A stretch of DNA of 64,000 nucleotides. It comes from Siphonodentalium dalli (Eukaryota; Mollusca; Scaphopoda; Gadilida; Siphonodentaliidae). The translations under genes were made by a program, and so were the position numbers. Below are positions 1 through 64,000 of the stretch, in pieces (position 1 is the first letter of the stretch; every line of letters begins with the position of its first letter). The DNA lies in NCBI GenBank assembly GCA_032622095.1, contig CP136067.1, positions 73,992,705-74,056,704 on the forward strand, in the 5' to 3' direction. Below the pieces are notes generated by a model, which had not been told where the DNA came from, searched no databases, and saw only the letters and a list, made by a program, of their open reading frames with translations.

Positions 1-132
1 CCAGCACCATGTGATTAGACACTGACTAAATTAAGGCAAAACATACCAATGAATTATTAGTACCCCATTGTGGTATTTGATGAGCAATCGTTGCTAACCT
101 TAAATAAGACATTTGGTTCACTCTGATGCCAG

Positions 133-304
133 GTATATAGAGGATCTCCAACGAGTTATGTTGGGATATAAGACTTTATGAAACGAGTTTGATAAATTTG
201 ATTCACAACGAGTCGTAGACGAGTTGTGAATCAAATTTATCAAACTATCGAGTTTCATAAAAACTTATATCCCAACATAATGAGTTGAAGATCTTGTATA
301 TCAC
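133..304. mobile_element. Foldback MITE, family A, full copy
   Basis: The two halves are near-perfect reverse complements. The left arm runs outward to inward from GTATATAGAGGATCTCC through TTATGTTGGGATATAAG to TTGATTCACAAC. The right arm mirrors it and ends GAAGATCTTGTATATCAC. A short loop lies near 214-224. There is no coding capacity. A truncated second copy lies at 36176-36283, so this is a dispersed non-autonomous element and not a local hairpin. The superfamily is not determined. Confidence 0.75.
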
Positions 305-471
305 ATGAAAAAAACTAAAGCTTTATGCCTTTTTAACAACATCAGCTCTGTAGAGAACACGCAAACTGTACACAAGTCTTGTGTTGGCTCAGACGGTTCA
401 CCTCAGTACTGCGCTATACGCGCAAAGAAATATAGTCCCTTTTAGTTTCGTCTTTATTTGACATCAATTCA

Positions 472-530
472 GGGGGGGGGGTGAAAAAAAAAATTCCGGC
501 ACGTATGCCGGGGTGGGTGGGTGGTCAAAG
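472..530. repeat. Poly-G repeat fragment
   Basis: A G10 run (472-481) is followed by an A run and the short dyad CCGGCACGTATGCCGG. The inner sequence matches, in reverse orientation, the right side of the poly-G-flanked repeat at 871-1022 (CATACGTGCCTGAATTTTTT), so this is a fragment of the same family. Confidence 0.5.
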
Positions 531-870
531 CCACCAACAGGCAATTTTTTCCGCAACTAAAACAAAAATTTCCTGCTTGTTTTTTAGTGTTTTGGCAATG
601 AGTTGGGCTTCAAAACCACTTTGAATGAGAGAAATAATGTAATTCTAACTGTAAAATGACTGCAGGCAGTTATCGTGTTGTATTTTGTTGCAAATTTTGA
701 AATCCAAGATGGCCGCTGGCAGCCATGTTTTTTTGGCCGAATGACCTCAAAATGACTCATTCCAATTTACATGTCCATGTTAACATCCATGATAAATAGT
801 CTGCACAGAAATTCATATACAGCTGTTTACAGTGAATTTCCCCCCGCAAATCTCTGTTTTAGTGTTAAAA

Positions 871-1022
871 GGGGGGGGGGGTAAGGGGGGGGGGGGGTGG
901 GTGTCAAAAAATGGTCGGAAAAAATGCCGAAAACGGAAAAAAATTTGGCGGTGGGTACAAAAAATGATCGAAAGGGAAAAAATGCCATACGTGCCTGAAT
1001 TTTTTTTCCGACCCCCCCCCCC
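871..1022. repeat. Poly-G/poly-C flanked dispersed repeat
   Basis: It begins with G11 and G13 runs (871-881, 885-897), continues TGGGTGTCAAAAAATGG, and closes with a C11 run (1012-1022). A second copy at 7194-7366 shares the G-run plus GTGGGTGTCAAAAAA start and the AAAATGCC motifs. Open frames across it are Lys- or Pro-rich and homopolymer-driven, and are not regarded as genes. Confidence 0.55.
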
Positions 1023-4000
1023 TGATCTATTGGGTTATTTATTGGTAACATTTGTCAATAATATAATTTTAATCAAAACAAATAATCAGTTTTCAATAGT
1101 AATTCAAAGTATCTCGTTATAATGTCACGCGCGCAGGTATATACAGCATGAAAGTGATTACCGCTTGGACTATTACCTATTAGCCACTAGTGACAGATAA
1201 GAAAATATGTAATGGATTTTTCAATGATATTATAGGGGTTTCATGTGATATATCTCAATTTTACATTGCGTTTCCTCATTAAATGCGACACAGAGCGGAT
1301 CTACACTCTCAGAACTGCACGCACGCCAAGGCTGCATTATGTATATATAGTTTAAATAATAATTTAGTCACTGGTGTATATATAGTGACATAATTGTACA
1401 TCCAATGTGAGTTTATTCACTGGCCCGTGACTTTTATATATCAGAATAGGTATACCATGCCGTTATAATACGATCATTGTTCATTTGTGCGTAAACAAAT
1501 GTTAACGAATTTGTCATGTCGGAATGGCAGTGGAATGTCCATCGATTCAGGCTAAAGGAAAATATTTGTGGTTGGCATTTCATTACACCGACCCTATATC
1601 AACTCCTTTATATGGGCATTCTGTAAGTTTGTTGCCAATGTCTTATAGAATGGGTTAATTTCTCATGTAAGCTATTGCAAGGTAACTTAACTAAGTATTC
1701 TTTGTTTAATACAACTTACATAAACTTGCAAAATTATTTGAATTTTACATATAGAATATAAGATAAAATAATACATACGAATATGTCAAAATAATTAATT
1801 TAATTTTAAACAAAATCTTACCTATAATGTCCTATATACTATACCTATATGTACTTTGTATTATCATGTTGTGCATGCATGGAGGTTGGGTTCTGAGCAT
1901 ATTCTGGTGGCCTTATTATATATTATGCGATTCAACGTAAGATCAAGAGCGTGCATGCATTGAACAAATGTTGGATGGCGTGTTGTATAATATGGCATCT
2001 CTTAGTTGTCAGTTGGTTACCTAGCATGCATAATAACCAAGTGAGTCAATATTTGCTAATTTTTCGGAACAGCAGAGAATAATGTTCGGGATATATGTGA
2101 AAATTGAACTGTTTACCCGTTGGAAGCCATTTTGGAAGCTATCTTCAGTAACTTGGTCTATGACCGCCTTAGTGTGACACACTTAAAGACATATTATGTA
2201 CTTTTTCAGGTATGTGAAACTGACAAGTTAGCATGCAGGCGCTATGTCAACTGGAAGAGTGACTCATTTTAGTAACATCGCCGAAAATTTCAAGCAAATC
2301 GACTGTACAACTCCATAGAACTCATCGTCTGGACTACTCTCATTTGTAAATATTTACTTCTCGATTCGGGACGCAACTATCTGCGATAAACTAACGAAAA
2401 CGTTTTCGCCACCAAGAGTCATTGTAAATAATTAATATATAAGAAGGACAATGGGTGTTACCAATTTGGATATATAATTTGTAAAAATAACTACTTTGAG
2501 CAAGATTATTCTCCATTTATATTTAATCATCCTACCTAAGTGTTTCACATCACTTTAAAACAGACCAAACAATAAACACATTTTATACCAAAGTTAGTTT
2601 CAGTTTACTTTTTTTTTAAATGGTCCAAACCTAAAAAGTTAGTTTTTGCCAGTATTTATGTCAAGTTTGTGAGAGTAAAATCCAATATTTCTGGTAATGT
2701 CAGTGGTTACAAAACTAAAAAATAACCAAGGTGAATCAGATATGTTAGTTGTTAATGGATATACGGCAGAATAACCAATATTATTCATCAACCACAACTA
2801 CTGGGGCAATATATACAATTTTCCATATTTTGGCGGCCATTTTGAGCCAAAGTAACAATTTTTGTTCCAATGACTTGTAATTTTCACGGGTAATGGTATG
2901 CCTCACTTACATAACACAGTTCCGCTCATTCCTTGATGAAATGTGACTAGAATCCCATTTTTTTCTTCTGAAAATGTTATACCTCGTTCTGTAAAATCAA
3001 ATTGTTTTAGGGATCGGAAGGGGCTATAGGACATATATAATTTTATATTCCATTGCCCCAATGATAAGCTAATATAAGAAATACAAAATAAAGTCACTTT
3101 TCTCAACCAGTTCCAAACAGCAAAACTGATCTAGAATATATTAGTGAAAAAGAGTCATATTTTCCACGTCCGGTGGCCATTTTTAATATATGAAATATCT
3201 TCATACATATATGAATAGGGAGTACTCGATTTTCAATAGAATGACTGTTCGGACGACGTAATACCTCATCAACTTCCTGAATAATTGCGAATTGAAATTT
3301 ACCTGATCAGATATTCAATGTTGGCGGCCACCAAAGACCGATAACTCTATAATGCCCCCATAGTCAGATGGCAAATTGAATGACTGGTATAGTTATACAA
3401 AGATAACATAACCACCAAAAATCCGCATATGGGGAGGGGAGTCTACATGCAGCTCAAGCTCTATAAATTTATATTTCAGTCACATCACATGGCCTCATTC
3501 TCAATCAGTGTATTGTTTGGATAAATATTCAGATGCGTATACTGCCATATTAGACACAGTATATACTAGTCAGTGGGTCAGACCAGGCGTTATCATGATC
3601 AAAGTACACTTTAATATCTCCTTATGAATTATTATAGGCTATAAATTTACCTAAGTTATGATTACTGTTTTGAAAATGATTATAGATTGTAGACTGAATA
3701 AATAGAACTGGAGTGCTGCAATAGTTTGTGATAATTCAACATGGTATGATGTTACTGAGGCTATTTCTCGTATGGACCTTGACAAGTTATCTTCAAAACT
3801 TTGTTGTCATAAAAACTTGATGTCATATTAGGAGAACATGTCCATCAAACTGGATCAATATGACGTGCTATTCTCAAGATCTGATGTATCTCGGTTGAAT
3901 CTAGGTGAGATTAAAGGCCAGAAGAGCGTTTTGCATTTTAAAAAATCCAGACAAAAATTGCAAGACATTTCCATCATAGAATTTCTCTTGACATATCCGG

Positions 4001-4387
4001 TGAAAAATCTTTAATTTCATATATCTTCACCTTCAATGTATAGCATATGAACAATTATTAAGAGCTGACCAAACCAATTGATTTTAATATTTTTGAGAGC
4101 TTGAACAAATCATATATTTGTTTTGCCCCATTAGGTACCGTACCCGGGCCGAGAACTGAGAGAAGAAAATTTCACATAGCTTATTGTGTAGGTTCTATGA
4201 GTGGAAGCTTCATTTGGGTCATAATGATTTGTTTAATTTTTAATTGCATGATATAACACTATACCCCCATAAACTGGGCCATATATTACAACAAGAAAAC
4301 TATAGTCAGATTTGGTAACGCCCTCAATATCATATTATTAGACATACTTATATAAACTATGTTGGAGCTTTAATTGTCCGCCGAATC
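1023..4387. other. Intergenic, no gene recognised
   Basis: AT-rich sequence with stops in all frames. It contains scattered short phrases seen elsewhere in the window, such as 'GGCGGCCATTTT', but no repeat with clear boundaries, no RNA gene and no exon-like frame. Confidence 0.5.
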
Positions 4388-5047
4388 AACGGGTTCGGAG
4401 GACTGTTATAATCAGCACGTCCGTCCGTCCGTCCGCCCGTCCGTGCGTCCGAGGTTTCCGGATGATAACTTTAGTTAGAGTGAACCAAATTAAATTAAAT
4501 TTGGTATGTGGGTTTACTAGCAGAAAAGACAGGTCAAGTTCGAATTCTGGTTCCGTCAACCAATTTTCACCAGAGTTATGCCCCTTTTTCGACTTAGAAT
4601 TTTACCGTCTGTTACCATTTTTGGTTTCCGACCAATAACTCCAGTTTGGATTATTTGATCTGAACCAAAGTTGGCACCGGTATGTGTATTTCCCAGCTAA
4701 AGATACAGGCCAAGTTCGAATATGAGTTTCATCCAATTATTTTTACATGAGTTACGGCCCTTTTTCGACTTAGAATTTGACCGCGCGTCTGTTAACATTT
4801 TTGGTTTCCGACCGATAACTCCAGTTTTGATTATTTGATCTGAACCAAAGTTGGTATGTGTCTTTCTCCCAGCAACACACATGTCAAGTTCGAATTCGGG
4901 TTCCGCCCGCCAATTTTCACCAGAGTTATGTCCCTTTTTTACTTAGAATTTTTGCCAATTTGAGGTTTCCGGATGATAACTTTAGTAAATGTGTACTGAA
5001 TGAAATTAAATTTGGTATGTAGGTTTACTAGCACTAAAGACAGGTTT
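4388..5047 (+). repeat. Tandem ~170-bp dispersed-repeat units with CGTC tract
   Basis: A (CGTC)n-like tract at about 4420-4450 leads into 3.5 degenerate units starting at about 4455, 4624, 4804 and 4966. Each runs TTTCCG(G/A)..ATAACT, then GAACCAAA, then TTTGGTATGTG, then CAAGTTCGAAT, and ends AGAGTTATG-CCC-TTTTTC-ACTTAGAAT. The same unit type recurs at 40612-40960, 45430-45960, 46860-47510, 56490-56660 and 59665-60130. The function is unknown. Confidence 0.7.
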
Positions 5048-5937
5048 TTATGCGCAAACAACGGTCGTATCAAGCCGACGCTTAGAGGCGGACATGAGGT
5101 CTACCGACCTTTTATTAATGTACTGATTCTGAAAAATATGTATATAGGTCACGGCTATATATATTTTTTAAATGTACGTGTGTATAGAGCGCGCCTGGTG
5201 AGAAAATATGTGAAAATATTTTTATAATCGGACGTGCCAAACTATAGTTATGATAATTATAAAATATTTACACACCATATATGATATGTTCACGAAGTGC
5301 GCACACGTTCCAATTGGTTTAAAGGTTCATCGCCAAACATGCAACGATCATTGCATTGATAAACCATTAACCACACACACATTGCCAAAAAAGTGACGAA
5401 CGCCTTGACGACTGACACGTTTTTATGTTGACGCGCTGACAACTCGTGACAAATACACTAAACTGTTAGAACCTGGGTTCTATTATACGACATATGAATT
5501 GTTTTCGGTTGGCATGTACCTTTTATTTTTTATTTGTTCCAGTTTCTATTGAAATACAGGTCTGAATAGTGCATGAAATATCATGCGGAAAAATAATCAG
5601 GCCAAAATTGTCGATCTTCGTTCATGGTTCAAGTACGCAAGTACGTTTCTAATCACACTTAGTCCATCCATCGACGTATATTGTTATTTCACCCAAGGTG
5701 ATATAACTATGTAAATGACACTGCAGTGTGTGCCGGCTAAAAAACCTATGGAGGAATTGTGTAAATGTTAGCCCAAAATACATTTCGAAGTAACGATCGT
5801 TTTGTTGTTTATTTCGAGGAATCATACCGCATCAGATGAATTCAGCCCAAATATATTGACAGGTGCAAAGGGCCCAACTATATACCGATCAATAAAAAAG
5901 TGATAACATAAATACCGACTACATTTAAATTAACGCA
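5048..5937. other. Intergenic, no gene recognised
   Basis: AT-rich sequence with no clear repeat boundary, RNA gene or exon-like open frame. Confidence 0.45.
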
Positions 5938-6529
5938 AATAAACTTGTCTTGATGTAACTAAAGCCTAGATCATTGTGTACATGGAAAAAGAATGAGCAA
6001 CTGTCTCAAACATTAATGTGACTATCAATGGCTAGAATATAACTGTCTTCACACTGTTCATCAGTGCATCAAGCCAATCAGTGAAATATTTACATGTCTA
6101 TCAACTCATGATCGGTTACTCTCACAACACCTAAAATATCCAAGTCTGGCATAGTGACTGTTTGTCATTTATTATAACAGAAGTTGATCCAGTAGACTAA
6201 CAAAAGTGTTAAGGCATAATGCTAGATAATGGGCTGGTTGACATTAGAAATTATGGAATTGTGTCTATCCTGTACAATGACCTAAGTTTGCATATATAAG
6301 TAAACTTGTCCTGATGTAACTAATACCTAGACCATTGTGTGCACGGACAAAGAGCGAGCAACTGTCTCAAACATTAATGTGACTATCAATGGGTAGAAAC
6401 TATCTGTCATCAGCGCATCAAGCCAATCAGTGAATTATTTACATGTCTTTCAACTCAGATGATCTCTCACAAGACCTAAAGTATCCAAGTCTGGTATAGT
6501 GCTGTGACTGCTTGTCATCTATCTATATA
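5938..6529. repeat. 360-bp repeat in tandem (unit 1 and start of unit 2)
   Basis: Unit 1 (5938-6298) and unit 2 (from 6299) both start AAACTTGTC(T/C)TGATGTAACTAA. They share CTGTCTCAAACATTAATGTG and the block TAGATAATGGGCTGGTTGAC. Unit 2 is interrupted at about 6530 by another repeat and resumes at about 6903-7046. An inverted third copy lies at 7367-7585. Confidence 0.65.
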
Positions 6530-6902
6530 CTAATATACATAAACGAGTAAGATCTGTCCAGATTTCTCTCTCAGACCCCTGGACCGAGTTCAACTAAATT
6601 TGGTGTGGTGACTCAGGGTACCCTGGCGGATATTATAATGGTATTAATTTTTCAAAATTTTTAATTAAAAAAAATAAAATAAAATTGGTTTTGTTAAATT
6701 GAGCAAGGAATTCACTCTTAAACAAAAATATAAAAAACAATATATATAAATCAAAATGTTTCAATGACCAAATGTGCTTGAAGTGCACAAAGGGGCCACC
6801 GCTAAATGAAGGTTCTGTCTAAGATCAAAATGTGTGCGAAGTCCCACAGGTATCTCCGACGCTGAATATAGGCTCCCAAAGGCAGCCTGTTTCAGCTAGT
6901 TT
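6530..6902 (+). mobile_element. Insertion of another dispersed repeat
   Basis: This segment splits unit 2 of the 360-bp repeat. The flanks would join as CATCTAT/TATAATAGAAG, matching unit 1. It carries CCCCTGGACCGAGTTCAACT, TTTGGTGTGGTGACTC and GGGTACCCTGGC. The reverse complement of the same core occurs at about 41470-41530, where it ends the large repeat at 41085-41530. No ORF and no clear terminal repeats. Confidence 0.5.
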
Positions 6903-7193
6903 AGTATAATAGAAGTTAGTTGCTCAAGTAGACTAACATAAGTGGTATGAAATATATTAGATAATGGGCTGGTTGACAGACTAATCAGGAAATAGTTAGA
7001 AATTATGAATTTTGTGCATTCTACACAATGACCTAGGTTTACAGATGATCAGCAATTTATAAAACTTTTTTGTTTTCAATTAAAACAGCTTCTGAAACAG
7101 GCTAAACTGTTATTTGAACTAATGAAGATAATTCCCACTCATATGAGTGATATCAGTAGTTTTATCCGATTTTAGACCAATTTTAGTGAAATT

Positions 7194-7366
7194 TGGGGGG
7201 TGGGTGTCAAAAAATTGGGAATATGAATTGTTTTTTGTGCAGGTTTGGGGGTGGTGGGTCCCCGAAAATGCCAGATGCAAAAAAAACGGCATATGTTCCT
7301 GCAAATATTTTACTACCCACCCCGGGGGGGGGGGGGGGGGGTAGTAAAAAATTTGCAGGAACATAT
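7194..7366. repeat. Poly-G flanked repeat with internal foldback
   Basis: Second copy of the 871-1022 family. Its right part is a foldback: CATATGTTCCTGCAAAT (about 7290-7306) is mirrored by ATTTGCAGGAACATATG (about 7350-7366) around a CCCACCCC plus G18 run (7324-7341). Confidence 0.55.
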
Positions 7367-7585
7367 GGTCTAGGTATTAGTTACATCAGGACAAGTTTAC
7401 TTATATATGTAAACGTAGGTCATTGTACAGGATACACACAATTCCATAATTTCTAACAAATTACCGATTAGTCTGTCAACCAGCCCATTATCTAGCATTA
7501 TGCCTTTATACACATTATACACTTTTGTTAGTCCACTGGAGCAACCTCTGTTATAATAAATGACAAACAGTCACTATGCCAGACT
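7367..7585 (-). repeat. Inverted copy of the 360-bp repeat
   Basis: It reads as the reverse complement of 6140-6340, with shared blocks GTCAACCAGCCCATTATCTA and CATCAGGACAAGTTTACTT. It directly abuts the poly-G element on its left and the CAGCAGTT array on its right. Confidence 0.6.
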
Positions 7586-7685
7586 GTGCTCGGTCCGATT
7601 GTTTGGGGGAAATGTGGCAAATGACCCAAAATTTGCAAGTCGCCAGCTGGGCGAGAATTTTTTTTTAGAAAATATGGCAAATGAC

Positions 7686-8615
7686 GACGGGAAAATCCCG
7701 TTCAGCAGTACGGCGGCTGCAGTTCAGCAGATTATCGCGAACGCAGTTTAACTCAATTGTAACGAAGTTAGCAGAGTTTATGTTGTGCAAATGACTTGCA
7801 ATTAATGGGCCATAACCAGGTACATGGATAGAAAACCATTATATATGCCGACCTCCACCCCCCCCCCCAGTTCAGCAGTTCTAAATACCGTTCAGCAGTT
7901 CATGTCGAGCAGTTCAGCAGATTCTCCGACGCAGTTTAACCGATTTAACGGGTCCATCAGGAAATACAGGAAGAAAACACGATTTGACCGACCTTCACAC
8001 CAGTTCAGCAGTTCAAAATCCCGTTCAGCACTTTACCTGGAGCATGCAGTTCAGCAGAATCTCCAAAAACTCAGTTTAACTTATTTTTAACAAAGATACT
8101 CGGGTGTAGGTGATACAAATGACTTGTAATCGATGGGCCATAACCAGGTTCATGGATAGAAAACCATTTGGCAGACATACACCCAGTTCAGCAGTTCAAA
8201 ATCCCGTTCAGCACTTTACCGGAATTTTGAACTGCTGAACTGACATGTGGTGGAGGTCGACCAAATTGTTTTCTACCCATGTACCTGGTTATGGCCAATC
8301 GATAACATGTCATTTGCATCACATACACCTCAGTTAATATCTTCGTTAAAAATCAGTTAAACTGAGTTTTGGATATTCTGCTGAACTGCTCCCGATTAAG
8401 TGCTGAACGGGATTTTGAACTGCTGAACTGTGGTGAAGATCGGTTAAATCGTGTTTTCTTCGTGTATTTCCTGCATGATGGACAATCGATAAAAAGTCAT
8501 TCGCACAACATATACCCGACTATCATCGTTAACAATCGGTTAAACTGTTTCGGGGAATCTGCTGAACTGCTCGACATGAAATCGCGACCTGATTTCCATT
8601 CTGTCCTAAGTGACA
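7686..8615. repeat. CAGCAGTT palindromic array
   Basis: Left half (7686-8221): repeated blocks of 125-185 bp containing CAGTTCAGCAGTTC, AAATCCCGTTCAGCA, GCAGTTTAAC and GGGCCATAACCAGGT. Right half (8222-8580): the same blocks in reverse complement, TTTTGAACTGCTGAACTG and ACCTGGTTATGGCC. The symmetry centre is near 8222. The right end GCGACCTGATTTCCATTCTG (to about 8610) reappears inverted at 19585-19610, so the boundary is shared with the second locus. Frames crossing it are repeat artefacts. Confidence 0.7.
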
Positions 8616-9046
8616 TGCTGGTACGAAACGTCCGTATGGGTATCGTTGGAATCGGCATCAAATTCCGCGTCTAACGGTACCGGCCCCTAAGCGGTATCTG
8701 CTTTTTTCGCGGTGATATTAGCTATTCTTGTATGTCCGTTCTGCATAAAAACACTATTTCTTAGAAGCATATGTCCTATAAATAAAACATACTTATAAAG
8801 CCAGTTATATCCTGTCATTTGCAAACAAAGATGAATTATATCTTGAGTTTCAGACACAACAGATAATTATTCAGATCGATGTTGTTCTATGTGCAGTTCG
8901 GCTTTACAAACTGTCACTTACTACAGGATGGAACTGAAATATTTTTGCTAAATTCTCACATCGAACAGGTTGCAACTCAAGTTTCCCGTTGCATTTGTTC
9001 GTGGGACACGATCGAACTGAGAACAATTTTCCCGCGAAAAGAAACA

Positions 9047-9168
9047 CATGTGACCTCATTACGCATCGTGGTGGTACAAAGTAAACATTGGCAAGAATCA
9101 TGAGGAGAAGTCAACGAAAGATAAAAAAGCCAGAGCGATCGATACAGTGATGAATCTTCGTCTAGAGG
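9047..9168 (+). CDS. Possible 5' exon ending in a strong splice donor (unidentified)
   Basis: One frame is open from the stop at 9047-9049 to 9168 and reads like protein, with a Lys/Glu-rich stretch followed by AIDTVMNLRLEG. It ends at GAGG|GTAAGT, a near-consensus donor at 9169-9170. The only in-frame ATG is close to the donor, at about 9150 (MNLRLE). The exon is therefore mostly 5'UTR, or it is an internal exon with an unseen acceptor. The upstream 150 bp is locally CpG-richer (CGTGGGACACGATCG, TTTCCCGCG), compatible with a promoter. No partner exon was found downstream and the product is not recognised. Chance is a real alternative. Confidence 0.3.
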
Positions 9169-10220
9169 GTAAGTTTGTAATATCTCACGACAACTCCCCA
9201 CATTATATGAATTTTCCCCACGACAAGCCACCAAACAGACTCAAATCGAATGAATGGGCGCTATACTAACCCTCCCAATGCCTATGTGCACATAGAACAC
9301 CATGGGATTTAAAAAAATTAATTATTTAAAGTCGGTTTATGAAGTGACGGAGAGCTATACATAGGCCACTATGGAATTTAAATTCTTGATAAGTCTTGTA
9401 CGAGGTCCATGCATATGCGTGAATGATAGTAATACATGCACAAATACAATAACTCACTTCAGATAAACCAAGTGCGCGAACATGCAATACACTAAAATAT
9501 CGTGTATTTCGTCTTAAGTAGATTATAATTTCTTGAAACAAATCTGAGGTGACAACAGTAAACAACAACAACAACAACAACAACAATGTATACCATTATA
9601 TACGTAAATGCAATAATTGATTGCTATGTCCAATTTTGTTTACTTGAGTATTTTGTGTTTTGGGAGAGAAACGGCATATGAGTGGCTCGCACTCGTTCCT
9701 CAATCCCGTTGCCGAATGATGCATTTATATTCATATAGGATGAATGATTATGTTTAATCCAACCGAAATCATTTGAATGCTGTCGTGTTTCATGAAATTT
9801 CTTCCAAAAAAAATTAAGCACTCTCAGTCTGTAATGACTATAATATATCACTCCAAAAAGATTTTCGGATTATGAACGAATTTTTCATTGGTTTGGGTAG
9901 AATTGAGTATTTTGTGAAAAACACGTGTTTTAATTACATTTGAGGGATTGTCCATATTTTCCAATTTATATATTGAATACAAGTCTTCACCGGGAATTGT
10001 GGGAAGTACATCGTCTATAAAACGTTAAATCTGACGAAAAATATCGATCACCCTATATAATTGATTTTAACGACAGAAACCATATATATATGTCAACTGG
10101 AATCGCTCGATTCGAGTTTTTTTTTTCGGTGAGGATCAGGAAACATGATGGTGGTGGTTTTAACCCTTTAATGGCAGACGTTTCCTTTATTGTTTTTGAA
10201 AACCTTGTGTCAATACATTA
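9169..10220. other. Intergenic or intronic; (AAC)n microsatellite
   Basis: The only notable item is an (AAC)n run at 9561-9586. No exon or RNA gene was recognised. Confidence 0.5.
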
Positions 10221-10224
10221 TCTT

Positions 10225-10415
10225 TTATATGCGAGTCGCCCATATATGGCACCTCGCATATTTAAGAGAATGTATTGGCTTAACAATACATACATTGACC
10301 TTGTAAACCAGTGGCCAGTGCATCATCTATATATGCGATGCTCCCTATGGGAGACTCGCATAATGGACGCATATATACGAGAATGCACCGGCACATGCTC
10401 CTTAATGCTACACAG
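10225..10415. repeat. Foldback-type 'TATATGCGAG' repeat
   Basis: Short inverted motifs TATATGCGA(G/T) ... CTCGCATA alternate with AGAATG(T/C)A blocks around CTCCCTATGGGAG. The same family occurs at about 42040-42095 and 57815-57955 (CTCCCATGGGGAG between TTATAAATGTGAG and CTCACATATATA). A 135-codon frame crosses it, but the palindromes explain its sequence, so it is not annotated as a gene. Confidence 0.45.
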
Positions 10416-10830
10416 GCCCGGCTCCCGTCATGGAGGGATCAAAGCACAGTTTGTGTTCAAACATGACCGAAAAAAACAACAAGGCGTGCCCCTTTAAAGT
10501 TTAATTAATTGTTAATTATGGCCAGGTTCGATAGTGATGGTTTGTAAATCAATGTGTTTTGAGCACAGTCATTTAGAAGTCACTGAGTAAAGTACATGGT
10601 CAGGTAATATATGAAAATGCCCCGCCTATCACTTATATTCCACTTATTTGGATTAGCACTAAATCAGTTAATATTTTGCTTTAATATTGGTACCTGAGAC
10701 ATGTAGTTACAATATGGTGTATCGCCCGTGCACTTCCTAAAATTTACCAATTCATGAAATGAACTCGTTTATATTTCATGGTCGTATTTTGACCAGGGTA
10801 CTGCGTAGTTTATTCTATTCCACGATATTA
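10416..10830. other. Intergenic, no gene recognised
   Basis: AT-rich sequence with no repeat boundary or exon-like frame until the terminal repeat that starts at 10831. Confidence 0.45.
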
Positions 10831-10905
10831 AAGGGGGACTTACACAAAATCCGGTCATGTATGGGACCATCTCCTTTTATACTCAACAGAATATATGCAA
10901 CAGAT
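10831..10905 (+). repeat. Left terminal inverted repeat of composite element
   Basis: It matches the reverse complement of 13940-14013 with scattered substitutions. Shared blocks include AAATCCGG, ACCATCTCCTTTT and ATACTCAACAGAATA. Confidence 0.7.
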
Positions 10906-11110
10906 GAATAAATGTGATAACATTGACTAGTGCAAAATACACTGGTGTGCCCAGTGAACTACTCAAACAACATGGTATTATAATGAAAAAGAATTCGTGA
11001 TTCTGTTCATAACTTCATTTTCATTATAAGCACCATTTTGTTTACATCATTTCTAGACAGACATGACAATTGGAACTTATTCCCTATTCCTTATTCCTTA
11101 TTTTCAAAAA

Positions 11111-11913
11111 TGTCGCTTTCGACCGATTTGACGGCATGGGTGGGTGGCCCGCCCCAAATACCACCTAGAAACAACCCGACCCCCCACCCATCACCCCCGG
11201 GGGGTGCCACCCCGAGGGGGTGAAAATGGGGTATGGACCATTTTCGAGAACGGTAAGGATTTCGACCGATTTGACGGGATGGGTGGGTGGCCCGCCCCAA
11301 ATACCACCTAGAAACACCCCGACCCCCCACCATCACCCCCAGGGGTGCCACCCCGAGGGGGTGAAAATGGGGTATGGACCATTTTCGAGAACGGTAAGGA
11401 TTTCGACCGATTTGACGGCATGGGTGGGTGGCCCGCCCCAAATACCACCTAGAAACACCCCGACCCCCCCACCCATCACCCCCGGGGGTGCCACCCCGAG
11501 GTGGTGAAAATGGGGTATGGACCATTTTCGAGAACGGTAAGGATTTCGGCCGATTTGACGGCATGGGTGGGTGGCCCGCCCCAAATACCACCTATAAACA
11601 CCCCGACACCCCACCCATCACCCCCGGGGGTGCCAACCCGAGGGGGTGAAAATGGGGTATGGACCATTTTCGAGAACGGTAAGGATTTCGACCGATTTGA
11701 CGGCATGGGTGGGTGGCCCGCCCCAAATACCACATAGAAACACCCCGACCCCCCACCCATCACCCCCGGGGGGTGCCACCCCGAGGTGGTGAAAATGGGG
11801 TATGGACCATTTTCGAGAACGGTAAGGATTTCGACCGATTTGACGGCATGGGTGGGTGGCCCGCCCCAAATACCACCTAGAAACACCCCGACCCCCCCCA
11901 CCCATCACCCCCG
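11111..11913 (+). repeat. 142-bp GC-rich minisatellite, left arm (~5.6 units)
   Basis: The landmark GACCGATTTGACGG recurs at about 11121, 11264, 11405, 11548 (GGCC variant), 11690 and 11833, giving a period of 141-143 bp. Units are nearly identical and much richer in C and G than the surrounding DNA. They contain CCCCGACCCCCCACCCATCA and a CCCCCGGGGG-type centre. Because 142 is not a multiple of 3, long frames run through all phases on both strands. They are artefacts. Confidence 0.9.
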
Positions 11914-12107
11914 ATTAGATTAATATATATTAATATATAATTGGATTTAAATATTGATATGGATTCCAGTGAATAAACAAATAAGTTTCAGTTGTGTGGA
12001 TATAAATGGATATGAATGAATATGCAACGGTCAATTTTCTCAATAACAAGTTTTGGAGTATGTTTTGGCTGCATTTACTAAGGAGAATTATTAAGACTTA
12101 TAAGCAT

Positions 12108-13090
12108 ATATGAAGTCCGGCAATGCATAAGATGACGAAAACCGGATATCGACCATACGAGCGTGACGTGTATCATAAGGAATTCAGTCATATATGGAGT
12201 CAGACAATGCATAAGAGAACGAACACCGGTGATCGTCCATACGAGTGTGATGTGTATCAGATGGAATTCAGTTAGTTATGGAGTCTTGCAAAGCATATGA
12301 GAACGAACACCGGCGATCGACCATACGAGCGTGACGTGTATCATAAGGAGTTCAGTCATATATGGAGTCTGACAATGCATAAGAGGACGAACACTGCCGA
12401 TCGTCCATACGAGAGTGACGTGTGTGACAAGGAATTTAGTCATATATGTAGTCTGACAATGCATAAGAGGACGAACACCGGCGATCGTCCATACGAGTGT
12501 GACGTGTATCAGAAGGCATTCAGTTATGTATGGAGTCTTTCAAAGCATAAGAGGACGAACACTGGCGATCGACCATACGAGCGTGACGTGTATCATAAGG
12601 AATTCAGTCATATATGGAGTATGGCAATGCATAAAAGGACGAAAACCGGCGATCGTCCATACGAGTGTGACGTGTATCAGAAGGAATTCAGTTATATATG
12701 GAGTCTGACAATGCATAAGAGGACGAACACCGGCGATCGACCATACGAGCGTGACGTGTATCATAAGGAATTCAGTTATATGTGGAGTCTGGCAATGCAT
12801 AAGAGGACGAACACCGGCGATCGACCATACGAGCGTGACGTGTACCATAATGAATTCAGTCATACGTGGAGTCTGGCAATGTATAAGAGGACGAACACCG
12901 GCGATCGACCACACGAGCGTGACGTGTGTCATAAAGAATTCAGTCATATATGGAGTCTGACAATGCATAAGAGGACGAACACCGGCGATCGTCCATACGA
13001 GTGTGACGTGTATCAGAAAGAATTCAGTCATATATGGAGTCTGGCAAAGCATAATAGGACATAGACCGGCCATCGTCCATACGAGTGTGC
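12108..13090 (+). repeat. 84-bp tandem array derived from C2H2 zinc-finger DNA
   Basis: The landmark ATGGAGT recurs near 12192, 12276, 12360, 12444, 12528, 12612, 12696, 12780, 12864, 12948 and 13032, an exact 84-bp (28-codon) period with almost no indels. Two unit types partly alternate: GAGCGTGACGTGTATCATAAG and GAGTGTGACGTGTATCAGAAG. This suggests amplification of a two-unit (168-bp) block. Confidence 0.9.
12123..13064 (+). pseudogene. Zinc-finger-like array lacking zinc ligands
   Basis: The frame reads about 11 repeats of the C2H2 scaffold TNTGDRPYE-x-DVY-x-KEFS-x2-WSL-x2-HKR. The Kruppel-type linker (TGEKPYE-like), the core Phe and the core Leu are kept, but the ligands are not. In the nine consecutive units from 12297, Cys1 is C in three units and R or S in six. 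Cys2 is C in two and Y in seven. The first His is kept in eight. The second His is N or K in all. No unit has all four ligands, so a folded zinc finger is not expected. An in-frame TAG at 12273-12275 interrupts the frame and it ends at 13062-13064. I infer a captured finger exon that now spreads as satellite DNA inside the element. A protein with an unrelated role cannot be excluded. Confidence 0.65.
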
Positions 13091-13185
13091 TATATATGAT
13101 ATTTAGCGATTTAACTAAAACTTGCAACTACTGTGTCATGAAGTGGGTTATCATGTGATCTGGCAGTTTTTTCAGACTAATTAAA

Positions 13186-13836
13186 CGGGGGGTCGGAGTG
13201 TTTCTATGTGGTATTTGGGGCGGGCCACCCACCCATGCCGTCAAATCGGTCGAAATCCTTACAGTTCTCGAAAATGGTCCATACCCCATTTTCACCACCT
13301 CGGGGTGGCACCCCGGGGGTGATGGGTGGGGGTTGGGGTGTTTCTAGGTGGTATTTGGGGTGGGCCACCCACCTATGCTGTCAAATCGGTCGAAATACTT
13401 ACCGTTCTCGAAAATGGTCCATACCCCATTTTCACCCCCTCGGGGTGGCACCCCCCGGGAGTGATGGGTGGGGGGTCGGGGTGTTTCTAGGTGGTATTTG
13501 GGGCGGGCCACCCACCCATGCCGTCAAATCGGTCGAAATACTTACCGTTCTCGAAAATGGTCCATACCCCATTTTCACCCCCTCGGGTGGCACCCCCCGG
13601 GGGTGATGGGTGGGGGGTCGGGGTGTTTCTAGGTGGTATTTGGGGCGGGCCACCCACCCATGCCGTCAAATCGGTCGAAATACTTACCGTTCTCGAAAAT
13701 GGTCCATACCCCATTTTCACCCCCTCGGGGTGGCACCCCCCGGGGGTGATGGGTGGGGGGTCGGGGTGTTTCTAGGTGGTATTTTGGGCGGGCCACCCAC
13801 CCATGCCGTCAAATCGGTCGAAAGCGACATTTTTGA
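13186..13836 (-). repeat. 142-bp minisatellite, right arm (inverted, ~4.6 units)
   Basis: Reverse complement of the left arm. TCAAATCGGTC recurs at about 13241, 13381, 13524, 13666 and 13809. On the + strand each unit has a canonical four-tract G-quadruplex pattern, for example GGG-AGTGAT-GGG-T-GGGGGG-TC-GGGG near 13458-13482. Confidence 0.9.
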
Positions 13837-13939
13837 AAATAAGGAATAAGGAATAGGGAATAAGTTCCAATTGTCATGTCTGTCATTTCTAGAGCACATG
13901 GCTGTTTTTTCATTATTCCATGGCTCAAATTCATTAATT

Positions 13940-14013
13940 TGTCGCATGTATTCTGTTGAGTATAAAAAGGAGATGGTTTCATAAATGGCCGGATTTAGTG
14001 TACAGTAACCCTT
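13940..14013 (-). repeat. Right terminal inverted repeat of composite element
   Basis: It mirrors 10831-10905: TATTCTGTTGAGTAT, GGAGATGGT, CCGGATTTAGTGTAC and AGTAACCCTT. The element edge is near 14013, followed by TAC. Confidence 0.7.
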
Positions 14014-14179
14014 TACAAATATCCGGATTGGATCGACATTCTTGTGACCCCACTCATATACAGGTATAGCTGCTCGGGTATATAGTTTGGGTATGTCGCT
14101 GACGAAACTACTGCCTTATCAGGCCATATGTTCAAGCCAACCGTCACCAGTGTATATCCTTTTGCTCCGTGGTAAATGA

Positions 14180-14199
14180 TTGCTCTTATACATTTTCAG
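14180..14199 (+). promoter_or_regulatory. Candidate 3' splice site upstream of the transposase-like gene
   Basis: The T-rich stretch TTGCTCTTATACATTTTCAG|G has the form of an acceptor eight bases before the likely start codon (ATG 14207). If used, a 5'UTR exon lies upstream, which would place the first part of the transcript in or beyond the composite element. Confidence 0.35.
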
Positions 14200-14206
14200 G
14201 GACAGT

Positions 14207-16069
14207 ATGGACCAAAGGCCACCAGTCGGCACTATTAATGCGGCGAAAATTGCAGACGAAGAAGACTGTATGGTCCACCCGGAAGTCAGGATGGTCATTG
14301 ATGCATTGATCGAACAAGTTTGCGCATACACTTATGACGTTTCTGAAAGTGCGACCGACCACAATGACTTGTCGGATATTGTTAACACTTCACAGACTGA
14401 TATGGCTCGCGAGGATATCTTAAACGCGGATGTCAGGGTGGTCATGGATGACTTGGTAGAACAAGTTTGTGCAAATGCTTATAACGTTTCTGAAAGTTTG
14501 GTTGATCACAATGACTTGTCGGATATTGTTAATACTTCACAGACTGATATGTTTCGCGAGGACATCTTAAACCCAGAAGTCAGGGTGGTCATGGATGCCT
14601 TGGTAGAACAAATTTGCGCATACACTTATAATACTACTGAATGTTCGGTCGACCAAAATTACTTGTCGGATATTGCTAACACTACAAAGACTGACATGGT
14701 TCGCGAGGACATCGTAAACGCGGAGGTCAGGGTGGTCATGGATGCTTTGCTAGAACAAGTTTGTGCATACACTTATAAAGTTTCTGAAAGTTTGGTTGAT
14801 TGCAGTGATTTGCCGGGTATTGTTAACACTTCACAGACTGATATGGTTCGCGAGGACATCTTAAACGCGGAGGTCACGGTGGTCATGGATGCCTTGGTAG
14901 AACAAGTTTGTGCAAATGTTTGTAACGTTTCTGAAAGTTTGGTTGACCACAATGACTTGTCGGATATTGTTAATACTTCACAGACTGATACGTTTCGCGA
15001 GGACATCTTAAACGCGGAGGTCAGGGTGGTCATCAATGCCTTAATAGAACAAGTTTGTGATCACTTTGGAAGTGTTGTCGAGAAAACAGATGGGTCGAAC
15101 ATTGGCAGTAACTGTTCTGTATCTATGGCAGTTCACGGAGACAACGTGCATACGGATGTGATGGCAATGCTCGATGGTATAGTAGAAGACATTTGTAGCG
15201 TCTATGAGGATTTTGATAACACAGATGGATCTAGTGATGCTGATTTTAGCGTGTTAGATCTTGACGTAGTTCGCGAGGAGTTTGTGTGTGCCGAAGTAAC
15301 AGAATTTGTCGATGAATCATGGACCACAGCGTATATTGATAGAGGCGTTGAACTGGACGTCGAGCGAGCCGTCCTAGAAGGGCCTTCCACAAGTTATAAA
15401 GGTGGTAGTGAATTAGTGGAATATATGGATGTGAGCTTTGAACCATCTACCAGTACACGGGAAGTCTTATCAACGCACGAGGACACAGATATGTCTACTG
15501 CTAACGATTCAGACGGTGACAGTGACGATGATTCGGATGAGACTGATTATGAGCCTAGCTACTCTGAGGCGGACGACACGGGCGCGAGTGACACTGGCGC
15601 GAGTGACACTGGCGCGAGTGACACGGGTGGGGACATGAGCATGCAAATTGATGAGAGAAATGTTGAAGAATCTCAACCTGAAACGAAAAAGCGTTCGCGA
15701 AAGCGTAAACGCAACCCATCTGAGTGGGCAAAAAACATTAAGAAGCGATGTCGACAGTCTGGGTCGGAGTACGAGAATCTTCGTGGGAAGATTGTCAAGA
15801 GCAAACAGATGGGCCGGCAGAACGATTGTCGCGGGTTATGTAGATTCAAATGCTATGACAAAGTTGACCGCGATAGACGGGAAACACTTTTTGAAAAATA
15901 CTGGTCTCTTTCTGACCCAAAAAAAAATGTGTTTTATTCACAGACTACGGAGCGCGTGGCTAAGTCTAGAACATCAGGCTCCGGTCGGAGAAAATTTGCA
16001 TTCCGGTATTATTTTATCGCGGATGGGGAAAACATCGTGTTTGTCGGGAATTCTACCTGTCTGTTCTAG
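14207..16069 (+). CDS. Transposase-like protein, N-terminal part (DUF7869-type family)
   Basis: 620 codons from ATG 14207 (context GACAGTATGG). Residues about 24-270 are five near-identical 49-residue repeats with core VRVVMDALVEQVCA ... DLSDIVNTSQTDM, followed by two or three degenerate ones. Residues about 426-475 are acidic and contain (GASDT)3. About 493-506 is a basic nuclear-localisation-like segment (KKRSRKRKRNPSEW). From about 541 comes a Cys-rich block (CRGLCRFKCYD) and DRRETLFEKYWSL, typical of the head of a large family of metazoan transposon-encoded proteins annotated with a DUF7869 domain. The frame then hits TAG at 16067-16069, but the family's next motif (VCREFYLSVLDIS) is present in frame 1 from about 16039. 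The stop is therefore due to a frameshift of one missing or two extra bases at about 16034-16045. Probably nuclear. Transposase activity is inferred from the family, not shown. Confidence 0.7.
   Translation: MDQRPPVGTINAAKIADEEDCMVHPEVRMVIDALIEQVCAYTYDVSESATDHNDLSDIVNTSQTDMAREDILNADVRVVMDDLVEQVCANAYNVSESLVDHNDLSDIVNTSQTDMFREDILNPEVRVVMDALVEQICAYTYNTTECSVDQNYLSDIANTTKTDMVREDIVNAEVRVVMDALLEQVCAYTYKVSESLVDCSDLPGIVNTSQTDMVREDILNAEVTVVMDALVEQVCANVCNVSESLVDHNDLSDIVNTSQTDTFREDILNAEVRVVINALIEQVCDHFGSVVEKTDGSNIGSNCSVSMAVHGDNVHTDVMAMLDGIVEDICSVYEDFDNTDGSSDADFSVLDLDVVREEFVCAEVTEFVDESWTTAYIDRGVELDVERAVLEGPSTSYKGGSELVEYMDVSFEPSTSTREVLSTHEDTDMSTANDSDGDSDDDSDETDYEPSYSEADDTGASDTGASDTGASDTGGDMSMQIDERNVEESQPETKKRSRKRKRNPSEWAKNIKKRCRQSGSEYENLRGKIVKSKQMGRQNDCRGLCRFKCYDKVDRDRRETLFEKYWSLSDPKKNVFYSQTTERVAKSRTSGSGRRKFAFRYYFIADGENIVFVGNSTCLF
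14278..15060 (+). repeat. 147-bp coding tandem repeats
   Basis: Five to six in-frame 147-bp units encode the 49-residue repeats. The last units (15061 to about 15330) decay but keep the pattern (VHTDVMAMLDGIVEDIC, FVCAEVTEFVDES). The exact multiple-of-3 length and retained frame show expansion while coding. Confidence 0.85.
15577..15630 (+). repeat. 15-bp coding VNTR (GASDT)n
   Basis: Three 15-bp units (GGCGCGAGTGACAC(T/G)) plus partial flanks encode GASDT repeats inside the acidic region. Likely length-polymorphic. Confidence 0.75.
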
Positions 16070-16114
16070 ACATATCGCCGAGAAGAGTAGCGTGGTATCA
16101 TATAGCCATAATAA

Positions 16115-17410
16115 GTGCGCGAATACACATGTATACCCACAATCAAAGCTAGAGGAGTGCACACAGGACCTCGAATTCCAGAGGCCAAGCGGGAGTTTAT
16201 TAAACAACATATTAATAGTATTCCACGAGTGGAATCTCATTATTGCAGAGCCAAAACTACTAAAGAATATTTCGAACAGTCTCTTAACCTGTGCAGACTA
16301 TATCAGAAATACGTTGAATATTGTGAGTCACTCGATGAGGAACCAGTGAAAGAACACACCTACAGAAATGTGTTTAATTACGACTTTAACATCGAATTTC
16401 AGCGACCGAAGAAGGATCGTTGTGACACATGCGAGCAACATCGCATGAAGACCAAAAACGGAGAGGAAGTGTCTTCTGAAATATATGACGGACATATTCA
16501 GGATAAATGCGCAACCTACGACGAACGGCAGAATGACAGGAAAGGGAACTCCGCGGTGGTTGTGTTTGACATCGAAAATGTCATAAGTTGCCCGAGGGCA
16601 AATGTATCTAATTTTTTCTATCTCCGTAAATTCACAATGTACAACATGACAGCCCACTGCTCGACGGACAAGCAAGTCTATTGTGCCGTTTGGGGTGAAC
16701 ATTTAGCTGGTCGGAGTGGAAATGATGTAGCGAGTGCGGTTATTAAAATTATGGAAAAAGTGGCTGATGACAATCCTCGAATTTCCAAATTTATCCTTTG
16801 GTCCGACTCGTGCGTACCCCAAAATAGAAACAGCATCATGTCGACAGCATTGAAACACTTCATGCTTGAACATCCGGGAATAACTCAGTTAGAACAAAAG
16901 TTTTCAACCCCCGGTCATTCCTCTGTGCAGGAAGTCGACAACGCGCATAGCCAAATTGAGAAAAGGATGAAAGTTATCGAGATTTATAGCCCAATTGGTG
17001 TGGTCCGTGTTTTGTTACAAGTGAACAAAAAGAAACCGTTCAAAGTCATCCAGCTGAAAGCTGACGACTTTCGAGACTTCCAATATACGGCAAAAGGTAT
17101 GAAGTTCAATCAAGTCCCCTATACTCGCGTGAAGAGTATCCTGTATGAAAGTTCGGGGCCCTCGTCCATTCGATACAAGGACTCTTTCACAAACCCATTC
17201 ATATTTGTGAGTGACTTAACGAAAGGCACTGGGAAAAATACTCGAAGCAAAAATCAGAAGAACCCAGTGTCTTTTTCTGACACTGGTGCCATTCTTCAGC
17301 CCTCTAGTCTTGCCAAAGACAAGATCAAGGACATCGAGTCCATGTACATATACATGCCGACTATTGATGTGCATTTCTACACAGCAATTTTTAATTCCAG
17401 TGGGAACTGA
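16115..17410 (+). CDS. Transposase-like protein, C-terminal RNase H-like part
   Basis: Same frame as the upstream part but without a valid ATG at its head, so it is a continuation and not a separate gene. Homologous sequence runs in frame 1 from about 16039, then returns to frame 2 by about 16140 (KARGVHTGPRIPEAKREF), giving two compensating shifts about 100 bp apart. Visible family motifs: SIPRVESHYCR, a Cys pair in RCDTCEQHRM, VVVFDIENV (Asp codon 16568), ILWSDSCVPQNRN (Asp codon 16805), and PGHSSVQEVDNAHSQIEK (Asp codon 16937 with a conserved His). The order FD.. / SD..QNRN / (E)VD..H..IE fits an RNase H-fold nuclease core with three acidic residues, all present here. The protein ends with TGA at 17408-17410. 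It may be a recently inactivated copy, an assembly error, or an unseen splice. Confidence 0.68.
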   Translation: MREYTCIPTIKARGVHTGPRIPEAKREFIKQHINSIPRVESHYCRAKTTKEYFEQSLNLCRLYQKYVEYCESLDEEPVKEHTYRNVFNYDFNIEFQRPKKDRCDTCEQHRMKTKNGEEVSSEIYDGHIQDKCATYDERQNDRKGNSAVVVFDIENVISCPRANVSNFFYLRKFTMYNMTAHCSTDKQVYCAVWGEHLAGRSGNDVASAVIKIMEKVADDNPRISKFILWSDSCVPQNRNSIMSTALKHFMLEHPGITQLEQKFSTPGHSSVQEVDNAHSQIEKRMKVIEIYSPIGVVRVLLQVNKKKPFKVIQLKADDFRDFQYTAKGMKFNQVPYTRVKSILYESSGPSSIRYKDSFTNPFIFVSDLTKGTGKNTRSKNQKNPVSFSDTGAILQPSSLAKDKIKDIESMYIYMPTIDVHFYTAIFNSSGN

Positions 17411-18160
17411 ATATATGAGCTGAAATCGCCTTTGTTCACACCACTTAATTTTACCCGCACATTGTCAGAAGTCAAGTTCGTCGTATATTAATTTGGAGAA
17501 AGCAGTAACGGTATTGACAACAACCTGAATGCTTTTGTCATTTAACTCAAGTTTGTGTTCTCATGAATTGGTGGATACATATCTGCTCTGTTCGGGCCAT
17601 TTCAAGTTCGTTTCGACATGCACGTCATGTATACACACACCAACATAATTACCAATATACTGTGTGTAATCACTTATATTCTTTTAGATATCGTGTAGGC
17701 CCAGTCAGGGTTCTTGATTTTTTTTTCATGCAGAAGCAACTCACATCTTTTGCTATCTTGGGGGATAGTTATTTTTTCGGCGGGAGGTCATTTTGGACAC
17801 GGGTACAAGTGTTACGCCGTGTAATGATGTGTTCTCAGTATTAAAAACTCAATTTCATTATTTCTTATTTCGACTAACATTGAGGTACCAATAATTTGTG
17901 CTGTTCAGGCTTTCAGCATTTGCTCAATTATTCATATGTTCATTCTGTCTTGGATTTGTGGAAACTGTGGTGACTCATATTTGTTAATTCGAACGTCTAT
18001 AGTATTTTCCAGAATTTGATATATAAACCCGTTCATATTACAGTGTATGAACACTGTATCGGAAACTAGAAATTAGATGAAAATCAAGCAATTTTAGATC
18101 TATATTGTGAACCATCATCTTACGTTGTATCTCACGATATTATCTAGCAATCGTTTTAGA
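17411..18160. other. 3' flank, no further gene seen
   Basis: AT-rich. I looked for a terminal inverted repeat matching the region upstream of the transposase-like gene or the composite element ends and found none. No AATAAA close to the stop codon was obvious. Confidence 0.4.
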
Positions 18161-18164
18161 ATTA

Positions 18165-18540
18165 AAGATACGAGAAGCGTTGGCGGTGGGTATTATGCCG
18201 CTGAAATAGGCACACCTGTTAAAATTGCCATAAGCAGAAAGAACATTAAAATATAGAGATTTGCTATTATACCAATCATAAATATCACGTAAATAATATG
18301 TTATTATCAAGCTTGTTCGCATTGTTATGTAATCAAAAGTCTATGAGGTTCTGCAACGTTTTTGACTTTTGTTTACATAACAAATCGTTATTTACGATAT
18401 ACATATGCTTGGTATAATAAAATAGTCTGTCGATATCTTAATATTTGTTTTCTTTTTATGGCGGTTTTAATGGAAGTGACAATTTTAAGAGCAATACCCA
18501 TCGCGAAGGCCATCCGTGCATTTAAGTTATGGAAAAATAC
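18165..18540. repeat. Diverged foldback repeat
   Basis: Arms of about 160 bp (18165-18320 and 18370-18540) are imperfect reverse complements. Shared blocks include ATTATTTACG, TTGGTATAATA, CTTTTTATGGC/CTTATGGCAATTTTAA and AATACCCA. Both arms, read inward to outward, are open for about 60 codons and share a YLR-x3-Y-x-WYN motif. DNA homology alone explains this. Confidence 0.5.
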
Positions 18541-19574
18541 CATAAATCCAATTTAATCCATGCATGATAGAGGCCTCATTTAAATATAGCATTTATTAGG
18601 TTACTCTCGCATGGATCAGTTATGTTTGCATATGGAAGTCCAATATGTCCTTTTGTGTAGGCATCATGCCTATTTGAATTTTGTCGAGAGTTTAAAATAA
18701 ATAGTTATTTGTTTATTTCGTCTATTCTATCAAGTTTTCTGCCCCGAATGAGTTTGGGGAACTTTGCCCACGAATATGTATGTTTCACGCCTCTGTATAT
18801 AGGTTTGCATGTTCCAACGTTGAGTGGCACCACAATGGCTGTTACCACTGTAAGCTATCTGTGATAGTGGGGGCATGCTCTGGTAATACATACAGGATGC
18901 CGCTGGTACTCTGATATATTTACTTTGTGGAATTCAAGGAGCAAATGGATGCTCATTTGTCCTCCAATGCCGTGGAATAAAAAACTGTTACAGGACGTCA
19001 TACTATATAATTATATGCGTCAAATTCGCAATGTAATATCAACGAAGAGTACTTTCCATAAAGCCATATCAACATTACGTATGCAATATATCACCAATAG
19101 TCGCGTGCTTTCCATAAAATACCAATTCAAAATGCTTGTCTCAATGTCGATGTGCTGGCTAACTGTTCGAAAGAGCGCACATATAGCACACTCTGCTCAC
19201 ATTACAATCTCTAATTCCATCATGTTATACGGTAAATTGAGACTAAATATTTCTTCATGTTGTCCCAAGTGCGTATTATCTCTTTTATAATCACCACTTG
19301 GAACAGATCGGTCCTGAAAAAAATTCCGTTTCCATAGTGTTCCACGAAAAATATTCTACTAAGACGGAGTCCATATTGTGCTAAATGCAAAAAAATCGCA
19401 CCCCACCTCCCGAATCTGGTCGAAATATCATATAAGAAAGAGCATCTCCTTATCGAAGTTGACGGTTATTGGCAGAATGAATACTGATTTCTCGGCAGAT
19501 ACCAGGATATCCACCATAAGTCTAATAACAACCGATTGCCAGAACTTTGAAATTTAAAAATCGATTTACTCGGA
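18541..19574. other. Intergenic, no gene recognised
   Basis: No repeat boundary, RNA gene or credible exon recognised. A 121-codon frame at 18925-19290 lacks an early ATG and has no protein-like motif. Confidence 0.4.
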
Positions 19575-19925
19575 AACACAAAAAATGCACTTAGGACAGA
19601 ATGGAAATCAGGTCGCGAAATGCTGAACGGGATTTTGAACTGCTGAACTGAGGTGAAGGTCGGCGTGATGATTTTCTATCCATGTACCTGGTTATGGCCC
19701 ATTAATTACAAGTTATTTGCACAACCTTAACTCTTCTGACTTCGTTAAACTGCGTTCGCGATAATCTGTTGAACTGCATGCAGCCGCCGTACCGCTGAAT
19801 GGGATTTTGAACTGCTGACTCGGAACGCGGGCATGGCGGGCGGTCAAAATGTGTCCCCTTTCTGCACCAGTTGGCATATAACACTTATATTACGTGTTAT
19901 TTACACAACCTACAACCGGCCATCG
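19575..19925 (-). repeat. Second CAGCAGTT-family locus
   Basis: It begins with the same edge sequence as 8590-8615 in opposite orientation (CAGAATGGAAATCAGGTCGC). It continues with TGAACGGGATTTTGAACTGC, ACCTGGTTATGGCCC and a second TGGGATTTTGAACTGCTGA unit. This is one arm only, about two units. Confidence 0.6.
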
Positions 19926-19961
19926 TCGTTATATTTGCATATATGGCAAGAAACGTACATG

Positions 19962-20720
19962 TATATATGCGCAATGTGTAAACCCGGTTAATACACATAG
20001 CAATGTGTAGTTTTACATACAAATACATTGACCATGTGCCGTTCTACACATAATGTGTATATTTTGTTACACACAATTGTGTAAGAACGTAGACATGCGC
20101 ATTGCGGTGCCTTCAGTTTCAGTCTTCAGTCTGCTACGTGCCGGCCATATTGTTTGAGTATATTTTTTGGAATACAATCTACAGCGATCGTAGACAAGGA
20201 TGTAAGTTCAGAATTCCAATTTGTGGGTTTAGTATTAATAGTATATGAGGATTTATTTGTTAAACTTTCATGGCGATTACTGCCCTTAGACTCTTGTTAT
20301 GATTGTTGTAATAATACTAATATTATGCCATCACGACTCGACCCTGATTTGTTCATTCAAAGCAAAAACTCACAGTACAGAACAAAATACTATATACCAC
20401 TATGCGCCATGAAAGTTTTAACATATAAATCTGCATATATCTTTAATACTATACCCACAGGTCGGACTACTGAACTCTCATTTCTTGTCTACGAACTGTG
20501 TGTGTAAGAACCTACACAAAATGTGTAAGGGATATGTGTTGATTTTATACACACAGTTGTGTATAAATGTGTAAAGATTTACCCATTTATGTGTAAAAAT
20601 TGTTACACAATTTGTGTACGAATATGAAACTACACATATACTACACAAATATGTTTAAGATAAAAATTGAATAATGATTGTGTAGCAGGGCTACACATTT
20701 TGTGTATAAAACCTACACAT
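19962..20720. repeat. Cluster of TACACA/TGTGTA dyads in two blocks
   Basis: At least seven short inverted motifs of the form (T)ACACA-N1-4-TGTGT(A) occur in two blocks, 19975-20095 and 20505-20720. Examples are CTACACATAATGTGTA, TTACACACAATTGTGTAA and CTACACATTTTGTGTA. The 400 bp between the blocks lacks the motif. It looks like one dispersed repeat split by an insertion, or two subterminal repeat blocks of one element. Confidence 0.55.
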
Positions 20721-20860
20721 TAGTCATAAGAGTTAAACGTGAGCAAAAAGTTAAGGGGGTATGTCCCATGTAGAAAGCCTTGATACAGAGCGGGACAAGC
20801 GTTACAGAAGCTGACAAAATATGTTTTTATTTCTCATCGTTATCTGCGTCTCAGTAGTAA

Positions 20861-20888
20861 CCCTTGATACAGAGCGATGTATCAAGGG
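20861..20888. repeat. Short hairpin CCCTTGATAC...GTATCAAGGG
   Basis: Ten-base perfect arms with an 8-base loop. The left arm plus AGAGCG also occurs at about 20779. Confidence 0.6.
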
Positions 20889-21337
20889 CATGATTACACA
20901 ATCTACCCCCAATAATCCATAATTCTTTCATAATTTTTCCATAATGGTTAGTCATATTACTATAGCTGAATGCATAATTTTGATGTGGTTATCCCGTAAG
21001 TCGTACTATTTATATGTGGATCCATGCATGGAGTGTTCAAACATGCCCAAACGTAGGAAAAGGGTCAAATGGTACACGATCTTGGAAAGACAACAATTAA
21101 TCGGTAAAAAAAATATTTATGACTGAAATGAAATGAAACTTGATCAACTGACATAATTTTCACCCTTAAATTTACGTCCCGAATTTTTATCTTGAACATT
21201 GATGAAACCTGAAAATCGCAAAAATTACTTGATACCCCCAAAAACGATTTTAGTGCATATCTCTTACACCATTCCGAGATTGTCAGAATTGTGTGTGTTA
21301 TTTGTGCACAGGGACGTGGCTATAGGGTCTCCGTACG

Positions 21338-21393
21338 TGGTCGGCGGGACTTCTAGTTAACACTGCAGTGTTAACTAGAAGTCCCGCCGACCA
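21338..21393. repeat. Perfect 56-bp palindrome
   Basis: Every base from 21338 to 21393 pairs across the centre CTG|CAG (21365/21366). The outer arms read TGGTCGGCGGGACTTC and the inner arms CTAGTTAACACTG. There is no loop or mismatch. Confidence 0.9.
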
Positions 21394-21584
21394 TGGGTTA
21401 AGCCTATGTCGCATAGATGGGAAATAATTAGGTGTTTGTAATCTATCATCATCATTATCAAGGGAGGTAATTTAAACCCTGCATGGACATTTTGAACTCC
21501 TCGACCTGTGACCTCTGTGGGCCAAGGTGAAACGGTGACGGAATCTGACGATGTTTGCCGAATGCCTGCATGAAGTTTAATTGG

Positions 21585-21660
21585 AAGCGGAAATGGCCGA
21601 GTCGTTGAGAATGAGTTGGGTGGTGATCGCTCAATCATGGATCCCAATATTACAAACCTA
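21585..21660 (+). mobile_element. Possible tRNA-derived SINE head
   Basis: GAAATGGCCGAGTCGTTGAG resembles the 5' end and A box of a class II (Leu/Ser) tRNA, followed at a plausible distance by a B-box-like TCATGGATCCC. The CAAGGGAGGTAATTTAAACC block at about 21460 may belong to the same repeat on the other strand. No intact cloverleaf. Confidence 0.35.
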
Positions 21661-22002
21661 ATTTTAAACATGCTTTAATTTAAACAAATATCCTCCTGTC
21701 AATGACGAAACTGATCAGTGTTGCCAATATTGTCCGACTCAGGTTTCTTATCATATCACGACGGTAATTCACTAATTGCTTTTGATATTTCAAATCAAGA
21801 TTTTGCAACCATGCATATACTTGTTGTTGTTGTATTCTTTGAGTCACTCTTTTGACAAAATTTGAGTTTTGTAAATTTGTTAATTGATAGCAACCTCAAA
21901 CTTTGTCAAAGGTTTTTTGAATAATCAATGGAATCTGGGAATATTTGGTCTTGTTGTTGTCTATAGGTCGACAGAAGCACCAACAAAAATTAAATTTGAC
22001 AG

Positions 22003-22350
22003 AAGATTTTTTTTCAAATTTTTTGAAGTTCTGACAAACTGGTATTTTTTGTCTGTAAAACAATTTTAAGTTAAGTGTCAAAATTTCCAAAGGATCTGAA
22101 AAAAACATTGTAATTTTTATGGCATATTCAAATGAGTGCCTATATAAAGGGTTATATGACCTTTTATTGCTCAATGAGCATAGAATTATTTTTTTTCCAA
22201 ATTTTCGAAGTTTGGTCATATGGTAATTTTTGTCTGTAAAACAACCTAAAGGCTAAGTGTCAAAATTTCAAATTGATCTTGAGTAAACATTGCTGTTTTC
22301 AAGGCATATTCAAATGAGAGGCAAAATAATTGGTTATTTCACCTTTTAAT
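22003..22350 (+). repeat. Two diverged ~185-bp direct repeats
   Basis: Both carry TTTTTTTTC(A/C)AAATTTT, TTTTTGTCTGTAAAACAA, AAGTGTCAAAATTTC and GGCATATTCAAATGAG, the second copy offset by about 185 bp. Confidence 0.6.
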
Positions 22351-22445
22351 GTAAAATGAGCTTCAGATTCCCTTCCCTGCAGTGCTCCAACAACTTGTAT
22401 GTATATATTGCCTGATCTCCAGAATATTTGTGTGATATGGGTTAT

Positions 22446-22832
22446 ACTCAATAAGAAAAATAGACTCATCTTCTGGCATGCCCAACATTTATACATGTAC
22501 ATTGTTCACCGTGTTAGTTAGAATCTTGATAGGCAAAATTTCCCTGTCTAGGAGCTGGCCATACATGTATGTCATGACCTCACCCATATTATAAATCCAA
22601 GTGAAATTGAAAATTTGGGCAGAAACTCTACCCGCAATTCAAATGAAATTGAAATTTTGGGTAGAGAATTCACCCTCATTTTTAATTTAGGAAAAACTTC
22701 CCCTATAAGCACCTAGATCCTTAATTAGACAAGAATACTACCGGTACTCAATAAGAAAAATAGACTCATCTTCTGGCATGCCCAATATTTATACATGTAC
22801 ATTGTTCATTGTGTTAGTTAGAATCCTTAATT
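22446..22832 (+). repeat. Direct repeat pair of ~82 bp, 300 bp apart
   Basis: ACTCAATAAGAAAAATAGAC through ACATTGTTCA(C/T) and GTGTTAGTTAGAATC occurs at 22446-22527 and again at 22746-22827 with only a few changes. The segment between holds two copies of a GAAATTGAAA(T/A)TTTGGG(C/T)AGA motif. Confidence 0.65.
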
Positions 22833-23470
22833 AGACCTCTGCAACTTAAAATTTTAATTCTATGATATGTTCCATCAACATGGCTATAACAAATTCATAT
22901 CAGGGTTGACAGCTATTTTAATGGTCAACCATGAGAAGTGAGAAACAAATATAAATGTTTTTGTTTGACCTAATGCATATATATATATGTATGTGGAGAA
23001 TAATTGGCAAAATAGTTGACAAGGACCATAACTCCAGTAACAAAATAGGGCATAATCAAAGTTGACATGTGCTGACATACCTAGATCATGCCAAGAATCT
23101 CTAGTTCCCTGGCTAACTGCCCATAGAGATCGCATTTCACCAGTGGAAAACCTTGGAACGTTTGAAGTTTTGACAGGGAACCTTATCAAGACGAATAGTC
23201 ATAATGCAGGGAATATATTTCTTGATTATTATCCATTCCTAGTGATGTACTTCACTGTATGTGAAGGTCCGGCCAACTCGAAATGTCTCCTGGGTAATTA
23301 ATTTGATGTTTATTGCGATATCGGCTCACAAAATAAGAGAAAAGCATTCAATTTAGTGAATTTACAGAGCAGTACATTATTAAGGAACAATTAACAACTA
23401 AGAAATATATTCTACACGTCATTTTTCGACTTAATAAGTTTTCCTGTCAAAACATCAAAAAGTTTCCAGG
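22833..23470. other. Intergenic, no gene recognised
   Basis: No repeat with boundaries and no exon-like frame. Confidence 0.4.
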
Positions 23471-23617
23471 TTTTGTACTGGTGGAATACAGCCCTCATAA
23501 TTGGCTAAGGCAATCGGCAATGCCGAAGCCATTTGCTGAAGCAAGCTGGGCAACAATAAAGGGTTGCCTTAGCAGATTGCCGAAGCCAAACAATCTGAAT
23601 TAAAAGGGCTGTGGAAT
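23471..23617. mobile_element. Small foldback MITE
   Basis: Ends GTGGAATACAGCCCTCATAA and the inverted AAAGGGCTGTGGAAT. Inside, GGCTAAGGCAA(T)CGGCAA and TTGCCTTAGCAGATTGCCGA are inverted. No coding capacity. Confidence 0.5.
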
Positions 23618-24154
23618 ATGATCTCTTTGGGCATTAGCCAGAGTAGAGATTCATGCATGATCAACCTCCCCCTAGAATCCGGCTTTAAAAAAGACATTGG
23701 ATCCAAGATCTAGTTTAAGGAATATGGGACTATTTTGGAGTAGAACAAAAATGTTGTAGCTAGGAGGTATTTTTAAGCCACTGAAGAGGGTATTTTTCAC
23801 AATACTGTAAGCCACAGAGCACACATTTGTCGATTTATGTGCAACATGTATTTGAGATAACAATCTTGTGTTTCAATTTTGTATCACATACTTGTAGTTT
23901 ACGGAGTGAGTAGACGTATTTGTCAAATTCTAATTATGTTCCCAGTATACCACTGCCCCATCTCATATTAGGTCATATCATAGTCAATACATGTACATGT
24001 AGGTGAAGGTCCCATGACAGCTCGGGAATGCATGATTTACGTAACTTTGTTGAACCAAATTTTATTTTGCATACTCTCATGGGATTTCTTCCAGATAATC
24101 AGTTCAATTTTGATTGCGCCATCGACTCAATTAATCATGCAATGTTTTGTTGGG

Positions 24155-24512
24155 ACCAGTCCTCTGGCCACTATTTATATACATTTAAAAATTGGGACTG
24201 AATCTCTGGCACCCATTTACATCTTTTAAAAATTAACCAAATCTTTCGGGCATCTAATTACATAATTTTATATATGGATATAGCCTCCGCTTTACATCTT
24301 TTTAAATTTTGGACAGCATCTGGCCTTTATTTAAATATTTTTTAATTCGGAAAGATACTCTGGTCACTATTTACATACTAGTATTTATAAAATTGGACAT
24401 AGCCTCCAGGCCACAATTTGGACAGACTCGGGCGGCTATTTACATATTTAAAAATTTGGACACTATTTACACTTTTTTTTATTTTGGACAGAGCCTCCAG
24501 CCACTATGGCAA
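24155..24512 (+). repeat. Degenerate ~50-60 bp AT-rich tandem repeats
   Basis: About six to seven units of (T)GGCCACTATTTACAT-(A/T)n-AAATTGGAC(A)-AGCCTC occur between 24155 and 24512, strongly diverged. Confidence 0.55.
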
Positions 24513-24782
24513 TATCATATGACTTCCCCGTCGTCGCCCAATGTTTTGAGTTTTTCAAAGAAATGTAACTCTAACATTCCCGTTATTTAGTAAAATATTA
24601 CCTTTACTAAATAACGGGCACTCCAAAAGAATGACACCACAGAGAGACACGTTTCAAAAACACTATAGGAAAAACACTTGTAGGGTGGATGGGCTTGGGG
24701 AAGGTTGGCGGCACTTTAAAACAAACTTCAGCCCAAAATTTACTCGACGGGGAAGTCGTGTGAGATTGCCGCCACTATATAG
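24513..24782. mobile_element. Foldback element containing a perfect hairpin
   Basis: The ends are inverted: GACTTCCCCGTCG (about 24520-24533) against CGACGGGGAAGTC (about 24747-24760), with flanking GGCAAT blocks also inverted. Inside, 24579-24618 is a perfect hairpin, CCCGTTATTTAGTAAA and its complement, with an 8-base loop. Confidence 0.5.
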
Positions 24783-25261
24783 TATATACAAAACTTCTCA
24801 TATTGGGCTGGATGGCTGGCTCATCTGTGGCAGGCGCACTAACGGATGAATAAACAGACGAAGACCATTCGCCCCTTCACCAAATTTTTCTGGGAATGAA
24901 TGAAAAAATTAGGCCATATTAGCCATGTAGTACTAATAATTGTTTGTAAAATATATTATGAGAAAAAAAAGGTTTATTTGGAAAAAAAATTTGCTTGTCA
25001 AAAAAAAAGGCAGAAACAGGGATCTTTATAGACCGCTTACTATTTTTTTAGACAGTATGGTCACTTATTTAAGTAATGGTGGAGAAGTTTTCACTCTTCT
25101 TGCAATCCCCACCAGTCCCCAGCCTCCTGAAATGACACACTGCCACCTCAGGAAGATGTACATTGTAACATGACTGACAGACTGATGTCAAGTGTTTGAA
25201 TTATTAAGTAAAAGATGAAAAATATAATAAGAAGATGTGTTATTTGTCTTGTGGATGAACA

Positions 25262-25501
25262 ATGAAAACATCAAATTCACCAAGCGAGACAGATGGCAAT
25301 AACATTCAAATCAACCTACCCCATGATTGTAAACAGAAAGTAGCCATTTTGAAAATACTGTGTACGAAAATTGGTGACAACAACAAACCACTATTACAGG
25401 GAGATGCTGCTAAATATGACCAAATGGAGTATAAGAATACTAACAATAGTAATGGAATAATATTTCCTAGTAATATAAATTGTGAAAAAGGCAATGACTA
25501 A
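25262..25501 (+). CDS. Isolated 79-codon ORF, unidentified
   Basis: It opens with ATG 25262 and is hydrophilic and Asn/Lys-rich. No motif recognised and no flanking splice signals obvious. Part of it (ATGGAGTATAAGAATACT) and the following 150 bp recur in diverged form at about 27130-27340, where the frame is broken. A repeat origin is more likely than a gene. Confidence 0.15.
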   Translation: MKTSNSPSETDGNNIQINLPHDCKQKVAILKILCTKIGDNNKPLLQGDAAKYDQMEYKNTNNSNGIIFPSNINCEKGND

Positions 25502-25509
25502 TATAATAA

Positions 25510-26156
25510 ATTGAGTTGTTAACTGAGAAAATTCTCCGAATTTGCATGTGTCCACACGAGGACCGGAAACGAGAACGCGGAAATGAGGTTGCTATTGTTG
25601 ATTGAAATTTGAACAGTGTTGAACTTGAAGGTCCCTGGTGCAGTGCCAGTAGTCCAACAAATTAGACGATTCGGATTAAGCAGGGTTTCCGCCAGGCTGG
25701 CTGCGGGTCCGTCGCCCGGACACATTCCCCCTGCCGACCTTTGCCATGAAATCCTGCTCATACACAATAAATGACATTATTAAAAACTTATTCAGTCTTG
25801 TCTGTCTCGGCAGGCTATATATGATATTTAACCTTATTTTCATTAATAATGACTAAATGGAATCGACACAGTCCATCTTCAGAAGAAAAAAAATAACTGC
25901 ATGAACAAATCATAAATAGTGACAACCCACAAATAGTTCCACGGGATTCCCCCATGTGATTGGTGGGGAATTCCCTATCAAAGGAGATATCATTGGTTCA
26001 ATTTACTTCAGAGTATGGAACGTGGATCATAAAAAATGCCTCGGTACGGTAAATGGCGAAATTACAGATAAATCGGTCTTCATATATTTAATTATTTACT
26101 GGGTTTCCCCCCATAGCAGCTACCGGACCAATCCCCCGATCCCTAGCGGAAACCCT
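25510..26156. other. Intergenic with inverted phrase
   Basis: The phrase GGCGGAAACCCTG..TTAATCC occurs on the minus strand at about 25670-25700 and as GCGGAAACCCTGGATTAAG on the plus strand at about 26147-26165, suggesting two copies of one repeat in opposite orientation. No gene seen. Confidence 0.4.
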
Positions 26157-26258
26157 GGATTAAGACATATTTTAATATTTGGACATTTATGTTGTCTTAA
26201 TTCCTCATAAGGATTAAGATAATCGTAAATGTCCAAATATTAAAATATATCTTAATCC
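26157..26258. mobile_element. 102-bp foldback MITE
   Basis: GGATTAAGACATATTTTAAT and TATTTGGACATTTA are mirrored by TAAATGTCCAAATA and TTAAAATATATCTTAATCC around a short loop near 26200-26215. Confidence 0.65.
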
Positions 26259-27480
26259 GAATAGTCTAATTTGCTAGACTACTGCACAGGCCTTCTAAGG
26301 TAGCAATACACGATTTCCAGCAAACTTGCCAACCTGGGAGGGGGTAGCGTGTACTTCAAATCATTGCTGAGTCATTATCTTCGGCAATGGTCTCATCAAA
26401 CATGTTTTATTTTCGACAGAAATTTAAGGTGTAATCATATATCTGTAGCCTACTTGAGGTTCTTCGTACAATTTGTCATTGAGTTATGCCCCTTGGTTTG
26501 CACACACAAAACGCAAAATTTTACCCATTTTTTGACTCAAATTGGTCATTTTCAACCCAAAAACAGACCATGATAGAGTGAATGTCAGTACATAAGCTTC
26601 TTCCACCTGATAGAGCTATGTTAGAGCTGAGAAATATTTGAAATAAAAAAATAGTTATTGTATCAATTTGAAAAAAATATCTTGCAAACCCAGATGAAAG
26701 AATTCAGGAGAGATAAATAGGGCTATTTTCCTGTAACCAATAACACAGAGTTGGCCTTCACTGCAAATACGAAAACCCTGTTGCATATCAAAATTTTTCA
26801 CTTTTTTGAGAACTTTCCCAGTTTTATAAAATAAATAAACCTTCAAACCAGTAATGACACAGTTAACACAGGCTACACTGGCTGTTATGCCTCCCAGATA
26901 CTTATTTTTCTATTTTTCAGATTTTCCGTTTTTTTTTTTTTTTGGCCAATATTTTAAGTTCGGGCTTTGAACTAAAATGTCTGTAAGGTTTGGGCTTCGT
27001 TGGGGGAGCAAGAAGAGCCCAAATTTCTTAGCCCTTACTTATAACAGTGCCCATACAATCTAAAAAAATTGTAAACAGTTTGTCTCGCCTCTGTTTTCTG
27101 GCACTTTTTTGACCAGCAAAATTAGGTGATATAAAACAAAACCACTATTTCAGGAAGATAAATATGAACAAATGGAGTATAAGAATACTTACAAAAGTGA
27201 ATAGAATAACAGTTAGTTGTCATATATAGTTCGAAAAGGGAAATAATCCTGGTACAAAAAGGCACTGAAAATGAAACTGTGGAAGTGAGGTTGCTACTAT
27301 TAAAGCAACATCAGGTTGAAGTTAAAAGTAAACTAAATTATGTTGGACATGGTGCTAATCAAATTATATTTTAACAAGTGTATGAATCCCGTTCGAGTAT
27401 TGTTGCTCTGTAGTGCTGGATTTTTGTGAGTTACACACATTCGGCTATAAGTATAAATGGTCTGTTTACTTCAAAAATCG
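26259..27480. other. Intergenic; diverged copy of 25.38-25.65 kb segment
   Basis: At about 27130-27340 the sequence repeats the 25380-25650 segment (ATGGAGTATAAGAATACT, GGAA.TGAGGTTGCTA). A T17 run lies near 26931-26943. No exon recognised. Confidence 0.4.
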
Positions 27481-27484
27481 AAAG

Positions 27485-27595
27485 TAGGTCAGTAGGCGAA
27501 CAGTCTTAATTTTTGTCCCGCAGTGTTGTGATTTATTTGTGTGACACATATTATACAGTACACTCTCCATGGTGCGGCACAACATTCACTTAAAT
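27485..27595 (+). repeat. Direct repeat, copy 1 (copy 2 at 30822-30928)
   Basis: AGGTCAGTAGGCGAACAGTC, TTTGTCCCGCAGTGTTGTGA and CATATTATACAGTACACTC are shared almost base for base with 30822-30928. Confidence 0.7.
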
Positions 27596-27835
27596 AGTTA
27601 TGTACGGTAAGAAACAAAGACCTCCATGTTTTATCTATGAAATAATGGTAAAGTTTTTACCAGTATTTGGTAAAAATGCAATTGCAGTTGTACAAATTTT
27701 GTAACTTGTCACAGCCACAGCTTGTTTAAATCTACAAATATTTACATACCATGTCTCAGATGGATGTCAAATCATTAGGCCCTTTTGGCCTACCAATTCA
27801 TATTTTTTTAGTTTACTGAACTTTTAGGTATAGCG

Positions 27836-28209
27836 CCAGTGTTGTATTGGTAAAAATAATAGTGAGGGAACGGATCATTTGATCATCACGAACAAAGCGA
27901 TGACTGCCATGATGCGGAACGCGTCATGGAGAAGAGCATGAGAGGAGGGTATCCTTTCTTATACTGCTGAATGTTTAGCCTTATATACTGCCATTACTGG
28001 TATTAAATAAAATTTGAATACGGTCAGTGATTAAATTGCTTCATGCACTGCATGGTACGTACCAATCATATCTTTCATCGAACTGCTTACTGACGTACAT
28101 TCGGTGGAAAGTAGTGAGGAGTCCAATTGTTCCCAAAGCTGAGGTGGTTAGGTCATGGATGCCATCTAGCCAGTGTTGTATTGCTAAAAATTGTAGTGAG
28201 GGAACGGAA
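27836..28209 (+). repeat. Duplicated 40-bp phrase
   Basis: GCCAGTGTTGTATTGGTAAA and GTGAGGGAACGGA at 27836-27875 recur at 28170-28209. No gene seen between them. Confidence 0.5.
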
Positions 28210-28374
28210 CATTCAACGTGAATTGATGATCAACGGCTCTCGTACTTGTGGGGGATAGCGGGGTCCATAATAAAAAAAGGGCATCAAAGGAGGCATTAAT
28301 TTCCTCGCATATCCCCATCATATAATCTATACAAAATCCATCATAATTTATCTTCAAAATGGTCTGTTTTTATA

Positions 28375-28905
28375 TGCAAAATGGTCAGAATATATAGAAC
28401 CAGCAGGTGGACCCGACTTCGTCCGGGCTGTTTCCCCTCTACTTTTCGGCGAATTGCGCGATTTGACCTTGAATTGTCAATTTTGAAGGTCAAGGTCAGG
28501 TGGGGTCAGGATTTGACCCGTCGAAAACACTCAGTGGACAAAAGTAACCCTATGTATCAAATTTCGTCAAAATCCCATAAAAATTTGTGATTTGACCGTG
28601 AATTTACCTGATTTAAAGGTCAAGGTCACGTCGCACAGGCAAACAAATAGGCTTACGACACTCCCCATACGAAAGTATCCCTAGACACTAATTTTCATCG
28701 AAATCCCGTGATACTCGGGCGTTTGACTTTGAAATGACCCGATTTCAAGGTCAAGGTCACATCGCACAGGCATATTAATAGGCCCATGCCACTGCCCGGC
28801 CGAAAGTACCCCCACATACCAAGTTTCATTGAAATCGGCTTGGCCGTTTTCGAGTCCATCGCGAACAGACAGACAGACAGACACAGATTTCCCAAAATAT
28901 ATAAT
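28375..28905 (+). mobile_element. Dispersed repeat with 'AAGGTCAAGGTCA' units
   Basis: It starts ATATAGAACCAGCAGGTGGA and CTTCGTCCGGGCTG. It contains three degenerate units of about 140 bp, each with TTTGAC-TGAA-TGACC, then AAGGTCAAGGTCA, then CCATACGAAAGTA-CCC, then ATTTTCATCGAAATCCC. It ends TTTTCGAGTCCATCGCGAA plus (ACAG)n at 28864-28881. A diverged copy lies on the minus strand at 41085-41530. AAGGTCAAGGTCA contains extended nuclear-receptor half-sites, which may be incidental. No ORF. Confidence 0.6.
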
Positions 28906-29314
28906 AGATTGGCAAAATTCATTTTTCAAGAACTCCCCCTCCATATTTTTGACGTACAATCGGCGGAAAATAGCGATGAGTCAGATTCTTATACTGAGTG
29001 ATAGAGAATAGATGCATTAAATTTCTATTAATTAAGATCTCAGTCATTGTTTAGACGGCCTGTGGACTACTGGAGTGGTAATAATTTGCTTGACCCTTGG
29101 TACGTTAAACACTAGATGCTGTCCTCGGTGCTTCATATAAAGTTAAACTGCTGCAATATAATAAATAACTGTTGACTTCTTGTCCACTTGTAACCAAGTA
29201 ATATCAGGAAATGATATTAAAACAGTTTAGTTTCATGAAAAGTACGGTACTGTGATGCACGGAGATGATATGATATGATATGAACATGAGGCTCTTATCA
29301 CATTTATTATTTAT

Positions 29315-29425
29315 TTGCACTTAAGTTAGGCATAAATTATTTGCGATTAAGTTTAAATATATGTCTATCGATTTATTTGCGCTTAAGCGCAAATCATTTG
29401 CGCTTAAGCATAAATAATTTGCGCT
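29315..29425. repeat. Tandem TTAA-centred dyads (ATTTGCGCTTAAGCGCAAAT)
   Basis: Four to five units of about 22-40 bp vary around the palindrome TTTGCGCTTAAGCGCAAA. One copy (about 29378-29397) is perfect. The last unit is split by the element at 29429-29897, and its right half (GCACAAATA) resumes at 29902. Confidence 0.7.
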
Positions 29426-29428
29426 TAA

Positions 29429-29897
29429 AGGTACTCAACCCGATAAAACTCCTCTCAATTACTATTTCAATGGCTTCGGGGGTCAAAAAAATTTGATTCG
29501 AGTCGAGGAAGTCACCCATCAAAGCTCAGATTTGTTAGATATCGATTTTAGAAATCTATTATTTTTCATTATCGGGAATTCTTACTGGCCCAGTACGTAG
29601 TCAATTATTACCACTTGATTATAGAGTTATCCATCCTTGTATGTTTGAATAGAATTTTGGCGTAAAATCTCGAGCATGTTACCAAATTGACGGCAGTTAT
29701 AAGTACTCATCTCGAGAACATAAGAATTTTCAAAAATCAATATCTAATAACTCTGAGCTTTGTTTGATGGGTTCCTCGACTCGAATCAAATATTTTTTAC
29801 CCCCAAAGCCAAAGAAATAGTAATATAGGACCCTCTGATCGGATTGTTGTTGTTGGAATCTGTTGAGATGGGGACCCTCTTTACGGGTTGAGTACCT
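29429..29897. mobile_element. 469-bp foldback element with TTAA target duplication
   Basis: Flanked by TTAA on both sides (29425-29428, 29898-29901), with ends AGGTACTCAACCCG and CGGGTTGAGTACCT. The imperfect arms extend about 170 bp inward (TTTGATTCGAGTCGAGGAA, CCCATCAAA, AAGCTCAGA). Non-coding. A TTAA site is typical of piggyBac and Kolobok elements. The family assignment is open. Confidence 0.7.
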
Positions 29898-30007
29898 TTA
29901 AGCACAAATACGTACCTAACATTCCCTTACTTCCCTCTGATTGTGAATGATTGAGTCCATCTCATAGTATATTATTATGGGCCCATAGTAGTAGCCCCAT
30001 ACATACA

Positions 30008-30097
30008 TGGAATTCTCTTTACCCTGCTATTGCCACCCTCACAGACCTGGACAAGTTCAAATCTGCTCTCTATAGCGACCACATCAAACTCCCATAA
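30008..30097 (+). pseudogene. LINE reverse-transcriptase C-terminal tail (5' truncated)
   Basis: The frame reads WNSLYPAIATLTDLDKFKS and then ALYSDHIKLP-stop. The WNSLP..V...L..FKS.L pattern is the usual C-terminus of non-LTR retrotransposon reverse transcriptases. AATAAA follows at about 30136. Upstream homology stops abruptly, as expected for a 5'-truncated copy. Confidence 0.5.
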
Positions 30098-30199
30098 CCA
30101 ACCTGTACCTAATCTGAATTTTTATCATGTTTTTAAATAAAATCCAAAAATTCACCAAAAATATTGCACATAAAAATTGTATTATAGCTACACAATCAT

Positions 30200-30985
30200 G
30201 CGCCTCATTTAAAACTTCAACATGATGAAGGTTAGGAGAAACCTATAGATAGATATTTCGAAAGTATGGAGAGCGCGGGCACAGGTCGGTATCCGATTTC
30301 TTATGTAATTATTTTTATGGAACTAGCTAAATTTTGTTAGGTTGTGTCGGAAATTGACATGAAATAGTGTGTTTGAGCATTGTTGCCATTAACCAAGCAT
30401 ATCTCTTTCAAAAAGGTGGTGAGTGTTTTCTCCTGTTTCGAGCCCAATTAAGAGTATAAGCTATCTGCACAGTACAGAGGTCACTCTCCAGCATGGTTGC
30501 GCGACCCTGTGCACAGCGCTTTGAAGCCACTGACAATCGGAAAGAAAAACACCGTCCAACATCCACACCCTGCAAAATGTTTTATGCTATGATAGATGGA
30601 ACTAGCTAAATTTTGTTAGGTTGTGTCGGAAATTGACATAAAATATTGTGTTGAGCACAAACAAAGGATAATGGTGTTGACATAGCTAAAAGCTAATTAA
30701 ACTGCGTGTTAATCAAGGTATGAGTCTAGATCGAACGAGCAAATCGCGCAAACTGGGATTTTTCTTGTAGGCAATAATCACCTGTTTGTTGAGAGGCTCG
30801 GTCAATTTAGTGTTTAATAATAGGTCAGTAGGCGAACAGTCTTAATTTTTGTCCCGCAGTGTTGTGATTTGTGTGACACATATTATACAGTACACTCCCC
30901 ATGGTGCGGTACTACATTCACTTAAACATGATGAAGGTTAGGAGAAACCTATAGATAGATAGCTAGATAGATAGATAGACTCAAA
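30200..30985 (+). repeat. Patchwork of short direct repeats
   Basis: TGGAACTAGCTAAATTTTGT with GTGTCGGAAATTGACAT occurs at about 30318 and 30598. ATGATGAAGGTTAGGAGAAA with CCTATAGATAGATA occurs at about 30223 and 30929. The 27485-27595 repeat recurs at 30822-30928. A (TAGA)n tract ends the region (about 30950-30978). No gene. Confidence 0.6.
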
Positions 30986-31439
30986 AGTTGAAGAAAAAAC
31001 ATATTTCCATATGCATATCAGCATCTCTGTCCCTGGTGTCCCAAGAATTGGTGCCTCACTCCCAGAGCTCTAGCATATTTTATTAAAGGTACATCTCCTG
31101 CAAAGATATATACCATTTCCATGGTCGTGCGGTCACATGATTTAACATGTGACAATGACGTCGCGATTAGGGGAATTCCCGCTACTATCAAAATATCTAC
31201 GATTTTCGACTTCTTATACATATTTGAATTTATACCAATTTGTCACTTATGCTGTTTGCCAATTTATCTATTTATAAATGGCATTGGGCATATATTATCG
31301 ACCTCTGTGTGTCAATTACGCAACAATTGCAATTACGCAATAGCATTATAAAAGTTATAAACAACCGTGGTTCGTTTGAACATCCAATAACACTTTATGA
31401 AGGAGGGATAATAATCCGGTATTAATATGCAATCATATA

Positions 31440-31575
31440 TACAAACGCTCTTTATTCGCACCATATCTGGAATAGGTTAACAGGGAACGCTCTTTATTGA
31501 GTCATGGTAAAGGAAAATTGGAATTTGACTCAGAATATTTGTCATCGCGAATATTTACTAATTACACCAACACAC
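31440..31575 (-). repeat. Partial third copy of the THAP-element end
   Basis: CTCTTTATTCGCACCATATC, GAACGCTCTTTATTGAGTCA and GACTCAGAATA repeat the sequence at about 31655-31745, so the end of the THAP element is present twice in tandem. Confidence 0.5.
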
Positions 31576-31619
31576 GTAAATACATGAACACACACTTTTG
31601 ATATACATGCTTTGTATAC

Positions 31620-32685
31620 CCGTCAAAGTCAAAGCAATTACCGGTTTATTAAACGTTTTTTATTCGCACCATATCAGGACTACGCTTAACATGGAATGCT
31701 CTTTATTGAGTCACGGTGAAGGAAAGTGGGGCTTGACTTAGAATAGTTACTAAATTATTCCTCAATATACTCCACACTTTAGCTGCAATTTTATGTATTT
31801 GTAAAATAAAGCGCTCTTTATTTGGTATATGCAATCCCTTTTAAACGATATGTTCGATTGGATATACTCATGACAAGACGCTCCGGCAAATTTATATTCT
31901 TTACAGGAGTTGACGTTTTTCCCACAGAAATCCCGCCAAATGTCACGTAAACGAACATCGTTTGGAAATGAATGTAGAATTATACCTAATTGAGAGTCAC
32001 AACACTGGCCACAGCCGAAAACACTGCATTTATTTGGCATTGTCATGGATGAATGAACGAAAAATAATTGTGAATATATGGGACACTCGGGGCATATATA
32101 TGGAAAATTGTAACAACATTGTGAACACGCACCCTATTAGAATTCACATGTTGGCTCGTGTTTTATAAACTTTTGACACGACAGTGTTATCCACCCCGCT
32201 CAATCGGCCTTCTATATTTATGTCAAAGCAATAACTTTCCAAACAGCACTTATGACAAATCACAAGAGAAGATAACTCATGGGGCGATGACAATTCACCA
32301 CGTATACACAATGTTATTGACATGCCCCGCAGTAATTCCATTACACTCACATGCTCGTGTCGATTCCGCATTTTATGTCGCCACTCAGATGATGTCATAT
32401 AGGTAGACACAATTAACTCCGATTCCGTGTTTTGAATTAGTCTACTCATATGAGGATTTGCGACGGAGATAGCCGACAACCGGTGGGGTTATTATTAATT
32501 TATTTCTCGGCTTATTAATTACGCGATTGTTATGGGAATTAGATCATTGTAATCATAATAGGGGTGGCTTTCCGATAGTGTTTTGTTGTATTCATCAGGA
32601 TAGCAATCCTTTAAGTGCAAATAAAAATTAATATGCATTGATCCCCATATTGATTTGTTAACAAAGCTTAAAGCTCTAGTTTTTA
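31620..32685 (-). mobile_element. THAP-domain element, copy 1
   Basis: More than 1 kb is homologous, in opposite orientation, to 53100-54300, including non-coding spacers. In its sense direction (right to left) it carries a C-terminal peptide LKDCYPDEYNKTL..ESHPYYDY...ITIA-stop (about 32630-32525), a 111-codon open frame (32479-32144) and the THAP frame (32046-31762). The right edge is replaced by the AGCTCACCTGAG repeat from 32686. No terminal repeats identified. Confidence 0.6.
31762..32046 (-). pseudogene. THAP zinc-finger protein fragment, internally deleted
   Basis: 94 codons. It starts MTMPNKCSVFGCG, the canonical THAP start with the C-x4-C pair, followed by ILHSFPNDVRLRDIWRDFCGK, which matches the THAP beta strand/helix with its invariant Trp. 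It then jumps to an unrelated tail. Compared with copy 2 (53637-53995), about 180 bp carrying the C-x2-H pair (ICSVHF) is missing at an AAA junction, so the zinc site is incomplete. THAP domains bind DNA and occur in P-element transposases and host proteins. This copy should be inactive. Confidence 0.6.
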
Positions 32686-33090
32686 GCCTCACCTGAGTCG
32701 AAGTCTCCGGTAGAGCTATGGTCATCACTCCTCGTCCGTCCATTCGACCATCCGTCCGTCCGTCAACAATTCTTCAAACATCTTCTTCTCTGGTTCCATA
32801 AGACCGAATGGGTTCATATTTGGTGTGGATGTTCCTTAGGTGACTGGAATTCAGATTTGTTCAATTGAGCCTTTATAACTCTTTCCCTCCATAGTAATTC
32901 TAAAAACGACTTCTTCTCAATTATCATCGGGCCGAATGGGTTCATAATTTGTATGAATGGTCCTTGGGTGACTGGGGTTCAGATTTGTGGGCGGAGCCAG
33001 GGACATAACTTTAAAAAAAAATTTTAGATTGAACTTCTTGCTCAATTGAGAAAACAAAAACAAACAAAACAATTTTTTTTATTTATTTCA
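32686..33090 (+). repeat. AGCTCACCTGAG dispersed repeat, copy 1
   Basis: Begins TTTTTAGCCTCACCTGAG, then GAAGTCTCCGGTAGAGCTAT, GGTCATCACTCC and a GTCCGTCCGTC tract. Then come two units with CGAATGGGTTCATA, GGTG/GTATGGATG..CCTTGG and GTGACTGG..TTCAGATTTG. It ends in A/T-rich runs. Other copies: 35524-35900, 55815-56400, 61767-62180. Confidence 0.75.
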
Positions 33091-34746
33091 ATAATAATTT
33101 TTTTATACAGTTAATTATTAAAGATACAGATATTTAAGAAGCCCCTCACCCTTGCCCATTGGTACTTCTAGCATACCTGTTATCAAAAACTTGTTTTAAA
33201 TTTATTTCACAGTCACAATACAATACACCCTGTGCATATGCTAGAATGCTATATCTTACAGTGAAATTAATACCACAGGTCAGCATACCAGTCTACTCTG
33301 TTGATAATTGGGGAAATCTCGTTCCTGATTTAACCACGCCTACGCAATTACTTCCTAGTTACTGTTGCTAACTCTTGCAAGCGCTGACGGCTGTAGTGGC
33401 TCATGATCTAGACTCAGTTAATGGTACTATATAATTTCCAGAATCATTTGGGCATAAAATAGAAAACTAAAATAATACTATTACAAATGAGGGAAACAAT
33501 GTAATATTTTGATACGATTTCTGACTGACTCATACGTCTGCACACAATACAAATTAATAATGATCCAGACAAAAATTATGCGCAATAATTTCGTCCTAAC
33601 TCCTAAGTGATTTCTTTTTGTTTGGTGTGAATGAAATTCGCACGGTAACGCTCGTCGTGTGCTAGCAATGATTATGAAGTGAGAAAAAGTATCTGTAAAG
33701 GATAACATGTAAGGGCCAATGTATACACTTAGTGAAAGTAGCCCTCCCTGTCAATCTTGATCTCCACACATGTGCCAGCATTTTAGCAAGTAACTGGCCC
33801 AACCAGCCAGAAATGTCAGTTTCTCAAAAGCAATCATAACATTAATGACATCCGAAAGCAGTTCACGTGCTAATAAGATTTTTATGTACCGATGTGACGT
33901 CACACAAAGGAAGCAAAACAAACTGTTCTTAAAGTATATGGTGTATGGTTTTGAGCGTAATATTAAGCCGATGGCCATTTCGAATCGCCGGGACAAGCAC
34001 CCATGTTATTCAAGCTGATATGTTGGTCTTAACGAAGTGATAAACTAATGGATGTCACAACCTATAATGGATGTGTCTGATTAACACACAGGAAACGAGG
34101 CTGCATTTCATTTGATGTTTTCACACGTTTGATCCGCGAAGGCATTGGTAATCGACCCTAGAGAAATAATAGAGTTTAGTTGTTGCATAATATAACAAAA
34201 TGAGCTTTAATAACACGGAAGTGATAAACTTATTATATGCCTTTGGGAAGAAATAGATATTGTTTAAACTGTTAGTACTTCCAACTACATGTATCTGCAT
34301 CCATGCATTGACTAATAACAATATATTTTGCTCTAATTTCAAATATGTATTTTAGTCACTATTAAGTTTGAATTTGTACATTCAACGATGCCGGTTTATG
34401 TAGTCGAATCTCGGTAGTGTCTATAATACACATGTCAGACAGAACTGCTTCTTCAAATCTAACTTCCCCATGTCTGATTTCTTGACACCTTGTACATAAT
34501 TATAGTAAAGGATGAGTAGAATGATTTGAAACAAGAAACTTGTATACTGCATCGAAACGATAATTACTGAATCCGTTATAATATTGTAGAAGGTAGGATT
34601 TCTTTGAGACGTTGTCTACCGAAAAAGAACGGTGGTGATTTGTTTGCACCATTGTTCTGTTTTCTTATCCGTCTTGGAAACGAAAGTTATTTTAGCAAAC
34701 TATATCACATAAAAATCCGAAATATATATAAGCTATATTAACCTAC
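33091..34746. other. Intergenic or intronic, no exon recognised
   Basis: If the exon at 34747-34845 is real, this is its first intron. The 80-codon minus-strand frame at 33751-33996 is hydrophobic but has no splice signal in phase and no recognisable motif. Confidence 0.35.
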
Positions 34747-34845
34747 CTTTGTTTGAACAAACATATGTATTCCTTGTAATCCTGTCGATATTGAAGTTTT
34801 CGTGACTTTTGTTGCAATGTCTGATCCAATGTAAACATCGTTCAT
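34747..34845 (-). CDS. Possible first coding exon of a minus-strand gene
   Basis: On the minus strand, ATG at 34845 (context CTAACAATGA) opens 33 codons (MNDVYIGSDIATKV...GLQGIHMFVQTK). They run without a stop into CAAAG|GTAGGT, a good donor in phase 0 at 34746/34745. The frame is also open 15 codons upstream of the ATG. About 250 bp upstream is a promoter-like segment with a CCAAT box. I do not recognise the protein and found no second exon in the next 2 kb. The call rests on composition, start context and splice-donor agreement. Confidence 0.35.
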
Positions 34846-35039
34846 TGTTAGTTTTTCGGCTTCGGAAATGGGCAAAATATCACCATTGATTTATCGTTAG
34901 AATCAAACTCCAATTTTTTTATACAATGACAGTCACTATTACAAGATGCATACGCACACCTAGGCATCTTTAAAATCTCGGAAAGAAGTTATATTATCGT
35001 GTTAAACAACATTTTAAAATGAGTGTAAATGCTTCATCG

Positions 35040-35110
35040 AGAGGTTCTTTTGTTTGGGAAGGCGACGTCCTTGAACTTCGTTCGCTGTAACTCGATTGGT
35101 CAGTTGCCAC
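35040..35110 (-). promoter_or_regulatory. Candidate promoter (CCAAT box, CRE-like site)
   Basis: Read on the minus strand: CTGACCAATCGAG (CCAAT core at 35099-35095), AACGAAGTTC and GGACGTCGCC (CRE-like GACGTC at about 35064). It is CpG-richer than its surroundings and lies upstream of the possible first exon at 34845. Confidence 0.3.
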
Positions 35111-35523
35111 TGTCAGTCAATAATCTGAGATTCGTTTTATTATCCACATGTCAAATCTGACAGTGCAGTATCAACAAGCACACAGCTCTCTCTAGTCAGC
35201 CAGAGAGGTTTTGTTTTGGTAATTAATTTTGAAGTTGAGTGTCAAATGTATTCCAGGAGCCTTCAGTCTCTACTCATATAAACTATTACTTTGTTCAAAT
35301 GGTGGGTCTGTCATTTATACAGTTTTAACACTTCCTTTCAGTGAATTAATTTCTACCCTATGAATGGTTTTGTAGTTTGTGTGGACCACCTTTTGTTGAT
35401 TGAGACTGTTTCTAATAGAGACAGCTTTATAAGTTTAAGAATCAGCTAATAACTCCAAAAACTTTAACCCCTTTAACAAACTATTTGAGTTGTTGAGTTC
35501 AAGTTTGGTACTGATTATAGTTT

Positions 35524-36075
35524 TAAGCTCACCTGAGGCAAAGACTCTGTTGGAGCTACTGGATATAGTCATCACCCCTCTTCCATCGTCCATCAAAATG
35601 TTTTTAAGCATCTTCTCGAGACACATATGACTGAATGGGTTCATATATGGTGTGGATGTTCCCTACTTGACTCATATTCAGATTTGCTAAAATGAAGTCA
35701 CCAAGTCAAATATTTGCGAAGCCAGAGCCATAACTCTTTCCCTCCATAGTAATTCTTAAAACAACTTCTAAAGAACCATTGGGCCTATTAGGCTTATATT
35801 TGGTATGGAGGGTCTTTGGTTTACTGGGGTTCAGATTTGTTAAAATGGGGTCACTGGGGCAAACATGAGCAGAGCCAGTGTCAATATCTTTAAAACAAAA
35901 AACTAAATTTTAGATTTTTATTTTTAGATTTAAATTCTTGTTCAATTTAACCAAAAAAAAAAAATTTAAATGAGAAAAAAAAAACATTTACATTTTTTTT
36001 ACTCCTTGCTCAATTTTTTTTTTTATGATTTTTTTTTTTAATTTTAAATTAAAATTTTGAAAAATTAATTATGTT
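35524..36075 (+). repeat. AGCTCACCTGAG repeat, copy 2, with A/T-rich tail
   Basis: TTTTAAGCTCACCTGAGGC, GACTCTGTTGGAGCTA and two units with GAATGGGTTCATATATGGTG / TTAGGCTTATATTTGGTATG. From about 35900 it becomes long A and T runs. Confidence 0.7.
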
Positions 36076-36175
36076 ATAACAACATACTGACTATTGTAGT
36101 ATTCAGAGTCGCAGTCTTCTCCGTCTTTACAGTCTGGTGAGCGACCCCACAGTCATTAACTGTCTTGTTTTTCAT

Positions 36176-36283
36176 GTGATATACAAGATCTTCAACTTGT
36201 TATGTTGGGATAGAAGATTTTATGAAACTCGTTTGATAAATTTGATTCACAATGAGTTGTAGATGCATGAGTTGTGAATCAAC
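36176..36283. mobile_element. Foldback MITE, family A, truncated copy
   Basis: The left arm GATATACAAGATCTTCAACT through TTGATTCACAA matches the right arm of 133-304 reversed. Only the start of the second arm (GTTGTGAATCAA) remains before unrelated sequence. Confidence 0.65.
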
Positions 36284-36369
36284 AAGGAAGTCCAAAAATT
36301 ACCGTTTTTTTATACCGGTACTTCTACATGTAATTCAATATTACATCTGACTTTCATCATTTGCTAGAA

Positions 36370-36690
36370 TTCTAACAGTACTGACTTTATATAGTCACTG
36401 GACTATCGTAGAGTAGATGAGTAATTGTCTCCCTGTTACATACATGTAAGCCACACATTTCTGTTTCTGATAATTTATATCTCGTGAGTTTTGTGTTAAT
36501 AGTGTACAGAATATTGTGAGTTATTTTTAAATTGGAAAGATAAGAGACCAGTAGCATTTGTAATTTTCTTAGTATTTGTATAGATATTTCTCCATTCTGT
36601 AAGAGAGAGATCTCCATCTAACCTGTCTTCCCATTTAATTTGTGATAGGTTTGGAGATATGGCTACATAATATACATATATACAATAATA
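36370..36690 (-). pseudogene. LINE reverse-transcriptase C-terminal (zf-RVT-like) fragment
   Basis: Read on the minus strand: WEDRLDGDLSLTEWRNIYTN, then TNATGLLSFQFK, then after a one-base frame change ITHNILYTINTKLTRYKL, and MCGLHVCNRETITHLLYD. The order W..I...LL.FQFKI.HNIL.TN..L..YK......C..C....ET..HL is the region after the polymerase domain of CR1/RTE-type non-LTR elements (zinc-binding C-terminal region). The frameshift and missing upstream sequence make it a dead fragment. Confidence 0.65.
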
Positions 36691-36714
36691 ACATAATAAC
36701 ATAATATTTTGGGC

Positions 36715-37510
36715 AGGCCCTACTGCCAAAATTTTTCATCCAATTTATCCCAAACTTCATATGATCTCTGGTTTTACACTTCTGCATTCCTAATCGCTCC
36801 ATTTACTGTAATGTATGACATTATACCCTCTCCAAGTTGAGCTACATTGTCATTGACACTTTCATTTTTAGTTCAACTTGAGAAAGTCAAGTTTGAGCTA
36901 TTGCCATGGGTTGGCTTCTGTGTGTGCGTGCGTCAACAATTTCCTTTAGCACACCTTACAGGCAACATCACTCAGTCGATCGTCACCAATCTTTAATATG
37001 GATCTTCAGGATAACCTCCAGATGGGGGTGATCAATTTTTTCTTAAATTCGTTAAAAAACATGACTAATTAATTTGGCACACCCTTACAGACGACATCCC
37101 TTATCCAATCGTCACCAAACTTCATATGGCTAAATGGGAGCCATCAAATTTTACCAAATTTCGTTAAAAAAACAAGACCGCCAGTGGCCATCTTGGATTT
37201 TACTCTCGCATGACTTAATAATTCAGCACAACCTACAGGGCACATCCCTCATTCAATAGTCACCATACAACATATTGATCTTCAGGGTGACCTCTAGATG
37301 GGTTGAGCTATAGTGTCATTGACATTTTAATTTTTAGCTCAACTTGAGAAAGTGAAGTTTGAGCTATTGCCATGGGTTAGCATCTGAGTGTGTGTGTATG
37401 TGCATCTACAATTTCCTTTAGCACATTCTGCAGGCCACACCTCTCACTCGATCATCATCAAACTTAATATGGATCTTCGGGGTAACCTCTAGATGGGAAC
37501 CATAAATTTT
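36715..37510 (+). repeat. AGCTCAACTTGAG dispersed repeat, tandem
   Basis: AGTTCAACTTGAGAAAGTCA with AGTTTGAGCTATTGCCATGG begins at about 36872 and again at about 37336. Both continue with ACAATTTCCTTTAGCACA, CACTC(G/A)ATC-TCA-CAA and AATATGGATCTTC. A flanking block with TTTTTCATCCAATTTATCCC is shared with 61270-61400. Confidence 0.65.
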
Positions 37511-38599
37511 GTCCAAAATAAAAAAAAAATATCACTGCTAAATCCGCCTGTAATCGCGAGGCTCCTATGTGTGTTTTCCACCCCAGGGACATGGTGACAG
37601 GGTGGGGGGTTTGAGGGGGGGGGGGTCTAACCCACCAACTTTTGTCAAGATATTCAACAACTGGAAATTTTGAATCAGATGTGTTTGGTGAATATGTGGG
37701 GTGTCTTGGGGGCAACCCTGCACCACTCTTTGTTCGACCTAAATCGGTAAAGGGTCGAGATCTGGCATGGGTTCCCTATTTGAATCCCTCTGGATGGTGG
37801 CCATGTTGAATTGGGGTAGGGTGTGTGTGTGGAAATAGAGTCTTGCGGTCATCCTACAACACCCTTTATTTGAGTGAAATATTAAAATTTTCACATAAGG
37901 AATAGAAGTCACATTCATCATATACGTTGACTATAAAAAGCTGAAAACGGTGGCCATGCATTTCGTAAAAGTGGCGACCATTTTGAATATGTCGACCATT
38001 GTGATTGGTTTGTTGGAAAAAAAATCAGTCTTCATAATTGACATATACTGGCCATTCATGCCAAATGTCAGGTTTTCATCATAAAGTGAACGATTCTGTT
38101 ACTATTTGACACTTAGCTGCCTAATATATTTTGCAATGGTAACATTTATATTTATTCTACAAAGCACAAAGAGACAAATTTGTGCACAAATATTAGATAA
38201 AATTTCATTATGCTTGGCTATAATGCCTATAATTTACTAAATTCTCAATGAATTATGTGCAATATCGAAATTATTTATTGTGGGTGCGCACTGGAGCTTA
38301 TCATTTTTGCTCGTTTTCGAACTGGAGCCATACAAATTTTTCACTGTAGCCACCGTGTGCTTTGTGCTTGTCTTTAAATGTGCCACCTGTAGATCTGTTC
38401 TGATTTTTCGTTTTTCACTTTCGTGTCCCGGAGATAACAAACTTACCAGAAAACTATGGTTTGCCCATTGGAATGTCCCAACTTTATTGCCGAAGGTTAC
38501 GGTAAAATGTCGAAAACGAAGTGATAAACTCCTGATTGTTCAATCTTCCGTGAGCGCTACAAATCAAATTCAACACACATGGATACAGATGGTGGAGGT
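37511..38599. other. Intergenic, no gene recognised
   Basis: Contains G-rich runs near 37595-37626 and phrases such as GGTGGCCATGTTGAATTGGG. A 67-codon minus-strand frame at 38237-38440 is Lys/Thr/Ser-rich but lacks support from splice sites. Confidence 0.35.
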
Positions 38600-38628
38600 G
38601 GGGGGGGGGGGGGGGGGGGGGGGGGGGG
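38600..38628 (+). repeat. G29 homopolymer
   Basis: 29 consecutive G. Prone to quadruplex formation, polymerase slippage and assembly error. The length should be treated as approximate. Confidence 0.85.
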
Positions 38629-39512
38629 TCCTATACCAGATTCCAAGAAATAAATCAGCAAATCCCAGTTCCCAGGAAAAAAATATGCCATTTCCCAGTT
38701 TCCAGGAATTAAAAGCAAATCCCAGTTCCCAGTAAAAAAAAAAGCCAGTTCCCAGGAATTAAAATATTATATAGAGTATCGACAAAACATACAATATTCA
38801 CAAGTAATGTAGATCAATGTACATATATTGTATTTTTAGGCTATCTCAGGCTATCTTATGATTTACTGGCTACTGTCTGGTCAATTACATCATTTTACAT
38901 GACATAAAATGCGAACCTATATGCAAATCCATTGAACAGAATCAACAGATCACTCTTTACACTGATCTACACCACCGCAAATCAGGTATTCCCTAAATGT
39001 CCAGGTGATGTATGCAAATTCATGTGGTCTCAATATATCTAAGACGGTTTGTGATTTGAGATTGTGCCCAATAACTGGAATGTTAGTATGAAAAACCAAG
39101 TCACAAACCAACTGAGAAATAGGAGACAACACAGATGTACACAAGTCACCAGATACAACAGCTTTGATTGACCAAGTGGTAAAACTCTTCCGTCATGTTG
39201 TTGAAGTTTCTGCGGGACTAACTTGGGAAAATCCAAATCGTGGAATATCACCAAAACACATGAAACGGAACAAAACATGCCTGACTCATCTTTCATCGCT
39301 GGAATACCGGTCGGGCGTGTGCATTTTTGGGGAAATCAGTTCATAGTCTTCATAATTAGGTGAATAAAAATGGAAATCCTGATTAATTGGGGATAATTTC
39401 CTGTGTCCCGGAAAATAATTCTGTTCCCGATTCCCGTAAAATTAAATCTGACGATCCCAATTCCCGAAAAATAAAAAGGGTCGATCCCGGTGTCCCGAAA
39501 AATTCACCTGTA
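38629..39512. mobile_element. Possible element with TTCCCAGGAA-type subterminal repeats
   Basis: The left block (38640-38768) has four or five copies of AAATCCCAGTTCCCAGGAAA. The right block (about 39390-39500) has four copies of the related (T/A)TCCCGATTCCCG(T/A)AAAA. Between them lies an open but decayed coding stretch on the minus strand (38950-39290). No terminal inverted repeat was resolved. Confidence 0.4.
38950..39290 (-). pseudogene. Decayed coding remnant, unidentified
   Basis: One minus-strand frame stays open for about 110 codons apart from one stop at about 39195. It looks like protein (SVLSPISQLVCDLVFHTNIP, RPHEFAYITWTFREYLICGG) and ends at 38950. It lies inside the TTCCCAGGAA-type repeat pair and is probably a transposon ORF remnant. 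No family recognised. Confidence 0.3.
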
Positions 39513-39914
39513 TAGATTTTGGTATGGATTGATCTGTTTTGAAAATATTAACCCTATCTCTATATTAAAACCATGACATGAACACATGCTATACAACGCA
39601 ATACTTTATCTGATCAGTCTCATATTTATGTTAGTAATTATGTGTACAGGCATATATTCAGCTCTTGATAATTGATTTTGAGTCGGTATGGTTGAGGGGT
39701 TAAACAAAAATCATGACTGGGCTCTCCTTTAAAAGAAGAATTATACTGATCAGTGATTCTGTACCTTATTGGAATAAGATTTAAGTGATGTGTTGTGAGA
39801 ACTCAGGTTTGGCTGAGTTTCCATTTGATCAGGATCCATTCTATAATATAAACATTTGAACATGTCAGGTAGGCAGTGGATGTAATTCCTCATCCCATCT
39901 GCTTTATTTGTCAG

Positions 39915-40124
39915 CTAGGTAACTTCAAACATGCCTTAATTGGTGCGTACACTGCTAGGTGGTATAGAGGGATGCCATTCATGTTGTTTGACGAGGCACT
40001 CATGTATGGACTATGTCATGTCTGTTTCTGGATAATAAGGTGGGTACATTGGCCACAACACATAACAGGGGCAATAATGATAATTTCATGCATCATCGCT
40101 GTTATCATGTGGAGATACTATTAG
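39915..40124 (+). CDS. Possible terminal exon of a membrane protein
   Basis: A textbook acceptor (CATCTGCTTTATTTGTCAG|, AG at 39913-39914) is followed by 69 open codons ending TAG at 40122-40124. The peptide starts LGNFKHALIGAYTARWYRG. It has an aromatic-rich middle (CHVCFWIIRWVHWPQH) and a likely membrane segment (ITGAIMIISCIIAVIMW) next to a short RYY tail. No upstream exon was located and I do not recognise the protein. Confidence 0.35.
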   Translation, partial: LGNFKHALIGAYTARWYRGMPFMLFDEALMYGLCHVCFWIIRWVHWPQHITGAIMIISCIIAVIMWRYY

Positions 40125-40611
40125 CTTTATAAGCATTTGCTGGGTTTGTAACTCTCTAAAATATTATGTTCTTGTCACAATCTGATGAATGTTTAAATGC
40201 TAACATTTGATTGTGGAAGATTTTCATGTTGTTCCATTGAGAACACAGACATAATAATTGATGTACAGGTCATGTTCTAGTGATGTGGACCCGACCGAAA
40301 AAAAAACCTGGTCTGGTAACGGTCCACGGCGTTCCGGAATTGGGACTGGACTACCTCTTCTGGACCGTCCAGACTATATAGTTTTTGTGGAACTATTACA
40401 TATTTACAAATGTATGTGATCTACTTGTGTCCAAATCTTGTAATTTGCCTTCAATATAGTTAGAAAAACTACTAAACAAAACTGACCATAGCCGTACGGT
40501 GTTAACACATGCACACATACTCCCCAAGTCAAGTCCTCTTTGGTATTTAACTATTATAACTCAAAAATGAACTGCAACTTCCCAAGGTATTAGTCCTAGT
40601 TTGTTTTTATG

Positions 40612-40960
40612 TTTACCCATATTATTTTTTAATACCCATACCATAGTATGGTAAACATAGTGTCGATGTCCGGATTGACCACCCGTCGTGCGTCCGTCCG
40701 TCCATCTGTCTGTCTGTCCATATACACTTTATACATGGTGCGATAACTCAAACATTTTCTATCTGATCGGAACCAAATTTTGTATATGAATTTCTCAGCA
40801 CAAAAGACAGATCGAGTTCGAAAATGGGTTTGATCAGACTATTTAAAACTGAGTTATGGCCCTTTTTCGAAAAAATATTCACTCTTAAACAATTTTTTTT
40901 TTAGATTGAATTCCTTCTCAATTTAAAAAATAAATAAATAAACAAAATTCGACCACTCCT
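40612..40960 (+). repeat. GTTTACC-hairpin dispersed repeat
   Basis: Begins with the dyad ACCATACCATAGTATGGTAAAC (about 40637-40658), then ATAGTGTCGATGTCCGGATT, a CGTCCGTCCGTC/TCTGTCTGTC tract, and one AACTCAAACATTTT..GATCGGAACCAAATTTTG unit ending GAGTTATGGCCCTTTTTCGA. The same head occurs at about 59670-59710. Confidence 0.7.
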
Positions 40961-41084
40961 TCACCCTTCGCCCTGCCACCGTCGTTGGAATTGATGGGTT
41001 AATGGGTTAATGGGTTAATGATTAAAGAGCGTTTGTATCTGCGGTGTCGTTGCTAAAGAGCATTTATATACACAAGTATAAATA

Positions 41085-41530
41085 CGGCTCAATCGAAAGT
41101 CTCGTAAATTGGGGATATCGAGACGAAATTTCCTACTTAGGGCTTCCAAGGGATGGGGGAAATTTTAGTCTGGTCAGTTTGTCCGCCTGAGGTGACCTTC
41201 ACCTTGAAACGGGTACCCACAAATGACCTTGGGGCGATATCTCGGTCGTCAGCGGTGACATTGACATGACCTTTGTTATGTATAGTCAACTCGGGAAGGG
41301 GAATATTTTTGATAGCATGCTGTCGGCGTGCCTGTAAGGGGTTACCTTGAAAAACTAAAATTAATGGATCAACCAAATTAATGGGACCAATCTTGCCAGT
41401 GGCGGGCTAATCTGCTAGTTATATATAAAAAACATTTTTTTTTAAAGTTAGCAAAATTTGAAAAACTAACACCATTGTAACTCTGCCAAGGGTACCCCGA
41501 GTCACCACACCAAATTTGGTTTAAATTGGT
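41085..41530 (-). mobile_element. Minus-strand copy of 'AAGGTCAAGGTCA' repeat type
   Basis: On the minus strand it runs AACTAGCAGATTAGCCCGCC, CAAGGTCATTTGTGGGTACC and TTTCAAGGTGAAGGTCACC. This is the same architecture as 28375-28905 but diverged. Its left neighbour (TTTGGTGTGGTGACTCGGGG) matches the insertion at 6530-6902. Confidence 0.5.
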
Positions 41531-42517
41531 CCAAAATCTTGTGTTATGTACTGGTAAATTTGTTTGGAGCGACATTAAACCCAATTCACCAATTCCATCC
41601 CATGCCTTTGGACTACTTAGCTATTGATAAGGCTATATTATTTTCTGATGTCTCTTATGCCAATGTGCAGATAAAGAAAGCTATGGTATTTAATTTAAAA
41701 AAAGGTTCAACAATACACTTCACATGATATTAACAGTATACTAGAATATCTGTGCTGCACTGCACAGCTGAGTATATCACTCTACAGATGGTCTGATGTC
41801 ATTATAAATGTTATTGGTTTAATAGAGATGCCAGCCTTCAACATAAACAATGCCTGTGATTTGTTGACAGCTCTGCTATATTATTGATATTAATGGATCA
41901 GCAGTGAGGTGTCTTATCTTGATGCTGTTGTTGGTAGAATTTGATACATTATCATTGTAAACTAAATTATACTATCTTAACCCAAGCATTCCATGTCCAG
42001 GTCACCTTTTCACATTTAAACCAAGGCTGTGGTGGTGCAGCATTACAGATCCTGTACCAGTGCATTCTCTTATATAAATGCGAGTGATCCATAAATTCCA
42101 ATAATTTGTGTTATGTACATTTGTCTATAATATTACATAACAGTATACTCTACAATTCAACATCAAAACTCTCATTTATGATTCCGATCATTGTAATTTA
42201 CTATCACCAAGGGATGGGTTAACATCTGCTGATTGTGATCAGCCTCTCGTTATAATAAAGTGGTTTATTTATATTGTATATCTCGCGATATATCTCTATA
42301 TATCTGGCATGCAATTTGCCTTGATTGAGGTTGCTAAAAAGATAGAGAATAAATTTTTTCATGTGGATTTATGTTCTAAAAAATTAACAGACAAAACTGT
42401 CCCACTAATGTCATAAGAAATTATAAATTATATTGATATGTCATAAGAAATTATAAATTATATTGATATTAATTGATAGAAGCTTTTCCAGAAAGGTGTC
42501 CTCAATATGATATCTAT

Positions 42518-43336
42518 ATGGGCTGCAACGATACGCCCACCTCACGATTCGATACGTATCACGATTTTTTGCAACGATACGATACGTATCACGATACATT
42601 CCAAACTGAAAATTGAACCAGTTTACAACTTTTGATTGTTCTGTTGCATTAATAGCCATTATGTGTACTATTATTCAGCCATGATGTACTGGAGTTATGA
42701 CCACACTTGATGTTATACCATCTCGGCACCCTGTACAGTTATTTGGCAATCAAAGATTCCTAAGGCTGAAGGGATCACTCTCACCAAAAAAAGTGCTGAA
42801 GTGTGCACATGTTTTGAGATATCCTTCTGAGTAACCTTTAGTTTTTGCGTCTGTCATGATTTCTGTTTGAGGATAATTCATTTATGTTCCAATGAAAATT
42901 AAAATTAACTGAAAACAAACTGCTTTAGGGCATCAGACTTTCAAATTGAACGCACGAAACCCAAAGTGCTTCCACACCGGCGATTTAAACTTCGCCAGCA
43001 CCCTGACAATTTTTCGAGTTACCCCGCCAGGCCCATCTCCGACCGGCTGAGAAATTTATCATGCGATACTTCCGACATGTTAATTTGTTATTGATTTTAA
43101 ATGTCAAATATATTCAACAGACCCTCGCCATAGCGGAAGAACAATTTTGATTGATTAACAGAAAAGGAAAATACGGATCATTGCGGTTACAGCCAATGAA
43201 ACGTGTCCCCTCAGAGAGCTTGGGCGACAAAAATGCGGATCGAAAACATACCGGAATAATTACGAAACGAACCGCGTATCGCACCACCGGTAAACATCGC
43301 GATTCACCGAAACCGCGGTGAATCGTTGCAGCCCTA
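42518..43336. mobile_element. Non-autonomous hAT-like element, 819 bp
   Basis: Terminal inverted repeats (A/T)(T/A)GGGCTGCAACGAT at both ends. Subterminal GATACGTATCACGAT motifs on the left and GATTCACCGAAACCGCGG-type motifs on the right. The element is flanked by the exact 8-bp duplication ATATCTAT (42510-42517 and 43337-43344). An 8-bp duplication plus a GGGCTGCAACGAT end is the signature of hAT transposons. No transposase frame inside. Confidence 0.85.
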
Positions 43337-43344
43337 ATATCTAT

Positions 43345-44338
43345 TATTGTATACCATGGAATCTATATAAAACTTGCTTGAATTCTATATGTTCCCTTTC
43401 ATCTAATCATGTGATAAATATTCTGATATATTGTACATGTACTAATAAATTACCACCTGCATGAATCCTGGTTTTAATTTTCAATCATCACAGTTATCTA
43501 TCCAATTTAATTACACTAATCATTTTAATTTGACCAATCATATTCTACGATAACTGCAATAGATACAACGGTTTACTTATCACAACACTGTCCGAAAAGC
43601 TGAAACAGCGAGCGTTGTGTATTATTCCGATAGCTGTCAAATCAATATTTACAATACAGTTTCAATATGGTTAATTTACTAATTATACTGTTTATGGTAA
43701 ACTCTGAACGTAAAATAATTACTGACTTTAAGCTGCACATACTTTTTGGAACTTTGATTCTGTAAACCTGAAATATTTATTACACACCATCAACCACTTT
43801 AGCTGTTTTAATACGGAACATTTAAAGTTATTCTGAAGGAAACAAAATAGTCTATTGTTTTTATCACCATTATTGAGCTAAAGAAAGAAAATTTTCGGAA
43901 ACGATAATCTGAATCGGCCGATTATGGCCCATCGGATGACAATCGGCACTTGGGTTTCAACATTGGCATTGCCGATTATCTAAATAATAATCAGGTGCTT
44001 GTTTTTCTTCAATAAATTGTGTTAAATATGATGATTATATGTTGAATAAATGACCAGTAAACATGGGGAAAGTGTTACCAAACACAAACTTGATGATAGC
44101 CATGTCCTGCGTAACACAGGTATAACCCAAAAGTACATGTCACGTGACACTTAATTACGCAGTGACTGCACTATTTACCACGCTTATCCATCTTAAGATA
44201 TATCAAGTAACAGTTATTATATATCGAATGAATTTAAATGATTATTTAAAATAGACGGAGGAGACCCATTGTATATAGTGTAGTGTGTTTACAACATCCC
44301 CATTGTTCACCAATTAACAACTAATATTCAACAAAATG
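43345..44338. other. Intergenic; one side of an AATCGGCCGATT motif pair
   Basis: The segment 43905-43985 (GAATCGGCCGATTATGGCCC ... TGCCGATTATC) resembles 45340-45395 (AATCGGAATCGGCCGATTGT ... ATAATCGGCAATCG). These could be subterminal parts of one element of about 1.5 kb, or two fragments. No gene. Confidence 0.35.
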
Positions 44339-44904
44339 ACTGCTATTTACAAGTATTCACACTGATATCAGGTCAGCCAGTGACCTCTATGACCGCTTAT
44401 CTATTAGCCAACATCAAAGAAAAGTTCAATGACTGTGGACAGTAAACCAGTGTTGGGTCAAGCCATGTGCTGCTGGCATGTTCAGAATAATGTGGTATAA
44501 AATCAAAAGCCCATCCTCAGACGGAAGAGGTCTCATGTTGGATTCTTGTAATGATAATATTTTATTAATTGGATAGGGATAAATACACTGGTAACAATTA
44601 TTACTGCTATTTACAAGTATTCACACTGATATCAGGTCAGCCAGTGACCTCTATGACCGCTTATCTATTAGCCAACATCAAAGAAAAGTTCAATGACTGT
44701 GGACAGTAAACCAGTGTTGGGTCAAGCCATGTGCTGCTGGCATGTTCTGCATGGTTTCCTTGGTATTGTCTCTAAAGTTGAGTTCAGAATAATGTGGTAT
44801 AAAATCAAAAGCCCATCCTCAGACGGAAGAGGTCTCATGTTGGATTCTTGTAATGATAATATTTTATTAATTGGATAGGGATAAATACACTGGTAACAAT
44901 TATT
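44339..44904 (+). repeat. Recent tandem duplication with a 38-bp internal deletion
   Basis: Units 44339-44602 (264 bp) and 44603-44904 (302 bp) are essentially identical, except that unit 1 lacks 38 bp present in unit 2 (about 44746-44783). The missing block is bounded by GTTC on both sides. Confidence 0.9.
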
Positions 44905-45028
44905 AATATTTTAATTGTTTTTAATTAAATATTTCGTTCCTGTTTTGATGTGAACGGTCATGCACTCTTCTGAGTTGTCATCGCGGCGAATGCCAAAACT
45001 CACCTGTGTCTGTTCTTGTAGCCCAGAA

Positions 45029-45085
45029 TTCAGACTTACAATTGTATAAGGCGTATTCAGACTTACAATTGTATAAGACGTATAA
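45029..45085. repeat. 27-bp direct duplication
   Basis: ATTCAGACTTACAATTGTAT followed by AAG(G/A)CGT occurs twice in tandem. Confidence 0.8.
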
Positions 45086-45429
45086 GTTGAATAATGCATA
45101 TTTTGAGGGGAAATACTGGGTCAACAAGTAACGACTTATAGACAGAAATATACGGTAAATTGAGCATAATATAACATGTGTAGTAGTTGTCAGGAATGCG
45201 GGAATCTGTTCACAAGTCCACCAATACCTACCTTTATACTCACCCAAACATATACTTATGTATACTGGTATATTACTGCTGTTGGTGCTTCCAAATATAA
45301 GTAATATGTGACACATATAACATATTCTGGTATAGTTATTACAATAATCGGAATCGGAATCGGCCGATTGTGATCTCAAATAATCGGCAATCGTCACAAG
45401 GCTCTTTTTAATAATTGGCTCATCACTAC

Positions 45430-45965
45430 TGTAGACATTTTATGCATGGTGCAGTAACTCAAAACATTTAATATCCGATCAGAACCAAATTTTGCATATG
45501 AGTTTCTCAGCCGAAAATACAGATCAGTTTGAATATGGGTTTGATCAGAGCTTTTTTTACGGAGTTGTGGCCCTTTTTCGACTTAGAATTAGCACATACT
45601 GCGATAACTCAAACATTTTTTTATCCGATCGGAACATAATTTGTTTGGTATGTGAGTTTGTCAGCCCAAAATACAGATCGAGTTTGAATATGGGTTTGAT
45701 TCTATTTTTTTGCTGAGTTATGGCTCTTTTTTTTATTTTTTTTTATTTTTATTATAATTTTTTTGTTAACCATCACTTTATAGCAGAATTGGCCCTTTTT
45801 CGACTTATAATTCAAACATGCTGCAATAATTCAAACATGTTTTATCTGATTGGAACCAACTTTGGTATGTGAGTTTGTCAGCCCAAAATACAGATCAATT
45901 TTGAATATGGGTTTGATCAGATTTTATTTCACGGATTATGGCTCTTTTCAAATTTAAATATTTGT
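45430..45965 (+). repeat. Three tandem ~170-bp 'AACTCAAACAT' units
   Basis: Units at about 45433, 45598 and 45818 each have GC(A/G)(A/G)TAA(C/T)TCAAA-ACATTT, then TCCGATC(A/G)GAACCAAATTT, CAGCC(C/G)AAAATACAGATC, TTTGAATATGGGTTTGATC and a closing GAGTTATGGC(C/T)CTTTT. Same type as 4388-5047. Confidence 0.7.
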
Positions 45966-46025
45966 TTTTTTAACCACCACTTAGCCAGGTGAATTTATTT
46001 AACTAGACCAATGGAGCTCTAGGTC

Positions 46026-46495
46026 CTTGGATGCTTGGACTTACATAAGCCTTGACATAGTGTGCCTGTCATTTGAAGAATGAGGTTCCCAGAGGGTGAA
46101 TTTGGTGACACTATCCCACATAGTGGGCTAGCATAACTATAGTCACCCTCTTGGGACCTCATTCTGCTTAGGCCTCAACTACTAACAGAGATCTAGGATC
46201 AGATTGAAGTTCCCCAGTTGAAGTTGGTGATGTTCACCCATTAGTCACCTGAATTATGCAATTTATCTTCTGAAAATAAGGGGATATAGAAACTGAACAG
46301 AGTAACTAAAAATAATGTTACTTTGAGACTATATATACTTCCCAGATTAGGTATAAGCAGAATAAGGTCAACCAGAGGGTGAATTTGGTGATGCCAGCCC
46401 TCTGTATGGAATAGTTTCACTAAATTCACCCTCTAGGGACCTCATTCTGCAAATGACAGACACACTACTTCAAGTCTTGGACTTGCATTGGATAA
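46026..46495. mobile_element. ~470-bp foldback element
   Basis: The outer arms are inverted (GTGTGCCTGTCATTTG on the left, CAAATGACAGACACAC on the right). So are the GAATGAGGT/ACCTCATTC and AGAGGGTGAATTTGGTGA/TCACCCTCT blocks, which form two nested hairpins (46076-46166 and 46358-46452). No ORF. Confidence 0.6.
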
Positions 46496-46859
46496 AACAG
46501 GGCAGAGATAGGTGATTTAACCCCCTTTGACTGTTCCATGTCTTTTAACCATTTCCATTATTAAATAAAGTTATTTTGATATCTCACATGGCAATTTGAA
46601 ACAGCATAAATAGAACTGCTTACACTATAATAGTGGTGACAGGCTCTATAGTTTAGAATAGTTATATTACTAATAACCCTTCCCTTTTGACCAATAAATT
46701 CCATATAATTCAATATAAAAACTCTAGATTATGATTTTGATCATAGCAATTTACTGTCGCCAATTGCTCAACAATGTCTTGAATGAGTTAAAAAAAAATA
46801 TGGCCAGGTCTGCCTACATTGGGTGGAGTGGCGGCCCTTATATTGGTTCAATTTCGTGA

Positions 46860-47510
46860 ACTTTGATCATTATAGTGCGATAACTTGAATAAATATTGAT
46901 TGATTTTGTTGTTATTCGTTATATTAGACTTGCACAACAGTATCTTCATCGAGTTCGAAAACTGGCTAGGTCCCCTTATTTTGGGCAGAGTTATGGCTTT
47001 TAATTAATTAATTTTTACGAGGGATGGTCTGGGTAGGTGTTCGGTCAGCCCTAAACCTATATAACATAACAGTGTACCCTAACCTATATAACATAACATT
47101 GTATTGATGAATTTTGACAATTTTGGGTGTGAGTTTATTGTCATGTGTGACAGCCGCATACAGAAAATCCACACAGGAAAATAAGGGTCCACCCCTACTT
47201 TCTAACCAGAGTTATGACACTTTAATATTTCTATTTATAGAAAATTTATGTTCATTAGAACATCAACCAATTTCATTCATATTTGGTATATGGATCTTTC
47301 ACAACAATATCTCGATCGAGTTCGAAAACCGGATTTGTCCAATTTTTTTTTAACCTGAGTTATGGCCCTTAATAGTTTGTCTATTTTTAACAATTTTATG
47401 CAACCAAACCAATTTCTTTCATATTTGATATAGTGAGCTTTCACAACAATATCTCGATTGAGTTTGAAAACCAGGGTTGTTTCGATTTTTTTCTACCTGA
47501 GTTTATAATA
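46860..47510 (+). repeat. Diverged 'GAGTTATGGC' repeat units
   Basis: Three units with CA(C/A)AACA(A/G)TATCT(C/T)GATCGAGTT-GAAAAC and a closing GAGTTATGGC(T/C)(T/C)TTAAT. A 30-bp duplication AACCTATATAACATAACA(G/T) lies at 47053-47102. Confidence 0.6.
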
Positions 47511-47635
47511 GGACCCTGCGAATCGATATCTTCAATGCATTTCGGAATTTTTCATTTGATTCGATTCAACAGTGTTGTGTAAGATTGCTAGTTACAATTT
47601 TCAATCCGAGCCCATGTTTGGCACAGTGAGAAGGG

Positions 47636-47712
47636 AAGTCGGTAGCCAAGAGGTAGCGTACTGGTCTCTTGTGCTAGCAGACTGGGGATCGCAACCTGGT
47701 CAGGGTTATGTC
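47636..47712 (+). mobile_element. Possible tRNA-derived SINE head
   Basis: GGTAGCCAAGAGGTAGCG resembles a pol III A box (TRGYNNARNGG) and GGGATCGCAACCTGG, about 40 bp later, a degenerate B box (GGTTCGANNCC). The adjacent CCCGTAGCCAGGGGGGTTCG begins another dispersed repeat. No cloverleaf tested. Confidence 0.35.
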
Positions 47713-47909
47713 AAGCCCGTAGCCAGGGGGGTTCGTACCATTCGAACGAACGGCCCTTTTTCATGCATGTGCCCGGAGGAGGTGATGGCCGTTCGCCATT
47801 CGCCGTTCGCCGTTCGCCGTTCGGAGAAACATGTCATGCCGCAGAGCGGCATGCTATGCTCGTGTCGTGCATACAAGGCCGAACTGTATATTTTCTATTA
47901 ATCCAGTTG

Positions 47910-48065
47910 ATGCCCGGAACATTCACATTTCATTCGAACGAACGGCGCAATGCAACAGCCTGGATAGAGACCGATGCCCGCAAATTATATGACAACCCAT
48001 GTCGTAATATTCCGGAATTCAACCAGGGGCTTCAACAGAATGCAGCTCAAACTAGCATGATGTAA
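47910..48065 (+). CDS. 51-codon protein-like ORF, unidentified
   Basis: ATG 47910 to TAA 48063-48065. Polar and protein-like (MPGTFTFHSNERRNATAWIE ... NIPEFNQGLQQNAAQTSMM). It follows a (CCGTTCG)n microrepeat at about 47788-47823. There are no flanking splice signals I trust. It may be an exon or a repeat ORF remnant. Confidence 0.15.
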   Translation: MPGTFTFHSNERRNATAWIETDARKLYDNPCRNIPEFNQGLQQNAAQTSMM

Positions 48066-48263
48066 TCACTGGATATGACCATCCAGCGGAAGGGTGCCGT
48101 GTATATACAGTAAAATTCTGACGCTCCGAATGCCTCCATTTTTTATCGGACCGAAAATACTCGTATTATAGAAATTGTCGCTCCGTTTGCGTTCGCATGT
48201 AAATCCATGGCGAAGTGACTGAAACGATCACTATCGGACAACGTTCGCATGACCCCAACCTGC

Positions 48264-48392
48264 ACGACGAACGGATCCGACGAACGGATCAGATTATTTT
48301 CGCTAACGCATACGCAAGCAACGGCACGACGAACGGATCCGACGAATTTACGAATCCGATTATTTTCGCTAACGCATATACGCAAGCATGTG
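48264..48392 (+). repeat. Two ~63-bp tandem units (ACGACGAACGGATCCGACGAA)
   Basis: CACGACGAACGGATCCGACG ... GATTATTTTCGCTAACGCAT ... ACGCAAGCA repeats twice in tandem with small changes. Confidence 0.7.
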
Positions 48393-48575
48393 TGGCTATA
48401 TATACATCAACATGACCACAGTTGTTTGTTTTTGTCTGTTTATGCATATACGTGTATACATTCCACAACTGGAGCCACATTCACTAAATATCTCTGGAAA
48501 ACAAGCGTTTCACGATCACTTTACGCCTTAATAATTTTCTGGCCAACGATAGTTTATTATCGTGCTTTAAAGCTA

Positions 48576-50148
48576 CCGTCAAATGGGTATACTTTGAACA
48601 CTTTTAATATGTTTAGTATCATATCGATAAAATGTGGGCTGTATGTTGATTTTATTGACATACAATTTTTGGGCTGTGTTGGACTTATTGTAAAATGAAA
48701 CTTGCACAAGGGTCTTGTGCCCTAATAGTTTGATACCAACATCAATTATGTGGTGTTCAAAGTTTCACCACATTGGGGATACTTTGAACACTGAGAGGTC
48801 GTTACAGAAATGAATCATGCTGTTTAAGTAAAGTCACGCCCATATCACATTTGAACCTAGTAAACAATCTGGACTATATAATATATGACGGGGGATGGGG
48901 TGGTGGGTGGGTAACTAACCTCTATACTCTAATGATCGAGGGGCGCCTGCGGCGCATAAGATACTTATACCTATTATTTATGTGGCCAAAAAGCCAACAT
49001 TTTCAGATAAACAGAGATGAATAACTCTAGTATAGAAAACCTGAACAAAACATCAATATACCAAATTTCATAAAGATCCAGGCACTATATTGTTCAAGTT
49101 ATGACGCGAACAGAGAAAAACAAATACTTTAATATTATCATGATGGATATTAAGCTTAGTTACTTAACTAATAATCATTATATACCATCAATACCCCCCC
49201 CCCCCATTGCAGTACAGAACCACTTCCCCAGAGTACTAATTGAATACTGCTCCCTATCTTAAGATACACCAATAGCCATGCAATATTTGGCAAGTGACTT
49301 AGGAATGGATTCACTGTCAGAACTACTGGTACTAGTATAGGTGCAACATTAATTTTTCAAAATTTTCCCAGGAAAGAATTAGATGTACTAAACTACTAGT
49401 AGATTAATTGAATATATCCACTGTTCACCCCATATGTTAGTAGAGGCCAGATTTGGGGAATAATGAGGGCAACATCCGGCGAACATTATTTTAACGCCTC
49501 CATACCGATGTATTGGGATTTGGGTCGGCCAAGTTGAATCCCCCATCACAAATATTATCAAACCTGATCCTCCTATATAAACATAAGTGAGATTCTGATT
49601 ATGCCCATGCATGTACCACACCCGGGCATTTTGCAATCTGCGTGATCCTGACAGCTATAATAACAGAATCAGCATACTGAAACATAACATTTGAATGACT
49701 TTGGTGATACTTTGAGTGTTCAAAGTATCCCCCATCCCATAAGATACACCTGCGATTTTATGGTTCTGAATTATTTCTAATCATAATTTATATGTTGACA
49801 GATCACAAAGTATTTTCTTGGTTCCATTGACCTATAAACAACATTAAATTTAAAACAATGTTTCTTGGGGGAGTTTATTACAGCCATCTGTATTTTTGTG
49901 TGAAAGTTGACACATGTAAAATTTTAATATCCCATGTGTGGTCACCATGTGATATTTACTCTGGGACTGAAATTAAAATTTCCATCCAAAATAACACAGT
50001 ACCATGTTCCTTAAATAAATCACATATATGTAGTTTAAATTTTATCTGAGCAAACAAGCAATTGCCATTTATTACTGGGAATAAATAATTCTTTTTCAGG
50101 AAAACTGCTCAAAGTTACCCCCGTGTCCAAAGTATCCCCGTGTGACGG
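48576..50148. mobile_element. 1.57-kb non-autonomous element with CCGTCA ends
   Basis: The ends are inverted: CCGTCAAATGGGTATACTTT on the left and, reversed from the right, CCGTCACACGGGGATACTTT. TA sits on both sides (48574-48575, 50149-50150). Related GGGGATACTTTGAACAC motifs recur inside near each end (48776-48793; 49709-49740 inverted). No transposase frame. A poly-C run lies at about 49194-49205. Confidence 0.6.
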
Positions 50149-50766
50149 TATATAGTTTAGATCGGGTATAAACATTAGGTTCTTTATTCCGAAGGTTCTT
50201 TAGATTTTAGGGTGGTCTAAATTATGCCATTTGCATTGTCTTTTCAGAAAAAAATTCCCCGGACCCCCCCTTAAATGAGAGAGGGACACCCCCTCTCGAG
50301 CTCTCCCCCGCTCGCCGCTACGCGGCTCGATTCAAATGCCCTCCAAATATATGACGAACTGCCTTCTATAATGGCTGGCTACGGACTTGTATGTATACCA
50401 AGTTTGTCAGGCTGAAAAGTCTCAATCGAGATCACTGAATAAAGATCCGAATGCAAAAATTGTTATTTCCCCCATTTGTCCAGATATGTTGTCGTGGTGC
50501 AGTACGCTGTCTGATCAGGCGCGGACATTAATGGCTGACCCGTGTACACGCCTCGGTGTGTGCATATTAAAGAACGCTACTGGAGTCACCACAGGGTTAT
50601 AAAGTTACTAGGCCGTGGTAGCACCTGGACCGGCCCATAATTGTCAGTAAATGACAGCAAGTTGTCGCATGAAGAAGAGAAGTACCACAACTTTACCCTG
50701 CATCTCTCATTCTTGTCTTTAACTCTTCCTTTACTGAATGGATTATTACAGGTCCTTTTCATTGGT

Positions 50767-50840
50767 GGGAACTGTTCAGATAATAATTATCTTCAACAAT
50801 GGTCATTTGTTGAACTTAATTATTATATCTGAACATTCCC
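50767..50840. mobile_element. Short hairpin repeat, copy 1
   Basis: GGGAACTGTTCAGATAATAA against TTATTATATCTGAACATTCCC around TTCAACAA.../...TTGTTGAA. Followed at 50862 by AGTATTTAGTATAGAAAGGG. Copy 2 is at 51952-52026. Confidence 0.6.
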
Positions 50841-50881
50841 AAAGGGAGCTGCTCATCAACCAGTATTTAGTATAGAAAGGG

Positions 50882-51951
50882 ATGGCTCCCAAAAAATATT
50901 CCAAACTATTTAATCCAATAAATCATCTGAGCACACTCCATCCTGATATAAACATTCTAGATTTCCCTTTATACATATTTTCATTGCAGTATATAACTGT
51001 TTAATGTTCTATGGTCTGCATTCATTAATTGATAGAAACTAGAAGCCAGTATATATCCTCCTTTTATATTACCTTGAAGGTCCCTGGCCAGCACATTATA
51101 GTTGTGCATTTGATAAAAGGTCTTTGCTGACTCCAGTCCATTGTATTGTGAGACCAACCTTAGTTAATTGATGCTGGGAATATCTGTTCAGTTTTACACA
51201 TGCTTTTATTAGACATCAGGTTATGTCTGTTGCTGGTATATTCATTTTAATTATAGTGTATACTGTGTGTGTTTTGTGTGCATACTGATGTGTTTAATTT
51301 GTTATCTACATCCACTCATACTCTGCTACATTAATTCCTGAAAAACAAGCCCATTTCAAACAGATAGTTGGAGTACTGTGGCAGACTTTAATAGTTCACT
51401 TGGCTTCTCATGCTCGATTTCGAAGTTATAGGAAAGCTTCTTGTGCAATGCAGGTTTGATAGTTATATTTTGATTTTGTGTTCTGTGTTCTCTACAGTTT
51501 TAGGACCTTTTCGCACTTTTTATGGATTAACTAATTATATTCTGGATGAATGTTTTGTCCCATCTGTGACTTTTGAACTGTTATTTTAGGTCAGTCATTT
51601 TACTGGTTGGTGACTTGGGAAACATTTCCACATTTTTGATTGATCAACTGCTTATAATTTTGATCAGTGTTTTCGTCACTTGGTTACTTTGCAGAATTTC
51701 CACATTTTTGATGGAGTAACCGGATTACATCTCATAGTTTATGATGTTGCCTCTTCATGAGGTAGTGACAAAGAGGAAGTTTGTCAAACGTTCTGAGACA
51801 TTCAGTGCTGGGCATCAAATTCTTACATGGAGAGCTATGGCAGGTAATTAGATCTTAGTAATTATACCCCCTTTTAAAAAAAAAACCTTTTTTAAAAACC
51901 CTGTTTTTGTACCTGTCTGTGCACACAAGAGCAGAATGATTAATAATCATT
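50882..51951. other. Intergenic, no gene recognised
   Basis: Contains two related phrases (AGAATTTCCACATTTTTGAT at about 51690 and AACATTTCCACATTTTTGAT at about 51619) but no gene or RNA. Confidence 0.4.
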
Positions 51952-52026
51952 GTTCGGAAATGTTCAGATAATAAGTTAAACAAATGACCTATCGTTTGTT
52001 GAACTTATTATCTGAACATTTCGGAA
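51952..52026. mobile_element. Short hairpin repeat, copy 2
   Basis: GTTCGGAAATGTTCAGATAA with AAGTT is mirrored by AACTTATTATCTGAACATTTCGGAAC. Followed by AGTATATAGTATAGAAAGGG, as in copy 1. Confidence 0.65.
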
Positions 52027-52275
52027 CTACTCGTCAGTGAGTATATAGTATAGAAAGGGTTAAGCACTGCTGATGGTACTCTCTCCTTGAGTATCACACT
52101 ACATGGTGACACATACTTGCCACTGTCAAGTTGGTCTTAAAAGGGGGCTGTACCTGAATCCAACCATTTATAAGATGCCTTCTAATATATTCAATGGTAA
52201 ATATGCAACAGGTAAATTAATTTGAGTTGATGATATATGGGGTAAACTAAATATTTAAATATCAAAGCTGAATCT

Positions 52276-52419
52276 ATGGCCTGTTTTATATGTCAAGCTA
52301 AACACGAGCAGTGCCAGGCTTTTCTGTGTAAAAATAGCAAAGTCCATGAAAGTGCTTGTGAGGCTCGATGTATAAAACCATCTGGCTCATTGAGTTTTCC
52401 CAAGCATGAGCTGGGTTAA
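52276..52419 (+). CDS. Cys-rich micro-ORF, copy 1 (47 codons)
   Basis: ATG 52276 to TAA 52417-52419. The middle reads CQAFLCKNSKVHESACEARC with four Cys. In the paralogous segment 52568-52663 the four Cys are kept. Of nine codon differences in the shared 21 codons, five are silent third-position changes, which hints at past coding constraint. No signal peptide is visible and the family is not recognised. It may be an exon piece or chance. Confidence 0.25.
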   Translation: MACFICQAKHEQCQAFLCKNSKVHESACEARCIKPSGSLSFPKHELG

Positions 52420-52567
52420 GCCCTGCTGATGATAATCTCTCCTTGAGTATCACACTACATGGTGACACCTACTTGCCACTGTCAAGTTGGTCTTAAAAGG
52501 GGACTATCTGAATCCAACCATTTATAATCTATACCTTCTAATATGTTTAAATATCAAAGCTGAATCT

Positions 52568-52663
52568 ATGGCTTACAAGCAGTGCCAGGCATTTCTGTGT
52601 AAAATTGGCGAAGTCCAGGAAAGCGCATGCGAGGCTCGATGCAGTTATGGTCTACGGATGTAA
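52568..52663 (+). CDS. Cys-rich micro-ORF, copy 2 (31 codons)
   Basis: Paralogue of 52276-52419, lacking nine codons near the start and diverging after the last Cys. CQAFLC-K-x3-V-x-ESACEARC is conserved. Ends TAA 52661-52663. Confidence 0.22.
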   Translation: MAYKQCQAFLCKIGEVQESACEARCSYGLRM

Positions 52664-53099
52664 ATCCGCTGTGATCATGTTTAATATACACATCGCCATA
52701 GAGTGTTAGTTATGAGAGTGGCTGTGTGTGAGTGGGAGCGATTGGTAAAATTAATGTCTCAGTATTGTGAGACCATGTTTTGTTTTGTCTTGGTTGTCGT
52801 TTGTGAAGTGCATGTTCGAAGGCAAACAACATACAGGGTTTGATGACTCGGTAAGGAAGTATGACCATTTATAAAAGAAATGCTTTATTCATCTATTGTA
52901 TGACTGGTGCGCTCTGATAGAGATTGGTTAGATGGAACAAGCTTCACAAATGACAACCAAGAACTGAAATGTGATCACATCCAAGACTTTTATGAAAATA
53001 TTTTTGTCAGTTTTGAAATTGCGCAGCTAGGTGTGCGAATTTAAAAGGCATGAATGTAAGACTGAGTAAAAAATAGTACTGCGCGAATTTACATACAAG

Positions 53100-54300
53100 T
53101 ATAAAGGTAGTTGAATTGGAGCTTAAAGGATTGCTATCCTGATGAATACAACAAAACACTATAGGAAAGCCACCCCTATTATGATCACAATGATCCAAGT
53201 CCCATAACAATCGGGTAATAAATAAGCTGAGAAATACATGTAATTAAATAATACCCTAACCGGTTGTCGGCTATCTCCATCGCAAATCCTCATTTGACTA
53301 ATTCAAAATATGGAATCGGAGTTAATTGTGTCTATGACGTCATATGAGTGGTGATGTAAATGCGGAATCGACATGAGCGCCTGAGTGTAATGGAAATACT
53401 GCTGGGCATGTCAATAACATTGTGTATATGCAGTGAATTGTCATCGCCCGGTGAGTTATCTTCATGCACTTGTCATAGACAACACTGTTATGTCAAAAAT
53501 AAAGCTTATAAAAACCCGAGCCCACATGTTAACTCTATATTCGGGTGCGTGTTCACGATGTTGTTTTAATGTTCCATATATATGCCTCGAGTGTCCCATA
53601 TATTCACAGTTATCTTTTGTTTATTCATTCGTGACAATGCCAAATAAATGCAGTGTTTTCGGCTGTGGCCGGTATAGTGACTCTATATATATAATATAAT
53701 TAAAATTCTACATTCATTTCCAAGCAATGTTCGTTTACGTGACATTTGGTGGGATTTCTATGGGAAACCCGTTGCGCAAAATCAGAAACTATTAAAGTGT
53801 TTGACGATGAAATGGTCCAGAATTTGTTCCGTCCACTTCGAAAAAAATATATATTTTGAGCACAATGTGAATATTACTTGGCCACAACCGTGGCTACCGA
53901 CAACTCAGACGAGACGCAACACCCACATTAAACAAACCTACCACCGACGAGAATGGCATCCTAAGAAAAACGTCAACTCCCGTAAAGAAATATAAATTTG
54001 CCGGAGCGTCCAGTCATGAGTATATCCAATTGAACCTTGAATATATGAAATAAAGAGCGTTTAATTTTACGAGTCAGACATGGTTACGAAGACATAAAAT
54101 TTCAGTTCAAGTGGGGAGTATATTGATGAATAATTTAGTAAATATTCACAATGACAACTATTCTAAGTCGAGTTCCCACTTTCCTTCACCATGACTCAAT
54201 AAAGAGCGTTCCACATTAAGCATATTCCTGATATCGTGTGCATAAAAACCGTTTAATAAAAAAACGGAAATTACTATGACATTGATGGGTATATACATAT
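53100..54300 (+). mobile_element. THAP-domain element, copy 2
   Basis: Opposite-orientation homologue of 31620-32685, matching across coding and non-coding parts. The LKDCYPDEYNKTL peptide is present at about 53130-53170 but cut by a TAG where copy 1 has TCG. The internal frame of copy 1 (32479-32144) is broken here. The 3' part shares CAATAAAGAGCGTTCCA-CATTAAGC. No terminal repeats identified. Confidence 0.6.
53637..53995 (+). pseudogene. THAP zinc-finger domain, frameshifted
   Basis: MPNKCSVFGCG (frame 3) stops at 53697-53699 after a small deletion. The remainder lies in frame 2 from about 53705: ILHSFPSNVRLRDIWWDFYG, WSRICSVHFEKNIYF and WLPTTQTRR. Together these show the THAP order C-x4-C ... 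IW ... C-x2-H-F ... P, so copy 2 holds the half that copy 1 lost. Not translatable as one protein. Confidence 0.6.
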
Positions 54301-54714
54301 ATATCCAAAGTTCGCGTGTATATGTATTGGGTGAATATTTGAAAAGTGTACAATTTGATGTTACGACCATTGGTCCTATAATTACAGAAGTGTGTGCAAC
54401 AGGAGAAAACCAAATAATAATTATTTCTAGGTACCATGATAATTAGGATGATATTCAGGCAAAAAAACTTAACCAAAGTCTGAGCTGTTGGATTTTTACA
54501 GAGCCAACATGAGTCCATGTCATCAATTTCTGAATGTTACTTTTCTACATTGAACAGTATAGACTATATTTTTATCCCGAAGAGATCAGATAAATCTCAC
54601 ATATTCAATCCTATTTAGTCCATGAAACTTGAACAAAACGACTATAACTGGAAGATGGACTTTCTTCATTCAAACTTGAAAATATAGATCTCATTGCTCC
54701 TGTTATAAATTTTT

Positions 54715-55125
54715 ATGTCACTCCTGTTACCAAGAGTATAACAAGGAATTATATGAGGGTGTACAGTAGCCTTCTCGAGAAACCTGCCACCAGAGGGAAG
54801 GTCACCAAATAGGTAATCCCTACAAAAATCAAAATAGCGGTGGTTTGAAATCATTTATGCATACCGGAGCACATTAATGAACAAATTAGGCAAGTAGGTT
54901 AATTGTAAGTCACTCCTGTTACCGCAATATCATTTCTTTCATCATGTTCGATGTATCAGAAATATGTTTTTCATATTCTAGAATGAGTCTTTATGCGAAT
55001 CATAAGTGTTTAGTTTTCAAATCCAGATACATTTTTAGAAATTTGTCTTTAACTGCCATATCTGTCACTCCTGTTACTGTCACTCCTGTTACTTTGTTGG
55101 TAACATGAGTGACAGTAACAGGTGC
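54715..55125. repeat. GTCACTCCTGTTAC motif array
   Basis: (T)GTCACTCCTGTTAC occurs at about 54717, 54909, 55064 and 55078, and inverted as GTAACATGAGTGACA and GTAACAGG at about 55100-55123. The inverted last copy suggests an element end. No ORF. Confidence 0.5.
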
Positions 55126-55814
55126 AATAGATATGTGCAATTCACATTTATTGCCAACAACCCTTTGATTAGCCAGTTCTTGTCAATGAAGATGACCACA
55201 AGTCACAAGAAGGAAATTCAATATAATCCATTTGAAAAAAAATGAAGTAATATATGTTTTATATTTGTTTTTTTTTATATCTTGCCCCCCACCCCCACCC
55301 CCATACAGGCAATGGTCAACTTCATTAAATTTGCCACATATAAAATACCAGAAATTGATAGCACAGTTCTGTTCAAAATAAAGACCATAAATTGAAGTCT
55401 TGTGTTATACAGCTTCTAGCTATGTCTTAATTAAATAAAAAAGTAACATGTGACCCACTAGTATTGAAGAGTCAAATGGATATGAATGATTTGGTATTCC
55501 GGTTTGATTCAATATAAGATTTTATACTATATTTCCAACAAGAGTCACATCAGAGATGCAGGGACTAGTCTTGGTGGCTACAGCAAAATCTTTTGATATT
55601 TATTCCAAGTTATCCCACACCAACAAGCAAAACAGTTGCATACTTTTTCTTAACTCTCAATATAAACCACAGACAGATCAATTTATACAGGGTGAATTGT
55701 GAAAGCCCAAACCTATTCTTTATCTGAATCAGCCTATGAGTTGTATCCATATGTTGATGCCCACCAGTCGAGTGCCAGCCAGAGTGTTGACCTGGCCAAA
55801 CATAGTTAGAGTTT
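55126..55814. other. Intergenic, no gene recognised
   Basis: Poly-T and C-rich low complexity at about 55265-55305. Just before the next repeat, one frame reads SESAYELYPYVDAHQSSASQ and ends at a TAG at about 55806. It has no splice signal that I trust. Confidence 0.3.
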
Positions 55815-56400
55815 TTAGCTCACCTGAGACGAAGTCTCCGGTGGAGCTATAGTCATCACTCCTCGTTCGTTGTCCGTCCGTGCGTCCATCCGTCTGTCAA
55901 CTTTTTGTTAAACATCTTCTCCTCTGAAACCATCATACCGAATTGGTTCATATTTGGTGTGGATGTTCCCTAGGTGACTCTCATTCAGATTTTTTCAAAT
56001 GAGGTCACTGGGTCAAATAGTTGCGAAGCCAGGGCCATAACTCTATTCCTCCATAGTAATTCTTACAACGACTTCTTGTTTAGAACCATTGGGCCGATTT
56101 AGCCATTATTTGGTATGGAGGGTCCTTGGGTGACTGGTGTTCAGATTTGTTCAAATGAGATCACCCGGTCAATTAGTTGAGAAAACAGGGCCATAACTCA
56201 TAGTAATTCTTACAATGACTTCTTCTAAAAAAATATTTGGCCGATTTAGCTTATATTTGGTACAGAGAGACCTTGGGTGACTGGGGTTCAGATTTGTTCA
56301 AACTGGGTCAAATAGGGGCAGAGCTAGGGACATAACTTTAAAAACAAAAAATTTAATTTTTGCATTTTAACCTATAATTTTTGTTTAGGACACATCACAG
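55815..56400 (+). repeat. AGCTCACCTGAG repeat, copy 3
   Basis: AGCTCACCTGAGACGAAGTC, GGTGGAGCTATAGTCATCAC and a CCGTCCGTGCGTCC tract, then three units with (C/A)GAATTGGTTCATATTTGGT / TTTGGTATGGAGGGTCCTTG / TTTGGTACAGAGAGACCTTG, each followed by GGGCCATAACTC or its relic. Confidence 0.8.
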
Positions 56401-56489
56401 TCTCATATTTCTTACCTAGATTTTTCTTAGCATGTTCTTCATCTGTATGGATTTTGGTATTGTTTATTTAACCCCTTCCGCTCTTGTTT

Positions 56490-56660
56490 TGATATAGAAT
56501 TCATCCAAGACAGGATTACTCAAACATTTTTCATCTGATGAACACCAAATTTGGTATATGAATTTTTGACACTTATATACAGATCAAGTTAAAATATGGG
56601 TTTGATCCGATATATTTTAACAGTGTTATGGCCCTTTATAATTCACACCTCTTTGCTATG
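56490..56660 (+). repeat. Single 'GAGTTATGGCCC' repeat unit
   Basis: GATTACTCAAACATTTTTCA, ACACCAAATTTGGTATATGA and GTGTTATGGCCCTTTATAAT are one diverged unit of the 45430-45960 type. Confidence 0.55.
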
Positions 56661-56689
56661 CACTATTAATTTTTAAGAGAACACTGAAG

Positions 56690-56735
56690 CGCTACGTCAT
56701 TGTCACGTGTTATATCATGTGACCGCACCAACTGC
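56690..56735. repeat. Dyad with E-box/CRE-like sites (also at 31115-31160)
   Basis: TACGTCATTGTCACGTG-TTATAT-CATGTGACCGCAC is matched in reverse at about 31118-31165. The core GTCAC(A/G)TG...CATGTGAC is palindromic. It is probably a repeat end, not a promoter. Confidence 0.45.
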
Positions 56736-57814
56736 TGATCATGTGACTTAAATTACGTGACTTCGTCTGCAACATAAGATCTTCTCGGCATTCTTCTTCG
56801 GCATTGTTATAAAAACAAAATTAGCGATCAAACACAAGATTATTTGGGCAAATTGGACATTTAAAAAATATATTATAGGTGTATTGAAAGAAAATACTAA
56901 CAAATTTTCAGAATAATATTCCTTTAACAACTGATATGTCATGGATATGTCTTCAAAATGTCAACAGTGAATGGAAAGTCAATACTAAGTTCACTGTCCT
57001 GAGATGTCATCAGCTTAAAAAGTATCACAGCCAAATAGCCAAAACACATGTTCGGTTCATGTACATGTAATAGCTTGCAGGGAAAAATTATATCTCACGC
57101 AGGGGATATGTATAATAGTCGATTTGACATTTCAATCTGTTCAATACTAAACCTAGAAGTGTGCTTTCCTATGAAGTTTTTTTTTTTGACTTGGACTCAT
57201 ATGGGAACCTAGAACAATTTTAGCTTGGTTGCTCAAATGACAATGTTGTACATCTCTGGTAATTTACATAATCCAAGATGGCCACCGAATGCCAAAAATA
57301 TTTTACTTTTGACCAACTTGTCCTATAATGATGTGTTTAATATACCTCTTTAGTGGGGGGTTTTTATCTTTGTAGAATTCATTTCTGATGTTATTTCTTC
57401 AGTTAACCAACCAACTTTACAAATACTTCAACTATATACACTCTACCTGAATTTCCAATGGCCAACTAAATATTAAACATTTTGACTCTGAATACTCTTT
57501 TGACTTGAATCCACAAAAACTCACTGCCTAAAAAAATGGAATTCACAAAAACATAATGCAGCCTAAATTCCATGTATCAAATTTACTCAACAGTATAATA
57601 TGTTGTGATAAATTCGGAATTTAATGAAAATGCATACATAGGGAATTATAGGGAATAAATTTTACAGAATATCCACACATATGTTTCAAACTAGTGGTCA
57701 GGCAATTAATTGTTCCTTGAAACTCTCGAAAGTATCATATAAGATAGCGCTCACTATCTTAACCCTTTGATGATGGGAGCTGCGCTGGTGCAGCATTAAA
57801 GATCCTGTTCCATT
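56736..57814. other. Intergenic, no gene recognised
   Basis: AT-rich with 'CCAAGATGGCC' phrases. No exon, RNA gene or bounded repeat seen. Confidence 0.4.
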
Positions 57815-57955
57815 GTATTCTCTTATAAATGTGAGTCTCCCATGGGGAGCCTCACATATATAAAAGAATGCACTTGCTTACATAGGCAAGGTAAATATTG
57901 TCAGGCTGGTATATTCTCTTTAATATATAAGAGAATGCATTAGCACAGGGTTTTT
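57815..57955. repeat. Foldback 'CTCCCATGGGGAG' repeat
   Basis: TATTCTCTTATAAATGTGAG and CTCACATATATAAAAGAATG are inverted around CTCCCATGGGGAG. The family also occurs at 10225-10415 and about 42040-42095. Confidence 0.5.
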
Positions 57956-58383
57956 TCAACATTTCAGGAAAATCCTTTCATGGAAGGGTTAAAGTCCAAT
58001 TAAACAGGTCATGCTGCAAATTTAATAGGTTCAATTAATGAGCATTTTATTCTACCTGTATTCAAATTCCTTTAAATTCTGGAAAGTAATACCACTTTTC
58101 ATAGAGTTTGAAAAAATCCACAATTTTGCATGACTCCTTTACAAGATAGGAATGTTAAAATAGGCTTTTTAATAATAGCTATTCGATCAATCAGTTTTCT
58201 TTCTATTTAGAGACTCTCAAATATTACTTTTGGAACCAGTATTATCTATAGTTCCACATAAAAGACACTAACTTGTTTTATACAGTATTTTATATCCATT
58301 TATTTTTTTAGTTTCAATGATTTTTAGAGGACAACAATAATTATCACATAAATTTTTCACTATCAAAATGGTGTTTTAGTGGT

Positions 58384-58535
58384 TTAACATATATAAGTTT
58401 AACATATATATGTGTGGTTTAACATATATAAGCTTAACATACATGTATATAAGTTTAACATATATATGTGTGGTTTAACATATATAAGTTCAACATATAT
58501 ATATAAGTTTAACATATATATGTGTGGTTTAACAT
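58384..58535 (+). repeat. AT-rich minisatellite (GTTTAACATATATAAG)n
   Basis: Alternating GGTTTAACATATATAAG(T/C)TTAACATATATATGTGT units of about 20-48 bp. Confidence 0.85.
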
Positions 58536-58539
58536 ATTT

Positions 58540-58776
58540 TCAGTTGAACAAAGGCAATAGTGATATCAAATAAGATTTTGTATGTTGTAACTGCAGGTCT
58601 GGAACACTGAATTTATCTTTAATATAAGACTGTAGCAACAGATCTATGCTAAGTGTACTCAGTGTATTCCATGCAGGTGGTAGTAAGCTTCGGTGCTGTA
58701 GAATATACTGATAGTCTTCCCAAGCTTCCTGATGCCAATACCGCTTCAGTATCATATATGAGGTACTAGTGCATTT
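58540..58776 (-). CDS. Possible C-terminal exon, unidentified
   Basis: On the minus strand a frame is open from just after a TAG at about 58776 to TGA at 58540. It reads like structured protein (YWHQEAWEDYQYILQHRSLL, PPAWNTLSTLSIDLLLQSYI, HTKSYLISLLPLFN). An AG that could be an acceptor lies at its head (CCATGATAG|). A minus-strand AATAAA is present about 230 bp downstream (TTTATT at about 58304). Amphipathic helical character, no family recognised. Confidence 0.3.
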   Translation of the reverse strand, partial: KCTSTSYMILKRYWHQEAWEDYQYILQHRSLLPPAWNTLSTLSIDLLLQSYIKDKFSVPDLQLQHTKSYLISLLPLFN

Positions 58777-59664
58777 GCACTGATCATTCTATCATGGGAC
58801 CTGGGATAGATCTCGTCATTGCTGTTGATAGATGGATTCTCATCCACTCAGCTGCTGAAATGAGGGTCTTCATTCTGAGGCCTGTGTTGGATCTCTATTA
58901 TATAATGCATATGTACAGACAATCAATTAATTGTTGTGGGCATCTATAGATCACTGGGCCATATTCGCCATATTACAACTTAGAACTGTTGCTCAATTTA
59001 GTGCGTATTTTGTGAATTAATTTTTCTAAGTTTTGGCCATTCCACATTCATTATTAATTAGCTGCCTCCATTACAAAGAGTTTGAATGGTTCGTTATGTT
59101 TTATCACGTATTGTCACATCGTAGGTCTTCAGGACAATATCATTACTTGCATGTCAGGTCATAATTCATTGGTGTTTAAATTGTTATATTCATTCAATCA
59201 AACTTGATAAAAACTTCTGATAAAACCATAATATAAACATAAACACGAAACAACTTTAAGAACCTAAAATTATACGAACATAGGTATGCGTTATGTTATA
59301 AATCCACTTAAGAAAGTCCAATTTAGCTGCATGTCGCTGGTCACCATGTTCGCCAACTGATTAGTTGTGTTAGTTGTCACCGCTATTTTCACTAAGATAA
59401 AAAACCTGTTGCTTAATTATGATTCTGAGCTGATAACTTTCATCTATGTGTTGAATTAAAACCTGTATGAAGAGAAGCCACGTTGTTGTTATTGTTAATC
59501 CCTAGCTAGATGGGAAGCAATTTATAGCACATTATGTAACTGACATGCCAATGAGGAGTGCTGTTCGTCTAATTTCGTCAAACTATTAAGCGCTTTTGAA
59601 TTAGATTTCCATCTCCATTTGGGGTAAAAAAAATCTTTGGCCAAATGAAATATTTTTTGGCCAT
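58777..59664. other. Intergenic, no gene recognised
   Basis: No bounded repeat, RNA gene or exon-like frame. Confidence 0.4.
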
Positions 59665-60130
59665 TTTTATGTTTACCCATACCATAGTATGGTAAACATA
59701 GTGTCGTTATCCGGATTGACCACTCATCGTTCGTCCGTCTGTATGTCCGTCTGTCTGTCTGTCCGTAGACACTTTACGAGTAATGCGATAACTCAAACAT
59801 TTTCTATCCGATCGGAACCAAATTTTGTACATGGGTTTCTCAGCCCAAAATACAGAATGAGTTCGAATTTGATCCGAGTTTTTGTTACAGAGTTATGGCC
59901 CTTTTTCGACTTAGAATTCACGCATTCTGCCATAATTTTACTCAAACATTTTTTATCTGATTGGAACCAAATCCTTTTCAACATTTTTTGTAAGTTTCTG
60001 TATGAGGGTACCTTCATGGTGTAATCAACTTCTCCTACAGTTTTGATCATAGATATTTGAAACTTCAGAGTATTTTTTTTTTTTACGGAGTTATTAACCC
60101 TTTTCAACTTAGAAAATTTAAACATTTTTT
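59665..60130 (+). repeat. GTTTACC-hairpin repeat with tandem units
   Basis: TTTTTATGTTTACCCATACC with ATAGTATGGTAAACATAGTG head, GTCCGTCTGTCTGTCTGTCC tract, then units with AACTCAAACATTTTCTATCC, GAGTTATGGCCCTTTTTCGA and a degenerate last unit. Confidence 0.75.
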
Positions 60131-60252
60131 TTAATTTCTGTAACAAAGCAGCATCGACTTGCCACATTTTCGGGGGACACTGTGGTCGGCTGACCTTTTA
60201 TCCATATGGGAAAGCTGGAATGGTTAGCCCGGTAGCTTCTGGGTTCATATAG

Positions 60253-60273
60253 CCCCCCCCCCCCCCCCCCCCC
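60253..60273 (+). repeat. C21 homopolymer
   Basis: 21 consecutive C. Slippage-prone, so the length is uncertain. Confidence 0.85.
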
Positions 60274-60713
60274 TGTCAGGGCTACTATCAGGGATAGTGT
60301 CGGGAAAATCATGGTGCCACTCCTGCTCTTCATACTATCAGTATTCCGCTCTCCTTTTCGCAGTATATCTACATGTAGCTGGCCTGCCGACTGAAAGCTG
60401 GAGGTGACAAGCACAAAACGTTACACCAACACACAACACACCTCACAACAACAAGAACAAGAGACACAACACATTTGCTGAATCAGATTGTCTCATTTTA
60501 AAACTCTGAGACTCTTCACTACTGTGCCTCCTCAAACTTTAGGTTCAAGTCTCTTCATGCTATAAGCATTATGTAAACATGACTCAACATATAATGATAG
60601 GTGTAGTGCTCTCTACCTGTCTGGTTAATTAGTAACAGCACCTGAATCAAAACTAAGAAAACATTTCTGTTCTAATCTTCACTCACTGACAATATTAAAA
60701 CCCAGGTTGGAGA

Positions 60714-60932
60714 GTGATGAATTCGTTTCAGATATTATGTTATAATTATAGTCCCAGGATAATAAATGAGTCAGTATATTTGTATCTTATATTTAATGCT
60801 ACATGGCTGGCAGACAGGAAAGTATTTATAGGCTGTAAAAATGGGAGGGTTGTTTTTGCTGATAACAACAGGTCAGATCATATTGAACCCTCTTCTGTAG
60901 ATAGACAAGTTGATTGGTATAACAGTGTGTAA
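60714..60932 (+). CDS. Possible exon of a WD-repeat-like protein
   Basis: A frame open from about 60714 to TAA 60930-60932 reads ATWLADRKVFIGCKNGRVVF then ADNNRSDHIEPSSVDRQVDW. The W-L-x-D-x-K-V-F-I-G-C-x-N-G-x-V-V-F pattern resembles a beta-propeller blade as in cilia-associated WD proteins. That resemblance is from memory and weak. AG sites that could be acceptors lie at about 60705 (AAAACCCAG|GTTGG) and 60731 (TTCGTTTCAG|ATATT). GTGT|GTAAAA could serve as a donor at the end. No neighbouring exon found. Confidence 0.27.
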   Translation: MMNSFQILCYNYSPRIINESVYLYLIFNATWLADRKVFIGCKNGRVVFADNNRSDHIEPSSVDRQVDWYNSV

Positions 60933-60984
60933 AAACCCAGGGGAACCTATAAACATTCAACACCATGGCCCTTACAAATTACAA

Positions 60985-61440
60985 TTACACATTTTTAGCT
61001 CAACTTGACAGTCTTCTGTACAACAACAATTTCCTTTATCACACCATACAGGTGTACAGATCTTTGGTGTGACCTCCAGATTGGATCCGTCTTTGAAATT
61101 CATTACAAAACATGGCCGCTGGCAATTGAATCCATCAGCACACAGGGTGCACTCATTTATTGAAGAAATTGTTTAAAAAACAGATGGGAGCTACAAAATT
61201 TGTACGATATTCAAACAAAAACATGCCTACCGGAAGCCATATTGGATTTTTCTCTTTGCATCACTATAAAATACTTCGGCATGCCATACTGCAATTTTCA
61301 TCCAATTGATCCCAAACTTCATATCGCTTTTCGGGTTGACCTCTTAAACATTTTAGCTTTCCGCATTCCTTCTCGCTCCATTGACTGTAATGTACATGCA
61401 TGATATTATCCCCTTCTCAATTTGGGCAGTGCAGGTGCCG
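60985..61440 (+). repeat. AGCTCAACTTGA repeat, further copy
   Basis: TTTTTAGCTCAACTTGACAG, ACAATTTCCTTTATCACACC, GACCTCCAGATTGGATCC and ATTTTCATCCAATTGATCCC parallel 36715-37330. Confidence 0.6.
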
Positions 61441-61766
61441 AAGGCGCCCCCAAGTATCAATTATAGTGAAGCCTATGGCGTGTTGCCTATATATACTGTT
61501 TTCACACATATTGCCGATGTCCGGATCAACCATTCGTCATTTGTCCATAGATGCATGCTATCTGACGCGATATCTCAACTATTTTTTCTCGGATCGTGTT
61601 CATATTTTATGTGCATGTTTATGACACACCCCTCACCTGTATAGTTTTTTATATCAATTGGTTGATCGGTTTATAAATTATTAACAATCCACCCATAGAC
61701 ATGTTCTATCCGATGTGAAAAGTAAAGTATTTTTGTCGGATCATGTTTATATTTCATGTGCAGTTT

Positions 61767-62180
61767 TTAGCTCACCTGAGACGAAGTCTCCTGTGGAGCT
61801 ATAGTCATCATTCCTCATCCGTCGTCTGTCCGACCATCCGTCTGTCTGTCAACAATTCTATACTCCTCCAGAACCATATTATATAAGACTGAATGGGTTC
61901 ATATTTGGTATGGATGTTCCCTTGGTGACTCACATTCAGATTTGTTCAAATGAGGTCATCAGGTCAAATAGTTGAAAAGCCAAGGCCATAACAGTTTCTC
62001 CATAGTGATTCTTAAAATGACTTAATTCTTCTCAAGAACCATCAGGCCTATTTAGCTTATATTTGGTATGGGGGGTCCTTGTGTGACTAGGATTCAGATT
62101 TGTTCAAATGGGGGCGGGCAGGTCATATACGTACAAAGCCAGGGTCATAACTCTTTCCTTTCATAGTAGTTCTTAACCCT
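61767..62180 (+). repeat. AGCTCACCTGAG repeat, copy 4
   Basis: TTTTTAGCTCACCTGAGACG, GTGGAGCTATAGTCATCATT and a CCGTCTGTCTGTC tract, then two units with GAATGGGTTCATATTTGGTA and TAGCTTATATTTGGTATGGG. Confidence 0.8.
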
Positions 62181-62206
62181 TTCAGCACGGCCAGCTGAAA
62201 TATCGG

Positions 62207-62245
62207 CTTCCTGGTAGGCTGCTGTAAGCCGATATATTGGCTTTC
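62207..62245. repeat. Hairpin ATATCGGCTT...AAGCCGATAT
   Basis: Ten-base perfect arms around a loop with CCTGGTAGGCTGCTGT. Confidence 0.6.
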
Positions 62246-62822
62246 ATGTATCACTATATAACAACATCGTTGATTGGTTAGTTTTTTTACGACAGTGACC
62301 ATTCAGCGACCCTCTACTTGAAATACACGGCAATATTGACGTCAATGGGTGTAATTCCTTTGTAATTATATATAACTTGTGACGTCATAGAACTACAGGT
62401 ATAAATCATCTATTGAACAAAGTGGGGTCTGCGGCGCCTTTGGACATTGTCATTGCATGACAGCGGGAAATCTCTTCATTATGGGCACAATTTAGGGTGT
62501 GAGACAAGTAAACAGTTCAATCCTACATCAGAATCTTAGGATTACTATGGCATTACACGAATATACACAATGGAGACCAATGTACAGCTCGGGGCAAAAT
62601 AATGTGGCCACCATTTGCACTGGGATCGTAGCGAAGTGGATTTTTTATGGCAATAATCCAATATTTGTATAAGTATGAGTTGATCAGGCACACCTGCATG
62701 AATAATCCGTTCATATTCCTAACGACCAATTTAACTGAATAGATGTGACATCTAAACTGACTGGGTGCTCTTAGTAGACTATTGGTATATATACGGTACC
62801 ATCGTAAATACCGCAGCATGTA

Positions 62823-63035
62823 TAGCAATGCCCTAAATAATCGACTCCTTAACCACAGGAGAATTATGGGTAACTTTTCAGGATTTAGTTGGAAATATGG
62901 TTTGTTGCCATTCAACGGAAAGCTCTCACTGAGAGCTTTCCTATGAATGGTAACAAGCCATATTTCTGACTAAATCCTGAAAAATTACCCATAATTCTCC
63001 TGTGGTTAAGGAGTCGATTATTTAGGGCATTACTG
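62823..63035. mobile_element. 213-bp foldback MITE, TA-flanked
   Basis: Nearly perfect palindrome with TAGCAATGCCCTAAATAATC on the left and GATTATTTAGGGCATTACTG on the right. TA lies on both sides (62821-62822, 63036-63037). Inner arms include GGAGAATTATGGGTAA and TCAGGATTTAGT. The centre is near AGCTCTCAC|TGAGAGCT (about 62924-62940). A one-arm copy lies at 63254-63343 (CAACAAGCCATATTTCGACT to GAGCATTACTG). Confidence 0.75.
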
Positions 63036-63253
63036 TACACCATAATAACTTGTCGAGTTGCACCATATCAAAATATTCACCTGTATATTTACAACTGTAA
63101 ATCGATGACCTAAACTAAAATTTGGACTTTATATTGTGCCAATATAATTACAAATTTGTCTAGCTATTATTAAGGACATCAAAATAATAACTCTGGTACA
63201 CTGCAAATTGGAAGCATTTGTGTAAACATGGAATTTACACCTTATTTCACCTG

Positions 63254-63343
63254 TAATGGCAACAAGCCATATTTCGACTAAATCCTGAAAAATTACCCAT
63301 AATTATGTTGTGGTTAAATGGTAATATACTTTGAGCATTACTG
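63254..63343 (-). mobile_element. One-arm relic of the 62823-63035 MITE
   Basis: It matches the right arm, including AAATCCTGAAAAATTACCCA and the terminal CATTACTG followed by TA, but has no opposite arm. Confidence 0.65.
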
Positions 63344-64000
63344 TAGGTGCATCCAGTTGGGTGTATATAAACCGTGTACACGCATATTCCCATTGATATA
63401 TCATGTAAGTCATGTAATCAGTCCATCAGTAAGTACTCACACTAGAACATAACTCTCCATAATTATTTTATAGGTGGTGTATATGAGTGTATACACACCT
63501 TTGCAAGGACGTCCACACTCGTATATCACGTTTATATAAGAATATATATGTGATAATGGAGAATATTGATATAATTACCAAAAAAATGAAATATATGGTA
63601 AATGTATCACCGATACCAATGTTTTTTTCACCTGTATTCTGAAATCCAGGTGGGACAACCAGATGGTATACCCCCATGACAACAAAGTTATCAATATTAT
63701 GTTTTAATATTATATTAAATATTATATAGTATATACACAAACAGGAAGTCAAATCCATAATATTATATACTGCAATAATATAGGTATATATTATGGAAAT
63801 ATATTCAGCAACGATGGGCATGTCTGGAAACCTACCTGTATTATATAATCGCACCTGTAATTCGTAAATCCTGTAACTAGAACAATCGCTCACACATTAC
63901 CATAAGTATATTTAGAGATGATACTAATGGAAATTGCCTATACAACACCTTCAATCACAGAATATATGGTAATTGTACCCCAGCCACCGATACCAACATT
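63344..64000. other. AT-rich end of window
   Basis: Direct repeat ATATATGGTAA(A/-)TGTA with CACCGATACCAA at about 63592-63621 and 63961-63998. TATA-rich tracts at 63700-63790. No gene recognised. Confidence 0.4.

Follow-up and report, generated by a model that had tools for sequence, protein, structure and literature searches.

The described systems closest to the locus reported here are Tetris, Galileo, Tm1 and Cg_HINE. Tetris of Drosophila virilis is a non-autonomous foldback element with 8-10 bp target duplications and 220-bp tandem repeats; three structurally complete copies were found, and its TIR-220 also forms free satellite arrays (PMC4079207). Galileo of Drosophila willistoni has arms that were lengthened in one copy by direct tandem repeats of about 140 bp and that also grow by recruiting non-arm DNA (PMC4168063). 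Tm1 of root-knot nematodes is assigned to a Mutator/Foldback family with composite inverted repeats of variable length and 9-bp duplications, and occurs in motif-bearing, MITE-like and transposase-bearing forms (PMC3169594). Cg_HINE elements of the Pacific oyster are Helentrons with central satellite-like repeats (PMC7492417). The basic plan of the element described below, consisting of an end domain, a tandem-repeat domain and a variable middle, is already known from Tetris. The family itself is not described in the listed titles and abstract openings on foldbacks with satellites, foldbacks in molluscs, bivalve tandem-repeat MITEs, long-inverted-repeat transposons or zinc-finger-derived satellites.

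The locus lies in a stretch of 64,000 nucleotides (the window) on contig C7 of the Siphonodentalium dalli genome, which comprises 2.23 Gb in 9 contigs. It almost certainly represents two nested DNA transposons, an old palindromic TTAA MITE and, inserted within it, a non-autonomous foldback-type element of 2827 bp at positions 11057-13883 that is bordered by a 9-bp target duplication. The nesting is evident from an 11-bp direct repeat overlooked in the original prediction, TCATTTCTAGA, at 11047-11057 and 13883-13893, which abuts a 61-bp inverted repeat of 100% identity (11056-11116 and 13824-13884) and therefore indicates two nested insertions; when 200,000 pairs of positions were sampled at random across the full window, tandem arrays included, 84 showed a direct repeat of at least 9 bp by the same test. 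The ends of the inner family, ACAGACATG..CATGTCTGT, set the element boundaries at 11057 and 13883 and trim the direct repeat from 11 to 9 bp, CATTTCTAG, with the left copy at 11048-11056 and the right copy at 13884-13892. From the outside inwards, the inner element consists of 60-bp terminal (flanking) domains (11057-11116 on the plus strand and 13824-13883 on the minus strand), and of two arms of tandem units of 142-143 bp in opposite orientation, the left with 5.6 units (11117-11913, plus strand) and the right with 4.5 units (13187-13823, minus strand). The middle is made up of three plus-strand segments: a loop flank, lf (11914-12104), which is an abundant repeat also located ahead of the zinc-finger satellite at other places, 11.7 units of a dead 84-bp satellite derived from C2H2 zinc fingers (12105-13089), and a second flank, rf (13090-13186), which leads from this satellite to the right arm and whose junction is conserved in other copies. 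The inverted 142-bp arms, the inner inverted repeat and the finger-derived core of the original prediction are all borne out by this layout. Part of the 142-bp unit, used as an exact pattern, had no match in collections of viral and prokaryote sequences.

The inner element belongs to a family dispersed throughout the genome. All 40 scored places of its 65-bp end, out of 1184 candidates, match at 100% identity, 29 of them over 65 and 11 over 64 bases; two of the 40 are the ends of the window copy itself, and the ends are present on all nine contigs. The 20 regions that we fetched account for 23 of the 38 end matches listed outside the window; because copies were chosen for the quality of their best end match, the sample is biased towards young copies. 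Together with the window copy and two copies picked later that also match lf (L078 and L079), 11 copies from these regions make up a set of 14 complete copies. In 12 of them both 60-bp ends are identical to those of the window, while the left end deviates in L066 and L068; the family ends can be described as ACAGACATGACAATTGG ends. Perfect duplications of 8-9 bp lie directly outside ACAGACATG..CATGTCTGT in 11 of the 14 complete copies, and an abutting duplication is absent from L057, L063 and L078, the last of which shows an 11-bp match that is offset on the left by about 6 bp. Arrays of the 142-bp unit are found in every one of the 20 regions, with arms ranging from 1 to 39 scored units. The middle varies as well. 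In 11 of the 20 regions the arrays meet with almost no loop between them, including L068 with a single array and L059 without a left end. Five regions (L061, L062, L067, L076 and L060) carry parts of a second, unrelated loop at 93-96% identity, reaching 2.7 kb in L061, three (L069, L070 and L074) carry the zinc-finger loop, and L058 carries another middle. The family thereby displays the hallmarks of foldback elements: long terminal inverted repeats with internal tandem repeats, target duplications within the range of about 7-10 bp, and a variable or exchangeable middle. L059 also contains two right ends at one locus whose right flanks agree at 30 of 30 bases, as if a stretch bearing the element had been tandemly duplicated.

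The inner foldback resembles Tetris in its arms, where a terminal flanking domain is followed by a tandem array (142 bp as against 220 bp) and then by an inner domain, and in its variable middle; it differs from Tetris in that a dead zinc-finger satellite can form the middle and in the number of complete copies, with 14 read here compared to the three given for Tetris. A stretch common to the 60-bp end and the 142-bp unit, as in Tetris, was not found (best E 0.91). The resemblance to Tm1 lies in a split family, in 9-bp duplications and in inverted repeats that are composite and differ in length; Tm1 carries histone-hairpin motifs where the inner foldback carries the zinc-finger satellite, and no counterpart of the transposase-bearing form of Tm1 was found in the foldback loops read for frames. 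Galileo belongs to the P superfamily and has mostly 7-bp duplications, as opposed to the 8-9 bp duplications seen here and the 142-bp arrays in all 20 fetched regions. With Cg_HINE, the inner foldback shares the condition of an animal mobile element bearing central satellite-like repeats. We considered a Helentron or HINE identity and rejected it, for the inner foldback has target duplications and long inverted arms. Helentrons and HINEs are not known to have either feature.

Both the outer and the inner element would move by cut and paste, using transposases supplied in trans by autonomous relatives. For the inner foldback, our preferred guess is a Mutator-like transposase, because the 8-9 bp duplications resemble the 8-10 bp of Tetris and the 9 bp of Tm1, elements that their authors have assigned to Mutator or compared with it; superfamily labels for the outer and inner element alike would rest on target-site size. 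Unequal exchange or slippage may lengthen and shorten the arms and the satellite, and, as in other foldbacks, capture or replacement may alter the middle. No transposase frame was detected in the loops of L061 and L062, the two loops that were read for frames; the longest closed frame there, outside the frames of the 142-bp arrays, has 149 aa, and no Pfam transposase was found among 8 translations. Target duplications of Merlin elements measure 8-9 bp, the same size as in the inner family, and an affiliation of the inner foldback with another superfamily (P/Galileo-like, Merlin-like or hAT-like) is accordingly a possibility to be taken into account, if one that we consider to be the less probable assignment. 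It would also be in line with Galileo, a P-superfamily element with foldback-like arms whose duplications are mostly 7 bp and sometimes 8 bp (PMC4168063). The mixture of 8- and 9-bp duplications is nevertheless closer to Tetris and Tm1, and a Mutator-like origin therefore remains our favored reading.

The central satellite is of clear zinc-finger descent and represents dead DNA. A 262-aa frame in the 84-bp core (12276-13064) matches the Pfam model zf-H2C2_2 with an E of 4.4e-22 and solved zinc-finger proteins with a best E of 2.5e-44, which makes its ancestry plain. To this open frame can be added further observations that would suit a gene on the element that functions or did so until recently: stop-free runs elsewhere, comprising about 21 dead finger units in 2.4 kb read of L084 and a long run in L085, and, in the window considered by itself, third codon positions that vary most (33 changes against 22 and 12) and 21 synonymous changes where 15.2 are expected. 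Pooling 167 ungapped units (116 distinct) from 12 sources leads to a different picture. Every one of the 167 units has lost at least one of the four zinc ligands, the second cysteine being replaced by tyrosine in 156 and the second histidine by asparagine in 151, and 22 units contain a stop codon. The 124 distinct variants divide into 26 synonymous, 91 non-synonymous and 7 stop changes, compared to 25.0, 92.6 and 6.3 expected without selection, and the codon-position signal of the window vanishes in the pooled set. The satellite consequently has neither the Cys2-His2 ligands nor the coding constraint of a functional C2H2 gene. This neutral pattern outweighs both the stop-free run in L084 and the third-position signal of the window, so the coding reading was rejected and a working gene is highly improbable. 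Since the ligand losses are common to the pooled sources, we infer that an already dead finger was amplified, rather than that a gene array decayed at this locus.

The satellite is not restricted to the foldback. In the genome as a whole, 344 matches were obtained in 40 scored of 562 candidate places, and L077, L084 and L085 contain the satellite with neither the foldback end nor the 142-bp unit in the 1.6-3 kb fetched. The notion of a captured finger thus holds insofar as the satellite derives from a finger and some copies have it in their loop; it needs amending in that this satellite was already dead and is also present elsewhere. At L077 (G000:C9:134688827-134697514) five lf matches lie on one strand at a spacing of 2.0-2.4 kb, and in the 3 kb read there lf and broken zinc-finger satellite together form a tandem unit, with the foldback end and the 142-bp unit absent. 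At L084 (G000:C3, about 212.08-212.156 Mb) matches to the zinc-finger satellite extend over about 77 kb.

One copy of the inner foldback shares an internal breakpoint with the window. In L078, on contig C1, a truncated 142-bp unit meets lf at the same point as in the window, with one base differing beside the junction. A stretch of lf present in both of these copies is absent from L077, L079, L080, L081, L082 and L083. L078 differs from the window copy in arm length and finger number, having 15 scored finger units. A foldback with its arms and loop probably moves as a composite. The shared breakpoint on C1 could in principle stem from duplication instead of transposition because L078 has no clean target duplication. 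Two other copies, L079 and L081, have rf and the satellite in inverted orientation on both sides of the loop, in effect a further arm layer, an arrangement comparable to the recruitment of non-arm DNA reported for Galileo.

The outer element is a palindromic TTAA MITE that is abundant in the genome. It spans 10832-14012 with the insert inside and measures about 350 bp without it; its left part (10832-11056, plus strand) includes the left copy of the inner target duplication, and its right part covers 13893-14012 (plus strand). The left TTAA target duplication lies at 10828-10831, and its counterpart on the right (14013-14016) reads TTAC, which comparison with other copies identifies as TTAA with one change. 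The outer inverted ends lie close to where they had been predicted, but are longer than the 75-80 bp first proposed, with 10829-10937 pairing with 13906-14015 at 80.2% identity over 111 columns. When the interior is removed and the flanks are joined, the resulting 351 bp, including three target-site bases on each side, align with their own reverse complement over the full length and are predicted to fold as a single long stem that has minor branches close to the center. The palindrome score of the joined sequence is 239, whereas 200 controls with shuffled middles average 169.7 and do not exceed 213. All 40 scored places of the outer end, out of 666 candidates, match. We surveyed 24 of the 39 other listed places in stretches of 0.8-3.1 kb (25 entries, with L007 and L009 being one place) and found full-length copies at 10 of the 24 loci, the remaining 14 being shorter or partial. 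Four full-length copies (L014, L015, L018 and L022) are exactly 351 bp long, and eight of the ten are flanked by TTAA on both sides, L014 and L023 being the exceptions. Short, non-coding, with inverted ends, a fixed target sequence and many copies, the element has the properties of a MITE, and it is judged to be old because its full-length copies are only about 73-82% similar to the window copy. A TTAA target is a trait of piggyBac- and Kolobok-type transposons.

The original prediction had regarded 10831-14013 as a single mobile unit whose own terminal inverted repeats enclose nested inverted satellites and a captured finger. Its mobility is confirmed in the sense that the outer and inner sets of inverted ends both recur throughout the genome, and the matching ends adjoining TTAA and TTAC as well as the symmetric inverted structure are what a single unit would show. 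Its unity is contradicted by three lines of evidence. Neither the inner end nor the 142-bp unit nor the finger satellite is present in the fetched stretches of any of the 24 other outer-end loci; the inner ends recur elsewhere with 8-9 bp target duplications of their own; and the outer inverted ends are about 80% alike as opposed to 100% for the inner ones, which was the first sign of two ages. Satellites at other loci without the outer ends had been named at the outset as grounds against one element, and precisely this is observed, which separates the outer ends from the satellites. In addition, L002 and L008 align colinearly and over their full length with the joined MITE across the junction, with a single copy of the target stretch and no insert; these two loci have a common right flank and are not fully independent, and they represent empty sites in other members of the MITE family, not an insert-free allele of the window locus. 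A single unit therefore has hardly any probability left, and two nested insertions account for the locus. Equally implausible is an interior that arose as an inverted duplication of satellites, by local rearrangement or as an assembly artefact, and not as a transposed unit: satellites are prone to rearrangement and long palindromes are hard to assemble, but the 38 end matches listed outside the window copy are all at 100% identity, ten other complete copies have perfect target duplications, and the same breakpoint between arm and lf exists on contig C1.

The sequence surrounding the two elements contains further repetitive and transposon-like features. Starting about 165 bp past the outer MITE, a 629-aa frame, in which a 147-bp (49-aa) repeat is present in 5.4 copies, is followed by a shifted 431-aa frame with no Pfam match (14180-17410 in all). 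The 629-aa frame matches the Pfam PNPase RNA-binding model with an E of 4.5e-10, above the cut-off; the match falls within the repeats, and no single stretch of it passes. These frames are possibly a broken transposon-type or repetitive gene. Two similar THAP-domain fragments, at 31762-32133 on the minus strand (Pfam E 9.8e-4, below the cut-off) and at 53681-53995 on the plus strand (E 6.8e-5, just above it), are perhaps transposase remnants.

Returning to the foldback family, its copies suggest, as a tentative idea that we would not rate as the likelier course of events, an element that grows inwards: a dead satellite becomes the middle, and rf together with the satellite then becomes an additional inverted arm layer, as in L079 and L081, while transposition in a burst may disperse the 142-bp and 84-bp satellites through the genome. 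The family offers a young natural series in which the same foldback ends are combined with differing arm lengths and middles and in which one breakpoint is common to two chromosomes. Such a series of copies allows direct tests of how foldback arms expand and how satellites board mobile elements, and it documents the conversion of a zinc-finger gene fragment into neutral satellite DNA.
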